Positions 1 through 55,966 of a DNA stretch of 55,966 nt are shown here, in pieces (positions within the stretch are counted from its first letter, which is position 1; each line of letters starts with the position of its first letter). Under the pieces are notes generated by a model. That model saw only the letters and a program-made list of their open reading frames with translations. It searched no databases and was not told the DNA's origin. A program made the translations under genes and the position numbers. The DNA lies in the NCBI GenBank assembly GCA_025356595.1, contig JANXSQ010000147.1, forward strand, positions 1 to 55,966, read 5' to 3'. The stretch comes from Janthinobacterium sp. Its GTDB lineage: Bacteria; Pseudomonadota; Gammaproteobacteria; Burkholderiales; Burkholderiaceae_D.

Positions 1-22
1 GAACTTTGCCTAACATTTCCAT
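1..22 (-). CDS. istA: IstA-like transposase, first 7 codons only
   Basis: The start codon is at 22-20 on the minus strand and the visible residues are MEMLGKV before the window ends. An AGGTGAT-like ribosome binding site lies just upstream on the minus strand. IstA proteins often begin with a similar stretch ahead of a helix-turn-helix. The assignment depends mainly on the flanking terminal repeats, not on the seven residues. Confidence 0.45.
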
Positions 23-45
23 GGTGATCACCTATTAATTCTCCC

Positions 46-60
46 GCCTAATGATTAGGC
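46..60. promoter_or_regulatory. 15-bp inverted repeat ahead of istA
   Basis: GCCTAAT-G-ATTAGGC is a perfect 7-bp inverted repeat with a one-base centre. It lies 23 bases upstream of the istA start codon, between that start and the terminal repeats. It could be a transposase operator or a small mRNA hairpin. Its role is not known from the sequence. Confidence 0.4.
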
Positions 61-78
61 AGGAGTAGTAGAACACCT

Positions 79-133
79 GGGTCAGTTTTCGGTCGGCGCG
101 AGGCCTATAGGTGGGTCAATTTTCGGTCGGCGC
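79..133. repeat. Two IS21-type terminal repeats
   Basis: The copies at 79-99 and 113-133 share 20 of 21 bases (G versus A at the seventh position). Their starts are 34 bp apart, in the same orientation. These are probably transposase binding sites at the element end. Confidence 0.6.
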
Positions 134-138
134 CAACA

Positions 139-490
139 AGCTCACAAACGCAGCACCAATCCAGTACGTCAATGTATCTAAGGACACCGTGCGTACCGCT
201 ACACCCACTCATGGCACCGCCATCAAGACCTTTTCGCGTCTCATATGGATTGATACGGCACATTCGAGACATCGTTGTCCGATTGTCTTGTGACTATTTT
301 TCGGCCGACGCCGCAGCATGGCGCCGATGCAGGAACTTCCATCGGCGGCGCAAGCGCAGGCCTGGCATGTGGCTTTGCAACACGCGCCGCTCCGGACGCT
401 GCACCAGGGCGGCGCGCGCTTCGACTTGATGCCGCTCGACGTTGCCTGGGCCGCTCCCCCGCCCTCGATTTTCAAGCCCCCCAAAAATGA
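139..490. other. Region without a convincing gene; possible gene remnant
   Basis: Host DNA between the IS end and the terminator at 496. From about 300 a plus-strand frame shows GC-rich codon use typical of the window and reads MAPMQELPSAAQAQAWHV from 318. It has no stop before the terminator, no recognisable domain and no ribosome binding site, and an in-frame stop lies at 291. It may be the tail of a gene broken by the insertion. No function can be assigned. Confidence 0.3.
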
Positions 491-495
491 AAAAA

Positions 496-519
496 GCCAG
501 CGGTCCACGCTGGCTTTTT
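496..519. terminator. Rho-independent terminator, probably bidirectional
   Basis: GCCAGCG (496-502) and CGCTGGC (508-514) form a perfect 7-bp stem with a five-base loop. T residues follow on the plus strand (515-519), and an A run precedes it (about 490-495) that becomes a T run on the minus strand. It sits 17 bases past the stop of the transporter ATPase gene and so ends the sugar ABC operon. Confidence 0.85.
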
Positions 520-536
520 GCCGTCTCGCGACGCGC

Positions 537-1649
537 CTAGACGATGCGTTCGCCGTTCGCCGGATCGAACAGGGCCGCCTTCGACAGATTGAACGACAGC
601 GTCATGGTCTGGCCCGGCAGCACCGCTTCGCGCGGGTGGGTGCGGCAGGTGACTGAACCGCCGTTGAGCTTGGTCGTCAGCAGCGTGTCCGGTCCGGTCG
701 GTTCGACCAGATCCACCAGGCAGGACAGTTCCTGGCCGACGTCGCCGTGGGCGCTGCTCAAGTCGGTGATCTGCTCCGGACGGATGCCCAGCGTGACGTC
801 GCGGCCGGCGTAGGGGCGCAGCTTGTCGGCGTCGAAGGGCAGCTTCAGGCGCATGGTCTGGCCGGCGTTCTCGATCGGCACGAAGACGTCGTTGTTGGCG
901 TCGATGGCGATGCGGCAGGTGATGAAGTTCATCGACGGCGAGCCGATGAAACCGGCCACGAACAGGTTCGCCGGATTGTCGTAGATGTCCTGCGGCGTGC
1001 CCAGTTGCTGCACCACGCCGTCCTTCATGACGGCGATCAGGTCGCCCATCGTCATCGCTTCGATCTGGTCATGGGTGACGTAGACGATGGTCGATTTCAG
1101 GCGCTGGTGCATCAGCTTGATCTCGGCGCGCATCTCGACGCGCAGCTTGGCGTCCAGGTTCGACAGCGGTTCGTCGAACAGGAACAGCGAGGGCTTGCGC
1201 GAGATCGCCCGGCCCATCGCCACGCGCTGGCGCTGACCGCCCGACAGTTGCGCCGGACGGCGGTCCAGCAAGTGGGTGATCTGCAGCGTCTCGGCGACGC
1301 GGCTGACGATCTCGTCCTGCTCCTTCTGCGGCACCTTCTTGACGCCCAGGCCGAAGGCGATGTTCTCGCGCACCGTCATCGACGGGTACAGGGCGTAGGA
1401 CTGGAACACCATGGCAATGTCGCGGTCCTTCGGCGGCAGGTCGTTGACCACCTTGCCGTCGATGAGGATCTCGCCCGAGGTGACGCTTTCCAGGCCGGCG
1501 ATCATGTTCAGCAGGGTCGATTTGCCGGAGCCGGAGCCGCCCACGAGGATCAGGAACTGGCCGTCCTTGATCTCGATGTCGATGCCCTTCAACACTTCGA
1601 CGCCGTTGGTGTAGACCTTGCGGATGCTGCGTATGGATAAACTAGACAT
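537..1649 (-). CDS. gtsD: Sugar ABC transporter ATP-binding protein (MalK/UgpC/GtsD type)
   Basis: 370-residue ATPase that powers the importer encoded upstream in the same operon. Walker A is GGSGSGKST (residues 37-45) and the ABC signature LSGGQ is at 135-139; the Q-loop and the Walker B sequence LFDEP are present. The C-terminal third is the regulatory OB-fold extension (TOBE type) typical of MalK-like ATPases. The start has a good AAGGAA site, and the gap to the permease gene is only 9 bases. It is the last gene of the operon, followed by a strong terminator. Because MalK-type ATPases can serve several sugar permeases, the substrate is inferred from the neighbouring binding protein, which resembles glucose-binding GtsA. 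Confidence 0.95.
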   Translation of the reverse strand: MSSLSIRSIRKVYTNGVEVLKGIDIEIKDGQFLILVGGSGSGKSTLLNMIAGLESVTSGEILIDGKVVNDLPPKDRDIAMVFQSYALYPSMTVRENIAFGLGVKKVPQKEQDEIVSRVAETLQITHLLDRRPAQLSGGQRQRVAMGRAISRKPSLFLFDEPLSNLDAKLRVEMRAEIKLMHQRLKSTIVYVTHDQIEAMTMGDLIAVMKDGVVQQLGTPQDIYDNPANLFVAGFIGSPSMNFITCRIAIDANNDVFVPIENAGQTMRLKLPFDADKLRPYAGRDVTLGIRPEQITDLSSAHGDVGQELSCLVDLVEPTGPDTLLTTKLNGGSVTCRTHPREAVLPGQTMTLSFNLSKAALFDPANGERIV

Positions 1650-1658
1650 GATTGTTCC

Positions 1659-2525
1659 TTAACCTTTGACTGCGCCGGCGGTCAAGCCGCGCACAAAATA
1701 TCGACCCGCGACCAGATACACCAGCAGCGTCGGCAGCGCCGCGATGATGGCGGCGGCCATGTTGACGTTGTATTCCTTCACGCCGGTGGTGGTGTTGACC
1801 AGATTGTTCAGGCCCACCGTGATCGGCTGCGAGTCGCCCGAGGCGAAGACGATGCCGAACAGGAAGTCGTTCCAGATCTGCGTGAATTGCCAGATGATGC
1901 TGACGACGAAAATCGGCCCGGAGATCGGCAGCACGATCTTGCGGAAGATCAGGAAGAAGCCGGCGCCGTCGATGCGCGCCGCCTTGATCAGCTCTTCCGG
2001 CACGCCGATGTAGTAGTTGCGGAAGAACAGGGTCGTGAAGGCGGTGCCGTAGACGACGTGGACGAAGACCAGGCCGGTGGTGGTGTTGGCCAGGCCGAAT
2101 TCGCCCAGCAGGCGCGCCATCGGCAGAATCACCACCTGGAAGGGAATGAAACAGCCCACCAGCATGGCCGCGAACAGGGCTTCCGAACCGCGGAAGCGCC
2201 AGTGCGCGAAGACGTAGCCGTTGAAGGCGCCCAGGAAGGTCGAGATCAGCACCGCCGGCACGACCATCTTGATCGAGTTCCAGAAGAACGGCTGCATGCC
2301 GCCGCAGGTGACGCCGGTGCAGGCGCTGGACCAGGCCTTGGCCCAGGATTCGGTCTGCCACGCCACCGGCAGGGCCAGCAGGTTGCCGCTGCGGATTTCG
2401 TCGAGCGACTTGAAGGAGGTCGACAGCATCACGTACAGGGGCGTGATGTAGTAGACCGCGAACAGGATCAGCAGCAGGTAGAGGACGCCGCGGCCCAGGT
2501 TGAATTGCTTGCGTGTGTGAGTCAT
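1659..2525 (-). CDS. gtsC: Sugar ABC transporter permease (MalG/GtsC type)
   Basis: 288-residue inner-membrane permease with six hydrophobic segments. The coupling-helix (EAA-type) motif is seen as EELIKAARIDGAGFF about two thirds along. It pairs with the second permease encoded just upstream. Its start codon overlaps the stop of that gene as ATGA, so the two are likely translated together. The protein belongs to the CUT1 class of carbohydrate importers, and its length is normal for MalG-like permeases. Confidence 0.93.
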   Translation of the reverse strand: MTHTRKQFNLGRGVLYLLLILFAVYYITPLYVMLSTSFKSLDEIRSGNLLALPVAWQTESWAKAWSSACTGVTCGGMQPFFWNSIKMVVPAVLISTFLGAFNGYVFAHWRFRGSEALFAAMLVGCFIPFQVVILPMARLLGEFGLANTTTGLVFVHVVYGTAFTTLFFRNYYIGVPEELIKAARIDGAGFFLIFRKIVLPISGPIFVVSIIWQFTQIWNDFLFGIVFASGDSQPITVGLNNLVNTTTGVKEYNVNMAAAIIAALPTLLVYLVAGRYFVRGLTAGAVKG

Positions 2526-3406
2526 CTCATCGCCTTTGCGCTGCGCGCTTCCAGATACATCAGCGGCACGAGCACCGCAACGATGGTGGCCAGCATCATC
2601 ATGGCCGACGCCGAACCGAGGCCGAGCTGGCCGCGGGTGAAGGAAAACTGGTACATGAAGATGGCCGGCACGTCGGAGGAGTTACCCGGGCCGCCGGCGG
2701 TCAGCGCGATGACCAGGTCGAAACTCTTGATGGCGATGTGCGACAGGATCAGCAGCACGCTGAAGAACACCGGGCGCATGGCCGGGATGACGATGCGGCG
2801 GTAGATGGTCGGCAGGGTGGCGCCGTCGACCTGGGCCGCCTTGATGATCTCGTCGTCGATGCCGCGCAGGCCGGCCAGGAACAGGGCCATCACGAAACCG
2901 GAGGACTGCCAGACGCCGGCGATGACGACGGTGTAGATCGCCATGTCGGAGTTGACCAACCAGTCGAAGGTGAACGAGGTCCAGCCCCAGTCGTGCATGA
3001 CCTTTTCCAGGCCCAGGCTGGGGTTGAGCATCCACTTCCAGGCGGTGCCGGTGACGATGAAGGAGAGCGCCATCGGGTACAGGTAGATGGCGCGCAGGAA
3101 GCCTTCGGCGCGGATTTTCTGGTCCAGCAGGATCGCCATGAACAGGCCGATGGCGATGCTGGAGCCGATGAACAGGGTGCCGAAGATGCCGAGGTTTTTC
3201 AGCGAGGTCCACCAGCGTTCGTTGTCGAACAACTCCTGGTACTGGACCAGGCCGGCGAAGTCGAAGTTCGGCATCAGCCGGGATTCGGTCAGGGAGATAT
3301 AACCGGTCAAAAAGATGAAACCATAGACGAACAGCAGACTGGCGAGGAGCGTCGGGCCCAGCACGAGTTGCGGTATCCATCGGTCGAATTGCTTGCGTAG
3401 GGACAT
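2522..3406 (-). CDS. gtsB: Sugar ABC transporter permease (MalF/GtsB type)
   Basis: 294-residue inner-membrane permease with six predicted membrane spans. It lacks the long periplasmic insertion of true enteric MalF, as is usual for GtsB- and UgpA-like proteins. The coupling-helix motif reads DEIIKAAQVDGATLP. It is separated from the binding-protein gene by 164 bases holding two hairpins, which may set a lower expression level than the binding protein. The ribosome binding site at its start is weak. Confidence 0.93.
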   Translation of the reverse strand: MSLRKQFDRWIPQLVLGPTLLASLLFVYGFIFLTGYISLTESRLMPNFDFAGLVQYQELFDNERWWTSLKNLGIFGTLFIGSSIAIGLFMAILLDQKIRAEGFLRAIYLYPMALSFIVTGTAWKWMLNPSLGLEKVMHDWGWTSFTFDWLVNSDMAIYTVVIAGVWQSSGFVMALFLAGLRGIDDEIIKAAQVDGATLPTIYRRIVIPAMRPVFFSVLLILSHIAIKSFDLVIALTAGGPGNSSDVPAIFMYQFSFTRGQLGLGSASAMMMLATIVAVLVPLMYLEARSAKAMR

Positions 3407-3570
3407 GGGACAGCCGTAGAAAAAGGGACAGCGGGAGGCGCCGGCAAGGAAGCCGGCGCCGTCGGAGCACGTCAGTGACAGCGGCCCGCGCGGGCGGGTC
3501 GGGATTCAGCGCGTGCCTGGAATCGCGGCCCGCCCAGGCGGACCGCTGTACTGCCTGTCATCCGACAGGA
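3407..3570 (-). other. gtsA-gtsB intercistronic hairpins
   Basis: Two stems lie between the binding-protein gene and the first permease gene. CCTGTC-ATCC-GACAGG (3554-3569) follows the gtsA stop directly. GGCGCCGGC-AAGGAA-GCCGGCGCC (3437-3460) is a perfect 9-bp stem. Neither has a T run, so they are more likely mRNA 3'-end stabilisers or partial attenuators than full terminators. Such structures behind binding-protein genes commonly give excess binding protein over permease. Confidence 0.6.
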
Positions 3571-4812
3571 TTACTTCACTTTCGCCGCTTTCGCCAGCGC
3601 CGCGACCGCGTCCTTCGAGCTCATGTTCGAGTTCATGAACTTGGCGATCACGTCGACCACCGCGCCCTGGGTCGCCGAAGGCAAGGCCATGCCGTGCGCG
3701 AACGACGGCACCAGGCCGCCGGACTTGTTGGTCGCTTCCATGTCGTCCATCGACTTGATGGCGCAATCGTCGAACTTGTTGCGCGAGACGCCGGAACGGA
3801 CCGGGATGGAACCCTTGTTCAGGTTGAAGATGGCCTGGAACTTCGGATTCATGATGGCGTTCGCCAGGGCGATCTGGCCCTTCTTGGCGGCGGCGTCCTT
3901 CTGCGTGAACATGGCGAAGGAATCGATGTTGAAGGTGTAGGCCTTGTCGGTGCCCGGCGCGGCGACGCATTGGTAGTCGCGGCCCGGAATCTTGCCGGCG
4001 TTGGAGAACTCGCCCTTGGCCCAGTCGCCCATGAACTGGAAGCCGGCCTTGCCGTTGATGACCATGGCGGTGGCCAGGTTCCAGTCGCGTCCGGCGGCGT
4101 CCTTGTCGATGTAGGTCTTGACCTTGCCCAGGGTGTCGAACACCTTGATCATGGTCGGGCCGGTGAGCTCTTTCTGATCCAGTTTCAGGATGGCTTTTTT
4201 GTAGAATTCGGTGCCGCCCACGCCCAGCGCGACGGATTCGAAGACGGTGGCGTCCTGCCAAGGCTGGCCGCCGTGGGCGATGGCGATGGCGCCGGATTTC
4301 TTGATCTTGTCGGCCGCTTCAAAGAAGGCGTCCCAGGTCGTCGGGGTCGAGGTGACGCCGGCTTTTTTCAGCACTTCCGGGTTCACCCACATCCAGTTGA
4401 CGCGGTGCACATTGACCGGCGCGGCGACGTAATGCCCCTTGTATTTCATGATGTCGGCGACCACTTTCGGCAGCACGGTGTCCCATTTGCCGGCGACGGC
4501 GGCTTCGTCGATGTTGGCCAGCACGCCTTCCTTGCCCCATTCCTGGATGGAGGGGCCCTTGATTTGCGCGGCCGTCGGCGGATTGCCGGAAATGACGCGG
4601 GTTTTCAGGGCGGTCGCGGCGTTTTCGCCAGCGCCGCCGGCCACGGCGAAGTCTTTCCAGCCGAAGCCGTCTTCCTTGACGATCTGTTGCAGTTGACCGA
4701 CCGATTTGGCTTCGCTGCCGGAGGTCCAGTAGTGCAGGACTTCAACGTCGGTGGCGAAAGCGCTGCCGGCGAAGGCCAAGGTGGTCAACATGACGAGGTG
4801 TTTCAGTTTCAT
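3571..4812 (-). CDS. gtsA: Sugar ABC transporter periplasmic binding protein (GtsA type)
   Basis: 413-residue extracytoplasmic binding protein of the CUT1 class. I chose the start at 4812 because MKLKHLVMLTTLAFAGSAFA forms a clean signal peptide with cleavage near residue 20 and has a GGAG site upstream; a longer in-frame extension has no export signal. The mature start TDVEVLHYWTSGSEAKSV and the later GNPPTAAQIKGPSIQEWG closely resemble Pseudomonas GtsA, the glucose-binding component. First gene of its operon, so probably the most highly expressed. The substrate (glucose, possibly also mannose or oligosaccharides) is inferred from family and context. Confidence 0.93.
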   Translation of the reverse strand: MKLKHLVMLTTLAFAGSAFATDVEVLHYWTSGSEAKSVGQLQQIVKEDGFGWKDFAVAGGAGENAATALKTRVISGNPPTAAQIKGPSIQEWGKEGVLANIDEAAVAGKWDTVLPKVVADIMKYKGHYVAAPVNVHRVNWMWVNPEVLKKAGVTSTPTTWDAFFEAADKIKKSGAIAIAHGGQPWQDATVFESVALGVGGTEFYKKAILKLDQKELTGPTMIKVFDTLGKVKTYIDKDAAGRDWNLATAMVINGKAGFQFMGDWAKGEFSNAGKIPGRDYQCVAAPGTDKAYTFNIDSFAMFTQKDAAAKKGQIALANAIMNPKFQAIFNLNKGSIPVRSGVSRNKFDDCAIKSMDDMEATNKSGGLVPSFAHGMALPSATQGAVVDVIAKFMNSNMSSKDAVAALAKAAKVK

Positions 4813-5017
4813 CTCCAGATTCCTTATTATGAGCAAGCTTGTTGGGGCCTCGGCAGCGGAACATTCCATTGTCCGAAACATGGTAATACGCGCCTGTACC
4901 GACGCTTGGACATCACTCCGGCGCGGCGGGCAAAAAAACGGGGGCCGCGCGCCGGATGAATCGATTCGCCGGGAAACATATGCATCGCACAACAGCATAT
5001 GTATCACATTGGCATCA
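4813..5017. promoter_or_regulatory. Upstream region of the gts operon
   Basis: About 200 bases between the porin terminator and gtsA that should hold the gts promoter. Visible signals are a 10-bp palindrome GAATCGATTC (4958-4967) and two imperfect direct repeats, CATATGCATCGCA (4977-4989) and CATATGTATCACA (4996-5008). The palindrome shares its ATCGAT centre with the LacI-type operator at 17185-17198. No unambiguous -35/-10 pair was identified. Confidence 0.4.
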
Positions 5018-5042
5018 AAAGCGCACCCAAGCCGGGCGCGCT
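5018..5042 (-). terminator. Terminator of the LamB-type porin gene
   Basis: On the minus strand AGCGCGCCC and GGGTGCGCT pair (eight Watson-Crick pairs and one G-T) across a five-base loop, followed by TTTT. It begins about ten bases after the porin stop codon. A T-rich stretch on the plus side (5043-5051) might make it bidirectional. Confidence 0.7.
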
Positions 5043-5052
5043 GTTGTTTTTA

Positions 5053-6303
5053 TCAGAACCAGGTTTCCAGCTGGAAGCCGTAGGAGGCGCCGCTGGTGTT
5101 GTTGTTGTAGACCGGGCCGGAGTTGTTGGCCGCGTTGACGGAGGCCGTCGCCGCGTCGTTCCACTTGCCGTAGGTGACGAAGGCGCGCAGTTCCGGACGC
5201 GACCACAGGCCGGGACCGGCCGAGATCGTCGGCGCCAGCGTCAGCTTGGTCAGGCGCTTGGTCGGACCGTTCTCCGAGGTGACGCGGTCGGTGCCCAATT
5301 CCATCTGCAGCTTGAAGTTTTTCGACAAGGCGTAGACCGGGCGCACGCCGGCCGTGGTCCAGGTGCTGGAACCGCCGGCGTCCGACTTGTCCTTCTGCAC
5401 CAGGGCGACGAATTCCATGCCGAAGTTTTCCGTCGGCTGTATCCACAGATCGTCGAAGATGCGCATGCGCGTCACGTCGGAGCCGAAGGAGGTGCTGCCG
5501 GACGGGCCGATGCGGCCGTTGCCGACGCCGACGCCCGGGCCGACGCCGTACTGCACGCCCACCGTGTTGACGCCGCCGAACACTTTGGCCTGCTTGTGGA
5601 AGACCGACAACTGCCAGCCGTTGTGCTTCGGACCGTTGTCGGAATTGCCCTCGGCCGTGATGATCGACATCGCCGCGTCGACGGTGCCGTCGGTGTTGAC
5701 GGGAATGTCCTGGTAGATGAAGTTCTGCCGCACGGCCGACGGCGTGCCGACGACTTTGCCGTTGGCGTCGAGGGTGTTGGTGTCGTTGTCCTTGAAGAAG
5801 GCGTAGCCGAACTTGCCCGGACCGACCTTGACCTGGTCGACGCCGGCGCCGGTGCCGTTGAAGTTGATGTATTGCAGATCCAACATGTGGATGTCGGGAC
5901 GGAAGTAGTAGCGCTTACCGATCCAGGCCGTGCCGCCGTTCAGGAAGTCCAGGCCCTTGGCCTCGACGTAGGCCTTGGCGATACCCAGTTTGGCGTCGCC
6001 GAAGTCCGATTTCGGGCTGTAGATGTCGGCCCAGACGGTGGCCACGTAGCTGACGCCGTCCGATTTGGCGATTTCCTTGGTGTAACCGAATTCGCCGTAG
6101 GCGTCGCACTCGTTGCCCAAACGATACTTCATGGTGTTGCCGCCCAGACCGTAGCAGCTTTGCGGCCCCTTCGAGCCGCTGGTGCTGGTGCCGGCGCCGA
6201 CCCGGAAGTAACCGTGGAAACCTTCTTCGTCCGCGACGGCCGAACCGCAGGCCAGGGCCAGGGTGATTGCTGCAGGCAATACCTTCAACATCGTGTGCTT
6301 CAT
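5053..6303 (-). CDS. LamB-type outer-membrane carbohydrate porin
   Basis: 416-residue outer-membrane channel for sugars. A signal peptide is visible (residues 1-24, ending GSAVA). The mature start EEGFHGYFRVGAG and the following YRLGNECDAYGE match the start of maltoporin-family proteins. The C-terminus ends in phenylalanine (ETWF), as expected for a beta-barrel recognised by the Bam machinery. The start has a strong AAGGAG site. It lies directly upstream of the gts genes in the same direction but has its own terminator, and it is divergent from glucokinase. In pseudomonads a sugar porin and the Gts transporter similarly sit together. Glucose is the likely substrate by context. Confidence 0.92.
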   Translation of the reverse strand: MKHTMLKVLPAAITLALACGSAVADEEGFHGYFRVGAGTSTSGSKGPQSCYGLGGNTMKYRLGNECDAYGEFGYTKEIAKSDGVSYVATVWADIYSPKSDFGDAKLGIAKAYVEAKGLDFLNGGTAWIGKRYYFRPDIHMLDLQYINFNGTGAGVDQVKVGPGKFGYAFFKDNDTNTLDANGKVVGTPSAVRQNFIYQDIPVNTDGTVDAAMSIITAEGNSDNGPKHNGWQLSVFHKQAKVFGGVNTVGVQYGVGPGVGVGNGRIGPSGSTSFGSDVTRMRIFDDLWIQPTENFGMEFVALVQKDKSDAGGSSTWTTAGVRPVYALSKNFKLQMELGTDRVTSENGPTKRLTKLTLAPTISAGPGLWSRPELRAFVTYGKWNDAATASVNAANNSGPVYNNNTSGASYGFQLETWF

Positions 6304-6386
6304 GGTGTGTCTCCTTTTTGTATATATTTTTTATGTAGCAAAAGTACGGTGACTTTCGCTGTCCAGAAATTCTTTCCGGTGGAGTC

Positions 6387-6439
6387 ATAGTAACTATACT
6401 ACGAACAAATATCAACAGATGATGTTGTAATCCTACGAC
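6387..6439. promoter_or_regulatory. Two candidate HexR operators in the porin-glk divergent region
   Basis: ATAGTAACTATACTAC (6387-6402) and GTTGTAATCCTACGAC (6424-6439) both fit the pattern GTNGTA-N4-TACNAC, the first with one mismatch. They are 37 bp apart. HexR repressors bind inverted repeats with TGTA/TACA-like half-sites, and the HexR-like protein is encoded 1.3 kb away. The sites sit between two divergent sugar genes, where a shared repressor would be expected. Binding is inferred. Confidence 0.5.
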
Positions 6440-6525
6440 GTATCGCATTATCATTGCGTACGGGCCGGATTCGGCCACTCTGCAAGCAACGCCCTCCTTC
6501 AACGCTGGCCCAACTCAAAAGCACA

Positions 6526-7560
6526 ATGTCCAACTCCGTCCACCCCGCTACGCCCTCCGCCACCCAGCCCACTGTCTTCGCCGGCGGGCCGCGCCTGCTG
6601 GCCGACGTCGGCGGCACCAACGCCCGCTTCGCGCTCGAGACGGCGCCCGGCCGCGTCGAAGCCGTCCTGGTCCTCGCCTGCAAGGACCACGCCACGATGG
6701 CCGACGCATTACGTAGTTATCTTACGAACCCCATCGTCACCGCCACCGCGCCGGACGGCGTGCGCCACGCCGCCATCGCCATCGCCAACCCCGTCAACGG
6801 CGACCAGGTGCGCATGACCAACCACCATTGGGAATTCTCGATCGAGGCCGTGCGCCTCGAACTGGACTTCAGCACCTTCCTGGTGGCGAACGACTTCACG
6901 GCCCTGGCGATGGCCCTGCCCCACCTTTCCGTGGACGAAAAACAACAGGTGGGCGGCGCGGCGGCCCGTCCCGGCAGCGCCATCGGCCTGATCGGCGCCG
7001 GCACCGGCCTGGGCGTGTCCGGCCTGGTGCCCGACCACGGCCACTGGACGCCGCTGCAAAGCGAGGGCGGCCACGTCAGCTTCTCGCCCATCGACGAGCG
7101 CGAGATCGCCATCCTGCGCTTCGCCTGGCGCAGCTTCGAGCACGTCTCGGCGGAACGCCTGATGTCCGGCGACGGCCTAGAGCTGATCTACCGCGCGCTC
7201 GCCGAACAGCGCGGCGACGCCGGCCCGGCCTTGAGCGCGCCGGAAATCTCGCGGCGCGCCCTGAGCGGCGAATGCGCGCTGTGCGTGGACGTCATCGACG
7301 CCTTCTGCGGCATGCTCGGCACCGTCGCCGGCAACCTCGCCGTGACCCTGGGCGCGCTGGGCGGCATCTACATCGGCGGCGGCATCGTGCCGCGCCTGGG
7401 CGAGCACTTCGCGCGCTCCTCCTTCCGCCGCCGCTTCGAGGAAAAGGGCCGCTTCGTCGACTACCTGGCGCAGATCCCGGTCTACGTCATCACCGCCGAA
7501 TTCCCTGCCTTCACCGGCGTGTCGGCCATCTTGGCCGAGGCGATGGCCGAGCAGGGCTGA
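6526..7560 (+). CDS. glk: Glucokinase
   Basis: 344-residue ATP-dependent glucokinase (Glk family, Pfam PF02685 type), phosphorylating glucose delivered by the Gts transporter. The N-terminal phosphate-binding motif LLADVGGTNARF (about residues 24-35) is intact. Further family motifs are VANDFTALAMALPHL, GAGTGLGVSGLV, EGGHVSFSPIDERE and GGIYIGGGIVPRLG. I chose the ATG at 6526; upstream in-frame codons lack a family match. No clear ribosome binding site is visible. A close paralog is fused to a regulator just downstream. Confidence 0.93.
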   Translation: MSNSVHPATPSATQPTVFAGGPRLLADVGGTNARFALETAPGRVEAVLVLACKDHATMADALRSYLTNPIVTATAPDGVRHAAIAIANPVNGDQVRMTNHHWEFSIEAVRLELDFSTFLVANDFTALAMALPHLSVDEKQQVGGAAARPGSAIGLIGAGTGLGVSGLVPDHGHWTPLQSEGGHVSFSPIDEREIAILRFAWRSFEHVSAERLMSGDGLELIYRALAEQRGDAGPALSAPEISRRALSGECALCVDVIDAFCGMLGTVAGNLAVTLGALGGIYIGGGIVPRLGEHFARSSFRRRFEEKGRFVDYLAQIPVYVITAEFPAFTGVSAILAEAMAEQG

Positions 7561-7614
7561 GCGCGCGGCCCAAGGCAGGGGGCGAATAGTGCTGCGCGGC
7601 GCGCCGATCCCCAT

Positions 7615-7676
7615 TAGAATCAGCCCCTGATTCGTGGCCCGGCCCGCTCCGTCGGAGGCGGTCGGGCCGGGCCACG
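7615..7676 (+). promoter_or_regulatory. Operator-like repeat and long hairpin in the glk-hexR leader
   Basis: A possible -10 box TAGAAT (7615-7620) overlaps GAATCAG-CCC-CTGATTC (7617-7633), a perfect 7-bp inverted repeat. This runs straight into a perfect 14-bp stem, CGTGGCCCGGCCCG (7633-7646) with CGGGCCGGGCCACG (7663-7676), whose loop contains a smaller stem. No T run follows, so it is not a standard terminator. It probably marks the promoter and structured 5' leader of the fused gene. Confidence 0.45.
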
Positions 7677-7752
7677 CACGGAGTTGCGACGCCGGTCGAA
7701 AAACCAGAACGCGCCGCCAGCGCGTCACACGCAGGAAGAGAGCACGCCGCCC

Positions 7753-9633
7753 ATGAAGACCGAAGACAAAACCGAGCCCCCCGGCGCCGAAGCGCCCGAC
7801 CGTTTCAGCGACGGCCCGCGCCTGCTGGCCGATATCGGCGGCACCAACGCCCGCTTCGTGCTGGAGACCCGGCCCGGTTGCTTCGAGGCCGTCGCCGTGC
7901 TGCCCTGCGACGACTACGCCGCGCTGCTCGACGCCATCCTCGCCTACCTCGCCAGCCCGGAGGCGAAGGCGCACGGCGCGGCGCGCGTGCACCACGCCGC
8001 CATCGCCATCGCCAACGCCATCGACGACGACATCATCAAGATGATGAACCACCACTGGTCGTTCTCGATCGAGGCGATGCGCGGCGCGCTCGGCCTCGAC
8101 ACCCTGCTGGTGGTGAACGACTTCACGGCGCTGGCCATGGCCCTGCCCCATTTGCGCGCCGAGCAGCGGCAGAAGATCGGCGCCGGTTCGCCGCGGCCCG
8201 ACAGCGTCATCGGCCTGCTCGGTCCCGGCACCGGCCTGGGCGTGTCCGGCATGATCCCCGCCGAAGACCGCTGGATCGCCCTCGGCAGCGAGGGCGGCCA
8301 CGTCAGCTTCGCCCCCTGCGACCGGCGCGAAATGGACGTGCTGGCCTACGCCTGGCGCGAACACGAGCACGTCTCGACGGAAAGAATGGCCTCCGGGCGC
8401 GGCCTGGAACTGATCTACCGCGCCCTCGCGGCGCGCGCCGGCGACATCGCCGTGGCGCCCCTGGCGGCGGCCGACATCACCAGCCGCGCCTTGGCCGGCA
8501 CCTGCGCCGTCTGCGCCGAGGCGATCGACTGCTTCTGCGCCATCCTCGGCTCGGTGGCCGGCAACCTGGCGATGACGCTGGGCGCGCTGGGCGGCATCTA
8601 CATCGGCGGCGGCATCGTGCCGCGCCTCGGCCCGCTGTTCGCGCGCTCGCCCTTCCGCCAGCGCTTCGAGCAGAAGGGCCGCCTGAGCGACTACCTGGCG
8701 CAGATCCCCACCTACGTCATCACGGCCGAACAGCCGACCTTCCTCGGCATCGCCGCCATCCTGGCGCAGAAACTCAAGCTGGCCCACGCCGGCGCCCCGG
8801 TGCTGGAGAAAATCCGCCAGGCGCGCGACCGCATGAGCCCCTCCGAACGCAAGGTGGCCGACTGGGTGCTGCGCGAACCGAAGCTGGTGCTGACGCTGCC
8901 GATCGCCGAAATCGCCCAGCGCACCGACGTCAGCCAGCCGACCGTGATGCGCTTCTGCCGCTCCATCGGCGTGCAGGGCCTGGCCGACTTCAAGCTCAAG
9001 CTGGCCTCCGGCCTGACCGGCGGCGCCATCACCGTGGCCCACTGCCACGTCGAAATCAGCGACTCCGACGCCGAACTGGCGCGCAAGGTCCTCGGCAACA
9101 ACGCCTCGGCGGCGCTGGCGCTGAGCGATACGCTCGACATCAAGGCGCTCACGGCGGCCATCGAAATGCTGCGCAAGGCCAGGCGCGTGGAGCTGCTCAG
9201 CGTCGGCAGCGCCCGCGTCGTGGCCGAGGACATGCAGCAGAAACTGCTCAACCTGGGCATCGTCAGCACCTACTACGCCGACCCGCAGGCGCAGCTGATG
9301 AGCGCCGGCCTGCTCAGCGCCGGCGACGTCGCCCTGGTCATCTCGCGCTCCGGCGCGCCGCCGGAACTGCTCAAATCGGCCAAGGCAGCGCGCGCCAGCG
9401 GCGCCCGGATCGTCGCCATCACCCCGAGCGGCTCGCCGCTGGCGAAACTGGCCGACGTGCTGCTGACGCTGAACCACCCCGAGGGCAACCTCAACTTCGT
9501 GCCGATGATCGTGCGCCTGCTGCAGCTGATGCTGCTCGACATACTCTCGGTCGGCCTGGCGCGCCGCGACAGCGCCGAAAACGGCGTCAGCCGGGTCAGC
9601 GGCAAGCTCAAATTCGGCGGCCACCTCGAGTAA
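7753..9633 (+). CDS. glk-hexR: Bifunctional glucokinase / RpiR-family (HexR-like) regulator
   Basis: 626-residue fusion. Residues about 1-340 are a complete Glk-family kinase (LLADIGGTNARF, VVNDFTALAMALPHL, GPGTGLGVSGM, GGIYIGGGIVPRLG). Residues about 350-425 are an RpiR helix-turn-helix (MSPSERKVADWVL, RTDVSQPTVMRFCRSIG). Residues about 450-600 are a SIS sugar-phosphate-binding domain (LLSVGSARVVAEDM, VISRSGAPPELLKSA). Comparable fusions are known in Burkholderiales, where HexR-like repressors sense Entner-Doudoroff intermediates. The start at 7753 is preceded by GGAAGAGAG. Downstream of a second, stand-alone glucokinase. The fusion may link hexose phosphorylation to repression release, which is inference. 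Confidence 0.93.
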   Translation: MKTEDKTEPPGAEAPDRFSDGPRLLADIGGTNARFVLETRPGCFEAVAVLPCDDYAALLDAILAYLASPEAKAHGAARVHHAAIAIANAIDDDIIKMMNHHWSFSIEAMRGALGLDTLLVVNDFTALAMALPHLRAEQRQKIGAGSPRPDSVIGLLGPGTGLGVSGMIPAEDRWIALGSEGGHVSFAPCDRREMDVLAYAWREHEHVSTERMASGRGLELIYRALAARAGDIAVAPLAAADITSRALAGTCAVCAEAIDCFCAILGSVAGNLAMTLGALGGIYIGGGIVPRLGPLFARSPFRQRFEQKGRLSDYLAQIPTYVITAEQPTFLGIAAILAQKLKLAHAGAPVLEKIRQARDRMSPSERKVADWVLREPKLVLTLPIAEIAQRTDVSQPTVMRFCRSIGVQGLADFKLKLASGLTGGAITVAHCHVEISDSDAELARKVLGNNASAALALSDTLDIKALTAAIEMLRKARRVELLSVGSARVVAEDMQQKLLNLGIVSTYYADPQAQLMSAGLLSAGDVALVISRSGAPPELLKSAKAARASGARIVAITPSGSPLAKLADVLLTLNHPEGNLNFVPMIVRLLQLMLLDILSVGLARRDSAENGVSRVSGKLKFGGHLE

Positions 9634-9792
9634 GGGCTCGCGAATGAAGAACTTGACGTTTTGGCGGTCGGGACGGGAGTGCCATGCAAGGCGTTCGCCG
9701 CGCCGCAGTGCGAGCACTGCAAGCGACGAACAACGCAGCAGGGCGCCCGTCCCGACCGAACAAAACGATTAAGTTGTTCGTTTGCGAGCCCT
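9633..9792. repeat. 160-bp imperfect palindrome (MITE-like element)
   Basis: The left arm (9633-9677, starting AGGGCTCGCGAATGAAG) and right arm (9746-9792, ending GTTTGCGAGCCCT) are imperfect reverse complements over about 45 bases. The 68-base centre contains a perfect inner stem GCAGTGC-GA-GCACTGC and further pairing, so the whole element can fold as a long hairpin. It begins inside the stop codon of the glk-hexR gene and ends just before a -10 box. It has no coding capacity. It may be a miniature inverted-repeat element that serves as terminator and part of a promoter. Confidence 0.65.
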
Positions 9793-9804
9793 ACGCCCTA
9801 TAAT
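9774..9804 (+). promoter_or_regulatory. Candidate promoter for the LacI-family gene
   Basis: TATAAT (9799-9804) is a perfect -10 box. The best upstream partner is TTGTTC (9774-9779) with a rather long 19-base spacer. That -35 element lies inside the right arm of the 160-bp palindrome, so the repeat appears to supply half of the promoter. The gene start is at 9871. Confidence 0.5.
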
Positions 9805-9870
9805 TCCTCAAGAACGCTGGGGCCGGGCCTGGACATGGCGGTTTCCCCCATTCCGACGAGGTGCTTAAGT

Positions 9871-10914
9871 ATGGCAGTGAAGGATTTCGACAGCGGTTCC
9901 GGCGGCGCCACGGTGTACGACGTGGCGCGCGCGGCGGGGGTCTCGGCGATGACGGTGTCGCGCGTCATCAACGGCCGCGCCGGCGTCAGCGAGGCGACCC
10001 GCGCCAAGGTCGGCGCGGCCCTCGAGGCGCTGAAATATCAACCGAACCTGGCGGCCCGCGCGGCCCGCACCGGGACGCTGCGGGTCGGTCTTTTGTACAG
10101 CAATCCGAGCGCCGCCTTCCTCAGCGAATTCCTGGTCGGGGCGATGGACCAGTGCGGCCAGGGCGGCGGCCAGTTGCTGCTGGAGCGCTGCGACGACCTG
10201 CCCAGCCAGCGCGCCGCCATCGAAAAACTGATCGCCGGCGGCGCCGACGGCATCCTGGTGCCGCCGCCGCTGTGCGATTCGACCTCGGCGCTGCGCCAGT
10301 TGCGCGACATCGGCATGCCGGCCGTGGCGGGGGCCACCGCCCGCCCCAGCGCCGGCGTGGCCGCCGTGCGCATCGACGACTATCAGGGCGCGCTGGCGAT
10401 GACGCGCTATCTGATCGGCCTGGGCCACCGCGACATCGCCTTCATCAAGGGCGATCCCGGGCACACCCCGGCGCAGTTGCGCTTCCAGGCCTTCGCCGAC
10501 GGCATGCGCGAGGCCGGCCTGGCGCTGCCGCCCGAGCGCGTCGCGCAGGGCCTGTTCACCTACCGCTCCGGACTGGCGGCGGCGCGCGAGCTGCTGGCCC
10601 GCCCGAGCCGGCCGAGCGCGATTTTCGCCAGCAACGACGACATGGCCGCCGCCGCGCTGGCCGTCGCCCACGGCATGCAGTTGCGCGTGCCGGCCGATCT
10701 GACGGTGTGCGGTTTCGACGACACGCCGGTCGCGACGACGGTGTGGCCGGAGCTGACGACGATACATCAGCCGATCGCCGACATGGCGCGCGCCGCCGTC
10801 ACTCTGCTGCTGGAGGATATCCGCCGGCGCCGCGCCGGCGAGCCGCGCGTGGCGGTGCACCAGCTGCTCGAATTCACGCTGGTGCCGCGCGGCTCCTCGG
10901 CGCCGCCGGCTTGA
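9871..10914 (+). CDS. LacI-family transcriptional regulator
   Basis: 347-residue repressor. The N-terminal LacI helix-turn-helix reads TVYDVARAAGVSAMTVSRVI with the following hinge region. The rest is a periplasmic-binding-protein-like effector domain ending near DLTVCGFDDTPVATTVWPELTTI. The start at 9871 has a GAGGTG site seven bases upstream; an ATG 12 codons earlier lacks one. Effector unknown; sugar genes on both sides suggest a sugar or sugar phosphate. Palindromes centred on ATCGAT upstream of the gts operon and of the epimerase-kinase gene are candidate targets, since LacI-family operators often have a central CG. That link is inferred. Confidence 0.92.
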   Translation: MAVKDFDSGSGGATVYDVARAAGVSAMTVSRVINGRAGVSEATRAKVGAALEALKYQPNLAARAARTGTLRVGLLYSNPSAAFLSEFLVGAMDQCGQGGGQLLLERCDDLPSQRAAIEKLIAGGADGILVPPPLCDSTSALRQLRDIGMPAVAGATARPSAGVAAVRIDDYQGALAMTRYLIGLGHRDIAFIKGDPGHTPAQLRFQAFADGMREAGLALPPERVAQGLFTYRSGLAAARELLARPSRPSAIFASNDDMAAAALAVAHGMQLRVPADLTVCGFDDTPVATTVWPELTTIHQPIADMARAAVTLLLEDIRRRRAGEPRVAVHQLLEFTLVPRGSSAPPA

Positions 10915-10944
10915 GCGGGCCTGCGGCGCGCGCCGGCAAGCGGC

Positions 10945-12273
10945 TTAGTCCGCCGCGCCCTGCCGCGCCGCCGCGAACCTCACCGTGACGCGCAAGCCGG
11001 ACCGGGCGCGCTGGTCGGCCGCATCCAGGCGCACCGTCGCGCCGATGCGCGCGGCGATGGCCCGCACGATGGACAGGCCGAGGCCGGAGCCCGTTTGCTC
11101 GCTGCCCAGTATCCGGTAGAAAGGATCGAAGACGCGCTCGCGCTCCGCCTCCGGGATGCCGGGGCCGCTGTCGGCCACCGCCAGCGTCACGCCCTCGCCG
11201 TCCGCCGACAGCGACAAGTCGACCCGCCCGCCCGGCGGCGTGTAGCGGATCGCGTTGTCGAGCAAATTCTTGACCAGGGTGTGCAGGTCGAACTCGCTGG
11301 CGGGCAGCCGCGCGTCGGCCTCGCCGACGATGCCGATGTCGACGTTTTTCGCCTCGGCCAGGGGCATCAAGTCCTCCAGCGCGCGCCGGTAGACGCGCTG
11401 CACGGATACCCCGGCGCCGGGCGCCTCCACGCTCGCCTGCGCGCGCGCCAGCGCCAACAACTGATCGAGCAAGGCGCGCCCGCGTTCTATGCCCTGCCGC
11501 AGCGTCGCCAGGCGCTCCCGCGCCTCCGCCGACAGCGCCGTCTGCGCCAGCCGCTCCGCCTGCAGCGACATGGCCGTCAGCGGCGAACGCAGTTCGTGCG
11601 CGGCGTCGGCGACGAAACGGCGTTGCGCGTCCATCGCTTGTTCGACGCGGCGCAACAGGCCGTTGAGCGCCGCCACGAAGGGGCGTATTTCGCGCGGCAG
11701 CGGCGCGGCGGCGATCGGATGCAGCTCCTGTTCGCCGCGCCGGTCGATTTCCAGGGACAGGCGCGCCACCGGGGCGAATAGTTTGCGCACCATCACGGCG
11801 ACGACGAGCAGCAGAATCGGCAGCAGCATCAGCATCGGCGCCAGGGTGCGCAGCGCGCTGTTGCGGGCCACTTCGTCGCGCACGGCCGTCTCCTGCGCCA
11901 CGGCCAGGCGCTGTCCCTTGGCCAGCGGACGCACCAGCACGCGGTAGGTTTCGTCGTCGACGCGCACGGTTTGCAAGCCGTCGCGCAGATCGGCGGGCAG
12001 CGCCAGGGCCGCCGCGGCGCCGGCGGATGGCGGCATCAGTTGCACGAAGACCCGCGATTCGGCGTCGCTGTCGGACTCGGCGCCGCTGTCGCCCGCCGTC
12101 GGCGCGCCCAGCCGATGGCGGTCGAACAGGGTGGCGACCTGGCGCAACATATCGTCCTGGAACTCGTGGGCCTCCTCGAAGGCGGAGAGGAAGGCGAACA
12201 CGCCGGCGAGCAGCGCCACGCCCAGGATCGCCAGCGACAACCAGAGCGACAGGCGGGCCTGCAGCGAGTCCAT
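10945..12273 (-). CDS. Two-component sensor histidine kinase (TctE/QseC type)
   Basis: 442-residue inner-membrane kinase. Membrane spans lie at about residues 8-30 and 145-163, flanking a periplasmic sensor of about 110 residues. The phosphoacceptor is His226 in AAHELRSPL; the N box reads NLLDNAIRYTPPGG, followed by DSGPGIP and GSGLGLSIV. The start at 12273 overlaps the regulator stop as TGATG, so the two are translationally coupled; a longer start eight codons upstream would overlap more. It pairs with the OmpR-type regulator. The same operon carries a PepSY protein and two repeat membrane proteins, which may be its targets or signal partners. Signal unknown. Confidence 0.93.
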   Translation of the reverse strand: MDSLQARLSLWLSLAILGVALLAGVFAFLSAFEEAHEFQDDMLRQVATLFDRHRLGAPTAGDSGAESDSDAESRVFVQLMPPSAGAAAALALPADLRDGLQTVRVDDETYRVLVRPLAKGQRLAVAQETAVRDEVARNSALRTLAPMLMLLPILLLVVAVMVRKLFAPVARLSLEIDRRGEQELHPIAAAPLPREIRPFVAALNGLLRRVEQAMDAQRRFVADAAHELRSPLTAMSLQAERLAQTALSAEARERLATLRQGIERGRALLDQLLALARAQASVEAPGAGVSVQRVYRRALEDLMPLAEAKNVDIGIVGEADARLPASEFDLHTLVKNLLDNAIRYTPPGGRVDLSLSADGEGVTLAVADSGPGIPEAERERVFDPFYRILGSEQTGSGLGLSIVRAIAARIGATVRLDAADQRARSGLRVTVRFAAARQGAAD

Positions 12274-12938
12274 CACGCGCCCTTTACCACCATCCATCCG
12301 GCCCCCCTGACGTTCTTGATGGCCGCGCTGCCGAGCTTCTTGCGCAGCGCGTGGATGAGGAATTCGACGGCGTTGCTTTCCACTTCCTCGCCCCAGCCGT
12401 AGATACGCTCCTCCAGTTCGCGCCGCGACAAGATGGCGCCGGGGCGCAGCAGCAGCGCCTGCAACAGCGAAAACTCCCGGTGCGACAGCGGCAGCGGCGC
12501 GGCGCCGTCGACGCGCACCACGCGGCTCGCCGGGTCGAGCGAGATCAGGCCATTGCTCAATTCGGGGGCGCCGCTGCCGCCCTTCCGGCGCAGGACGGCG
12601 CGCATGCGCGCCAGCAGTTCGCGCATCTCGAAGGGTTTCAGCACATAGTCGTCGGCGCCGCCGTCGAGTCCGCGGATGCGCTCGTCGACCCCGTCGCGCG
12701 CGGTGATGATCAGCAGCGGCACTGGATTGTCCTTGCCGCGCAATTGCTCCAGCACCTGCAGCCCGTCCTTGCCCGGCAAGCCGAGATCGAGCAAGACCAC
12801 GTCGTAGCGCTGGCAGGACAGGGTGTGGATGACGCTCTCGCCGTCGCGTATCCAGTCAACCGCATAGGCGGCGTCCTTCAACGCAGCCAGCACGGCGTTG
12901 CCTATCATCGCATCGTCTTCGACCAGTAACACCCGCAT
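12273..12938 (-). CDS. OmpR-family response regulator (TctD/QseB type)
   Basis: 221 residues. The receiver domain (1-118) has the acidic pocket EDD (7-9), phosphoacceptor Asp51 in LLDLGLPG, and Lys101 in VLKPF. The C-terminal winged helix (about 130-218) contains LSHREFSLLQALLLRPG and ends in RGAGWMVVKG, typical of OmpR-type DNA-binding domains. It precedes its kinase with overlapping stop and start. The likely target is its own operon; the 16-bp inverted repeat at 14971-14986, upstream of the first gene, is a candidate site. Confidence 0.94.
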   Translation of the reverse strand: MRVLLVEDDAMIGNAVLAALKDAAYAVDWIRDGESVIHTLSCQRYDVVLLDLGLPGKDGLQVLEQLRGKDNPVPLLIITARDGVDERIRGLDGGADDYVLKPFEMRELLARMRAVLRRKGGSGAPELSNGLISLDPASRVVRVDGAAPLPLSHREFSLLQALLLRPGAILSRRELEERIYGWGEEVESNAVEFLIHALRKKLGSAAIKNVRGAGWMVVKGA

Positions 12939-12968
12939 ACATTCTCCCGCCCCGCCGTGGCGACCGCG

Positions 12969-13739
12969 TCAATGGCTTCTTTGCGCCGCTTTTTGTTGAA
13001 AAACCAGCAGGCTGGTGAGGATGAACGCGCATAGCGCCGCCGAGGCGGAATAGCGGTTCAACGCCAGGCCGCCGGCGGCGACCGGTTTGTCGAGGAAATC
13101 GCCCAGCACGGCGCCGAGTGGCCGGGTGAGAATGAAGGCCGCCCAAAACAGCAGCGTGCGCGAGACGCTGGTCCAGAAATACACCGCGACTACCAGCGCC
13201 AGCAGCCCGCCGAACAGCAGCGCCGCGCCGCCATACCCCATGCCGGCGCTATCGGCCGCCCAGTCGCCCAGCGCGGTGCCCAGCGTCTGCGACAGCATGA
13301 TCGTCAGCCAATAGAAGCCCTCGGCCTTCGGCGTGCCGACGGCGCCCACCGAGACCGTGCCCAGCGTACGATACCAGATGGCCAGCGAGGCCATCAACAA
13401 AGCGGACAGCAACAGCGCCCCTCCCGCGTAGCCGATGCCGAGCGAACGATCGGCAAAATCGGCCAGCGTCGTGCCCACCGTGGTCGTGGCGATGATGGTG
13501 CTCCAGTAGAGCAAGGGATGGAAGGCGCGCGCCCTGATTTGCACGCTGACGGCGGCAAAAAAAAGCGCCGCGAAAATCAGCGTGCCCACAAGGTAGCCCA
13601 GATTCATCGACATGGACACCGCGTCGCCCGCCGTTTCGCCCAGCGTCGTGGCGGCGATTTTGATGATCCAGAAAATCAGGGTGACTTCCGGAACCTTGCT
13701 CAGCGCATGCTCGCTGGTGTTTTTCATGTGTTGTCCCAT
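12969..13739 (-). CDS. COG4705-type repeat membrane protein, copy 2
   Basis: 256-residue inner-membrane protein of the uncharacterised COG4705 family. It consists of four tandem units of about 50-60 residues, each a pair of hydrophobic segments around a Gly-x4-Asp motif: TLGETAGD, TVGTTLAD, TLGTALGD and PLGAVLGD, mostly followed by GxGY. This spacing suggests a channel or transporter-like fold, but no function is established. It follows its paralog with one base between stop and start; the ATG four codons later (13727) is an alternative start. It precedes the regulator by 30 bases, forming one operon. Confidence 0.8.
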   Translation of the reverse strand: MGQHMKNTSEHALSKVPEVTLIFWIIKIAATTLGETAGDAVSMSMNLGYLVGTLIFAALFFAAVSVQIRARAFHPLLYWSTIIATTTVGTTLADFADRSLGIGYAGGALLLSALLMASLAIWYRTLGTVSVGAVGTPKAEGFYWLTIMLSQTLGTALGDWAADSAGMGYGGAALLFGGLLALVVAVYFWTSVSRTLLFWAAFILTRPLGAVLGDFLDKPVAAGGLALNRYSASAALCAFILTSLLVFQQKAAQRSH

Positions 13740-13740
13740 T

Positions 13741-14520
13741 TCATGCTCGCTGTTCAGAGGCGTCGCTTGCGGCGCGCGACAGATACACTACCATGCCGGC
13801 AATCGCCACGAGGAAGAGGATGCTGGTGCCGAGCGTGCCCAGGCCGAATCCGCCGGCGCCGGCGGGCTGCGACAATAAGTCGCCGCACGATGCGCCGAAG
13901 GGACGGGTCAATACATAGGCGACCCAGAAGCAGGCCACCGCGTTCGCCTTGCACACGTAGCGCGCCAGCGCCGTCGCCGTGATCAGGCCGCCAAACAACA
14001 AGGCGGACCTGGCGTAACCCAGGCCCAGACCTTCCGCGATCCAGTCGCCGGCCGCCGTACCCAGGGCGAAGGTGAGCAGGATGGCCAGCCAGTAAAACAG
14101 TTCGCGCCGGGGCGTATCGATGGCGCGGATCGACAGGGTTTTTTCCTTGCTGTGCCAGAGGATAAACGTCAGCGCCAGCGCGGCGCCGAAACAGCTGGTC
14201 GACAGCGCCAGCGGCACGCCCAGCTTGTCGCTCAGATTGTCCGTCAGCAGCGTGCCGAACACGCTGACAAACACCACCGCCGTCCAATAGCGCCACGGCA
14301 GGTAGCGCGCGGCGCGCAGTTGCCCGAGCAGCGCGACGGCGAAGCACAGGCCCACCACCAGGGATGTGCCGGCCAGGCCGAAATGCAGCTCGGTGTTCAG
14401 GAGGTCGGCGCCAGTCTCGCCGACGGTGGTGGACATCATCTTGATGAGCCAGAAAAGCACGCCGACTTCGGGCACTTTGTTGCGCCAATGGCGCGGGCTT
14501 ATCGGGGCTGTTGGGTTCAT
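13741..14520 (-). CDS. COG4705-type repeat membrane protein, copy 1
   Basis: 259 residues, clearly paralogous to the next gene: NKVPEVGVLFWLIKMMSTTV here matches SKVPEVTLIFWIIKIAATTL there. Four internal units again carry Gly-x4-Asp (TVGETGAD, VFGTLLTD, ALGTAAGD, PFGASCGD). I chose the start at 14520 because a GAGGTCC site sits just upstream; the longer frame adds 35 residues without membrane or family character. The tandem pair probably forms a heteromer or arose by recent duplication. Biochemical role unknown. Confidence 0.8.
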   Translation of the reverse strand: MNPTAPISPRHWRNKVPEVGVLFWLIKMMSTTVGETGADLLNTELHFGLAGTSLVVGLCFAVALLGQLRAARYLPWRYWTAVVFVSVFGTLLTDNLSDKLGVPLALSTSCFGAALALTFILWHSKEKTLSIRAIDTPRRELFYWLAILLTFALGTAAGDWIAEGLGLGYARSALLFGGLITATALARYVCKANAVACFWVAYVLTRPFGASCGDLLSQPAGAGGFGLGTLGTSILFLVAIAGMVVYLSRAASDASEQRA

Positions 14521-14603
14521 GCGGACCTCATGGCGGGTGAATGGGGATGGATCGTTTCCCACATTCTGGCGGCACAAACTTAGGCCGGCCATAGCCCCCG
14601 CCA

Positions 14604-14620
14604 CGCGCCGCGTCGGCGCG
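14604..14620 (-). other. Hairpin after the PepSY gene
   Basis: CGCGCCG-CGT-CGGCGCG is a perfect 7-bp stem directly behind the PepSY stop codon, 84 bases before the next start. There is no T run. It is probably an mRNA processing or stability element that separates expression of the small periplasmic protein from the membrane proteins. Confidence 0.45.
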
Positions 14621-14621
14621 C

Positions 14622-14954
14622 TCAATCGTCGTGATCGTCCTCGCGGTCGTTCCTGTCCTCCACCGAGGCGATGACCTTGCCGTCGGTGGCATCGACCTTG
14701 ACATCGAAGACCTTGTTGGCGCTGACGACTTCCACATCATAGACCCCGCCCCTGGCGCCGTGCTCATACTCGGCGCTGGCGGCCTTGCCTTGAACGTGCT
14801 GTTCGGCGCTGGCAACCGCCTGTACCAGGGAAATCCTGGCCTGCAGGACGGACAGGGCGTCGTTTGGCCGCTCGTGCGCGGCGTAGGCGAAGGTGGCGGC
14901 GGCCAGCGCGCCTGCGGCGGCGACGGCCAGCGAGATTGTTGTGCGGCGTTTCAT
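14622..14954 (-). CDS. Small secreted PepSY-domain protein
   Basis: 110 residues. The N-terminus (about 1-26) is a signal peptide ending in TFAYA, so the protein is periplasmic. The remainder resembles a PepSY domain: helix ALSVLQARISLVQAVASAEQ, then strands GVYDVEVVSANKVFDVKVD and DGKVIASVED. The C-terminus is very acidic (DRNDREDDHDD). PepSY proteins are thought to bind or inhibit proteases or to accompany envelope-sensing two-component systems. First gene of the operon leading to the sensor kinase, with a GGGAGAG ribosome site, so it may modulate the kinase. That role is inferred. Confidence 0.82.
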   Translation of the reverse strand: MKRRTTISLAVAAAGALAAATFAYAAHERPNDALSVLQARISLVQAVASAEQHVQGKAASAEYEHGARGGVYDVEVVSANKVFDVKVDATDGKVIASVEDRNDREDDHDD

Positions 14955-14970
14955 GTGACTCTCCCAAAAT

Positions 14971-14986
14971 ACGCAAACATTTGCGT
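14971..14986. promoter_or_regulatory. 16-bp inverted repeat upstream of the PepSY operon
   Basis: ACGCAAA-CA-TTTGCGT is a perfect 7-bp inverted repeat 17 bases ahead of the PepSY start, just before its ribosome binding site. It could be an operator for the operon's own response regulator or a small leader hairpin. Confidence 0.4.
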
Positions 14987-15045
14987 GATGGGGAGATTAA
15001 CGCCGCAGACTTAGCTGACACTGAGCGCGCATGCGCGCCGGCGGT

Positions 15046-17166
15046 TTAAGCGACGGCGACGCTGGCCTCGAACAGCCGTTCGACCAGCTCCAGCGAGGGT
15101 GGCGTGGCGCCGGCCGCCAGGCAGGCGCCCGCGCCGGCCGCGACGGCGAAGCGCAGGTGCTCGCCGCCGTTATGAGCGGGCCGGTACATCAGGCTGTAGA
15201 GCAGCCCGCCGATGCTGGCGTCGCCCGCGCCGACCGAGTCGACCACGTCGATCTTCGGCGGCGCCGCCCGCCACACCGCGCCCTCGCGGTACAGCGCCGC
15301 GCCCTGCGCGCCGCGCGTGTACAGATAACTGGCCTGCGGATTCCAGCCGCGCAGCGTGGCGAAGGCGGCGTCGATGTCGTCGCTGCGGAAGAGTCCCTGC
15401 AAATCCTCGTCGGAGACCTTGATGACGTCGGCCAGCTCGGTCATGCGGCGCAGCGTGGCGTCGTAGCGCTGGTCCATCAGCACGCGGAAGTTCGGGTCGT
15501 AGCTGATCTTCACGCCGGCCGCCTTCAGTTCGGCCGCCAGCGCCAGCAGCTTGCCGGCCAGCGGCTGGCGCGCCAGGCTGATGCCGCCGAAATGCACCCA
15601 GCGCGCCGCGCGCCGCCAGCCGGCCGGCAGCAGCGCCGCGTCGAAGTGCAGGTCGGCGCTGTCGTCGCCGACGAAGAAGTATTGCGGCGGACTCAGTTGG
15701 TGGACCATGGCCAGCAGCGGCGATTTGTCGAGCTGCTGCATGAAGCGCGGGTCCAGCCCGGCCTGGGCGTTGGCGGCCACCAGCGCGGCGCCGAAGACGT
15801 CCTTGCTGACGGCGCCGGCGAAGGCGCTCGGCACGCCCAGGCGCGCCATCACGCGCGCCACGTTCCAGGTCGAACCGCCCACCTGCGCGGTCCAGCTGTC
15901 GGCGCCGCTGCGCAGCATGTCGGTCAGCGCCTCGCCGGCCGCGACGAAACTCGGCAGATTGCCCTCGATGGCGTTCAGCGCCTCGTAGCAGGCGCCCATC
16001 GTGTGGTAGTCGACCTTGCCGGCGGGGCTTTTCTCGGCGCTGATCCTGGCGTTGTCGGCGCCCAGGATGCGGTACCAGGCGCCGTGCTCATGGTCGACGA
16101 AATGCTTCCAGCTGTAGTCCCAGATCTTGTCGTAGCATTCCCAGTAGCGCGCCTCGCCGGTGCGCGCGGCCAGCACGGCCGCCGCCGCCAGGCTTTCGGC
16201 CTGGATCCAGAAGTATTTGTCGCCGTCGCAGATCTCGCCGTCCGGGCCGAAGCCGTAGAAGATGCCGCCGTGCTGGCCGTCCCAGGCGTTGGCCAGCGCG
16301 CTGTCGAAGAGTTGCGCGGCGCGCGGCGCCAGCCAGTCGGACGGGCCGGCCAGCGCCGCCGCGTGGCGTTCCATGATCAGCAGCAGCTTGGCCCATTCGG
16401 TGAAATGGCCCGGCTGGTAGCCCCAGGGACGGAAGATGTTGCTCTTGTCGTTGAGGTTGTATTCCCAGTCGATCGACCAGTCGGGCTGGTAGTGTTCCCA
16501 GATCATGCCGCCGGCCAGCGCCGCCTGGCGCACGGTGATGTTGCGCGCCAGCGTTTCGGCGCGCAGCAGGAAGCGCGTCTCGCCGCTGGCCTCGTAGGCG
16601 GCCAGCAGGGCTTCGCAGGCATGCATATTGGCGTTCTGGCCGCGATACGGGTCGAGCGTGGACCAGTCGGCGCTGGCGACGTCGGCGTACAGGCCGTGTT
16701 CGGCCTGCCAGAAACGCCGCTCCATCAGCTCGAAGGTTTCGTCGAGGTGGGCGCGCGCCTCGCTCACGCCGGCCATCAGGGCGTGCGCGTAGGCGAGCAG
16801 CACGAAGGCCAGGCCGTAGCAGTGGTTGGCGCCGTCGCCGACGCTTTTCACGCCGTCGCGCCAGTCGATTTGCCAGGCGTAGCCGCCGCCGGCCGGGTCG
16901 CGGTGCGCGTCGCGCAGGAAGGCCACGCCGTGGCGCACGGCCGCCAGATAGTCGGCGCCGCCGAACTGGCGGTAGGCCATCGCGTAGTTGAAGACGAAGC
17001 GCGTGCTGCTCACCAGATGGCGCGTGTGGGCGTCGTAGACCGTGCCGTCGTCCATGAAGAAATGGTAGAAGCCGCCGCTCGGATCGATGCAGCGCGGATG
17101 GTAGAACTGCATGGTGTGCTGGATGTGGCCCAGCAGCATATCGCGGGAGCGGAAGTCAGGATTCAT
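15046..17166 (-). CDS. N-acylglucosamine 2-epimerase (AGE) family / PfkB sugar kinase fusion
   Basis: 706 residues with two enzymes in one chain. Residues about 1-395 are an AGE-family (alpha/alpha)6-barrel, with histidines placed as in mannose isomerase and YihS-like enzymes (NHCYGLAF, GHFTEWAK, DHEHGAWY). Residues about 400-700 are a PfkB ribokinase-family kinase: VAAGEALTDML, GGSTWNVARVMARLGV, and the catalytic DSVGAGDA near the end. The likely joint reaction is mannose to fructose to fructose 6-phosphate, inferred from how these families usually act. I chose the start at 17166; the upstream extension lacks similarity. A LacI-type palindrome lies 19 bases before the start. Confidence 0.88.
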   Translation of the reverse strand: MNPDFRSRDMLLGHIQHTMQFYHPRCIDPSGGFYHFFMDDGTVYDAHTRHLVSSTRFVFNYAMAYRQFGGADYLAAVRHGVAFLRDAHRDPAGGGYAWQIDWRDGVKSVGDGANHCYGLAFVLLAYAHALMAGVSEARAHLDETFELMERRFWQAEHGLYADVASADWSTLDPYRGQNANMHACEALLAAYEASGETRFLLRAETLARNITVRQAALAGGMIWEHYQPDWSIDWEYNLNDKSNIFRPWGYQPGHFTEWAKLLLIMERHAAALAGPSDWLAPRAAQLFDSALANAWDGQHGGIFYGFGPDGEICDGDKYFWIQAESLAAAAVLAARTGEARYWECYDKIWDYSWKHFVDHEHGAWYRILGADNARISAEKSPAGKVDYHTMGACYEALNAIEGNLPSFVAAGEALTDMLRSGADSWTAQVGGSTWNVARVMARLGVPSAFAGAVSKDVFGAALVAANAQAGLDPRFMQQLDKSPLLAMVHQLSPPQYFFVGDDSADLHFDAALLPAGWRRAARWVHFGGISLARQPLAGKLLALAAELKAAGVKISYDPNFRVLMDQRYDATLRRMTELADVIKVSDEDLQGLFRSDDIDAAFATLRGWNPQASYLYTRGAQGAALYREGAVWRAAPPKIDVVDSVGAGDASIGGLLYSLMYRPAHNGGEHLRFAVAAGAGACLAAGATPPSLELVERLFEASVAVA

Positions 17167-17184
17167 GGGAGTCTCGGCGAAATC

Positions 17185-17198
17185 TGTTATCGATAACA
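17185..17198. promoter_or_regulatory. LacI/GalR-type operator palindrome
   Basis: TGTTATCGATAACA is a perfect 14-bp palindrome with central CG, close in form to GntR- and LacI-family operators such as TGTTACCGGTAACA. It lies 19 bases upstream of the epimerase-kinase start, where bound repressor would block transcription. The LacI-family regulator at 9871-10914 is the only such gene in the window. Confidence 0.6.
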
Positions 17199-17341
17199 AC
17201 GATCATATCATGCGGCGGTGGCGCCGGTTCAAGCTTACAATCGGATTTTTCATCATGGAGTCCGGCGATGCAAGCATTGCTAGCGGCACGGATCGTCAGC
17301 GGGACGCGAAAAGGCGCGGACGCGCCGGCGCGGGCGGCCTG

Positions 17342-18067
17342 ATGCGCCTCGCCATCGTCTCCGACATCCACGGCAACCTGGCGGCGCTGCGGGCCGTCGT
17401 CGCCGACTTCACGCGACGCGGCGTGGACGGCGTCGTCAATCTGGGCGACAGCCTGTCCGGCCCGCTACTGCCGCTGGAAACGGCGCACTACTTGATGGCG
17501 CGGGATTGGACCCATCTGGCCGGCAACCATGAGCGGCAGATCTTGCAACTCAACGCGGACTCCGGCGAGTCCGACCGCTACGCCGCCGCGCAACTGACGC
17601 GCCGGGAACTCGACTGGATCGCCGGCCTGCGCCCCGCCCTCGCCTACGCCGCCGACATCTTCCTGTGCCACGCCAGCCCGGCCAGCGACATGCTGGGCCT
17701 GCTGCAAAACGCCGATCGGGCCGCGCCCGCCGGCGACATTGAGCTGCGCCTGGACGGCATCGACGCCGCGCTGGTCTGCTGCGGCCACACCCATGTGGCG
17801 CGCAGCGTGCGCTCGCGGCGCGGCCAGTTGATCGTCAATCCGGGCAGCGTCGGCCAGCCCGGCTACCATGACACGCATCCGTATCCGCACGTGATCGAAT
17901 CCGGCTCGCCGGACGCCCGCTACGCCATCGTCGAGCGCCGCGCCGGCGTCTGGCAATCGGCCCTGCACGCCGTGCCCTACGAGCACGCGGCGATGGCGGC
18001 GCTGGCCAGGGCGCGCGGCCGCGACGACTGGGCCATGGTCCTGGGCACCGGCTACCTGACGCCCTGA
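17342..18067 (+). CDS. Calcineurin-like metallophosphoesterase (YfcE-like)
   Basis: 241-residue soluble phosphoesterase. Metal-binding motifs are in order: SDIHGN (residues 7-12), GDS, GNHE, a later H, and GHTHVARS. These are the five blocks of the metallophosphoesterase superfamily. Small stand-alone members such as YfcE hydrolyse phosphodiesters in vitro; the natural substrate is unknown. The start at 17342 places the first metal motif at the usual distance; an ATG at 17255 would add 29 basic residues without family similarity. No strong ribosome binding site is seen. Confidence 0.87.
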   Translation: MRLAIVSDIHGNLAALRAVVADFTRRGVDGVVNLGDSLSGPLLPLETAHYLMARDWTHLAGNHERQILQLNADSGESDRYAAAQLTRRELDWIAGLRPALAYAADIFLCHASPASDMLGLLQNADRAAPAGDIELRLDGIDAALVCCGHTHVARSVRSRRGQLIVNPGSVGQPGYHDTHPYPHVIESGSPDARYAIVERRAGVWQSALHAVPYEHAAMAALARARGRDDWAMVLGTGYLTP

Positions 18068-18255
18068 GCGCGGCAGCGGCGCCGCCGGCGCCGTCACTCG
18101 TCCGTGTCCGCCGGCGCGCAGCGCACTGTGCGGATACGAACAGTCGCCTTGCCCAGATGCGGACAAGCGCCTCGCCCGCCGTCCGCCGCCGGCCCACCGA
18201 CGCCTGGCACGAAGTTTGCTGTACTGGGTGTATCTTCTTTACGGGCCCATTCTCC

Positions 18256-19542
18256 ATGAAAGCAGCAAATCCGCATCTGGCCGTCACCGGCGCCGCGATG
18301 GACGTCGTCGTTCCCCGCAAACACGGGCGCAGGATCGCCCTCGCCGCGGTCGTCGCCGCAGCCCTCGCGCTGGCCGCGCTGGGCCTGTGGCGAATGGTGC
18401 CGCGCGGCCTGCAGGTGAGCGCCGCCGAACTGCGCGTGGCCGCCGTCGAACGCGGCATCTTCCTCGACGACCTGATCGTGCGCGCCAAGGCCGAGGCCCT
18501 GCATTCGGTGATCCTCGATTCGGTCGAGGCCGGCCGCGTCGAGGAAGTCTTCGCCCACGACGGCGCCCTCGTCCGCCAGGGCGACATCCTGTTCCGCATC
18601 TCCAATCCGCAGCGCAACCTGGAACTGCTGCAGCGCCAGTCCGAGCATACCCAGCAGATTTCCAACCTGTCGAATCTGCGCGTCGGCTTCGAGGCCGCCA
18701 CCACCGAGCACCAGCGCCGCCTGGTGGACCTGGAATTCAATCTCGCCCAGGCCGGCAAGAAACACGCGCGCAATGTGCAACTGGCCGCCAAAGGCTATAT
18801 TTCCCCGGTGGCGCTGGAGGAATCGGCCGACGCGCTGGAGCAGCAACGCCATACGCTGGACGACGCGCGCCGGCGCCGCGACACCGAAACGGCCGTCAAG
18901 CAGGACGCCGTGCGCAAGATGGAGGGCGCGATCCGCAACATCGAAAACGGCCTGCAACTGGTGCGCGGCACCGTCGACGCGCTGGTGGTGCGCGCGCCGG
19001 TGGCCGGCCGCCTGACCGACTTCAAGCTGCAGGTCGGCGAGACGGTGAAGACCGACCAGCACATCGGCCGCATCGACGATCCGCTCAAGTTCAAGCTCGG
19101 CGCCCAGGTCGACGAGTACTATCTGAGCCGCATCGCGCCGGGCCGCCAGGGCCAGGTGCGCCAGGACGGCCGGGACTACCAGGTGCAGGTCAGCTGCGTT
19201 TATCCGCAGATCAAGGAGGGCCGCTTCGCGGTCGAACTGGTGTTCCTGAAGGAGCAGGCGGCGACGCTGAATCCGGGCCAGAGCCTGGACGCGCAGATCA
19301 CCCTGGGCGAGCCGAAGCAGGCGCTGTTGCTACCGAACGCGCCCTTCGTCGCCGAGACCGGCGGCGCCTGGGTCTTCGCGCTGGCCGCCAACGGCGTCGA
19401 CGCGGAGAAGCGCCTGCTGCAGACGGGGCGGCGCAACAATCGCCAGATCGAGGTGCTGTCGGGCCTGAACGCGGGCGAGCGGGTGATCGTTTCCAGCTAC
19501 GCCGGCTTCGGCGGCGCGACGCGGCTGCAATTGAAGAAGTAA
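18256..19542 (+). CDS. HlyD/MacA-type membrane-fusion (periplasmic adaptor) protein, orphan
   Basis: 428 residues. One N-terminal membrane span (about residues 27-49) follows a short basic cytoplasmic tail. Then comes a biotinyl-lipoyl-like domain (VEEVFAHDGALVRQGDILF), a long helical hairpin (about 115-230), the second lipoyl half (VRAPVAGRLTDFKLQVGE) and beta-barrel domains. It resembles adaptors that link an inner-membrane ABC or RND pump to a TolC channel. No pump or channel gene adjoins it: an oxidoreductase follows and a phosphoesterase precedes. It probably partners with proteins encoded elsewhere. Confidence 0.85.
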   Translation: MKAANPHLAVTGAAMDVVVPRKHGRRIALAAVVAAALALAALGLWRMVPRGLQVSAAELRVAAVERGIFLDDLIVRAKAEALHSVILDSVEAGRVEEVFAHDGALVRQGDILFRISNPQRNLELLQRQSEHTQQISNLSNLRVGFEAATTEHQRRLVDLEFNLAQAGKKHARNVQLAAKGYISPVALEESADALEQQRHTLDDARRRRDTETAVKQDAVRKMEGAIRNIENGLQLVRGTVDALVVRAPVAGRLTDFKLQVGETVKTDQHIGRIDDPLKFKLGAQVDEYYLSRIAPGRQGQVRQDGRDYQVQVSCVYPQIKEGRFAVELVFLKEQAATLNPGQSLDAQITLGEPKQALLLPNAPFVAETGGAWVFALAANGVDAEKRLLQTGRRNNRQIEVLSGLNAGERVIVSSYAGFGGATRLQLKK

Positions 19543-19674
19543 GCCGCACTTCCGGGAGGTCAATGAAAGCCGGGGACTTCCACCCCGGTCGGCGCCGGCG
19601 CAGCCGCGTGGTATTGTATTGGTATTGCACGAACAGATCACAACACCATCCACGCCACCGGCCACTCAACCACC

Positions 19675-20577
19675 ATGCTAAAAATCGGCATCATCGGCCT
19701 GGGCGACATCGCCCAAAAAGCCTACCTCCCCATCATCAGCAGGAAAAACGTGCAGCTGCACCTGTACACTAGGCAAGCGGCGACGCTGGCCCGCGTGGCG
19801 CACGAGTATCGGCTCGACAAGGTCTACGACAATCTGGCCGCGCTGATCGACAGCGGCATCCAGGCCGCCTTCGTGCACGCCAGCACGGCCGCGCACGAGG
19901 AAGTGCTGACGCAACTGCTGCGCAACAATATCCACGTCCACGTCGACAAGCCGATCACTGCCGACGCGCCGTCCAGCGAACGCTTGCTGGCCCTGGCTGA
20001 AGCGGAAAACCTGATGCTGACGGTGGGCTTCAACCGGCGCCACGCGCCCGCCTACCGGCAGTTGCAAACGATGAACGATCCCAGCATGATTCTGATGCAA
20101 AAGAACCGCCGCGCCCTGCCCGCCGCCGTGCGCGACTTCATCTTCGATGACTTCATCCATGTCGTCGACACCCTGCTGTTCCTGTTCCCCCACCCTATCG
20201 CCCGCCTCCTCGTCAGCGGCAGGAAGCACGCCGGCCTGCTGCACCACGTCACCGTGCAATTCGTCTCGGCGCAGGGGCATGTGGCGATCGGCATCATGAA
20301 CCGCGACAGCGGCACGAGCGAGGAAAGGCTGGAGGTGTTCAGCGCCAGCGAAAAGCGCGTCGTCCAGAACCTCTCCAGCGTCCTCGTCCAGCGGGGCGGC
20401 GTCGAAAGCCGGAGCGCGCCCGGCGACTGGGAAGCGACCCTGCGCACGCGCGGCTTCGAGCCCATGATCGACGATTTCCTGCACCGGCTCGCGCACGAGC
20501 CCGGCGCGCGCGACAACCGGCAGTTCCTGTTGGCGCACCAATTGTGCGAACGCATAGTCGGCGAACTGGGCGAATAA
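19675..20577 (+). CDS. Gfo/Idh/MocA-family oxidoreductase
   Basis: 300 residues, somewhat short for the family. The N-terminal Rossmann fold begins IGIIGLGDIAQKAYLPII (residues 4-21), with the cofactor glycine motif G-x-G-x-x-A. The family motif VDKPIT (about residues 90-97), with the conserved lysine-proline, and GFNRRHAP follow, then an alpha/beta substrate domain. Members oxidise or reduce sugars, inositols and related compounds with NAD(P); the MviM-like subset has unknown substrates. It stands alone, with only 132 bases to the adaptor gene upstream. The substrate cannot be deduced. Confidence 0.87.
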   Translation: MLKIGIIGLGDIAQKAYLPIISRKNVQLHLYTRQAATLARVAHEYRLDKVYDNLAALIDSGIQAAFVHASTAAHEEVLTQLLRNNIHVHVDKPITADAPSSERLLALAEAENLMLTVGFNRRHAPAYRQLQTMNDPSMILMQKNRRALPAAVRDFIFDDFIHVVDTLLFLFPHPIARLLVSGRKHAGLLHHVTVQFVSAQGHVAIGIMNRDSGTSEERLEVFSASEKRVVQNLSSVLVQRGGVESRSAPGDWEATLRTRGFEPMIDDFLHRLAHEPGARDNRQFLLAHQLCERIVGELGE

Positions 20578-20675
20578 GCGTTCACGCCGTGGCAATCTTT
20601 ATTTTTGCGCAACTTAGGCCGCTTCCGGGGTAGAATCGCCCTCCCGGGAAGACGCTTCCCATCGCCGAATGCACC

Positions 20676-21824
20676 GTGAAAAACGCTCCCCTGAACAGAA
20701 ACACCCGCGTCGACTTCCTGCGCGGCGTGGCCATCGCCGCCGTGCTGATACTGCACTTTTCCCTGTCCTACGGCTTGAAGAACAGCTCGCTCGGCACGCT
20801 CTTGCCGGCCTGGCTGCTGAAGGGCATCACGCGCAACGGCAACTACGGCGTCACCATCTTCTGCGTCATCTCCGGCTACCTGATCACCTCGCGCTCGCTG
20901 CAACGCTGGGGCAGCCTGCGCAACATCGACGCGCCCGCCTTCTACCTGTTCCGCTTCGCCCGCATCATGCCCGCCCTGCTCCTGGCGCTGGCCATCATCG
21001 TCGCCCTCGGCGCCACCGGCCTGCCGAATTTCGCCAACAGCGACGGCGGCCACCATTTGCCGACCAGCTACTTCCTCATCGCCGCCGGCTCGGTGCTGAC
21101 TTTCTGGCACAACGTGCTGATGCAATCGGCCGGCTATTTCAATTACAGCCTGAACATCTACTGGTCGCTGTCGGTCGAGGAAGTGTTTTACCTGGCCCTG
21201 CCCATCGCCTGCCTGTGCCTGCGCCGCACCGGCCTGATCGTCGCCCTGTGCTGCCTCGCCATCGTCGCCGGCCCCTTCTACCGGGCCGCCCACCTCGACA
21301 ACGAAATCTATTTCATGTACGGCTATCCGGCCTGCTTCGACGCCATCGCCATCGGTTGCCTGGCGGCCTTGCTGGCGCCGCGCCTGGGCCTGGCCGGCGG
21401 CGCCCGGCGCGCCCTGCGCTACGCGGCCGGCGCCGCCCTGGCCGTGGTGTACTTGCGCGGCATAGACGGCAACGAGGTGTTCGGCTTTTCGCTGATCGCC
21501 CTGGCCAGCGCCGCCTTCCTGCTCGGCGCCGCCGGCGACGCGGCGGCCGGCTGGAGCACGGGACGCGCCGCCGCGCCCCTGCGCTGGCTGGGACGGCACA
21601 GCTATGAACTGTATCTGTTCCACATCATCGTGCTGGGCCTGATGCGCAATGTGCTGAGCAAGGAGCAACTCGGCTACGCCGCCCGCCTGCCCTGGCTGCT
21701 GCTGTTCCTGGCCCTGTCGGCGCTGGCGGCGGCGCTGGTGGCGCGCCATGTCTCGGAACCGGCCAACGCGGCCATCCGCGCCGCCTATGCGCGCCGCGCG
21801 GCCGGCGCCGTGCAACTACCCTAG
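20676..21824 (+). CDS. Acyltransferase-3 family membrane protein (OafA/OatA-like)
   Basis: 382 residues with about ten hydrophobic segments. The hallmark start RVDFLRGVAIAAVLILHFS (about residues 11-29) with the conserved Arg and His is present, as is SLSVEEVFYLALPIA. The family O-acylates sugars of lipopolysaccharide, exopolysaccharide or peptidoglycan at the inner membrane. The start is a GTG at 20676; an ATG seven bases earlier is in a different frame. A possible -10 box TAGAAT lies at 20631-20636. No polysaccharide genes adjoin it, so the target is unknown. Confidence 0.88.
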   Translation: MKNAPLNRNTRVDFLRGVAIAAVLILHFSLSYGLKNSSLGTLLPAWLLKGITRNGNYGVTIFCVISGYLITSRSLQRWGSLRNIDAPAFYLFRFARIMPALLLALAIIVALGATGLPNFANSDGGHHLPTSYFLIAAGSVLTFWHNVLMQSAGYFNYSLNIYWSLSVEEVFYLALPIACLCLRRTGLIVALCCLAIVAGPFYRAAHLDNEIYFMYGYPACFDAIAIGCLAALLAPRLGLAGGARRALRYAAGAALAVVYLRGIDGNEVFGFSLIALASAAFLLGAAGDAAAGWSTGRAAAPLRWLGRHSYELYLFHIIVLGLMRNVLSKEQLGYAARLPWLLLFLALSALAAALVARHVSEPANAAIRAAYARRAAGAVQLP

Positions 21825-21835
21825 GCGCCACTCCC

Positions 21836-23281
21836 CTACCCCAGGCGCAAGGGCACGTAGACGGTGGCCGTGCCGCGCCGCACCAGCAGCGCGATGGTGC
21901 GGCCCACGTAAGCCAGCAGTTGCGCCTGCAGCGCGGCGGCGGTGTGCACCGGCAGATTGTTCAGCGCCAGGATCACATCGCCGTTCTGTATGCCGGCCCG
22001 CAAGGCCGGCCCCGCGACGCCACGCACCAACACCCCGTTCGACGTCTTCAGCTGGGCGCGCTGCTCGGCGCTCAAATCCGTCAACTGCAGGCCGGCCGGA
22101 TTGCCCACGTCCGCCGGGTCCGGCGTCGCATCCCTGACGACGACGCCCGGCTCGGCCCGCGACGGCAACCACTCCTCGACCCGCACGGTGGCATGCCCCA
22201 GCACGCCCTTGCGCCAGTAGCGCAGCGCCACCGTAGAACCGGGCCTGGCCTCGGCCACGATGCGCGCCAGGTCGGCCGAGGTCGGCACCGGCTGGCCGTC
22301 CACGCTGAGGATCACGTCGCCCGGGCGCAGGCCGCTCTTTTCCGCGCCGCCGTTGCGCTCCACGGTGCCCACCAGGGCGCCGCCGAGATCCTTCAAGCCG
22401 AAGGAACTGGCCAGGTCCGCCGTCAGCTCCTGGACCTGCACGCCGATGCGCCCGCGCAGCACCTTGCCGGAGGCGCGCAACTGCTTGACGACGCCCATCG
22501 CGACGTCGATCGGCACGGCGAACGACAGGCCCATGTAGCCGCCGGTGCGGCTGTAGATCTGCGAATTGACGCCGACCACCTCGCCGCGCATATTGAACAG
22601 GGGGCCACCCGAATTGCCGGGGTTGACGGCCACATCGGTCTGGATGAAGGGCACGATGTTGCCGTCCGGCAGAGTGCGTCCCTTGGCGCTGACGATGCCG
22701 GCCGTGACGCTGTTCTCGAAGCCGAAGGGCGCGCCTATGGCCGCCACCCATTCGCCCACATCGAGCCGGGCCGGGTCGCCGATCAGCACCACCGGCAAGC
22801 CGGACGCGTCGATCTTGACCAGCGCCACATCGGTGCGCGCGTCGACGCCGATCACCCGGGCCTTGTATTCGCGCTTGTTGGTCAGCCGGACGGTGACCTC
22901 GTCGGCGTTGTCGACGACGTGGGTGTTGGTCAGGATGTAGCCGTCCGCGCTGATGATGAAACCCGAACCCAGGCTCCTGGCCTGGAATTGGCGCGGGGCG
23001 CTGGGCGGCATGAAGCGGCGGAACAGCTCGTAGAAGGGATCGTCCTCGGACAGGCCGGGCACCTCGCCATCGTTTTCGCGGATGGTCTGCACGGAACTGA
23101 TGTTGACCACCGCCGGCCCCTCCTGGCGCACCAGCGTGGCGAAGTTGGGCAACTCCCGCGCGGCGCCGGCCGGCGCCGCGGCGACCGGCGCCGCGGCCTC
23201 CCGCGCTTCGCTGGAGAAATGTTCCGACTCCGAGCAGGCAACCAACAACAGAGCAAGAAAAACACTTCGTTTCGAGAACAT
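21836..23281 (-). CDS. Do/DegP-family serine protease with two PDZ domains, predicted lipoprotein
   Basis: 481-residue HtrA-type periplasmic protease and chaperone. The catalytic triad is His121 (TNTHVVD), Asp151 (ARTDVALVK) and Ser224 (NPGNSGGPLF). Two PDZ domains follow (about 270-365 and 385-478). The N-terminus MFSKRSVFLALLLVACSES contains a lipobox ending at Cys16, and the next residue is Ser, so the mature protein should be an outer-membrane-facing lipoprotein, unlike classical soluble DegP. A linker of about 30 Ala/Pro-rich residues follows. The start at 23281 has a GAGAGAGG site. It probably degrades or refolds misfolded envelope proteins. Confidence 0.93.
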   Translation of the reverse strand: MFSKRSVFLALLLVACSESEHFSSEAREAAAPVAAAPAGAARELPNFATLVRQEGPAVVNISSVQTIRENDGEVPGLSEDDPFYELFRRFMPPSAPRQFQARSLGSGFIISADGYILTNTHVVDNADEVTVRLTNKREYKARVIGVDARTDVALVKIDASGLPVVLIGDPARLDVGEWVAAIGAPFGFENSVTAGIVSAKGRTLPDGNIVPFIQTDVAVNPGNSGGPLFNMRGEVVGVNSQIYSRTGGYMGLSFAVPIDVAMGVVKQLRASGKVLRGRIGVQVQELTADLASSFGLKDLGGALVGTVERNGGAEKSGLRPGDVILSVDGQPVPTSADLARIVAEARPGSTVALRYWRKGVLGHATVRVEEWLPSRAEPGVVVRDATPDPADVGNPAGLQLTDLSAEQRAQLKTSNGVLVRGVAGPALRAGIQNGDVILALNNLPVHTAAALQAQLLAYVGRTIALLVRRGTATVYVPLRLG

Positions 23282-23512
23282 GGCGTTCGCCTCTCTCGGT
23301 GGCATCAGGGTTCAGCTTATGAACATTTGACGGAGCGCGAGGGCGTTTTCCATTGGCGTCTTGAGCCTACTCAAGACTTGATCGCGAAAGCGGTAAAATA
23401 TTGTCCGGGTTGGAACAGCCTCGCAACTTTCGCGTCCGGAGCCGGTCGAATTGGTGAAACGCAGCGCGCCGCAAGCCCGTGCCCGCGCGGCGTCGCCAAG
23501 GAGATTCCCCTT

Positions 23513-23986
23513 ATGAGCCTGTCGCTGACCTCGCCGGCCTTCGCCGCCGGCGCCGCCATTCCGCCGCGCCACACCTGCGACGGCGCGAACATTTCGCCGC
23601 CGCTGGCCTGGTCGGGCGTGCCCGCCGGAACGAAGAGCCTGACCCTGATCGTCGAAGATCCGGACGCGCCCGATCCCGCCGCGCCGCAACGCATCTGGGT
23701 GCATTGGGTGCTGTACAACCTGCCGCCCGGCAGCGGCGGCTTGCCGGAAGGCTTGCGCGGCGCCGATTTCCCCGGCGGCAGCGGCGAAGGCATCAACGAC
23801 TGGCAGCGCAGCGGCTACAGCGGCCCCTGTCCACCGATCGGCCGGCACCGCTACGTGCACAAGCTGTACGCGCTCGACCTCATGCTGCCGCGCTTCGCCA
23901 AGGCCACCAAGATGCAACTGGAACTGGCGATGCGCGGCCACATCCTGGAACAGGCCGAACTCGTCGGCCTGTACGAGCGCATGTAG
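23513..23986 (+). CDS. YbhB/YbcL-family (PEBP-like) protein
   Basis: 157 residues of the phosphatidylethanolamine-binding protein fold. Motifs seen are FAAGAAIPPRHTCDGANISP, LIVEDPDAPD, WVHWVLYNLP and the anion-site GPCPPIGRHRY. No signal peptide, so probably cytoplasmic. Bacterial members are often called Raf-kinase-inhibitor-like but have no confirmed kinase target; small-ligand binding is presumed. It is divergent from the protease, with an AAGGAG site at 23498-23503. Confidence 0.92.
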   Translation: MSLSLTSPAFAAGAAIPPRHTCDGANISPPLAWSGVPAGTKSLTLIVEDPDAPDPAAPQRIWVHWVLYNLPPGSGGLPEGLRGADFPGGSGEGINDWQRSGYSGPCPPIGRHRYVHKLYALDLMLPRFAKATKMQLELAMRGHILEQAELVGLYERM

Positions 23987-24010
23987 CGGGGCGCGGCTGC
24001 GCGCGCCTGG

Positions 24011-25162
24011 CTAGGTCTGCAGCAGGGAAGCGACGAAGAGCAGGATGCGGTCCTCGGTGCGCGCCAGGTCGAGTCCGCTCAGTTCGCCGATGCGGCGCAG
24101 CCGGTAGTCCAGCGTATTGCGGTGGATCTGCAGCGCGGCGGCCGTGGCGGCCGGATGGCCGTCGTGGGCGAACCAGACGTCGAGGGTGCGCCGCAGCGTC
24201 ATGCCCTTGTCCTGCGCCTGCAGCTTGAGCATGGGCTGGCGTAGTTGCTGCGCCTGCCAGCCGCGCCCCAGTTCGCCCAGCAGCACCGGCAAGGCCAGTT
24301 CGTAATAGCTGAGGATGCGCCGCTCCGGATGGCGCTGCAGTCCGACGCGCGCCGTCGTCTGCGCGCTTTGATAGGAAATGGCGACGCTGTCGACGCCCGG
24401 CAAGCCTATGCCCATGGTCAGGCGGAAAGGCGCGCTGCCCTCCTCGCGCAGGATGGACTCCAGCGCCTGCAATTGCCGCCGCGCCGGCGCCGGCTCGCCG
24501 CGCTTGCCGGCCGGCACATCGTAGGCGTCCAGCACCACCATCTCGCGCGGCCCCAGCGTCGCCGTCAGCGCCGCCGGCTGGCGCGCCTGGATGGCCGCCT
24601 GCAGGCGCTGGATTTCGCTCAGCGCCAGGTCGGCCTGCAAGGGCCCGGCGTCGAGTTGCAGCAGCGTCAGCACCTGGGTGCGCTGGAAATTCACGCCCAG
24701 GCGCAGGCCCCATGCCTCCAGCTCGGTGCGCGCGGCGGGATCGGCCTTGATCAGGTTCAGCACCAGCGCCTCGCGGTAGCGCGAATCGCGCTGCAGCTCC
24801 CTGATCAGGGTCGCCTGCTCGAGTATCATCTCCGCCGTCAGCCGCACCAGCTCGCCGAACTGGCGCACCTGCTGCGGCGCGCCGCTCAAGCCGATCGCGC
24901 CGCACAGCTTGCCGTTCACCGTCAGCGGCAGGTTCACCCCCGGCTTGGCGCCGTGCATATTCTTCGCCGTCGCCGCGTCGATCTCCACCGTCAGGCGCTT
25001 GGCCAGCGCCAGCAGCGCGCCGGTGTGCAGCTCGCCGATGCGCGAGGGATCGCCGCTGGCCAGGATGGTGCCGCTGGCGTCCATCACGTTCACATTGAAG
25101 GGAATGATCTTCATCGTGCGGTTGACGATGTCCTGCGCCAGGATCGAATTGAGGATGTACAT
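24011..25162 (-). CDS. cdaR: CdaR-family sugar-diacid transcriptional activator
   Basis: 383 residues. The N-terminal sugar-diacid recognition domain (about 1-135) starts LNSILAQDIVNRTMKIIPFN and contains NVMDASGTILASGDPSRIG. The C-terminal PucR-type helix-turn-helix (about 320-375) reads HPAATAAALQIHRNTLDYRLRRIG. CdaR in enterics activates genes for glucarate, galactarate and glycerate use. Here it is divergent from an MFS sugar-acid transporter and a glycerate kinase, which fits. The start at 25162 has a GGAG site; the longer upstream frame has no family similarity and covers the promoter region. Confidence 0.92.
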   Translation of the reverse strand: MYILNSILAQDIVNRTMKIIPFNVNVMDASGTILASGDPSRIGELHTGALLALAKRLTVEIDAATAKNMHGAKPGVNLPLTVNGKLCGAIGLSGAPQQVRQFGELVRLTAEMILEQATLIRELQRDSRYREALVLNLIKADPAARTELEAWGLRLGVNFQRTQVLTLLQLDAGPLQADLALSEIQRLQAAIQARQPAALTATLGPREMVVLDAYDVPAGKRGEPAPARRQLQALESILREEGSAPFRLTMGIGLPGVDSVAISYQSAQTTARVGLQRHPERRILSYYELALPVLLGELGRGWQAQQLRQPMLKLQAQDKGMTLRRTLDVWFAHDGHPAATAAALQIHRNTLDYRLRRIGELSGLDLARTEDRILLFVASLLQT

Positions 25163-25229
25163 CGCACTCCAGACATTGCAAACATGAATGGCGCGGGCAT
25201 GGCCGCCGCCAGCGTCAACGATACGGCAA

Positions 25230-25260
25230 TTTGTGCCGCGACACAAAATATTCCCAATAT
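25230..25260. promoter_or_regulatory. Inverted repeats in the cdaR-transporter divergent region
   Basis: TTTGTG-CCGCGA-CACAAA (25230-25247) is a perfect inverted repeat. It is followed directly by ATATT-CCC-AATAT (25248-25260). They lie 68 bases upstream of cdaR and 150 bases upstream of the transporter, a place suited to activation of the transporter and control of cdaR itself. Binding by CdaR is inferred. Confidence 0.45.
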
Positions 25261-25409
25261 GCCTTCCGGTCAGCGCAACTTTCTGTGCAAATGCCCAACA
25301 AATGAGCTTGAGGGCCGGCGCGCCCTCGTGCATCGGTCCGAAGATTTTCCGGCGCCGATTCCACATAATAGAAAGCAGCAGCACACCATAAAAATTACAG
25401 GAGACAAGC

Positions 25410-26756
25410 ATGACCCAACAACTCAAGGCGCAGCCAGCGCGCCAGGGAGATTCCGCCGGCGCGTCCGCGGCGACGCTACTCGACGGCGCCTACAAAAAGG
25501 CGACCTGGAAACTCATTCCCTTCATCTTCATCTGCTACTTCTTCAACTACCTCGACCGCGTCAACGTCGGCTTCGCCAAGCTGGAGATGCTCGACGCCCT
25601 GAAACTCAGCGACACCATCTACGGCCTGGGCGCCGGCATCTTCTTCATCGGCTACGTCCTCAGCGGCGTGCCCAGCAACCTGATCCTGCACAAGATCGGC
25701 GCGCGGCGCTGGATCACCACCATGATGGTGGTCTGGGGCGCGCTGTCGGCCTGCCTGATGTTCGTCAACAGCCCGGCCTCCTTCTACGTGCTGCGCTTCT
25801 TCACCGGCGTCGCCGAAGCGGGCTTCTTCCCCGGCATCGTGCTGTACTTCAGCCACTGGTTCCCGGCCGAGCGGCGCGGCAAGGTGATGCCCCTGTTCAT
25901 GTCGGCCATCCCCGTCTCCGGCCTGATCGGCGGCCCGCTGTCGGGCTGGATGCTGGCGCACTTTTCCGCCGGCCAGGGCGGCCTGGCCGGCTGGCAATGG
26001 CTGTACCTGCTGCAAGGCGTGCCCACCGTCCTGCTCGGCGTGACGGTGTACTTCTACCTCAACGACGGCATCGCCCAGGCCGGCTGGCTGACGGCGGACG
26101 AGAAAACCCTGATGCAGGCGGCCCTGGCCGAGGATGAAAAGAAACGCCGCGCCCTCGGTGCCAACGAGCAAAGCCCGGCCAGCGTGCTGCGCAACGCCAA
26201 CGTGTGGATGCTGGGCGCGATCTACTTCTGCATCCAGATGGGCGTCTACGCGATCAACTTCTGGCTGCCCTCGATCATCAAGGCGCTCGGCTTCAAGGAC
26301 AGCGCCACCATCGGCTGGCTCAGCGCCATTCCCTACCTGGCCGCCGGCGTCTTCATGGTCTACGTCGGCCGCTCGGCGGACCGGCGCGGCGAACGGCGCT
26401 GGCACCTGTGCGTGCCGATGCTGATGGGCCTGTGCGGCCTGCTGCTGGCCGCCAAGTTCTCCGCCAGCCCGGCGCTGGTGATGCTGGGCCTGACCCTGGC
26501 GACCATGGGCGCGCTGACCAGCCTGCCGATGTTCTGGCCCCTGCCCTCAGCCTTCCTGGGCAGCGCGGCCGCCGCCGCCGGCCTGGCGCTGATCAACTCG
26601 CTGGGCCAGATCGCCGGCTTCGTCAGCCCCTTCCTGGTCGGCTGGATCAAGGACGCCACCCACAGCACCGACCTGGCGCTGTATATACTGTCGAGCGTGA
26701 TGTTCGTCGGCGCCATGCTGGTGTTGCGCGTGCCCGCTAAGGTCGTCAACCGCTGA
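25410..26756 (+). CDS. MFS transporter, sugar-acid (glucarate/galactonate) type
   Basis: 448 residues with 12 hydrophobic segments. It belongs to the anion:cation symporter group: an early KLIPFIFICYFFNYLDRVNVGFAKL segment, followed by GAGIFFIGYVLSGVPSNLIL and LRFFTGVAEAGFFPG. GudP, GarP and phthalate or tartrate carriers are relatives. The CdaR neighbour and downstream glycerate kinase point to glucarate, galactarate or glycerate. A good AGGAG site precedes the ATG. The dehydratase and aldolase genes needed for full sugar-diacid breakdown are not in this window. Confidence 0.92.
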   Translation: MTQQLKAQPARQGDSAGASAATLLDGAYKKATWKLIPFIFICYFFNYLDRVNVGFAKLEMLDALKLSDTIYGLGAGIFFIGYVLSGVPSNLILHKIGARRWITTMMVVWGALSACLMFVNSPASFYVLRFFTGVAEAGFFPGIVLYFSHWFPAERRGKVMPLFMSAIPVSGLIGGPLSGWMLAHFSAGQGGLAGWQWLYLLQGVPTVLLGVTVYFYLNDGIAQAGWLTADEKTLMQAALAEDEKKRRALGANEQSPASVLRNANVWMLGAIYFCIQMGVYAINFWLPSIIKALGFKDSATIGWLSAIPYLAAGVFMVYVGRSADRRGERRWHLCVPMLMGLCGLLLAAKFSASPALVMLGLTLATMGALTSLPMFWPLPSAFLGSAAAAAGLALINSLGQIAGFVSPFLVGWIKDATHSTDLALYILSSVMFVGAMLVLRVPAKVVNR

Positions 26757-26821
26757 GCGTTTCCACCGGGGCGGGGCGCGCCCCCTCCCCGCTACCCGTC
26801 TGCCGCGAAAAGAAACTCCCG

Positions 26822-27994
26822 ATGAAAATAGTAATTGCCCCCGACTCCTTCAAGGAGAGCCTGTCCGCGCTGCAAGTGGCGGACGAAATCGAAGCCGGCT
26901 TCCGCGAGATCTTCCCGCGCGCGCGCTACGTCAAGATCCCCCTGGCCGACGGCGGCGAAGGCACCGTCCAGGCGATGATCGACGCGACGGCGGGACGGCG
27001 CGTCGAGCTCAGCGTGTCCGGTCCGCTGGGCGCGCCCGTGGCGGCCTTCTACGGCCTGACTGGCGGCGAACACATCGCCGTCATCGAAATGGCCGCCGCC
27101 AGCGGCCTGGAACTGGTGCCGCCGGCGCTGCGCAACCCCCTGCTCACCAGCAGCTACGGCACCGGCGAACTGATACGCGCCGCCCTCGACGCCGGCGCGC
27201 GCCGCTTCGTGCTCGGCGTCGGCGGCAGCGCCAGCAACGACGGCGGCGCCGGCCTGCTGCAGGCGCTCGGCGTGCGCCTGCTGGACGCGGCCGGCGCCGA
27301 ACTCGAACCGGGCGGCGGCGCCCTGGCGCGCCTGGCGCGCATCGACATTAGCGGCCTCGACAAGCGCCTGCGCGACTGCCAGATCGACGTCGCCTGCGAC
27401 GTCAGCAATCCCCTGCTCGGCCCGCAGGGCGCCTCGGCCGTCTTCGGCCCGCAGAAAGGCGCCAGCGCCGCCATGGTGGCGCAACTCGACGCCAATCTGC
27501 GCCACTACGCCGCCCTCGTCCTGCGCGACGTCGGCGCCGACATCGGCGCCCTGCCCGGCGCCGGCGCCGGCGGCGGCGCGGCGGCGGCCATGACCGCCTT
27601 CCTCGGCGGGCGCCTGCGCCCCGGCACCGAGATCGTCAACGACGCCATCGGCCTGGAGCAGGCGCTGGCCGACGCCGACCTGATCATCACCGGCGAAGGC
27701 CGCATCGACAGCCAGACCATCCACGGCAAGACGCCGATCGGCGTGGCGCGCGCCGCGCGGCGCCTGGGCAAGCCCGTCATCGCCATCGCCGGCTGCCTGG
27801 CGGCCAGCGCCGCCGCCGTCCACGAACACGGCATCGCCGCCGTCTTCGGCGCCGTCAGCCGGCCCTGCAGCGTGGCCGAGGCGTTGGCCGAGGCGGCCGT
27901 CAACCTGCGCGCCGCCGCCCGCAACATCGCCGCGACATTGAAACTGGGCCAGGCGCTGGGCCGGCATGGCGGGGATGATAAACGCGACGCCTGA
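26822..27994 (+). CDS. garK: Glycerate kinase (GarK/GlxK family)
   Basis: 390 residues. It phosphorylates D-glycerate, the end product of sugar-diacid and glyoxylate routes, to 2-phosphoglycerate. The N-terminus MKIVIAPDSFKESLSALQVA is the family signature; PLADGGEGTV, GVGGSASNDGGAG and TGEGRIDSQTIHGK follow. Length is near the family norm of about 380. It lies 65 bases behind the transporter gene in the same direction, so probably the same operon under CdaR. A deleted duplicate of two short parts of this gene lies at 29487-29625. Confidence 0.94.
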   Translation: MKIVIAPDSFKESLSALQVADEIEAGFREIFPRARYVKIPLADGGEGTVQAMIDATAGRRVELSVSGPLGAPVAAFYGLTGGEHIAVIEMAAASGLELVPPALRNPLLTSSYGTGELIRAALDAGARRFVLGVGGSASNDGGAGLLQALGVRLLDAAGAELEPGGGALARLARIDISGLDKRLRDCQIDVACDVSNPLLGPQGASAVFGPQKGASAAMVAQLDANLRHYAALVLRDVGADIGALPGAGAGGGAAAAMTAFLGGRLRPGTEIVNDAIGLEQALADADLIITGEGRIDSQTIHGKTPIGVARAARRLGKPVIAIAGCLAASAAAVHEHGIAAVFGAVSRPCSVAEALAEAAVNLRAAARNIAATLKLGQALGRHGGDDKRDA

Positions 27995-28117
27995 GCGCGC
28001 TGAATACCCGCCACGAACGCAGCGACACGAAGTCCGGCATGGCAATACAATAGCTGCCGCACGGCATCGTCCGCCCTACCCTGGCGCGGCGTTCACATTA
28101 CTTCGAAGGAATTCGTG

Positions 28118-29266
28118 ATGAGACTATCAACGTTCATATTAAGCAATATGGAAGACATCCTCCAGGAATGGGAGGATTTCGCAAAGACGATGAATTCGAC
28201 GGTCCACGGAATGAATTCACGGGAGTTGCGGGATCATGCGGAAGCGATGCTGCGCGTCATTGCAAAGGATCTCGAGACCGCGCAGAACAAACAGGCGAGT
28301 ATTGATAAGTCGCAAGGTCTGGCACCGGAGGTTAACGCCGACACCGCCGCCGAAATCCACGCCGCCGACCGGCTTGCGTCGGGCTTTACCATTGAGCAGC
28401 TGATGGCGGAATACCGCGCCTTGCGCGCCAGCGTACTCAGATTATGGAAAGAGCGCATCGAGACCATTTCTTCATGTGAAATCGAAGACATGGTCAGATT
28501 TAATGAAGCCATCGATCAGGCCCTCACGGAATCGATCGCGCGGTATTCGGCGATGTTCCGCGAATCCCAGAATCTTTTCCTGGCCATTCTGGGACACGAC
28601 GTGCGCTCGCCGCTGGGCGCCATCAGCATGGGGGCGCAAGTGCTGTTGCGCGACGATACATTAAGCGCCAAGTCTCTTAAAGTGGCGTCGCGCATCCTCA
28701 ACAGCACCGGAAGGGTCACCGAAATCGTTTCCGACCTGCTCGACTTCGCCACCAGCCATCTGGGCGACGGCATTCCCGTATCGCCCGCCGCCATGAACTT
28801 TGCCAAGGTATGCGACGCCGTGATCGAGGAGGCGCGCGCTTTCCACCCCGACAGAATGATTGAGTTGGCGAGCACCGGCGACATGCACGCGGTGTGGGAT
28901 AGTGCGCGCATCAGTCAGGCGTTTTCCAATCTGCTGGCGAATGCGATCCAGCACGGTTCCCAAACCGACCCCATTTCGATCGCGGTGAGCGGGGAAAAGG
29001 AAGATATAGTCTGGACGATCCGCAACACGGGGGAAGTCATCACGGCGGCCAACCGGCGCACAATTTTCGATCCGGCCAAACGCTTCGCCCTGCGTCCGGC
29101 CAGCGAGCGCAGCCTTGGACATCCGCAGAATTTGGGGCTGGGCCTGTACATCACGCGCGACATCGTCAGCGCGCACGGCGGCCATATCTCCATCACTTCG
29201 ACCAAGGAGGAAGGTACGACTTTCACGGTCCGCCTGCCGCGCAAAATGCATGACAAGAGCGCTTAA
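28118..29266 (+). CDS. Orphan sensor histidine kinase with RsbRD-like N-terminal domain
   Basis: 382 residues, no membrane segment, so cytoplasmic. The N-terminal helical region (about 8-150) resembles the RsbRD N-terminal domain (ILQEWEDFAKTMN, FTIEQLMAEYRALRASVLRLW). HisKA follows with His in LGHDVRSPLGAIS, then HATPase_c (FSNLLANAIQHGSQ, GLGLYITRDIVSAHGG). No response regulator adjoins it. The ATG at 28118 suits the GAAGGA site better than the GTG one codon earlier. Base composition is visibly more AT-rich than the sugar genes, suggesting later acquisition. Input signal unknown. Confidence 0.88.
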   Translation: MRLSTFILSNMEDILQEWEDFAKTMNSTVHGMNSRELRDHAEAMLRVIAKDLETAQNKQASIDKSQGLAPEVNADTAAEIHAADRLASGFTIEQLMAEYRALRASVLRLWKERIETISSCEIEDMVRFNEAIDQALTESIARYSAMFRESQNLFLAILGHDVRSPLGAISMGAQVLLRDDTLSAKSLKVASRILNSTGRVTEIVSDLLDFATSHLGDGIPVSPAAMNFAKVCDAVIEEARAFHPDRMIELASTGDMHAVWDSARISQAFSNLLANAIQHGSQTDPISIAVSGEKEDIVWTIRNTGEVITAANRRTIFDPAKRFALRPASERSLGHPQNLGLGLYITRDIVSAHGGHISITSTKEEGTTFTVRLPRKMHDKSA

Positions 29267-29287
29267 CGCGGATGGGGTGCATTCCAC

Positions 29288-29482
29288 CTAGACCGTACCG
29301 ACATCCACGCCGGCGCGCTGCAGTAACAGCTGATTTCGTTTCGACAGATGCATTACCTGCAGGTGCTTGCCGGCCTTCTCATAACGTTCATACAAGCTCT
29401 CCATCGCGACAATCGCCGAATGATCGGACATATGCAAATGGCGGCAGTTGAGGATCACGCGCGCCGGGTCGCTTGATGGCTT
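29288..29482 (-). pseudogene. SulP-type transporter C-terminal STAS fragment
   Basis: The minus strand encodes about 65 residues that look like the end of the STAS domain of a SulP anion transporter: RVILNCRHLHMSDHSAIVAM, LYERYEKAGKHLQVMHLS and LLLQRAGVDVG, then a stop. The rest of the transporter (about 450 residues of membrane domain) is absent. At the 5' side the similarity stops where the glycerate kinase copy begins. It is a broken remnant. Confidence 0.7.
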
Positions 29483-29486
29483 GAAC

Positions 29487-29625
29487 AGCGCCAGCGCCGC
29501 CATGGTGGCGCAACTCGACGCCAATCTGCGCCACTACGCGCCCCTCATCCTGCGCGACATCGGCGCAACATTGAAACTGGGGTAGGCGCTGGGGCGGCAT
29601 GGCGAGGATGATAGCCGGGGCGCCT
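29487..29625 (+). pseudogene. Internally deleted duplicate of the glycerate kinase gene
   Basis: Bases from 29490 (GCCAGCGCCGCCATGGTGGC onward) match garK from 27461, with a few changes, to about 29560. The sequence then jumps to match the garK 3' end from about 27935 (ACATTGAAACTGGG onward) to the shared CGCCTGAGC. Roughly 400 bases are missing between the two parts, and a stop codon (TAG at 29582-29584) interrupts the copy. This is a recombination scar, not a gene. Confidence 0.8.
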
Positions 29626-29680
29626 GAGCACCTGCACGCCACCTCAGTCTTGCGGGCCTATATTCAATCACCTATGATGA

Positions 29681-29695
29681 ATGCATCGAATGCAT
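29681..29695. promoter_or_regulatory. Candidate VapB operator
   Basis: ATGCAT (29681-29686) and ATGCAT (29690-29695), each self-complementary, are spaced three bases apart about 20 bases ahead of the vapB start. Toxin-antitoxin pairs commonly autoregulate through repeats at this position. Binding is inferred. Confidence 0.4.
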
Positions 29696-29712
29696 TTTTG
29701 TGAGGTGATGCC

Positions 29713-29967
29713 ATGGCAATGCTAACAGTACGCAATCTGCCTGACGATGTACACCGCGCATTGCGGGTGCGAGCCGCTCTACACGGGCACAGCACCGAGG
29801 CCGAAGTCCGCGAAATTCTGGCAGCCGCGGTCAAGCCGGAGACGCGCGTTCGGCTGGGTGACTCCCTCGCGGCATTGGGCCGCAAGATCGGCCTGACGAA
29901 CGAAGATTTCGAGGTCCTCCAGAAAGCGAGAGACCATACGCCAGCCGAGCCGCTGAGGTTTGAATGA
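29713..29967 (+). CDS. vapB: VapB/FitA-like antitoxin
   Basis: 84 residues. The N-terminal ribbon-helix-helix reads MAMLTVRNLPDDVHRALRVRA and HGHSTEAEVREILAAAV, typical of FitA-type antitoxins that bind their own promoter. The C-terminal part (about 50-84) should wrap the toxin. Its stop overlaps the toxin start by four bases (ATGA). A GTGAGGTGAT stretch lies just upstream as ribosome binding site. Confidence 0.92.
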   Translation: MAMLTVRNLPDDVHRALRVRAALHGHSTEAEVREILAAAVKPETRVRLGDSLAALGRKIGLTNEDFEVLQKARDHTPAEPLRFE

Positions 29968-30380
29968 TCGTTCTCGATACCAATGTCGTTTCCGAGGCGA
30001 TGAAGCCGGAGCCGCACCCGGCTGTGCGGGCGTGGCTGAACCATCAAGTCGCCGAAACGCTGTATCTGTCCAGCGTGACCTTGGCCGAACTGCTGTTTGG
30101 CATCGGCGTTCTCCCACGCGGCAAGCGCAAGGAGATGTTGGCACAGGCCCTCGATGGTCTGATGGGGCTGTTCAGGGATCGGGTGCTTCCCTTCGACACC
30201 GATGCGGCACGGCGTTATGCCGAATTGGCCGTGACGGCCAAGGTCGCCGGGCGAGGATTTCCGACACCAGACGGCTACATTGCCGCGATCGCAGCCTCAC
30301 GGGGGTTTATCGTGGCATCGCGCGATACGGCTCCTTATGAGGCCACCAGCATCACCGTCATCAATCCTTGGAATGCATAA
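29964..30380 (+). CDS. vapC: VapC/FitB-like PIN-domain toxin
   Basis: 138-residue PIN-domain ribonuclease. The acidic active-site residues are visible: Asp5 (VLDTNVVSE), Glu in SSVTLAELLFGI, Asp in PFDTDAARRYAEL and Asp in TPDGYIAAIA. PIN toxins cut RNA, often initiator tRNA or rRNA, when the antitoxin is lost. Located next to a recombination scar and an AT-rich stretch, consistent with a transferred module. The full active site is intact. Confidence 0.93.
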   Translation: MIVLDTNVVSEAMKPEPHPAVRAWLNHQVAETLYLSSVTLAELLFGIGVLPRGKRKEMLAQALDGLMGLFRDRVLPFDTDAARRYAELAVTAKVAGRGFPTPDGYIAAIAASRGFIVASRDTAPYEATSITVINPWNA

Positions 30381-30640
30381 TGGATCAGGATGGCTGCAAG
30401 GCGTCTCTGATGGCTAGCGGGATGAGCCAATTCATGGGTTCTGACAGATAGCCAGTTAAGCCAGTGTCGCAGCCGGAGTTTGAAACCACCCACCTCATAG
30501 CTTTTTTACGCGCCACCCCTGGCCCATTGCGAGGGCAGCCCGACAGCCGTAGCTCTGCGCGGCAAAGAATTTCTGTTAATGTGCGCGTAACAATGAGGTT
30601 TTGACAAATGCCTCGCCCACGCACTCAAGAAGGCGCTTAC
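30381..30640. other. Intergenic region upstream of the LysR gene
   Basis: 260 bases between vapC and the LysR gene. It is more AT-rich than its surroundings towards 30570-30610 and should contain the LysR promoter. A minus-strand frame exists but has no ribosome binding site or recognisable family. No further element identified. Confidence 0.4.
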
Positions 30641-31579
30641 ATGCTCATGCTGTCCAAGCACCTGCCCAGTACCCGAACCCTGCAATGCTACTTGGCGGTG
30701 GCGCAGGAATTGAACTTCCGCAAAGCCGCCGAACTGCTGAACATGTCGCAACCGCCGCTGACGCGGCAAATCCAGGGTCTGGAGGAGTTGTTGCGCGTCC
30801 AGTTGATCGAACGCGACACCCGCCGCGTCAGCCTGACGCCGGCCGGCGAAGCCTTCAAGCACGAGGCACACCAATTCCTGGTGGCGCTCGACCAGGCCGT
30901 GCTCGGCATGCGCGAGCGCTTCCACGCCGCCGACGACAGCGCCGCCAGCGTGCGCATCGGCTTAACCAGCGTGATCAATTTCGCCCTGATTCCCAGCCTG
31001 GACGGCCTGCTCAAGGCGCCCGCCTTCGCCGCCGCGCGCCCGCTGGAACGGGCCCTCTCCCGGCAGTTGGTGGAACGGGTTTGCCGGGGCGAACTCGACA
31101 TCGCCATCGTCGGCGACATCGTCGCGCCCTCCGCCGACCTGAGCGTCGAATCGGTCGGCTGCGAGCCGATGCTCATCGTCTTGCCGGACCGGCATCCGGC
31201 CGCCGCCGACACGGTGGTGGACTTGCGCGCGCTGGGCGACACGCCGCTGTTCTGGTTTCCGCGCGCCGACAATCCGGCCTTCTACGATAAATGCGAGCGC
31301 ACCTTCAAGACCCACGGCTACGCCCCGCCGCGGCGGCCCGAACCGAAGGACTTCGCCGCCCTGCTGGCCCGCGTCGCGGCCGGCGAAGGCGTGGCGCTGG
31401 CGCCGGAATCGATGCGCGCCACCTCCCACGTCGGCGTCAGCTACCGCGCGCTGCCGGCGAAACTGGCGCGCCTGCTGGCCATCGAGGTGCACATCGTCGC
31501 GCGCAGCGGCGAAACGCGGCGCGCCGTGCTCGAGCAGATCGACAGCATCCGCGCCGGACTGGCGCACGCCCTGCCCTAA
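30641..31579 (+). CDS. LysR-family transcriptional regulator
   Basis: 312 residues. The N-terminal winged helix (about 5-66) reads TRTLQCYLAVAQELNFRKAA, SQPPLTRQIQGLEELL and RRVSLTPAGEAF. The remaining 230 residues form the two-lobed co-inducer domain. The start at 30641 is favoured by AAGAAGG eight bases upstream; an ATG at 30608 would add 11 residues. It faces an MFS efflux gene tail to tail, with 12 bases between stops. An ATACC-N5-GGTAT site upstream of that MFS gene suits a LysR regulator. Confidence 0.93.
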   Translation: MLMLSKHLPSTRTLQCYLAVAQELNFRKAAELLNMSQPPLTRQIQGLEELLRVQLIERDTRRVSLTPAGEAFKHEAHQFLVALDQAVLGMRERFHAADDSAASVRIGLTSVINFALIPSLDGLLKAPAFAAARPLERALSRQLVERVCRGELDIAIVGDIVAPSADLSVESVGCEPMLIVLPDRHPAAADTVVDLRALGDTPLFWFPRADNPAFYDKCERTFKTHGYAPPRRPEPKDFAALLARVAAGEGVALAPESMRATSHVGVSYRALPAKLARLLAIEVHIVARSGETRRAVLEQIDSIRAGLAHALP

Positions 31580-31591
31580 GCACGTCCGGCC

Positions 31592-32803
31592 CTATGCGCC
31601 CACCGGCTGCGGCGCCGCCGCCGGCCGGCCCAAGGAGGCCACCAGCAGCATCGACACCACGCCGCCCAGTCCGGCCACCACCATCACGGCCGGGAAGCCG
31701 CTGCGGCTCAAGACCCAGGCGCCGAGCATCGCCCCGGCGCCGATGGCGGCGTTGAAGATGGCCACGTACACGGCCGACGCCGGCATCGCGGCGGCACCGG
31801 CGGCGCGCAAGATCCAGGTCTGGAAGGCGACGAAAATCACCGAAATGGCCGCGCCCCACAGCGCCAGCATGACGCCGATGCCCACCATGCCGAGCCGCTC
31901 GGCGGCGTAGCCGAGGACGATCAACGCCAGGCTCAGCAGCGACAAGGCCAGCATCAGGAAGGACTTCAGGTGGCGGTCGATGAAGGCCCCGGTGAGGACG
32001 TTGGCGGCCAGTCCGGCGGCGCCGAAGCCGAACAGCAGCGCGATCACCAGGCCGGCCTGCATGCCGGGCACTTCGCGCAGGAAGGGCTCGATGAAGGTGA
32101 AGGCGGCGAAATGCCCGGTGACGGCGAAGGCCGTGGCCGCGAAGATGGCCCACAGGTCGGCGCGCCGCAGCACGCCGGCCAGCGCCGCGCCGGCGCCCTG
32201 CGCCGCGTCGCTCTTCAGCGGCGGCAGGACCGGCGCCATCAGCACCGCGATCAGCAGGCTGAGCGCGCCGACGGCGCCGAAGGCCGCGCGCCAGTCGCTC
32301 TGCTGGCCGATGAAGGTGGTCAGCGGCACGCCCAGCACGCCGGCCGCCGAGACGCCGCCGAAGACGATGGACATCGCCAGGCCGACGTGGCGGGCCGGCG
32401 CGATCTGCGCCGCCGACGCGGCGATGACGGCCCAGAACAGGCCGTGGGCGACGGCGCCGCAAGCGCGCGCCGCCAGCAGCCAGTCGAAGCCCTGCGCCAG
32501 CATCGCGCCGACGTTGGACAGGCCGAGGCAGAGCATCAGGCCGATCAGCAGCGGCTTGCGCGGCAGGCGGCCCAGCGCGAAGGCGGCCAGCAAGGCGCTG
32601 AGCGCGCCTATCCAGGCGTACAGCGTGACCGTCAGGCCAACCGTCGCCTCGCTGCGGCCGAGGTCGCGCGCGATGGCCGACAACAGGCCGATGGGCGCCA
32701 GTTCGGTGGTGACGATGGTGAAGGCGGCAATGCCCAGGAAGAGGATGGCCAGCCAAACCCGCCAGCCCGGCAGGGCGCGGGCGTCCGATGTGTGTTGTTT
32801 CAT
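31592..32803 (-). CDS. MFS transporter, DHA1 sugar/drug efflux type (AraJ/SotB-like)
   Basis: 403 residues with 12 hydrophobic segments. The first segment carries the DHA1-type motif TTELAPIGLLSAIARDLG, followed by LTVTLYAWIGALSALLAAF and LGRLPRKPLL. Relatives include arabinose or sugar efflux pumps and chloramphenicol-type exporters. I chose the start at 32803, since the 19 upstream residues are not hydrophobic or conserved. Probably controlled by the convergent LysR gene, but the exported compound is unknown. Confidence 0.88.
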   Translation of the reverse strand: MKQHTSDARALPGWRVWLAILFLGIAAFTIVTTELAPIGLLSAIARDLGRSEATVGLTVTLYAWIGALSALLAAFALGRLPRKPLLIGLMLCLGLSNVGAMLAQGFDWLLAARACGAVAHGLFWAVIAASAAQIAPARHVGLAMSIVFGGVSAAGVLGVPLTTFIGQQSDWRAAFGAVGALSLLIAVLMAPVLPPLKSDAAQGAGAALAGVLRRADLWAIFAATAFAVTGHFAAFTFIEPFLREVPGMQAGLVIALLFGFGAAGLAANVLTGAFIDRHLKSFLMLALSLLSLALIVLGYAAERLGMVGIGVMLALWGAAISVIFVAFQTWILRAAGAAAMPASAVYVAIFNAAIGAGAMLGAWVLSRSGFPAVMVVAGLGGVVSMLLVASLGRPAAAPQPVGA

Positions 32804-33068
32804 GTGAACCTTTGTATTGTTTGAACGGGAAGCGACATGGCCAGCGGCGCATGTCAGCAAGAAACCGAGCTTAGAGAAAAATGCTCCGCTCTTGAATTCC
32901 CATTAAAGCAATACCTTTTGGGTATGAGCGCAGGCAGGGACAAGCCCGCCTCGCGGGCACGGTGGCGCGCGGGGACGGGCGTCGACAAACGGCGGGTATG
33001 CGATTGGAGGAAAACGTTTCCCGACACCGGCGCATCGGACGCGCTGCCAAGGCAGGCTTTAGCGCGCC
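32804..33068. other. Intergenic region with MFS promoter signals
   Basis: 265 bases between the MFS start and the AraC-like stop. It contains the ATACC-N5-GGTAT repeat listed separately and AT-rich stretches towards the MFS gene. No open frame with a ribosome binding site was found. Confidence 0.4.
32911..32925. promoter_or_regulatory. LysR-type binding site upstream of the MFS gene
   Basis: ATACC-TTTTG-GGTAT is a perfect 5-bp inverted repeat that fits the T-N11-A form of LysR recognition sites. It lies 108 bases before the MFS start, about where an activator site would sit. Confidence 0.5.
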
Positions 33069-33662
33069 TCAGGCCGCCGCGCGCAGCACCGAGACGGTGC
33101 GCAGGAAGATGCCCGCCTGCACGCCGGCGACGTTGGCGCAGGCGTCGGCGAACGCCGGAATCGAGGCGAAGCCCGCCTCGGCCGCCACTTGCGCGATGTC
33201 GCGCGCGACGCCGCCCTGCGCCTGCGCGGCCGTGTGCAGCGCGTGCGCCAGGCGCTGTTCGCGCACCAGGCTGAGCAGCGCCTCACCCTCGGCGAACAGG
33301 CGCGCGCGGGCCTGGTACGGCGTCACCTGCCACAGCGCGGCCAATCGCACCGCCGTCCACTTGCCCTGCGGCGCGCTGAAGATCAGCCGCGCCAGTTCCC
33401 GGCTCCAGCGCTTGCCGTCTTTGGCGGGCGCGCCGGCGTCGCCTTCCAGCGCCAGCGAAAACACGGCGGCGCGCCCGGCGCCCGGCATCACGTCGCAGGC
33501 GAAGCGCAGGAAGGCCGGCACGACGAAGCTTTCGCCGCGCGCCACGCGCTTGCTGACGACTTCGTTGCGCAGCGTCAGCGCGCCCTCCCACACCGTCACG
33601 CGCAGGTCGCGCGGAAAGCGCAGGCCCAGCAGGTAGAGTGGATGGGGGCTTACGATGGCCAT
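33069..33662 (-). CDS. AraC-like helix-turn-helix protein
   Basis: 197 residues. The C-terminal half (about 105-195) resembles a twin AraC-type helix-turn-helix: AVRLAALWQVTPYQARARLF, then VAAEAGFASIPAFADACANV. The N-terminal half is a small domain with SPHPLYLLGLRFPRDLRVTV and no recognisable cupin histidines. It is divergent in character from full AraC regulators and shorter than their usual 270-300 residues. Transcribed behind the Crp/Fnr gene with an 85-base gap, possibly in one unit. Target unknown. Confidence 0.68.
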   Translation of the reverse strand: MAIVSPHPLYLLGLRFPRDLRVTVWEGALTLRNEVVSKRVARGESFVVPAFLRFACDVMPGAGRAAVFSLALEGDAGAPAKDGKRWSRELARLIFSAPQGKWTAVRLAALWQVTPYQARARLFAEGEALLSLVREQRLAHALHTAAQAQGGVARDIAQVAAEAGFASIPAFADACANVAGVQAGIFLRTVSVLRAAA

Positions 33663-33747
33663 GAGGGTGGGTTTCCTGATACGGTGGGGTGCGATGCCGC
33701 CAGCATGCCATACGGCGGCGGCGCAGTCTGTCGTCGCGGCGACTGCC

Positions 33748-34434
33748 TCACAGCGAGGCCAGGCCATAGCGGCGCAAACCCTCCAGGTCGAGCACGCTGA
33801 TGGATTGGTAGGAAATGTCGATCAGCTTCAGCTCGGCCAGCCGTCCCAGCGCCAGGTTGACGCGCTGGCGCGAGATGCCCGACAGCAGGCCGATCTCCTC
33901 CTGCGACAATTCCAGCACCAGCGGGGTGCGCGGATACAGCATCGGGTGGAACAGTTGCGCGATCGCCTGCGCCACTTGGGCGTCCACGCCCAGCAGGCGC
34001 TGGTTCTGGATGGTGGCGATGAATTGCCCCATGCGCTCGTTGAGCTGGCCGATGACATAGGCGCTGAAGGGCAGGCTTTCCGCCAGCAACTGGTGGAACA
34101 GTTCGGCCGGCAGCAGCCAGATGTCGGAGGCGCGCACGGCCACCACGTCGTAGCGGCGCAGCTCGCGCTTGATGACGCTGCCCTCGCCGCACCAGCCGCC
34201 GGCCGGCACGCCGGAAAAGGTCGCGCCGCGGCCGTCGACGTCGTAGACGGCCAGCTTGATCAGGCCGCTGTGCACGCCGATCCAGTCGCGCGAGGGCTCG
34301 CCGCGGCGGGCGATGAAGGCGCCGGCGGCGTAGCGCTGCAGGCGGATGCCGGCGCAGACCAGCGCGCGGTGCGTCGGCGCCAGCGCGGCAAACCAGTCGT
34401 GGCTGGCGAGTTGTTGCGCGGTGTTCGTGTGCAT
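33748..34434 (-). CDS. Crp/Fnr-family transcriptional regulator
   Basis: 228 residues. The N-terminal cyclic-nucleotide-binding-like barrel (about 15-125) is followed by the dimer helix and a winged helix (about 150-220) with LSQEEIGLLSGISRQRVNLALGRL. No Fnr-type cysteine cluster is seen at the N-terminus, so it is not an iron-sulphur oxygen sensor. I prefer the start at 34434 (AAGGAATC upstream) to an ATG six codons earlier. Divergent from an acyl-CoA synthetase gene with a perfect palindrome between them, suggesting joint control of both genes. Confidence 0.9.
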   Translation of the reverse strand: MHTNTAQQLASHDWFAALAPTHRALVCAGIRLQRYAAGAFIARRGEPSRDWIGVHSGLIKLAVYDVDGRGATFSGVPAGGWCGEGSVIKRELRRYDVVAVRASDIWLLPAELFHQLLAESLPFSAYVIGQLNERMGQFIATIQNQRLLGVDAQVAQAIAQLFHPMLYPRTPLVLELSQEEIGLLSGISRQRVNLALGRLAELKLIDISYQSISVLDLEGLRRYGLASL

Positions 34435-34446
34435 GATTCCTTGACT

Positions 34447-34462
34447 TGTCATCGCGATGACA
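34447..34462. promoter_or_regulatory. Crp/Fnr-type operator palindrome
   Basis: TGTCATCGCGATGACA is a perfect 16-bp palindrome of the form TGTCA-N6-TGACA, the architecture bound by Crp/Fnr-family dimers. It lies 12 bases upstream of the regulator start and 83 bases upstream of the acyl-CoA synthetase start. Autoregulation is likely; control of the synthetase is possible. Confidence 0.65.
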
Positions 34463-34545
34463 GTGTATTTTTACTACCGGTGCTAGGCTTCCGGCATCAA
34501 TCCCGACGCAGACGGGAACCGCTTACCTTTTCAGGAGACAACCCC

Positions 34546-36183
34546 ATGACATCCGACTACGACACCGGCCTGGGCAAGAACGCCGCCAACTTCGCCGCCC
34601 TGAGCCCGCTCGACTACATCGTCCGCGCCGCCGAAGTATACGGCAATCGCCCGGCCATCGTGCACGGCAGTATGCGCCAGAGCTGGGCCGAGACCTATGC
34701 GCGCACGCGGCGCCTGGCCAGCGCCCTGCGCGCGCTCGGCGTCGGCAAGGGCGACACGGTCGCCGTGATGCTGCCGAACACGCCGGCGATGGTCGAGGCC
34801 AGCTTCGGCGTGCCGATGGCCGGCGCCGTCCTCAACGCCCTCAACATCCGCCTCGACCTGGCGACGCTGACCTTCATGCTGCGCCACAGCCAGGCCAAGG
34901 TTCTGCTGGTCGACACCGAGTTCGCCGAGCTGGCGCGCCAGTTGGGCCAGCAACTGCCGCAGCTGCACCTGATCCAGGTCAACGACCTGCTGGGCCCGGA
35001 CGCCGGCGCGCCCTTCGGCCGGACCGACTACGAAAGCCTGCTGGCCGGCGGCGACCCGGCCTACGCCTGGCGGGCGCCGGACGACGAATGGGACGCCATC
35101 GCCATGAACTACACCTCCGGCACCACGGGCGACCCGAAGGGCGTGGTCTACCACCACCGCGGCGCGGCCCTGAACGCCATCTCCAACATCCTCGAATGGG
35201 ACATGCCCAAGCACGCCGTCTACCTGTGGACGCTGCCCATGTTCCATTGCAACGGCTGGTGCTTCCCCTGGACCATCGCCGCGCGCGCCGGCGTCAACGT
35301 CTGCCTGCGCAAGTTCGAGCCGAAACTGGTCTTCGACCTGATGCGCGAGCACAAGGTCAGCCACTACTGCGCCGCGCCCATCGTCCACGCGGCGCTGGCC
35401 AACGCACCGGCCGCCTGGCGCGAGGGCATCGCCGGCCCGGTGCGCGGCATGGTCGCCGGCGCGCCGCCGCCGGCCGCCATGCTGGCCAAGATCGAGGCCA
35501 TGGGCTTCGAACTGATCCACGCCTACGGCCTCACCGAAGTCTACGGCCCGGCCGCCATCTGCGCCGAGCAGGACGGCTGGGACGCGCTGTCGCAGCAGGA
35601 GCGCGCCGTGCGCAAGTCGCGCCAGGGCGTGCGCTACCACCTGCAGGGCGCCGTCGCCGTGCTCGACCCGGACAGCATGCTGCCGGTGGCCGCCGACGGC
35701 GAGACCATCGGCGAGATCATGTTCCGCGGAAATATCTGCATGAAGGGCTATCTGAGGAATGAAAAGGCCACGCAGGAAGCCTTCGCCGGCGGCTGGTTCC
35801 ACACCGGCGACCTGGGCGTGATCTACCCGGACGGCTACATCAAGCTGAAGGACCGCAGCAAGGACATCATCATCTCCGGCGGCGAGAACATCTCCAGCGT
35901 CGAAGTCGAAGACGCGCTCTACCACCACCCGGACGTGCTGGCCGCCGCCGTCATCGCCCAGCCCGACGAGAAATGGGGCGAGACGCCCTGCGCCTTCGTC
36001 GAACTGCGCGAAGGCAGCCGGCTCGGCGCGGCCGAGCTGATCGCCTTCTGCAAGGCCAACCTGGCCGGCTTCAAGGTGCCGAAAGCGATCTACTTCGGCC
36101 CGCTGCCGCGCACCTCGACCGGCAAGATCCAGAAATTCGAACTGCGCAAGCGCATGCACTCGGACAGCGCCATCGACGTGTAA
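34546..36183 (+). CDS. Acyl-CoA synthetase (AMP-forming, medium-chain / AlkK-DmdB-like)
   Basis: 545 residues of the ANL superfamily. The phosphate-binding loop is YTSGTTGDPKGV (about residues 186-197); the adenine motif YGLTEVYGP, the hinge TGDLGVIYPDGYIKLKDRSKD and the catalytic lysine in PRTSTGKIQKFELRK near the C-terminus are all present. It activates a carboxylic acid to its CoA thioester via an acyl-adenylate. The closest families by motif are medium-chain and methylthioalkanoate CoA ligases; the substrate is not determined by sequence alone. An AGGAG site lies eight bases before the ATG. It ends 12 bases before a strong hairpin. Confidence 0.92.
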   Translation: MTSDYDTGLGKNAANFAALSPLDYIVRAAEVYGNRPAIVHGSMRQSWAETYARTRRLASALRALGVGKGDTVAVMLPNTPAMVEASFGVPMAGAVLNALNIRLDLATLTFMLRHSQAKVLLVDTEFAELARQLGQQLPQLHLIQVNDLLGPDAGAPFGRTDYESLLAGGDPAYAWRAPDDEWDAIAMNYTSGTTGDPKGVVYHHRGAALNAISNILEWDMPKHAVYLWTLPMFHCNGWCFPWTIAARAGVNVCLRKFEPKLVFDLMREHKVSHYCAAPIVHAALANAPAAWREGIAGPVRGMVAGAPPPAAMLAKIEAMGFELIHAYGLTEVYGPAAICAEQDGWDALSQQERAVRKSRQGVRYHLQGAVAVLDPDSMLPVAADGETIGEIMFRGNICMKGYLRNEKATQEAFAGGWFHTGDLGVIYPDGYIKLKDRSKDIIISGGENISSVEVEDALYHHPDVLAAAVIAQPDEKWGETPCAFVELREGSRLGAAELIAFCKANLAGFKVPKAIYFGPLPRTSTGKIQKFELRKRMHSDSAIDV

Positions 36184-36195
36184 GCGCGCCGCCGC

Positions 36196-36269
36196 AAAAC
36201 CGGGGACAGTCCACGATTTCCGGGCAATACTTTCCCGGAAATCGTGCTCTGTCCCCGGTTTTGTTTTTC
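36196..36269 (+). terminator. REP-like hairpin, also a terminator
   Basis: A 30-base left arm (36196-36225, beginning CAAAACCGGGGACAG) is the reverse complement of the right arm (36235-36264) except for two central positions; the loop is nine bases and TTTTT follows. It directly follows the acyl-CoA synthetase gene and should terminate it. The arm sequence with GGGGACAG and CACGATTTCCGGG looks like a dispersed REP-type repeat and not a gene-specific terminator. No second copy is in this window. Confidence 0.7.
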
Positions 36270-36661
36270 CTTGCTTTTTTTCCTTGACGAAAGAAAGCCG
36301 GCGCAAGTAGACTGCGCATGTTTATATTATATGGAGTCCCTTTCATGGGCACTTGTTCGAGTGATAGTTGTTGCCAGAGACACTCTGGCTCCGCCTCGGC
36401 AAGATAACGCAGGGACTTTCTCCTGTCGTCATCGCGCCATAGGCCGATGATGGCATCCCAGTAGCGCCGGCGCAATTCCGGCCTATGCAGTTTCATCAAA
36501 CACACCATCCAGCATTGCATTCGCCGCCCCGCGCGGCGGATACCTTCCGCTTGACGCCGCGCCTTCGGGAGCGCGCGCCTGCGCGGCGGCGAGTCCCGCG
36601 CAGGCGGGCATGCGACAAGCACTGATGCAAGGCCCTCCCGTTCACCCAAACGAAGGTAGTC
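36270..36661. other. Intergenic region with small ORF candidate and GC hairpin
   Basis: 392 bases upstream of the OprB-type porin. A minus-strand frame from ATG 36496 reads MKLHRPELRRRYWDAIIGLW and looks coding for about 55 residues, but then runs into the REP-like hairpin, so it may be a remnant. Near the porin, CGCCTGCGCGG and CCGCGCAGGCG (within 36577-36606) form a perfect 11-bp stem without a T run. The porin promoter is probably here but no clear boxes were seen. Confidence 0.35.
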
Positions 36662-37993
36662 ATGTCATACCACACCATTCAGCGACTGTACGCAGTCTTG
36701 GGCGCCGCCTTGTCCGCGCTGGCGCCGGCCCTGCACGCCGAAACCATCGCCGCCGAGGCCTGGAGCGCGCACGCGCAGGCGACTTACATCTGGCAGGATA
36801 AGCCCTCTTTTTCCGCCGCGTACAGCGGGCCGAAGAGCCTCGACAGCGCGGCCGAAAAGGGCTATTCCTTCAGCGCCACGGCGGCGCTGGGCGCGCGCCT
36901 GTGGCGCGGCGCCGAACTCTACGCGGACGGCGAAGTGGTCCAGGGCAAAGCCTTGTCCGGCCTGACGGGCCTGGCCGGCATGAGCAACGGCGAACAGCAA
37001 AAGACCAGCAGCGCCAATCCCACCTTCTACCGCGCCCGCCTGTTCCTGCGCCAGAGCGTCGGATTCGGCGGCGAACAAGAGGCGCAGGAGTCCGACGCCC
37101 ACCAATTGGCCGGCATGGTGGATAAAAACCGTCTCGTGGTGACTTTCGGTAATCTTGCGGTCACAGACATATTCGATAATAGCGCCCTTGCACACGACGC
37201 CCGCAGCCAGTTCATGAACTGGTCCCTGCTGGCGCACGGTGCCTACGACTTCGCCGCCGACGCGCGCGGCTACAGCTGGGGAGGCGCCATCGAATACTAT
37301 ACCGAAGACTGGGCCCTGCGCGCCGGACGCTTCCTGCAGCCGGCCGAATCGAACGGCCTGGCGCTGGACAGCCGCATCCTGCGCCACTACGGCGACCAGA
37401 TCGAAATCGAGCACGCCCACCAACTGGGCGGGCTGCCCGGCAAACTGCGCCTGCTGGCCTTCCGCAACCACGCCGTCATGGGCGGCTTCCGCGACGCGCT
37501 GGCCGCCGCGCCGGCCGACGGCGCCGCGCCGCCCGAGCTCTCCGCCGTGCGCAAGCCGGCCAGCAAGCGCGGCTTCGGCATCGGCGCCGAGCAAAAAGTC
37601 GCCGCCGACCTGGGCCTGTTCGCCCGCGCCAGCCGCAACGACGGCGCCACCGAAGCCTACGCCTTCACCGAAATCGAACGCTCGATCTCGGCCGGCGCCG
37701 CGCTGCAGGGCCAGCGCTGGCAACGTCCGGCCGACAGCGTCGGCCTGGCCGTGGTGCGCAACGGTCTGTCGGGCGCCCACCGCGACTATCTGGCGGCCGG
37801 CGGCGTCGGCGCCTTCATCGGCGACGGCCGCCTGCGCTATCGCCCCGAAACCATCGTCGAGGCGTACTACAGCGCCGGCGTCGGCGCCCGCGCCTGGCTG
37901 ACATTCGATGCCCAAAGGATAAGCAATCCGGCCTACAATGCTGACCGCGGGCCCGTCAGCGTGGCCTCCGTCCGGCTGCACGCACAATACTAA
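36662..37993 (+). CDS. OprB-family carbohydrate-type outer-membrane porin
   Basis: 443 residues. Signal peptide about 1-26 (ends ALHA). Family stretches include WSAHAQATYIWQDKPSFSAA, NPTFYRARLFLRQSVG, SDAHQLAGMVDKNRLVVTFG and DARSQFMNWSLLAHGAYDFA, typical of the OprB group. The C-terminus is HAQY, ending in an aromatic residue as beta-barrels do. First gene of a tight run: only 11 bases separate it from the ABC permease. Despite the family name, its partner is an anion-type ABC permease, so the substrate may not be a sugar. Confidence 0.9.
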   Translation: MSYHTIQRLYAVLGAALSALAPALHAETIAAEAWSAHAQATYIWQDKPSFSAAYSGPKSLDSAAEKGYSFSATAALGARLWRGAELYADGEVVQGKALSGLTGLAGMSNGEQQKTSSANPTFYRARLFLRQSVGFGGEQEAQESDAHQLAGMVDKNRLVVTFGNLAVTDIFDNSALAHDARSQFMNWSLLAHGAYDFAADARGYSWGGAIEYYTEDWALRAGRFLQPAESNGLALDSRILRHYGDQIEIEHAHQLGGLPGKLRLLAFRNHAVMGGFRDALAAAPADGAAPPELSAVRKPASKRGFGIGAEQKVAADLGLFARASRNDGATEAYAFTEIERSISAGAALQGQRWQRPADSVGLAVVRNGLSGAHRDYLAAGGVGAFIGDGRLRYRPETIVEAYYSAGVGARAWLTFDAQRISNPAYNADRGPVSVASVRLHAQY

Positions 37994-38004
37994 GAGGAAG
38001 CCTC

Positions 38005-39747
38005 ATGTTCGAGCTGTTCAATCCCCGCCGCGCGCCCTCCTCGCTGCTGCGCGTCCGTCCCAACCGCTGGGACTGGATCCTGCTGCCGCTGGTGCTGGCC
38101 ATCCTCGCCGCGCTGGCCTTCGGCGCGCTGCAGATGAGCCGTCCCTTCGTCATCGGCGAATCGATTCCCATCTCGCTGGAGCCGGAATACCTGCCCTATT
38201 ACCTGCTGCGCACCATCATGCGCATGTTCATCGCGCTCGGCTGCTCGCTGCTGTTCAGCCTCGCCTTCGCCGCCATCGCCTCGAAGTACAAGGCGGCCGA
38301 AAAGCTCATGATACCGCTGCTCGACATCCTCCAGTCGGTGCCGGTGCTGGGCTTCCAGGCGATCGCCATCGCGCCCTTCATCGCCCTCTTCCCCGGCAAT
38401 CTGCTGGGCGCCGAATGCGCCGCCATCTTCGCCATCTTCACCTCGCAGGCGTGGAACATGGCCTTCAGCCTGTACCAGTCGATGCGCACCGTGCCGCCCG
38501 AGCTGCACGAGGCGGCGCGCGTCTTCCGCCTGTCCGGCTGGCAGCGCTTCTGGCGCCTGGAACTGCCCTTCGCCATGCCCGGCCTGCTGTGGAACATGAT
38601 GATGTCGATGTCCGGCGGCTGGTTCTTCCTGGTCGCCGCCGAAGCCATCTCGGTGGCCGGCCAGGACATCAAGCTGCCCGGCATCGGCGCCTACATCGCC
38701 GTCGCCATCGAGGCCGAGAACGGCCGCGCCATCGGCATGGCGATCGCCGCCATGCTGGCCGGCATCCTGCTGTACGACCAACTGTTCTTCCGTCCCCTGC
38801 TGGCCTGGGCCGACAAATTCCGCTTCGAGGAGTCGCAGGGCGAGGCGACGCAGAATTCCTGGTTGCTCGACTTCACCCGCCGCAGCCGCTGGATGCGCCT
38901 GCTCTCCGAGCGCTTCTGGCGCATGATGCGCGGCGCGCTGGGCTGGTTCAGCGTCGGCCCCGGCCCGGTCGCGCCGCGCCGCCACGGCGTCGCCTTCAGC
39001 GCCGTCGCGCCGCTGCTGGCGCGCTCCTGGGACAAGCTGGTGCTGCTGGCGGCCGTGCTGGCCGCCTACCGCCTGGTGATGTTCGTGCACAGCGACGTCG
39101 GCGCCGCCGAGGCCCTGCACGTGGTCGGCCTGGGCCTGATCACCCTGCTGCGCGTGATGCTGCTGATCGGCCTGGCCTCGCTGGTCTGGGTGCCGCTGGC
39201 CGTCTGGATCGGCTTGCGCCCGGCCTATTCGCAGCGCGTCCAGGCGGTGGCGCAATTCCTCGCCGCCTTCCCGGTCAACCTGATGTTCCCGCTAGTGGTC
39301 TACCTGCTGGTGACCTTCAAGCTGAACCCGAACATCTGGCTGAGTCCCCTGATGGTCTTCGGCACGCAATGGTATATATTGTTCAATGTCGTCGCCGGCG
39401 CCTCGGCGATCCCGAATGAACTGCGCCTGGCCGCCGACAACCTCGGCCTGAAGGGCTGGTTGAAGTGGAAGCGCGTCTATCTGCCGGCCGTCTTCCCCAG
39501 CTTCATCACCGGCGCCATCACGGCCAGCGGCGGCTCCTGGAACGCCAGCATCGTCGCCGAATACGTCACCTGGGGCAAGACCACCCTGGTCGCGGACGGC
39601 CTGGGCAGCTACATCAAGCAGATGACCGACGCCGGCGACTTCCACCGCATCGCCCTGGGCATCGGCGTGATGTGTATCTTTGTCATGTTATTGAACCGCT
39701 TCTTCTGGCGCAAGCTGTACATGCTCGCCGAAGACCGCAGCCGTTGA
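38005..39747 (+). CDS. Duplicated ABC transporter permease (COG4986 type)
   Basis: 580-residue inner-membrane protein with two fused permease halves. Coupling-helix motifs are ELHEAARVFRLSGWQRFWRL in the first half and LRLAADNLGLKGWLKWKRVY in the second. Each half has five to six hydrophobic segments. A charged linker of about 60 residues around 280-340 joins them. Such fused permeases belong to the nitrate/sulfonate/taurine-like importer class and need no second permease. No substrate-binding protein is encoded nearby, which is unusual for this class. Spacing of 11 bases on both sides supports one operon with the porin and ATPase. Confidence 0.9.
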   Translation: MFELFNPRRAPSSLLRVRPNRWDWILLPLVLAILAALAFGALQMSRPFVIGESIPISLEPEYLPYYLLRTIMRMFIALGCSLLFSLAFAAIASKYKAAEKLMIPLLDILQSVPVLGFQAIAIAPFIALFPGNLLGAECAAIFAIFTSQAWNMAFSLYQSMRTVPPELHEAARVFRLSGWQRFWRLELPFAMPGLLWNMMMSMSGGWFFLVAAEAISVAGQDIKLPGIGAYIAVAIEAENGRAIGMAIAAMLAGILLYDQLFFRPLLAWADKFRFEESQGEATQNSWLLDFTRRSRWMRLLSERFWRMMRGALGWFSVGPGPVAPRRHGVAFSAVAPLLARSWDKLVLLAAVLAAYRLVMFVHSDVGAAEALHVVGLGLITLLRVMLLIGLASLVWVPLAVWIGLRPAYSQRVQAVAQFLAAFPVNLMFPLVVYLLVTFKLNPNIWLSPLMVFGTQWYILFNVVAGASAIPNELRLAADNLGLKGWLKWKRVYLPAVFPSFITGAITASGGSWNASIVAEYVTWGKTTLVADGLGSYIKQMTDAGDFHRIALGIGVMCIFVMLLNRFFWRKLYMLAEDRSR

Positions 39748-39758
39748 GAGAGCACCGA

Positions 39759-41051
39759 ATGAATCTGATCGAATTAGACGCCGTCGCCAAATCCTTCCGC
39801 CGTCCCGACGGCGCCCCGCGCACCGTGCTGGAGAACGTCGACTTCAAGCTGGCCGACGGCGAAATCGTCGCCCTGCTGGGCAAGTCCGGCTCGGGCAAGT
39901 CGACGCTGCTGCGCATCATCGCCGGCCTGATCCCGGCCGACGCCGGGCGCGCCAACTACCGCGGCGCGCCCATCGACGGGCCGGCCTCCGGCATCGCCAT
40001 GGTGTTCCAGTCCTTCGCCCTGTTCCCCTGGCTGACGGTGCAGCAGAACGTCGAACTGGGCCTGGAGGCCCAGGGCGTCGCGCCGGCCGAACGGGAGCGG
40101 CGCGCCGACGCCATGCTCGAACTGATCGGCCTGGCCGGCTTCGGCGGCGCCCTGCCGCGCGAACTCTCGGGCGGCATGCGCCAGCGCGTCGGCATCGCCC
40201 GCGCCCTGGTCACCGACCCCGACGTGCTGCTCATGGACGAGGCCTTCTCGGCCCTCGACGTGCTGACCGGCGAAACCCTGCGCGACGACATCCTCGACCT
40301 GTGGGACGGCAGCCGCATCCACACCAAGGGCATCCTCATCGTCTCGCACAACATCGAGGAGGCGGTGATGATGGCCGACCGCATCATCATCATGTCCAGC
40401 GATCCGGGGCGCATCCGCAGCGAGATCGTCATCGAGCAGCCGCGCCCGCGCAACGCCGATTCGGCCGAGGTGCGCGCCCTGATCGACGAGGTCTACGGCC
40501 TGATGACGATGCGCGCCGCGCCGCCCGCCGCGGGCGCGCTGGCGCCGGCCGCGCGGCCCGACTACCGCCTGCCGGAAACGGACGTCAGCCACATCGAGGC
40601 GGTGCTGGAACTGCTGGCCGACGCGCCCTTCAACGGCCGCGCCGACTTGCCGCAACTGGCCGAGGAGGCGGAGATCGCCGACGAGGAATTGTTCCCCGTC
40701 TACGAGGCGCTCGGCATGCTGGGCCTGGCCCACGTCGAGAAGGGCGACATTTCCCTCACCCCGCTGGGCCTGCGCTACGTCGAGGCCGAGCAGTCCGAGC
40801 GCCAGCACATCTTCGGCCAGCAATTGCTGTCGCAGGTGCCGCTGGCGGCGCGCATCCGCGAACTGCTGGAGGCGCAGCCGAACGGCGAGTTGCCGGAGCA
40901 ACCCTTCATCGCCCTGCTGGAGGAATACCTGAAGAGCGACGAGGCCAACCGCGTGCTGGAGATCGCCATCGAGTGGGGCCGCTACGGCGAGATCTACGAG
41001 TACGACTTCCACACCGGCCGGCTGGCCCTGCCGGAACAGGCCGAACAGTAA
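39759..41051 (+). CDS. ABC transporter ATPase with C-terminal AAA-associated domain
   Basis: 430 residues. ABC domain (1-255): Walker A GKSGSGKST (41-49), signature LSGGM (136-140), Walker B LLMDEA (157-162) and switch His in LIVSHNIEEA; closest to NrtD/SsuB-type ATPases. A linker is followed by an extra domain (about 275-425: SHIEAVLELLADAPFNGRAD, GDISLTPLGLRYVEAEQSER) that resembles the AAA-associated C-terminal domain (winged-helix-like). This domain may regulate the pump or sense nucleotide or anion status. It has 11 bases to the permease and three to the MgtC gene. Confidence 0.9.
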   Translation: MNLIELDAVAKSFRRPDGAPRTVLENVDFKLADGEIVALLGKSGSGKSTLLRIIAGLIPADAGRANYRGAPIDGPASGIAMVFQSFALFPWLTVQQNVELGLEAQGVAPAERERRADAMLELIGLAGFGGALPRELSGGMRQRVGIARALVTDPDVLLMDEAFSALDVLTGETLRDDILDLWDGSRIHTKGILIVSHNIEEAVMMADRIIIMSSDPGRIRSEIVIEQPRPRNADSAEVRALIDEVYGLMTMRAAPPAAGALAPAARPDYRLPETDVSHIEAVLELLADAPFNGRADLPQLAEEAEIADEELFPVYEALGMLGLAHVEKGDISLTPLGLRYVEAEQSERQHIFGQQLLSQVPLAARIRELLEAQPNGELPEQPFIALLEEYLKSDEANRVLEIAIEWGRYGEIYEYDFHTGRLALPEQAEQ

Positions 41052-41054
41052 GCC

Positions 41055-41561
41055 ATGGCGCACTTCTTCGACCTGAGCGACTACGCCGAAGCCTTCCTGC
41101 GCCTGCTCGCCGCCGTGCTGGCCGGCAGCGTGGTGGGCCTGGACCGCAACCTGCACGGCAAGCCGACCGGCATCAAGACCATGGGCCTGGTGGCGCTGGG
41201 CGCCGCGCTGGCCACCATGGCCAGCATGAACTTCGACTTCGCCCCCCGCGCCTACCACGACGACGCCGTCAGCCGCGCCATCCAGGGCATCATCACCGGC
41301 ATCGGCTTCCTCGGCGCCGGCGTCATCGTGCACGACCGCAACACCGAGCACGTGCGCGGCCTGACGACGGCCGCCTCCACCTGGGTGACGGCGGCGCTGG
41401 GCATCGTCTGCGGCCTGGGCCACTGGCCCATCGCCGCCATCGCCATCATCATGGCGCTGCTGCTGTTCTTCGTCGGCCGCCCGCTGGAGCGCATGTTGCA
41501 CCGAAAATGGCTGAGCAAGCCGAGTGAGGAAAGGGATGATATTTCTAAACACGAGGAGTGA
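41055..41561 (+). CDS. MgtC/SapB-family inner-membrane protein
   Basis: 168 residues with four or five membrane segments. The conserved N-terminal stretch includes LRLLAAVLAGSVVGLDRNLHGKPTGIKT and GIITGIGFLGAGVIVHDRN, then TTAASTWVTAALGIVCGLG, all MgtC hallmarks. Salmonella MgtC supports growth at low magnesium and in macrophages and modulates ATP synthase and phosphate uptake; simple SapB-like forms such as this lack the long C-terminal domain. Its place in a porin-ABC-DUF2252-CYTH operon links it to ion or phosphate balance, by inference. Confidence 0.92.
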   Translation: MAHFFDLSDYAEAFLRLLAAVLAGSVVGLDRNLHGKPTGIKTMGLVALGAALATMASMNFDFAPRAYHDDAVSRAIQGIITGIGFLGAGVIVHDRNTEHVRGLTTAASTWVTAALGIVCGLGHWPIAAIAIIMALLLFFVGRPLERMLHRKWLSKPSEERDDISKHEE

Positions 41562-41617
41562 GGAAGCCGTCACACTGGCTTGAGCACCCACCGCAACCGC
41601 CCGCCCCAAGGTCCTCC

Positions 41618-42997
41618 ATGAAACCGTCCGACTACGCCACGCCCCCGGCCGCGCACAACGCCGCCAACGCCGCCCGCATCGCCGCCGGGCGCCTGCTGCG
41701 CCAGCGCGCGCCGCGCTCGGCGCACGGCCGCTGGCGCGCCGCCGCCAAGGGCCGCGACGTGGTCGCCCTGCTGGAGGAATCGAACACCGGCCGCATCGCC
41801 GAGCTGCTGCCGATACGCTACGGGCGCATGCTCGCCTCGCCCTTCGCCTTCCTGCGCGGCGCCGCCGGCGTCATGGCCTTCGACCTGGCGGCGACGCCCG
41901 TCTCGGGCCTGCGCGTGCAAGCGGGCGGCGACTGCCATCTGATGAACTTCGGCGAATTCGGCACGCCCGAGCGCAACCTGATCTTCGACATCAACGACTT
42001 CGACGAAACCCTGGCCGGCCCCTGGGAATGGGACATCAAGCGCCTGGCCGCCAGCGTCATGGTGGCGGCGCGCTCGCGCCACTTCCCGGAGCGCAACTGC
42101 CAGGAACTGGTGCACGCCACCGTCGCCGCCTACCGCGACAAGATGGCCGAGTTCGCGCACATGAGCCCCCTGCAACGCTGGTACGCCCGCATCAACGCCC
42201 AGGACCTCGTCGAGCTGGGCCGCACCAGCGACATCCGCCGCGAGCGCGCCAGCCAGGCGGCCCAGGCGCGCGCCCAGACCAACGAACGCCTGCTGCACAA
42301 ATCGACCGTCGTCGTGGCCGGCCGGCGGCGCATTCAGGACAATCCGCCGCTGGTCTACCACCCGACCCGCGCGCCCGGCTTCGACAATGAAATGCGCGCC
42401 TTCTTCCAGCACTACCGGCACAGCCTGCAGAACGACCGCCGCCTGCTGCTCGACCAGTACGAACTGGTCGACGTGGCCATGAAGGTGGTCGGCGTGGGCA
42501 GCGTCGGCACGCGCTGCGCGGTGGCCCTGTTCATGGCCGACGGCTGCGATCCCCTCTTCCTGCAGTTCAAGGAGGCGCGCGCCTCGGTGCTCGAACCCTA
42601 CCACGGCAAGAGCCCCTACGAACAGGCCGGCCAGCGCATCGTCGAGGGGCAAAGGCTGATGCAATCGTCGAGCGACATCTTCCTCGGCTGGGCGCGCGAC
42701 GCCGACAGCGGCATCGACTATTACATCCGCCAGTTGCGCGACATGAAGAGCTCGATCGACATCGCCAGCATCGAACTGCCCGAACTGATCGACTACGCCG
42801 GCTTCTGCGCCTGGGCGCTGGCGCGCGCCCATGCCAAGTCCGGCCACCCGGCCTCCATCCTCGGCTACCTGGGCCAGAACGACGGCTTCGAGCGCGCCCT
42901 GGGCAACTTCGCCCGCGCCTACGCCGACCAGACCGAGGCCGACCACGCCGCGCTGAAAAGAGCCGTCGCCAGCGGTCGCCTGGCGGCCGCCATCTAA
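41618..42997 (+). CDS. DUF2252 family protein
   Basis: 459 residues, soluble. The family core is clear: GDCHLMNFGEFGTPERNLIF, DINDFDETLAGPWEWDIKRL and later FLQFKEARASVLEPY and YYIRQLRDMKSSID. The HxxNFG and DFDE stretches resemble the catalytic and metal-binding loops of kinase-fold phosphotransferases; whether it is an active kinase is not established. I chose ATG 41618 (AAGG upstream); a GTG at 41558 overlaps the MgtC stop and would add 20 residues. It lies three bases before the CYTH-CHAD gene, so both are probably translated together. Confidence 0.87.
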   Translation: MKPSDYATPPAAHNAANAARIAAGRLLRQRAPRSAHGRWRAAAKGRDVVALLEESNTGRIAELLPIRYGRMLASPFAFLRGAAGVMAFDLAATPVSGLRVQAGGDCHLMNFGEFGTPERNLIFDINDFDETLAGPWEWDIKRLAASVMVAARSRHFPERNCQELVHATVAAYRDKMAEFAHMSPLQRWYARINAQDLVELGRTSDIRRERASQAAQARAQTNERLLHKSTVVVAGRRRIQDNPPLVYHPTRAPGFDNEMRAFFQHYRHSLQNDRRLLLDQYELVDVAMKVVGVGSVGTRCAVALFMADGCDPLFLQFKEARASVLEPYHGKSPYEQAGQRIVEGQRLMQSSSDIFLGWARDADSGIDYYIRQLRDMKSSIDIASIELPELIDYAGFCAWALARAHAKSGHPASILGYLGQNDGFERALGNFARAYADQTEADHAALKRAVASGRLAAAI

Positions 42998-43000
42998 ATC

Positions 43001-44524
43001 ATGGAAATCGAACTCAAACTCAGCCTGGAGCCGGGCGCAGCCGACAAACTGCGCCGCCTGGCCCTGCTGCGCCGCCACGCCGGCGCCAAACCCAGCCGCG
43101 GCGAACTGCCGGCCATCTACTACGACACGCCGGACTTCTACCTGATGCGCCACGGCGCCGGCCTGCGCGTGCGCGCCGAGCGCGGCGTCTGGACGCAAAC
43201 GCTGAAGGCCGGCGGCAGCGTGCTGGCCGGCCTGCACCGGCGCCACGAATGGGAATGCGCGGTCGGCGACGAGCGCGCCGACCTGGCCGCGCTGCGCGCC
43301 GCCATGCGCGAGGCGCCGGCCTGGGCCGCCGTGCTGGCCGCGCCGGCCCTGCAGGAGCGTCTGCAGGCCCTGTTCACGGTGCGCGTGCGGCGCAGCACCT
43401 GGCTGCTGCACGTGGACGGGGCCGAGATCGAACTGGTGCTCGACGAAGGCACGCTGGAAGGCTGCGGGCAAAGCCAGCCGATCTGCGAGATCGAACTCGA
43501 ACTGCTGAGCGGACAACCCGGCCAGTTGTACGACTTCGCCCTGCAGCTGCTGCAACACCTGCCGCTGCGCCTGGACAACCGCAACAAGGCCGAACGCGGC
43601 TACGCCCTGTGCCTGCCGGCCCCCGGCGCGCCGGCGCCCGTCACGGCGCGCGCGCTGAGCCTGCAGCGCCAGGCCGGCGTCGGGGAAGGCCTGCAAGCCA
43701 TCCTCGGCAACTGCATCGCCCACATCCAGGGCAACGAAGCGGGCGTGCTCGACGGACGCGACCCTGAATGCCTGCACCAGATGCGCGTCGGCGTGCGGCG
43801 CCTGCGCTCGGCCCTGAAACTTTTCGCCCCGGTGGCGCCCTGCCCGCCCGAACTGCTCGCCGAACTGGACTGGCTGGGCGCCGCGCTGGGCGCCGCGCGC
43901 GACTGGGACGTGATGGCCACCTCGACCCTGGCCCTGCTGCCGGCCGACGCCAAGCCGGCCGCGCCGCTGTCGGAGATGGTGGCGGCGATGCGCGCCCGGC
44001 AACAGCGGCGCGTCGCCGACGCCCTGCGCTCGCCCCGCTACACCGGCCTGCTGCTGGCCTTTTGCGCCTGGCTGCCGGACGCCGGGCGCGAAGGGGAAGT
44101 CATGCTGGCCTCGCTGGACCAGACGCTGGCCGAGTTCGCCGACGCCACCCTGCGCGCGGCGCGGCGGCGTCTGCGCAAGCGCGGCCGCCGCATCGCCGAG
44201 GCGGATGCGCACGCGCTGCACCGCCTGCGCATCGCCGTCAAGAAAGCCCGCTACACGGCGCAATTCTTCGCCTCACTGTACCGCGCCAAGCCGGGCAAGG
44301 CCTACGCCGCCGCGCTGGGCGCGCTGCAGGACGAACTGGGTTGGCGCAACGACGTCGACGTGGCCGACCGCCTGCTGCAACAATTGCCGCAGGACGGAGC
44401 GGAACAAAGCGCCGCCGTCGCCTTCGCCCGCGGCTACCTGCTGGCGCGCCTGGCGGCCCAGCCCGACAAGCTGCGCCGCGCCTGGCGCGCGCTGCGCGAC
44501 CTGCCGCTGCCGTCCGCCGCCTGA
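43001..44524 (+). CDS. CYTH-CHAD domain protein (inorganic triphosphatase-like)
   Basis: 507 residues. The N-terminal CYTH domain (about 1-200) starts MEIELKLSL with the ExExK signature and has YYDTPDFYLMRHGAGLRVR, the tunnel-lining charged residues of triphosphatases such as YgiF. The C-terminal CHAD domain (about 225-500) contains HQMRVGVRRLRSALKLF and HRLRIAVKKARYTAQFF, basic histidine-rich helices that bind polyphosphate in characterised members. It probably cleaves inorganic triphosphate and binds polyphosphate. Last gene of the tight run that begins with the porin. Confidence 0.92.
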   Translation: MEIELKLSLEPGAADKLRRLALLRRHAGAKPSRGELPAIYYDTPDFYLMRHGAGLRVRAERGVWTQTLKAGGSVLAGLHRRHEWECAVGDERADLAALRAAMREAPAWAAVLAAPALQERLQALFTVRVRRSTWLLHVDGAEIELVLDEGTLEGCGQSQPICEIELELLSGQPGQLYDFALQLLQHLPLRLDNRNKAERGYALCLPAPGAPAPVTARALSLQRQAGVGEGLQAILGNCIAHIQGNEAGVLDGRDPECLHQMRVGVRRLRSALKLFAPVAPCPPELLAELDWLGAALGAARDWDVMATSTLALLPADAKPAAPLSEMVAAMRARQQRRVADALRSPRYTGLLLAFCAWLPDAGREGEVMLASLDQTLAEFADATLRAARRRLRKRGRRIAEADAHALHRLRIAVKKARYTAQFFASLYRAKPGKAYAAALGALQDELGWRNDVDVADRLLQQLPQDGAEQSAAVAFARGYLLARLAAQPDKLRRAWRALRDLPLPSAA

Positions 44525-44750
44525 CAGGCGCAAGCGCGGCGCCACCCGCGCCGCCATCGTGGCCGTGCGCCGCGCGCCGGCCCGTTACCCCATGTAAGCA
44601 ATTGCAAGCATGGCTGAGCTGGATAGAGGGCGACGCTAGAATGAAGCCCCTTTACCGAATTCATCACGATCCGTCCCCCGCCGGGGCCGCCCCGCGCGGC
44701 GCAGTCCGGCAGCGACACGCTCGCGGGGCAGGCAGATCAAAGGAGCGCAC
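44525..44750. other. Intergenic region before the hemerythrin-like gene
   Basis: 226 bases following the CYTH-CHAD gene. A TAGAAT (44637-44642) could be a -10 box, but no -35 element at normal distance was found. No terminator is visible, so readthrough from the operon is possible. Confidence 0.35.
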
Positions 44751-45284
44751 TTGCTAATCACCACCTACGTCTTGCTGACCCTGTCGGTCGAGCAAAAGAA
44801 AGAACGCAGCTTCATCGCCCACATCCGCAACTATCTGCTGGCGAACGCCGGCAAGCAACAGGAAATCGACCCCGCCCACCTGCAAGCCCGGCTCGACGAA
44901 CTGGCCGGTTTCGCCGAAACGCGCCACCGCCACAAACTCGAACGCTGCCTGATGCCGGCCGTGCGCCTGGCCAGCGCGGAAGCGAGCCCCCTGCTGGCCG
45001 ACCTGGAACTGCTCGGCCGCACGGGCGGCAACATGCTGCGCTCGGTGCGCCGGCGCCTGCACCAGGCCTTCGCCGAGGGCGGCGAACAAATCCAGATGCT
45101 CTGCCGCACGCTGGAACGCTATTGCCAGAACCTGCTGGAACGGCTGGCCAAGGAAGAACAGGAATTGCTGCCGCTGGCGCGCCGCGTCATCTCGAACGAA
45201 CAATGGTTCGCCATCGGCGCCATGTTCCTCTCGCACGACGCCGGCGACGCCGAGCGCCAGCGCCTGCGTTTGCGGGTGGAGTAG
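44751..45284 (+). CDS. Hemerythrin-like helical protein with TTG start
   Basis: 177 residues, all predicted helix. The start is a TTG: AAAGGAG lies six bases before it and no in-frame ATG fits. The C-terminal stretch YCQNLLERLAKEEQELLPLARRVISNEQWFAI resembles the final helices of bacterial hemerythrin-like proteins, where the equivalent of KEEQELLP is usually HxxxEE. The iron-binding histidines are mostly missing, so it is either a degenerate hemerythrin or an unrelated four-helix protein. Function not assigned. It may be co-expressed with the preceding operon. Confidence 0.65.
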   Translation: MLITTYVLLTLSVEQKKERSFIAHIRNYLLANAGKQQEIDPAHLQARLDELAGFAETRHRHKLERCLMPAVRLASAEASPLLADLELLGRTGGNMLRSVRRRLHQAFAEGGEQIQMLCRTLERYCQNLLERLAKEEQELLPLARRVISNEQWFAIGAMFLSHDAGDAERQRLRLRVE

Positions 45285-45439
45285 GCGCCTCGACCCGCGC
45301 GCCACGGCAAGCATGTTCCGCGCAAAAAATTCGTTTCCTGGACGGCCGCTTACACCCCTTGCAGGCCTTGCTTATCCGGCATGCCAGCCGTTCAAGCCAG
45401 AAGCGGCCCCCGGCAACTCATGTCGGGGGAGAAACTCCC

Positions 45440-45829
45440 CTATTTCCGGGCAGACTGCTTGAGCCGGGTCGTGAGCAGCTCGTACTTCTGCTCCGAGGTA
45501 TCCGCCAACGCCGCATCGCGCGACGACGGAGTATCGTCATATGGGACAGGTTCGGCGAACTGGCGAGCTGTCAGATCCCACTTCCTTCCATCGATCAGAT
45601 TATAGAAGTGCGTTCCGCCGGATGTTTTGGTGGTAAGAATCTCACCACCGAAATAATCTTGCACGACAAGAGAAGTAATGCTGCAATGATTCTGCGCAGG
45701 ATTTGCTTCTGACCAGGCATCCGTTGGACTTGAAGTGTCGCCGGACCATACCCGGGAAATCGACCTGTAAAGATCGAGTGGAGTGGCAAACGTATTCGAT
45801 GCGACAGTCATCTTAATCTCTTGGTTCAT
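45440..45829 (-). CDS. YunG-like protein
   Basis: 129 residues, soluble. It resembles the YunG family: SRVWSGDTSSPTDAW, then NPAQNHCSITSLVVQDYFGGEI, GGTHFYNLIDGRKWDLTARQF. The conserved Cys, His and Asp spacing recalls a cysteine-protease or transglutaminase-like arrangement, but no activity is known for this family. The gene is more AT-rich than its neighbours and stands alone. The ATG at 45829 is preceded by GGGA; an ATG six codons later is an alternative. Confidence 0.75.
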   Translation of the reverse strand: MNQEIKMTVASNTFATPLDLYRSISRVWSGDTSSPTDAWSEANPAQNHCSITSLVVQDYFGGEILTTKTSGGTHFYNLIDGRKWDLTARQFAEPVPYDDTPSSRDAALADTSEQKYELLTTRLKQSARK

Positions 45830-46022
45830 TGCAAAAAATCCCTATTCCAGATCGCTTAATAGCGCGTTTGGTCTCGCGACCGGCCGGAGTTGGCCGTTTG
45901 CTGCCGGTCTCCAATATGCCACAAGTGTAGTCCAATGAACGGAGCTTTTCTGGAGCACCGTTGGCGCCATGCGCCGGAGTCGGCCGGCGCGGCGCGCGGC
46001 ATCAGGTTCGAATGCGCCTGAA
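45830..46022. other. Intergenic region
   Basis: 193 bases between the YunG-like start and the GGDEF-EAL stop. It should contain the YunG-like promoter. GC-rich short repeats around 45880-45910 could fold but have no T run. No gene seen. Confidence 0.4.
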
Positions 46023-49000
46023 TCATCTGAGCAATGCCAACAAGGCATCCGCCGGCACTGCTTTGCTGTAATAAAATCCCTGGCCTTCATGGCAGCCATG
46101 CGCCAACAGGAACTGGGCCTGTTGCAACGTTTCCACGCCTTCGGCAATGACCTCCAGGTGCAGGCTGGCGGCCATCGCGATGATGGCCGTGACCAGCGCC
46201 GTGTCGTTCGGGTCTTTGCCGATATCACGCACAAACGACTGGTCAATCTTGAGCGCGTGCACCGGGAATCGTTGTAGGTAAGCCAGGCTCGAATAGCCAG
46301 TGCCAAAGTCGTCCACTGTCAGCTGTATTCCCATGCAGCTAAGCCGGGTCAGCTTGGCAAGATTGAAATCGCTGCGCTGCAGCAGGATGCTTTCAGTGAT
46401 CTCCAGCTCGAGAGCGGTGGCGGGAATTCCCGTCTCAACCAGGATCTGCGCGACCAGACTGCAGAAGCCGGCTTGTTCCAGCTGCCGGGGCGACAGGTTG
46501 ACCGCCATTTTCAACTCCGGGTAGCCCGCATCGTGCCAGATCTTCAACTGCCGGCAAGCCTGGCGCAGCGCCCATTCGCCGATCGGCACGATCAGCCCGG
46601 ACTCTTCCGCGTTCGCAATGAATGCGCCGCAGGAAATCGCCGGTTTCCCCGGCGGCTGCCACCGCAGCAGCGCTTCGGTTGAAAATGTCATGCCGCTTTC
46701 CATGTCCACCTGCGGCTGGTAATGCAAGACGAATTCGTTCTGCGCCAATGCCTGCCGCAAGCGGGTGCTCACGTCAAGGCGCTGCTGCGCCGCCTGGTTG
46801 AGCGCGGGGGTGAAGAACTGGAAATTGCCGCGTCCCATTTCCTTGGCATGGTACATCGCCGTATCCGCAGTGCGCATCAGCGTTTCCACGTCGCTGCCGT
46901 CGTCGGGGTACAGGCTGATGCCGATGCTGCCGCTGAGGTGCAGCTCGTGCCTCTCGACGATGAAGGGCTGCGCCAGGGTATCGAGCGCCTTTTGCGCCAC
47001 CCGTGCGGCGTCGCTGCTGTCGCCCAGCAAGGGCAGGCTGAGGACGAATTCGTCGCCGCCCAGCCGGGCCACGCTGTCGCCTTCGCGCAAACATTTTTGG
47101 AGGCGCACTGAGGCCATTTGCAACACCGCATCGCCAATGTGGTGTCCCAGCGAGTCGTTAATATTCTTGAAGTGGTCCAGGTCGATGAACAGTGTCGCCA
47201 CCCGGCGCTGAGTGCGGTGCGCATGCGCAATGGCCTGATGCAAGCGGTCCTGCAGCAGAACGCGATTGGGCAATCCGGTCAAGGCGTCATGGTCGGCCAT
47301 ATGGCGGACCCGCTCTTCGGCCTGCTTGCGCGCGCTGAGGTCAAGCACGAAACTGACGCCCTGTTCGCACGATCCTTCGAACATGGCGCGGCCGACCAGA
47401 ACGGGGATGCGTTGGCCATCCTTGCGAATGAATTCCTTTTCAAAGGGCGTGCACGAGCCGGTTTTCATGAGTTCTTCATAGGACCGCTCATCGACCGCAT
47501 GGTATTCCGGCGGCGTCATGTCTTTCCATCGGATGTTGCCCAATAAAAGATCTTCCCTTGAATAAGCGGAAAGCTGTAGAAAAGCGTCGTTCGCATCAAT
47601 GATGCTGCCGGCGGTATTCCAGAACATCACGCCGATGATGTTGGCTTCCATCAGACGCCGAATCCGTGCCTCCTTCTCGCGCAACGCCTCCCCGGCGCGC
47701 TTGCGCTCACTGATGTCGCGGATGAAACCGGCAAACAAGGTGCTTCCTCCTGACGCAATATGGCTAAAAGAAATTTCCACAGGGAATTCGTGACCGTCAC
47801 GATGTAATGCAATGATCTCCGTATGACGCCAGTCCAGCTTCTTGACGCCGGTCTCCAGATACCGCCGAAGTCCTTGGGCATGGGCCTGGCGCAGACGCTC
47901 CGGTTGCAGCATCGCCACCTGCTGTCCTATCAGCGTCTCGGGGGAATAGCCGAAGACTTCCACCACGGAAGGGTTGGCAAATCGAATCACGTTTTCCTGG
48001 TCCAGCATGATGACCGCATCGGTGGTGGTTTCCCAGAGCAGCCGGTATTTTTGCTCGCTCTCCCGCAACGCTTCCTCGGCGCGCTTGCGCTCGCTGATGT
48101 CGCGCGCAATCGCCGAGGCGCCAGTCACCATGCCCCCGCAGTCGCGGATCGGGGAGATGGTGAGCGACACATCGATGCGACGTCCGTCCTTACGCACCCC
48201 GACGGTTTCGAAGTGTTCGACCCGCTCGCCTCGCCGCAGGCGCTCCAGAATTTCTGGCGTCTCGTCGGCCAACTCGGGCGGGGCCAGGATCGAAATCGGT
48301 CGGCCCAGCATCTCGCTGGCACTGTAGCCGTACATGCGCTCGGCGCCGGCGTTCCAGCTGACCATGGTGCCGTCTAGCGTTTTGCCGATGATGGCGTCGC
48401 CGGAAGAGGTGACGATGGCAGCCAGCTGCAGTGCGACCCGCTCGGCCTGGCGTGTGCGCTCCAGGTCGTTCGTGCGTTGGGCGGCCATTTGCTCGAACAA
48501 CATGGCGTGGCCGCTTGTCACGAGCAGGAAGGCGCCGAGCAAGCCCGTAAACGCCATCCCGCCGGCAAGCACGGACCAGGCAAGCGGAGTATGCAGGGCA
48601 GCAAAAAACGGTTCCTTGCCGCCGGTAAAAACGCCAAGAATCACCGCAAATGCCAGACAAATAGGGATTGCCACCGTTTTGCGCCGGCGCCGCCAGATAG
48701 CGTGCGGCCGCCCGAACCACGTCAGTACCAGCGGCGTTGCGACCAGTACGCCAATTGCGTCCCCGATCCACCAGATCCACCAGTTGAAGGTGGAGTTACT
48801 TTCCGGCAACTTACCGGCAAGTAGCAGCGTTGTCACGCCCACGCTGGCACCGATCACGCAACTGGCCGGCCCGCCCAGACCGAGAAACTTGATGACATCC
48901 TGTACGCGGTCCAGCGGCGTCGGGAAGCCCACGAAACGGCGAATCAAGATCGCGCCAGCGATGGCCTGGAGGGTGTCGCCGGCGCCAAGACCGGCTGGCA

Positions 49001-49262
49001 AGAGCAGCGATTTCACGAGCAAGGCGGTGCTGCTGGCATCGAATGAGATGGCAACATTGGCAAGAAACGAGCCCAGCCAGATGCCGGGTGCCACGCGTTT
49101 GCCGAAGATGAGGACTGCGGCAAGCGCAATTCCGGCGGCAGGCCAGATGGGTGCGGCATATCCGGGCGGGAGGGCCAGCAGCAAACCGAATTGGGCGGCA
49201 ATGTAATAGATAAGGGCGAGAACGAGGATCTCACCGCTCCGGCGGATCATCTGACTCTGCAT
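46023..49262 (-). CDS. MASE1-PAS-GGDEF-EAL cyclic-di-GMP signalling protein
   Basis: 1079 residues. An N-terminal MASE1-type membrane sensor (about 10-255, eight hydrophobic segments) is followed by three PAS domains (about 280-392, 405-520, 535-645), GGDEF (about 655-815) and EAL (about 835-1075). The cyclase motif GGDEF is intact at 735-739, with an inhibitory I-site RxxD (REGD, 726-729) five residues before it. The phosphodiesterase motif EAL is intact at 863-865 with ELEITES and [11 protein letters not shown]. It could therefore make and break cyclic-di-GMP. The start has a GAGGTAAAAC site. Composition is less GC-rich than nearby metabolic genes. Input signal unknown. Confidence 0.95.
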
Positions 49263-49731
49263 GTTTTACCTCACCGAATGAGGCCTCCGAAAGTACGGAG
49301 TGGAAGAAGGCGCGGAAAAGCGCTCAACTCTCTAGTGTGTCACACGCCAACAAAAGTATCCGAGTCACTCGTGTTTGAAACCTTGTCTCACAGATAGTAA
49401 GACACAATTTTGCGACGAAAAGTTCTTGGAGGTCGAGGACCGGAATGGTGCAGATTGGCGATCGACGCCGATGAGTAATCCACGATTGCCCGAGCTGACT
49501 GCGGCGTTGAAATGGCCAGTGCTCGATTTTCACAAAACGCGGTCCAACAAACCGGTTCCAGGAACGGCGGCGCGCGGTGACTCTTGGCGCATTTCAGTCG
49601 CAATTATTGCTGGTTTTCGCCGATGGAATGCGGGTCGCTCCCGTCAAATGCCGCTCGCTACAGGTACTGCTTGCTTCGCGGTCAGAACGCGCTATAGTCA
49701 AGGTATAGTCCGGTATCGGAGAGTTACCATC
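49263..49731. other. Intergenic region with possible AbiEii remnant
   Basis: 469 bases between divergent genes. A minus-strand frame (49324-49533) reads IPVLDLQELFVAKLCL, which resembles the motif near the end of AbiEii-type nucleotidyltransferases, then stops; it is short and degenerate. On the plus strand TATAGTC occurs twice (49693-49699 and 49704-49710), 11 bases apart, in front of the next gene and may include its -10 box. Confidence 0.35.
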
Positions 49732-50196
49732 ATGAGCAGCAGCATCGCCCCCCTCGCCAGCAGCATCCCCGGCATTGCGCCCGTCGCCGCGCCGCGCCCG
49801 CCGGCCAATCTGGCCGCGCTGGCCGTCGATCTGGCCGGCGAATCGAGCGTGGTGTCGCTGCTGGGCGGCGCCGGCAATCAGGTGCAGCTCTACGACGCCC
49901 AAGGGCTGCTGAACTCCTTCAGACAGGCCGGCGCGACGCCGTCGCCCGCCGTCGTACCCCCGGCCGGCAGCGACACGCAAACGAGCGCGCGGGATAGTCT
50001 GGATCAGGCGATTCTCGGCGCCCCGGCGGCCGGCAGCGCCGTCGCTTCCGGCGAATACAGCGGCACGGGCGGCGTACCCAACCTGCCTTCCGGCGGCACC
50101 CCGACCGACTGGGCCGGCATCCTGAAGAACGATCCCGGCGCGGCCGGCGCGGTCATCGCCGACTCCTTCGCCCAAGGCATACTCGCCACCCTGTAG
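49732..50196 (+). CDS. Hypothetical Ala/Gly/Pro-rich protein
   Basis: 154 residues. I do not recognise the family. It is low in complexity with many Ala, Gly, Pro and Ser residues: an N-terminal SSSIAPLASSIPGIAPVAAP, a possible helix AALAVDLAGESSVVSLLGGA, and a C-terminal GAAGAVIADSFAQGILATL. There is no signal peptide or membrane segment. The start is supported by GGAGAG seven bases upstream and TATAGT-like boxes. Codon use is as GC-rich as the true genes around it, and no other frame is as good. Confidence 0.7.
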   Translation: MSSSIAPLASSIPGIAPVAAPRPPANLAALAVDLAGESSVVSLLGGAGNQVQLYDAQGLLNSFRQAGATPSPAVVPPAGSDTQTSARDSLDQAILGAPAAGSAVASGEYSGTGGVPNLPSGGTPTDWAGILKNDPGAAGAVIADSFAQGILATL

Positions 50197-50227
50197 AACT
50201 GCCAAAAGCAAGCGCGACGCGCCGCGT

Positions 50228-51211
50228 TCAGGCCGTCGGCTTGAATTCGTCCGTAGCCAGCATGACCCCGGTCCCGGCGACCGCGCACGGCGCGGCCTTC
50301 GGCAAGGCGATGGCGACGCCGCGCAAGGCGTCCAGGCACTGGCGCGTGGCGTCGAAGATACTCTGCTGCAGCGCCGCCCGCTTCTTCGCCTCGGAGCGTT
50401 TTTTCGACGGCACGCTGTCGAAATCGACCGGCAAAATCCCGCTGCACGACAGCGCGAAATCGCCGTCCGCCCTTTCGCTGGCCTGCATCTCGCGCCACAT
50501 ATCGTCGTAGTCGGCCAGGATGCGGCGGCGCCGCTGCCAGTTGATGGCGACGCGGTTTCGATTGCTGACGAGGATGGTCCCGGCGCAAGCGAAGTAAGCA
50601 CCGATATCGCGCACCACGGCCACCAGCAGATTCTTCGGCCGGCAGCCGTGCAGATTGCGCGTGGCTTGCTTGATCCACTGCGCGCCGTGCTCCGAGCGTA
50701 TGCCCTGCAGCGAGCCGATCTTGATGTAGCGGCGGCCGTGTTCCTGCGCCAGCGTGAAGCTGACCGAATACAGGGCGACGCCGTCGGCCACCAGCTTCAG
50801 GCACAGTTCGCCCTCGCGGTGGCCGTCGTTGATCGCCGACAGATGCAGACTGTACTGCGACTCGTCCTTGCCTTGCACGGTCGCCAGCGCCAGCGGCCGG
50901 CGCGCCGCCGCCTCCAGGATGGGCCGCGCGCCGGCGTCGAACAACAAACCGTAATGGCCGATCAGGAGATCGACGCGCGCGCCGCAGGCGAGGCGGTTCG
51001 ACAGGTAGGGGCGATAGATTTTATACAGCAGGCGCGGATTGGCCCGCGCCAGCCCTGCCATGCCCGGATGGCTGTGCAGGAAACGCAACCAGCGCGCCGT
51101 CTGTCTGGGGAACAGCAGCGTCCCCAGGCCGACCTTGAGCTTGTCCTTGGCCTTCTTTTGCGCCAGGAAGGCCGTCGAGACGACCGGCCAGTGCGTCAAC
51201 AAATACATCAT
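50228..51211 (-). CDS. VirK/YbjX (DUF535) family protein
   Basis: 327 residues. Family features include LLYKIYRPYLSNRL, LIGHYGLLFD, YSVSFTLAQEHGRRYIKIGS and the basic NWQRRRRILADYDDMWREM. VirK and YbjX are linked to envelope integrity and resistance to antimicrobial peptides in enterics, with no known enzyme activity. The start codon overlaps the stop of the metal pump gene (ATGA), so it is translationally coupled to czcA. An adjacent in-frame ATG follows immediately. Coupling to a metal efflux operon is unusual. Confidence 0.88.
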   Translation of the reverse strand: MMYLLTHWPVVSTAFLAQKKAKDKLKVGLGTLLFPRQTARWLRFLHSHPGMAGLARANPRLLYKIYRPYLSNRLACGARVDLLIGHYGLLFDAGARPILEAAARRPLALATVQGKDESQYSLHLSAINDGHREGELCLKLVADGVALYSVSFTLAQEHGRRYIKIGSLQGIRSEHGAQWIKQATRNLHGCRPKNLLVAVVRDIGAYFACAGTILVSNRNRVAINWQRRRRILADYDDMWREMQASERADGDFALSCSGILPVDFDSVPSKKRSEAKKRAALQQSIFDATRQCLDALRGVAIALPKAAPCAVAGTGVMLATDEFKPTA

Positions 51212-54200
51212 TCCACTTCCGCCCGCTCAGAAAAATAGGGATACGCCAAAGGCAGTAACAACAAGGTGAAGAAGGTCGCCGAGACAATGCCGCCGACGAT
51301 GACGACGGCGAAGGGCCGCTGCGTCTCCGAGCCTATGCCGTGCGACAGCGCCGCCGGCAGCAGGCCCAGGCCGGCCATCAGCGCGGTCATCAGAATCGGC
51401 CGCAGGCGCGCCACGGCGCCCTCCACTGCACTGGCCGATGCCGACTGGTTGCCGCGGCCGATCTCGACGATCTGCTCGACCATGATGACGCCGTTCTGCA
51501 CCGAGATCCCGGCCACGGCGATAAAGCCGACCGCCGCCGAGACGGAGAAATGCAGGCCGACCAGCGCCAGCCCGACGATGCCGCCGATCAGCGTGAACGG
51601 CACAATGGAGAGCACCAGCAGCGCCTTGCGCACCGAGCGGAAGGCCCAGAACAGCAGCGAGAAAATCAGGAAGGCGGTGATCGGCACGATCACCTCCAGG
51701 CGCTTCACGGCGCGCTGCTGGTTCTCGAACTGGCCGCCCCAGGTGATCGAGTAGCCGGCCGGCAGATGCACCAGTTCGGCCACCTTTTGCTGCGCCTCGG
51801 CGACGAAGCTGCCCTGGTCGCGGCCCAGCAGATTCGCCTTCACCGAGGCGTTGCGCCCGCCGCCCTCGCGGCTGATGCGCGCCGCGCCCTGGCGGATGTC
51901 GATGTGGGCCAGCTCGCCCAGCGCCACCGTGCCGGCGCCGCCCGGCAGGCTCACCTGCAGCGCGGCGATGGCGTCGACGGAATCGCGCGCGCCCTCCTTC
52001 AGGCGCACCGTCAGGTCGAAGCGCCGGTCGCCCTCGAAATAGGCGTTGACGGCGTTGCCCGCCAGCGCGCCCTGGATCGCCGCGTTGACGTCGGCCACGT
52101 TCACGCCGAGGCGGGCGATGCGGCCCCGGTCGATGACGATATCGAGTTCGCTCTGCCCGCCGATCTTCACGGCGGCGACGTCGGCCGAACCCTGGATGCC
52201 GGCCAGGATGGCGGCGATCTGTTCGCTCTTCTGCGTCAGCACGTCGAGGTCGGGGCCGAAGATCTTCACGGCGATCTCGCCCTTCACGCCCGATAGCGCC
52301 TCCTCGACGTTGTCCTCGATGACCTGCGAGAAGTTGGTCGGCACGCCGGGAATGGCGCGTATCTTGGCCGACATGGAGGCGATCAGGCTTTCCTTGTCGG
52401 CGAACTGCCATTCGCCGCGCGGCTTCAGGTCGGCCAGGATTTCCATATTGTTGGCGCCCTTCGGATCGGTGCCGTCGTCGGGCCGGCCGACGTGGGAAAT
52501 CACATTGCCCACCTCCGGATAGCTCTGGATGATGGCGCGCACCTGATGCTCGACGGCGCGGGTTTTCTCCAGCGAGCTCGAAGTCGGCAGGCTGATGGTC
52601 AACCAGAGATTGCCCTCGTCCAGCTTGGGCAGGAATTCGCTGCCCAGCATGGGCGCCAGCGCCAGCGTGAGCAGCAGCAGCGCGCCCGAGGCCAGCATCA
52701 CCGGTGCGCGGTGGCGCTGCGCGCGCAGCAGCACGGCGCGGTAGGATTCCTGGATGCGCTGCAGCCAGGCGCTGTGCTTTTCCGCCATCGGATGGCGGCG
52801 CATGGTCCAGGCCAGCAGGGTCGGCACCAGCGTCATGGTCAGGATGATCGCGCCCAGCATGGCGAAGGTGAGCGTGAAGGCCACCGGCGAGAAGATTTTC
52901 CCCTCGACGCGCTGGAAGGTGTAGATCGGGATGAAGGCGACGATGATGATGGCCTTGGCGAACAGGATCGGATGGCCGAGGTCGACCACCGTCTGCTTCA
53001 GCGTCTTCTTGCGCCAGGCGTAGCTTGGCCGCTCGCTGCCGTCCTGCACCGCCAGGCGCACCAGCAGCGCCTCCACCAGCACCACGGCGCTGTCGATGAT
53101 GATGCCGAAGTCGACCGCGCCCAGCGAGATCAGATTGGCCGGAATGCCGCGCGCGTCGAGCATGATGAAGGCCACCATCAGCGAGAGCGGAATGACGGCG
53201 GCGACGATCAGCGCGGCGCGCCAGTTGCCGAGGAAGATGACGAGGATGGCGATCACCAGCGCCGCGCCCACCAGCAGGTTCTCCGCCACCGTGCGCACGG
53301 TGTGGCCGATCAACTCGCTGCGGTCGTAGATGGTGCGCAGCCTGACGCCCTTCGGCAGCTTGGCGTTGATGGCCTCGACGCTCGCCTTGACGTCGGCGAT
53401 GACCTTGGCGGCGTTGCTGCCCTTGCTCATCTGGACGATGCCCTCGACCACGCTGTCCTCTTTGTTGAAGGCGACCACGCCGGAGCGCGGCCGCTCGCCC
53501 ACCTTCACCTCGGCCACGTCCGACACCAGCACCGTGCTGCCGTTTTTGGCGCTGACGATGACGCGGCCGATCTCGCCGATATGCGTGAAGATGCCGATGC
53601 CGCGCACCACCAGCGCCTCGTCGCCGCGGCGCACCAGGCCGCCGCCGACGTTGGCGCTGTTGTTCGCCAGCGCCGCGCTGACCTGGTCCAGCGTCACGCC
53701 ATAGCGCTTCAGGGCCAGCGGATCGACCCGCACCTGGTACTCCTTGACCGTGCCGCCGAAGCTGACCACGTCGGCCACGCCCGGCACGATGCGCAGGCCG
53801 GGGCGTATCACCCAGTCCTGCAGGGCGCGCAGCTCGTTCGAGTCCATGCCCGGCGGCGCCTCGACGATGTAGCGGAAAATCTCGCCGACGGCCGTCGTCA
53901 GGGGCGCCAGGCCGGCCTGGATACCGGTCGGCAGCGTGACGTTCTGCAGCTTCTCCAGCACCTGCTGGCGGGCGAAATAATCGTCGGTGCCGTCGGCGAA
54001 GGTCAACGTCACCACCGACAGGCCGGTGATGCTCACCGAGCGCAATTGCGTCTGGTGCGGCACGCCGCTCATCTCGCGCTCGATCGGCAGCGTGATGTTG
54101 CGCTCCACCTCCTCCGGCGCCTGGCCGGGGAACTGGGTGACGATCTGCACCTGCACGTCCTGCACGTCGGGGAAAGCCTCGATGGGCAGATCGTTCAGCG

Positions 54201-54288
54201 CGCGGTAGCCGAAAATGGCCAGCGCCGCCGTCAGGATCAGGATGAAGACGCGCTGCGCCAGGACGAAATCGATCAGCTTACTGAGCAT
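51208..54288 (-). CDS. czcA: CzcA/CusA-type heavy-metal RND efflux pump
   Basis: 1026-residue inner-membrane pump with 12 membrane segments and two large periplasmic loops. The proton-relay segment GAVDFGIIIDSAVVLVE holds both Asp residues and the Glu, as in divalent-cation (CzcA-like) HME pumps, not the variant seen in CusA. Signature stretches include EVERNITLPIEREMSGVPH and GSNAAKVIADVKASVEAI. It moves metal ions (zinc, cobalt, cadmium or nickel) from the periplasm through CzcB to CzcC. It overlaps czcB by 11 bases upstream and the VirK gene downstream. Confidence 0.95.
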   Translation of the reverse strand: MLSKLIDFVLAQRVFILILTAALAIFGYRALNDLPIEAFPDVQDVQVQIVTQFPGQAPEEVERNITLPIEREMSGVPHQTQLRSVSITGLSVVTLTFADGTDDYFARQQVLEKLQNVTLPTGIQAGLAPLTTAVGEIFRYIVEAPPGMDSNELRALQDWVIRPGLRIVPGVADVVSFGGTVKEYQVRVDPLALKRYGVTLDQVSAALANNSANVGGGLVRRGDEALVVRGIGIFTHIGEIGRVIVSAKNGSTVLVSDVAEVKVGERPRSGVVAFNKEDSVVEGIVQMSKGSNAAKVIADVKASVEAINAKLPKGVRLRTIYDRSELIGHTVRTVAENLLVGAALVIAILVIFLGNWRAALIVAAVIPLSLMVAFIMLDARGIPANLISLGAVDFGIIIDSAVVLVEALLVRLAVQDGSERPSYAWRKKTLKQTVVDLGHPILFAKAIIIVAFIPIYTFQRVEGKIFSPVAFTLTFAMLGAIILTMTLVPTLLAWTMRRHPMAEKHSAWLQRIQESYRAVLLRAQRHRAPVMLASGALLLLTLALAPMLGSEFLPKLDEGNLWLTISLPTSSSLEKTRAVEHQVRAIIQSYPEVGNVISHVGRPDDGTDPKGANNMEILADLKPRGEWQFADKESLIASMSAKIRAIPGVPTNFSQVIEDNVEEALSGVKGEIAVKIFGPDLDVLTQKSEQIAAILAGIQGSADVAAVKIGGQSELDIVIDRGRIARLGVNVADVNAAIQGALAGNAVNAYFEGDRRFDLTVRLKEGARDSVDAIAALQVSLPGGAGTVALGELAHIDIRQGAARISREGGGRNASVKANLLGRDQGSFVAEAQQKVAELVHLPAGYSITWGGQFENQQRAVKRLEVIVPITAFLIFSLLFWAFRSVRKALLVLSIVPFTLIGGIVGLALVGLHFSVSAAVGFIAVAGISVQNGVIMVEQIVEIGRGNQSASASAVEGAVARLRPILMTALMAGLGLLPAALSHGIGSETQRPFAVVIVGGIVSATFFTLLLLPLAYPYFSERAEVE

Positions 54289-55432
54289 CGCTGGCCACCT
54301 CGGCGTTCAGGAGGAAGGCGCCTTCCGTGACGACGCGCTCGCCGGCGGCCAGGCCGGCGTCGACGAAACTGCGCTCGTGGCCGCGCACCTTGACGTTGAC
54401 GCGGCGCTTTTCAAACACGCCGGGGCGCTTCTCGACGAAGGCGTAACTGTAGATCCCCTCGGCGAACAGGCTGGTGTTCGGCAGCGGCACCGCCAGCGGC
54501 GCGTCGGCGCCGGCCAGGAAGGACACGCGCGCGAACATCTCCGGCTTCAGCTTGCCGTCGCCGTTGTCGACGGCGCAGCGCACCTGGATGCGCCGCGTCA
54601 CCGGATCGAGCGCCAGGCCGACCCGCTCGACGCGGGCGCTGAAGCGCAGGCCCGGATAGGCGTCCGTCTCCAGCGTCGCCATCTGGCCCTTGCGCACCAG
54701 CGCGGCCGAGCCCTCCGGCAGATCGACGATGACCCACAGGCGGCGCAGATCGCTGATGACGAACAGCGCGTTGGCCAGATCCGGGCGCACCTCCTGGCCC
54801 GGATTGATCTGCCGGTCGGCGACCACGCCGGCCAGCGGCGCCTTCAGGCCGAACCTGCCGTCGTCGCGCCCGCCCGCGTTCAGGCTCTTGGTGTGCAGCG
54901 AGGCGCGGCGCGTCTCGGCGCGGGCCTGCTGGAAGTCGGCGTCGGCCAACTCATAATCCTTGCGCGCCAGGACCTCGCCCTCGAACAGCGTCCTGGCGCG
55001 CTCGAAGGCGAGGCGCTTGCGCAGCTCGTCGGCCTGCGCCTTGCGCCCGTCCGCCTCGGCCGTGGCCAGCTCGGGCGAATCGATCTCCGCCAGCACCGCG
55101 CCGCGCGCGACGGCGTCGCCCACCTCGGCGCGCAGGGCCAGCACGCGCCCGGCCACCGGCGAACTGACGCGGGTGGTGACGTTTTCATCGTAGGCGACGC
55201 GGCCGTTGACGGCGTCCGAAACCGGCAAGGGCGTCGCGACGACGCTCTCCACCTTCAGCGACGCCAGTTGCGGCGCGTTCGGCGCGAAGCTCACCACGCC
55301 CGGCTGGGCGGCGGCCTTGGGCACGGCGGCCTTGGCCTCCGGCGCGGCGCGCACGAATTGGACGGCGGCGAAGGCGCCGCCGAGCAGGGCCGCCGTCACG
55401 GCGGCCTTCACGAGTATCGATTGCTTGGTCAT
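54278..55432 (-). CDS. czcB: CzcB-type membrane-fusion protein
   Basis: 384 residues. An N-terminal signal-anchor (about 8-28) is followed by lipoyl-like halves (VSSPVAGRVLALRAEVGDAV and KAPLAGVVADRQINPGQEV), a helical hairpin (about 115-185) and beta-barrel and membrane-proximal domains. No extra N-terminal metal-binding His cluster or C-terminal zinc-binding domain is seen. I chose ATG 55432 because it overlaps the czcC stop as ATGA; the longer frame is antisense-like Arg-rich sequence. It bridges CzcA to CzcC. Confidence 0.93.
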   Translation of the reverse strand: MTKQSILVKAAVTAALLGGAFAAVQFVRAAPEAKAAVPKAAAQPGVVSFAPNAPQLASLKVESVVATPLPVSDAVNGRVAYDENVTTRVSSPVAGRVLALRAEVGDAVARGAVLAEIDSPELATAEADGRKAQADELRKRLAFERARTLFEGEVLARKDYELADADFQQARAETRRASLHTKSLNAGGRDDGRFGLKAPLAGVVADRQINPGQEVRPDLANALFVISDLRRLWVIVDLPEGSAALVRKGQMATLETDAYPGLRFSARVERVGLALDPVTRRIQVRCAVDNGDGKLKPEMFARVSFLAGADAPLAVPLPNTSLFAEGIYSYAFVEKRPGVFEKRRVNVKVRGHERSFVDAGLAAGERVVTEGAFLLNAEVASDAQ

Positions 55433-55966
55433 TGCATTGGGCTTTCCGAAACGGCGGCCTGCCAGGCCGCCAGGGATTTGGCAAAATCGGCGCGCGCCGC
55501 CAGCGCGTCGAGCTGCGCGGCGCGGTAGGTGCGGCGCACGTCGAGTACGTCCATGATGTTCAGGGCGCCGTGCCGGAAGGCGAATTCGGCCGCGTCGGCC
55601 GACTTCTTCGCCGCCGGCAGCAGGCTGTCCTCGTAGCGCTCGACGCGCACGCCGGCGGCGCGCGCGTCCTCCCAACTGCCGAGCAAATCGGCGCGCGCCA
55701 GATCGCGCGTCTTCTCCAGGTTTTCCTGCGCGACGTCGAGCGCGCCCTGGGCGGCACGGATCTCGCCGTCGTACTGGTAGCGCAGGAACAGCGGCACCTG
55801 CACGGCGATGCCGTAGCTGTTGCCGCTGCCCTGGGGATTGGCGACGCTGGCAGGGTAATGCTCGAACTGCAGGCCCAGCGTGACATCGCGCGTGCGCGCC
55901 GCCAGCGCCAGCTTGTGCGCGGCCTGCGCGGCGGCCACCCGGGCCCGCGCGGCGCGCACGTCGGCG
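55429..55966 (-). CDS. czcC: CzcC-type outer-membrane efflux protein, C-terminal part
   Basis: About 178 C-terminal residues of a TolC-family channel; the start lies beyond the right edge. Features are VTLGLQFEHYP, GSGNSYGIAVQVPLFLRYQYDGEI and the helical repeat YEDSLLPAAKKSADAAEFAFRHGALNIMDVLDVRRTY, matching the second half of the outer-membrane factor fold. The stop overlaps the czcB start. It completes a tripartite czcCBA operon. Confidence 0.92.
   Translation of the reverse strand, partial: ADVRAARARVAAAQAAHKLALAARTRDVTLGLQFEHYPASVANPQGSGNSYGIAVQVPLFLRYQYDGEIRAAQGALDVAQENLEKTRDLARADLLGSWEDARAAGVRVERYEDSLLPAAKKSADAAEFAFRHGALNIMDVLDVRRTYRAAQLDALAARADFAKSLAAWQAAVSESPMQ

Follow-up and report, generated by a model that had tools for sequence, protein, structure and literature searches.

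A genome-specific six-gene arrangement of ABC importer, MgtC, DUF2252 and CYTH-CHAD genes in Janthinobacterium sp., and the neighbours of DUF2252 elsewhere

The window analysed here, i.e. the whole stretch of 55,966 nt of Janthinobacterium sp. DNA, holds six closely spaced genes whose arrangement is a new combination of known parts, in which a porin, a fused ABC permease and its ATPase are followed by an MgtC-family protein, a DUF2252 protein and a CYTH-CHAD protein. As an operon the arrangement was found in one genome only and is of modest interest on its own; the lead from the analysis is the DUF2252 protein. The six genes, and a hemerythrin-like gene that follows them, are:

36662..37993, plus strand: OprB-type outer-membrane porin, 443 aa (PF04966, 1.2e-37)
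38005..39747, plus strand: fused ABC permease, 580 aa, a single chain with two BPD_transp_1 halves (PF00528, 1.1e-26, two stretches)
39759..41051, plus strand: ABC ATPase with a C-terminal AAA_assoc_C domain, 430 aa (PF00005, 9.3e-34; PF09821, 6.6e-38, residues 298-416)
41055..41561, plus strand: short MgtC-family membrane protein, 168 aa (PF02308, 1.8e-36)
41618..42997, plus strand: DUF2252 protein with a predicted kinase fold, 459 aa (PF10009, 1.6e-144)
43001..44524, plus strand: CYTH-CHAD protein of the inorganic triphosphatase/polyphosphate-binding type, 507 aa (PF01928, 4.7e-23; PF05235, 1.7e-62)
44751..45284, plus strand: hemerythrin-like protein with a TTG start, 177 aa (PF01814, 26.1 bits versus a cut-off of 25.3)

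From the porin to CYTH-CHAD, the intergenic gaps are 11, 11, 3, 56 and 3 bases, and with an alternative GTG start of the DUF2252 gene at 41558 the fourth becomes an overlap of 4 bases with mgtC. Open reading frames, strands and ends all match the first-pass annotation, which had described six plus-strand genes with these gaps, and Pfam bore out the domains that it had assigned to all six products. We considered the six as true genes and not as chance open reading frames because their family matches are all far over the cut-offs (e.g. 125.5 bits versus a gathering score of 31.4 for the MgtC domain and 482.2 versus 22.3 for DUF2252). The open reading frame that had been reported after CYTH-CHAD is a putative hemerythrin-like gene, with a Pfam score barely over the cut-off (E 1.3e-05); a gap of 226 bases separates it from CYTH-CHAD, and its membership in the unit is uncertain. 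With the six genes on one strand and so closely spaced, a single transcription unit would fit, and co-transcription is predicted on this basis.

The scans for PHO boxes, promoters and terminators found no regulatory site shared by the six genes. With up to 3 mismatches to the PHO-box consensus, no match was found in the stretch that separates the porin from the AMP-binding gene before it; the window gave 4 PHO-box-like matches versus 8.2 in shuffles, one of them inside the porin gene at 37147. Promoter-like and terminator-like sites between 36150 and 46050 were at chance level (1 versus 0.9 and 6 versus 6.2 in shuffles, respectively). Neither RNA families nor tRNAs were found across the window. 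A foreign origin, judged by base composition, was rejected: with 66-73% GC per kilobase (37-45 kb), the unit is not set apart from the upstream DNA.

A co-occurrence search for the permease, ATPase, MgtC, DUF2252 and CYTH-CHAD genes returned the full order in the window's genome only. Precisely, permease and ATPase were adjacent in all the 107 other permease loci, and this part of the expected conservation holds. MgtC or DUF2252 was near the permease in 0 of these 107 loci, and the block was absent from all the 13 syntenic same-genus loci that were fetched (matches <45% identity were filtered out); the six-gene operon therefore fails as a conserved system. Neither the permease nor a DUF2252 of the window's type was found in 7 genus genomes, and in no other genome examined were the two halves of the unit joined (a comparison made partly by eye, as the genome lists for family-wide gene positions were cross-compared in this way). 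The fused permease with its AAA_assoc_C ATPase is a widespread pair, of which the window's is an ordinary member, and only in the window was this pair seen with MgtC, DUF2252 and CYTH-CHAD after it. The permease is immediately preceded by a porin relative in 9 of the 107 loci, in two pieces at L066, and in some close relatives no more than short porin-like C-terminal stretches precede it. A CYTH or CYTH-CHAD gene is near the permease in 4/107 loci (L112, L120, L122 and L123), never in the window's order, and a full CYTH-CHAD in 1/107. In L112, L120 and L122 the genes concerned are CYTH only, lie upstream of the permease and were taken as chance neighbours, not as partners; a uracil-DNA-glycosylase-like gene (named by eye) lies between CYTH and permease in all three, and in L120 and L122 CYTH comes after trp-like genes (by eye).

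Such a distribution makes it quite plausible, if still short of an even chance, that the six genes are a chance composite, in which a variable slot after the ATPase took unrelated cargo and a promoter is shared without any shared function. In fact, the join is seen in one genome only, and the block lies, downstream of an AMP-binding gene conserved in the genus, at a site that is itself not conserved. At other permease loci the ATPase is followed by a DUF4337-type gene, with a gap of 1 base in L057, L061 and L101 and of 10 bases in L065 (Pfam was run on the L061 gene only, and the other three were assigned by clustering), and a same-strand gene, of mixed kinds, lies <=450 bases upstream in 47/107. 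Near DUF2252, moreover, CYTH-CHAD shows no enrichment over the frequency with which it accompanies the permease (figures below). Such a composite would not, however, account for the one theme shared by the three unrelated cargo genes, MgtC, DUF2252 and CYTH-CHAD, nor for the occurrence, in other lineages, of DUF2252 beside MgtC and beside CYTH-CHAD.

The first-pass annotation had suggested a phosphate-like anion as the substrate. The top NCBIfam scores of the permease were those for NrtB, SaoP and SsuC, the best being NrtB (1.4e-16; 60.8 bits versus an equivalog cut-off of 209.05); PstA gave 12.5 bits versus a cut-off of 193.45 (E 0.06), and there was no PstC among the NCBIfam matches listed. 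The solved relatives of the permease in the PDB are CmpB and a nitrate permease, and the best NCBIfam match of the ATPase is the taurine ATPase. Since the likeness is to permeases of the nitrate/bicarbonate/sulfonate type and not to PstA, a phosphate-like substrate is unsupported, and the region upstream of the porin adds no PHO-box-like match in its favour. The window's permease and ATPase thus match the families of the NrtBCD, CmpBCD and TauBC importers best, but differ from them in that one chain holds both permease halves, the ATPase carries AAA_assoc_C and no binding-protein gene adjoins them, with scores that stay far under the equivalog cut-offs. The COG4986 label of the fused permease is the earlier reader's own and comes from no family search. 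The portions of the literature available to us, including that naming COG4986, gave no published function for this type of transporter.

These matches would suit a unit for the uptake of nitrate, or of organosulfonate/bicarbonate, in which MgtC would regulate membrane energy or Mg, with no part for polyphosphate. The family draw gave relatives of the window's MgtC (59-72% identity) in 15 genomes besides its own, and they lie upstream of NarK-NirB-NirD in 7 of the 15 loci, which points the same way; all 7, however, come from one genus. Considering also that the transporter scores fall so far below the equivalog cut-offs, and that CYTH-CHAD and DUF2252 would be left unexplained, we regard such an uptake unit as quite unlikely.

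As for the role of MgtC, the Salmonella protein activates PhoR and phosphate transport, according to the part of PMC6658541 available to us. The window's protein is in the same PF02308 family, but it has 168 aa, no Pfam match to the MgtC_SapB_C domain (PF21770), and scores below the NCBIfam MgtC cut-offs (82.8 versus 214 and 80.9 versus 255 bits). Because it is short and below these cut-offs, the effect on PhoR may not carry over.

The PDB relatives of the CYTH-CHAD protein are 5a60, an inorganic triphosphatase, and 6qv5, a CHAD domain. Its N-terminus carries the CYTH motif ExExK. With the E. coli YgiF-type triphosphatase it shares the domain order, the 5a60 match and this motif; it differs in being longer (507 aa) and in lying in an importer unit, and it is a predicted triphosphatase. 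CHAD has been found to bind polyphosphate and to enhance the activity of ygiF, as stated in the accessible part of PMC6537752. A distant relative of the hemerythrin-like protein, with no Pfam match at 1e-5, adjoins CYTH-CHAD in L305 (genome G182). Relatives occur in 80 of the 145 family genomes, own included, and apart from L305 they lie elsewhere (by eye); since the two genes adjoin only in the window's own genome and in G182, the hemerythrin-like gene was rejected as a regular partner and no partnership is claimed.

A role for CHAD proteins in copper resistance has also been proposed (PMC10892726, in the part available). A metal or envelope stress unit, with CHAD/polyphosphate as a metal buffer and MgtC and the importer serving repair, would agree with this proposal and with the CorA-like genes that 9/107 loci have at most four genes away from the permease. 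It would also agree with the Nramp-type genes that immediately precede the permease in L059 and the porin in L154 (one member each of the CorA and Nramp groups was checked by Pfam). Inside the unit, however, there is no metal regulator or metal transporter, and metal-type neighbours are found at a minority of permease loci, so that we hold this explanation to be very improbable.

The DUF2252 protein keeps the residues G104, D105, H107, N110, N126, D127, D129, E130 and K318, which, with the motifs GDxHxxNFG and NDxDE, are invariant in 35/35 aligned sequences, window included. By analogy with kinases, we presume that they comprise a catalytic Asp/Asn, a metal-binding Asp and a nucleotide-binding Lys. 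The protein is hence a candidate for an active kinase/phosphotransferase fold. Pfam places DUF2252 in the PKinase clan, with its lobes in flipped order (PMC9758233, seen in part). In the accessible portions of the literature naming the family, no function was found for any member. Lactate dehydrogenase matches in the PDB were rejected as weak (E 0.1 or more), leaving no convincing solved relative, and 28 pattern matches in viral contigs yielded 0 confirmed members. The window's own genome holds a second DUF2252 copy. As to the other members of the family, the window's protein is a full match with the kinase-type residues kept, and it differs in that its gene comes after those of an ABC importer and of MgtC, not after SulP.

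The neighbours of DUF2252 were examined at 84 other loci: 14 from a family search, 3 from the class, 43 from the phylum, the own second copy, 18 plasmid loci (of 33 records found) and 5 later finds. These loci are not independent, several being kin and some being cut by contig ends, and gene ends, set by a gene caller trained on known genes, are approximate at loci other than the window's. A SulP anion transporter lies <=5 kb from DUF2252 in 12 of the 84 loci (11/79 plus 1/5 of the new ones) and is absent at the other 72; in 10 of the 12 the distance is under 250 bases. By source, SulP was found at 10/18 plasmid loci versus 2/66 genome loci (L149 and L311); one of the plasmid pairs of SulP and DUF2252 is L165, from Rhizobium leguminosarum. 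The controls (140 permease, CYTH-CHAD and genus loci) had 0 SulP, with Fisher 5e-6 versus DUF2252. As these controls are mostly Burkholderiales, a same-record control is fairer for plasmids: six of the same records had 2 SulP genes in 490 kb, a density that predicts SulP at about 0.8 of the 18 loci, versus the 10 seen. The genome loci (2/66) were not above the 140 controls (Fisher 0.10). MgtC lies <=5 kb from DUF2252 in 5/84 loci versus 0/140 controls (Fisher 0.006 on 79 loci; 0.04 if three loci of one genus are counted once). We therefore considered the plasmid SulP link as strong and the MgtC link as borderline. CYTH-CHAD is found <=5 kb from DUF2252 in 2/84 loci (L311 and L305), not above the rate of full CYTH-CHAD near the permease (1/107; Fisher 0.41). 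Not significantly enriched versus the controls were PhoU (2/79 versus 3/140), Ppx (3/79 versus 2/140), alkaline phosphatase (2/79 versus 0/140) and PPK2 (0/79 versus 0/140).

The phosphate/polyphosphate link that had been suggested for the unit is supported only indirectly. It gains from L311, in which SulP-DUF2252 is divergent from CYTH-CHAD-PPK2; from L224, in which Pst/PhoU/PhoB/PhoR and Ppx/GppA surround DUF2252 and MgtC, with a similar layout in L225 and L228 (three genomes of one lower-GC genus within the order); and from tandem mgtC-DUF2252 in L201 and L280. In L201, L280 and L305 the DUF2252 protein is shorter and only distantly related (23-43% against the queries). Against the link stands the lack of significant enrichment of PhoU, Ppx, alkaline phosphatase and CYTH-CHAD near DUF2252.

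On this evidence we tentatively propose, at clearly less than an even chance and about as likely as the chance composite, a genome-specific transcription unit of two modules. The first (porin, fused permease and ATPase) would import anions and belong to the nitrate/sulfonate/bicarbonate class of ABC transporters, in which the porin would admit a small oxyanion to the periplasm and the permease, driven by the ATPase, would import it, while AAA_assoc_C probably regulates the ATPase. The second (MgtC, DUF2252 and CYTH-CHAD) would adjust phosphate and polyphosphate use to this import: MgtC would tune phosphate/Mg/ATP handling at the membrane, DUF2252 would be an ATP-dependent phosphotransferase whose target could be the transport machinery itself or else a lipid or metabolite, and CYTH-CHAD would bind polyphosphate and hydrolyse triphosphate or short chains. 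Against this unit count the failure to find the modules joined in any second genome examined, the lack of a shared regulatory site and the position of the close MgtC relatives of one genus before NarK-NirB-NirD. The analysis itself shows the content and order of the genes, the conservation of kinase-type residues in DUF2252 and the neighbours that DUF2252 has at other loci; we infer the co-transcription, the substrate, every biochemical step in the organism and the coupling of the two modules.

A wider reading, unlikely but not far-fetched, is that DUF2252 serves as phosphotransferase in a mix-and-match module that recurs and ties inorganic anion import to phosphate/polyphosphate status, with MgtC, CYTH-CHAD and PPK2 alternating as partners. 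The transporter would be exchangeable, with SulP (plasmids, L149 and L311), the fused-permease ABC system (window) and a Pst locus (one lower-GC genus) taking this place in turn. The two-gene SulP-DUF2252 pairs on plasmids are an easy test system, and, should the association prove true, DUF2252 would be an enzyme of the kinase type through which anion transport is coupled to the cell's phosphate and polyphosphate status.

The first-pass annotation described six closely spaced plus-strand genes followed by a hemerythrin-like gene. The intergenic gaps of 11, 11, 3, 56 and 3 bases bear this out, and Pfam agrees with the domains claimed for all six; the seventh gene is present after 226 bases, with a barely significant Pfam match. 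The features are the following:

34546-36183, upstream of the unit: AMP-binding enzyme, named from sequence
36662-37993, plus strand: OprB porin, first gene (Pfam)
38005-39747, plus strand: permease with two BPD_transp_1 stretches, second gene (Pfam)
39759-41051, plus strand: ABC ATPase with AAA_assoc_C at residues 298-416, third gene (Pfam)
41055-41561, plus strand: short MgtC protein, fourth gene (Pfam)
41618-42997, plus strand: DUF2252 protein, fifth gene (Pfam)
43001-44524, plus strand: CYTH-CHAD protein, sixth gene (Pfam)
44751-45284, plus strand: hemerythrin-like protein, seventh gene (Pfam, barely significant)
Downstream of the unit, opposite strand: YunG-family gene (Pfam)

Just past the unit, at 45000-49999, GC content is 58-64%, versus 66-73% within it. 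We considered porin, permease and ATPase as module 1, and MgtC, DUF2252 and CYTH-CHAD as module 2.

Conservation of the six-gene order across relatives, suggested there as a check, was not found. We compared 107 other permease loci. Drawing 150 genomes across the order gave 19 of them, named genome contigs contributed the best 80 of 585, and the other 8 belong to close relatives within the family. The ATPase adjoins the permease in all 107, and this pair alone is constant: neither MgtC nor DUF2252 was found near any of these permeases, and CYTH-type genes were near four, one being a full CYTH-CHAD gene divergent from the permease (locus L123). A porin relative aligning over 300 residues or more was present in 9/107 loci (in two pieces in L066), with hosts including Noviherbaspirillum, Telluria and Massilia. 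Five loci among the closest permeases (81-84%; L151, L152, L153, L157 and L158) have upstream only short C-terminal porin-like stretches, which looks like gene decay, and therefore the porin seems dispensable. These stretches immediately precede the permease, in the place that a full porin gene takes in relatives. At nine loci a CorA-family gene (L098:6264-7187 and its cluster) is found no more than four genes from the permease, and 6 of 9 placements put it two or three genes upstream; the hosts are mostly of the Duganella/Rugamonas type.

The permease resembles the NCBIfam families NrtB (1.4e-16), SaoP and SsuC, yet scores far below all equivalog cut-offs. The best match of the ATPase was the taurine ATPase, and the solved relatives of the permease were CmpB and a nitrate permease. 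Our best guess is that the substrate would be an oxyanion of the nitrate/sulfonate/bicarbonate class; the phosphate-like anion suggested earlier, and phosphate itself, are not favoured, PstA matching the permease only at E 0.06. Within four genes of the permease in the 107 loci, on approximate gene calls, no recurring binding-protein gene was found and no neighbour cluster besides the ATPase occurred in more than 13.

Of 145 genomes drawn from the family, 56 have the permease, 92 CYTH-CHAD, 113 MgtC-type proteins and 5, counting the own genome, a full-length DUF2252 of the window's type; comparing coordinate rows by eye, we found permease and CYTH-CHAD within 25 kb only in the own genome. None of the seven same-genus genomes of the draw had the permease (at E 1e-50) or a DUF2252 of this type (at E 1e-20). 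Orthologs of the AMP-binding gene (85-87% identity) occur in 19/20 other same-genus genomes searched, hence the contig belongs to the genus. Of these 19 loci 13 were fetched; 12 of the 13 retain one or both of the two genes that precede the AMP-binding gene, and the fetched sequence downstream has no window gene at ≥45% identity. Since the block is missing there while the contig belongs to the genus, it was either inserted in the own genome or lost from the others; nothing in the base composition points to foreign origin. At four other loci DUF4337-type genes occupy the slot after the ATPase, which favours an explanation about as likely as a functional unit, namely a composite of uncoupled modules in one genome, with unrelated cargo picked up after the ATPase. 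At five same-genus loci CYTH-CHAD adjoins a conserved 346-aa gene; in the own genome, whose assembly of 419 contigs limits statements on its other loci, nothing matches this gene at E 1e-80 and the sole CYTH-CHAD match is the operon copy.

GDxHxxNFG, NDxDE and a later lysine (K318) are invariant in an alignment of 35 DUF2252 sequences, the window's included, and no convincing solved relative was found by sequence. SulP-family transporters lie within 5 kb of DUF2252 in 12/84 loci, the window's own excluded (11/79 plus 1/5), at less than 250 bases in 10 of the 12, before DUF2252 at some loci and after it at others; the matches are partial or split in L161, L164, L255 and L262. The link is strong at plasmid loci (10/18, versus 2/66 genome loci, where Fisher gives 0.10), because SulP was found in 0/140 permease, CYTH-CHAD and genus control loci, and the two SulP genes present in 490 kb from six of the same plasmid records predict about 0.8 for the 18 plasmid loci. 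The plasmid hosts are Nostoc, Rhizobium, Ensifer, Paraburkholderia, Cupriavidus and Caballeronia. Five loci, L311 among them, came from a search run after the SulP idea arose; in this small test one of the five had SulP, which supports the link but not its generality. SulP has two PPK2-like matches as neighbours in a Cupriavidus plasmid stretch used as a control (L316:35823-39640), without DUF2252. The own genome has a second, shorter DUF2252 gene (L211:3244-4416); the sequence fetched around it shows no MgtC, SulP or CYTH-CHAD at a distance of 5 kb or less. At three loci of family genomes (L144, L146, L147) a fructose-1,6-bisphosphatase-type gene directly precedes DUF2252 (gaps 3-34 bases); such matches number 4 among 94 scanned neighbours.

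MgtC lies within 5 kb of DUF2252 in 5/84 loci (Fisher 0.006 on 79 loci, and 0.04 when L224, L225 and L228, one genus counted three times, are counted once). Tandems occur in L201, from the same family as the window's host (1-base gap), and in L280 (72 bases), where the DUF2252 proteins, of 403 and 407 aa, belong to a shorter and distantly related type. The thrice-counted genus has 44-47% GC. In L224 family searches also identified PstA, PstB, PhoU, PhoB, PhoR and Ppx/GppA; for L225 and L228 PhoU is confirmed, the others being recognised by eye. The Pst/Pho cluster is a standard locus. DUF2252 is followed in L224 and L228 by alkaline phosphatase and, after it, another MgtC gene; a PPK2 gene lies about 6 kb off in L225. 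Across the whole set of loci, no significant enrichment near DUF2252 was found for PhoU, Ppx or alkaline phosphatase. Relatives of the window's MgtC (59-72% identity) occur in 15 family genomes, and seven, all of one genus, precede NarK-NirB-NirD, an arrangement that speaks for a link to nitrate no less than for one to phosphate.

CYTH-CHAD lies within 5 kb of DUF2252 in 2/84 loci, not above its rate near the permease (one full CYTH-CHAD in 107; Fisher 0.41). In L305 it faces a short-type DUF2252 in convergent orientation, and a gene related to the hemerythrin-like one flanks it on the opposite side. In L311 (6055-12033), from a genome of another class in the same phylum, presumably alphaproteobacterial, SulP-DUF2252 is divergent from CYTH-CHAD-PPK2, four genes in a row that all fit an anion/polyphosphate theme.

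Salmonella MgtC can raise phosphate transport via PhoR (PMC6658541), and CHAD domains bind polyphosphate and boost ygiF activity (PMC6537752). Module 1 would import an oxyanion and module 2 would tune phosphate use to this import: MgtC would act on phosphate transport through PhoR as in Salmonella, the CHAD domain would bind polyphosphate, and DUF2252 would be a phosphotransferase standing between MgtC and CYTH-CHAD. In the literature searched, partly accessible, we found no published account of this combination. The genes present, their close packing, the invariant residues and the neighbours at other loci are observed; that MgtC, DUF2252 and CYTH-CHAD may tune phosphate use to oxyanion import is our inference. 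The families are known, their combination is new, and DUF2252 is a lead worth following.
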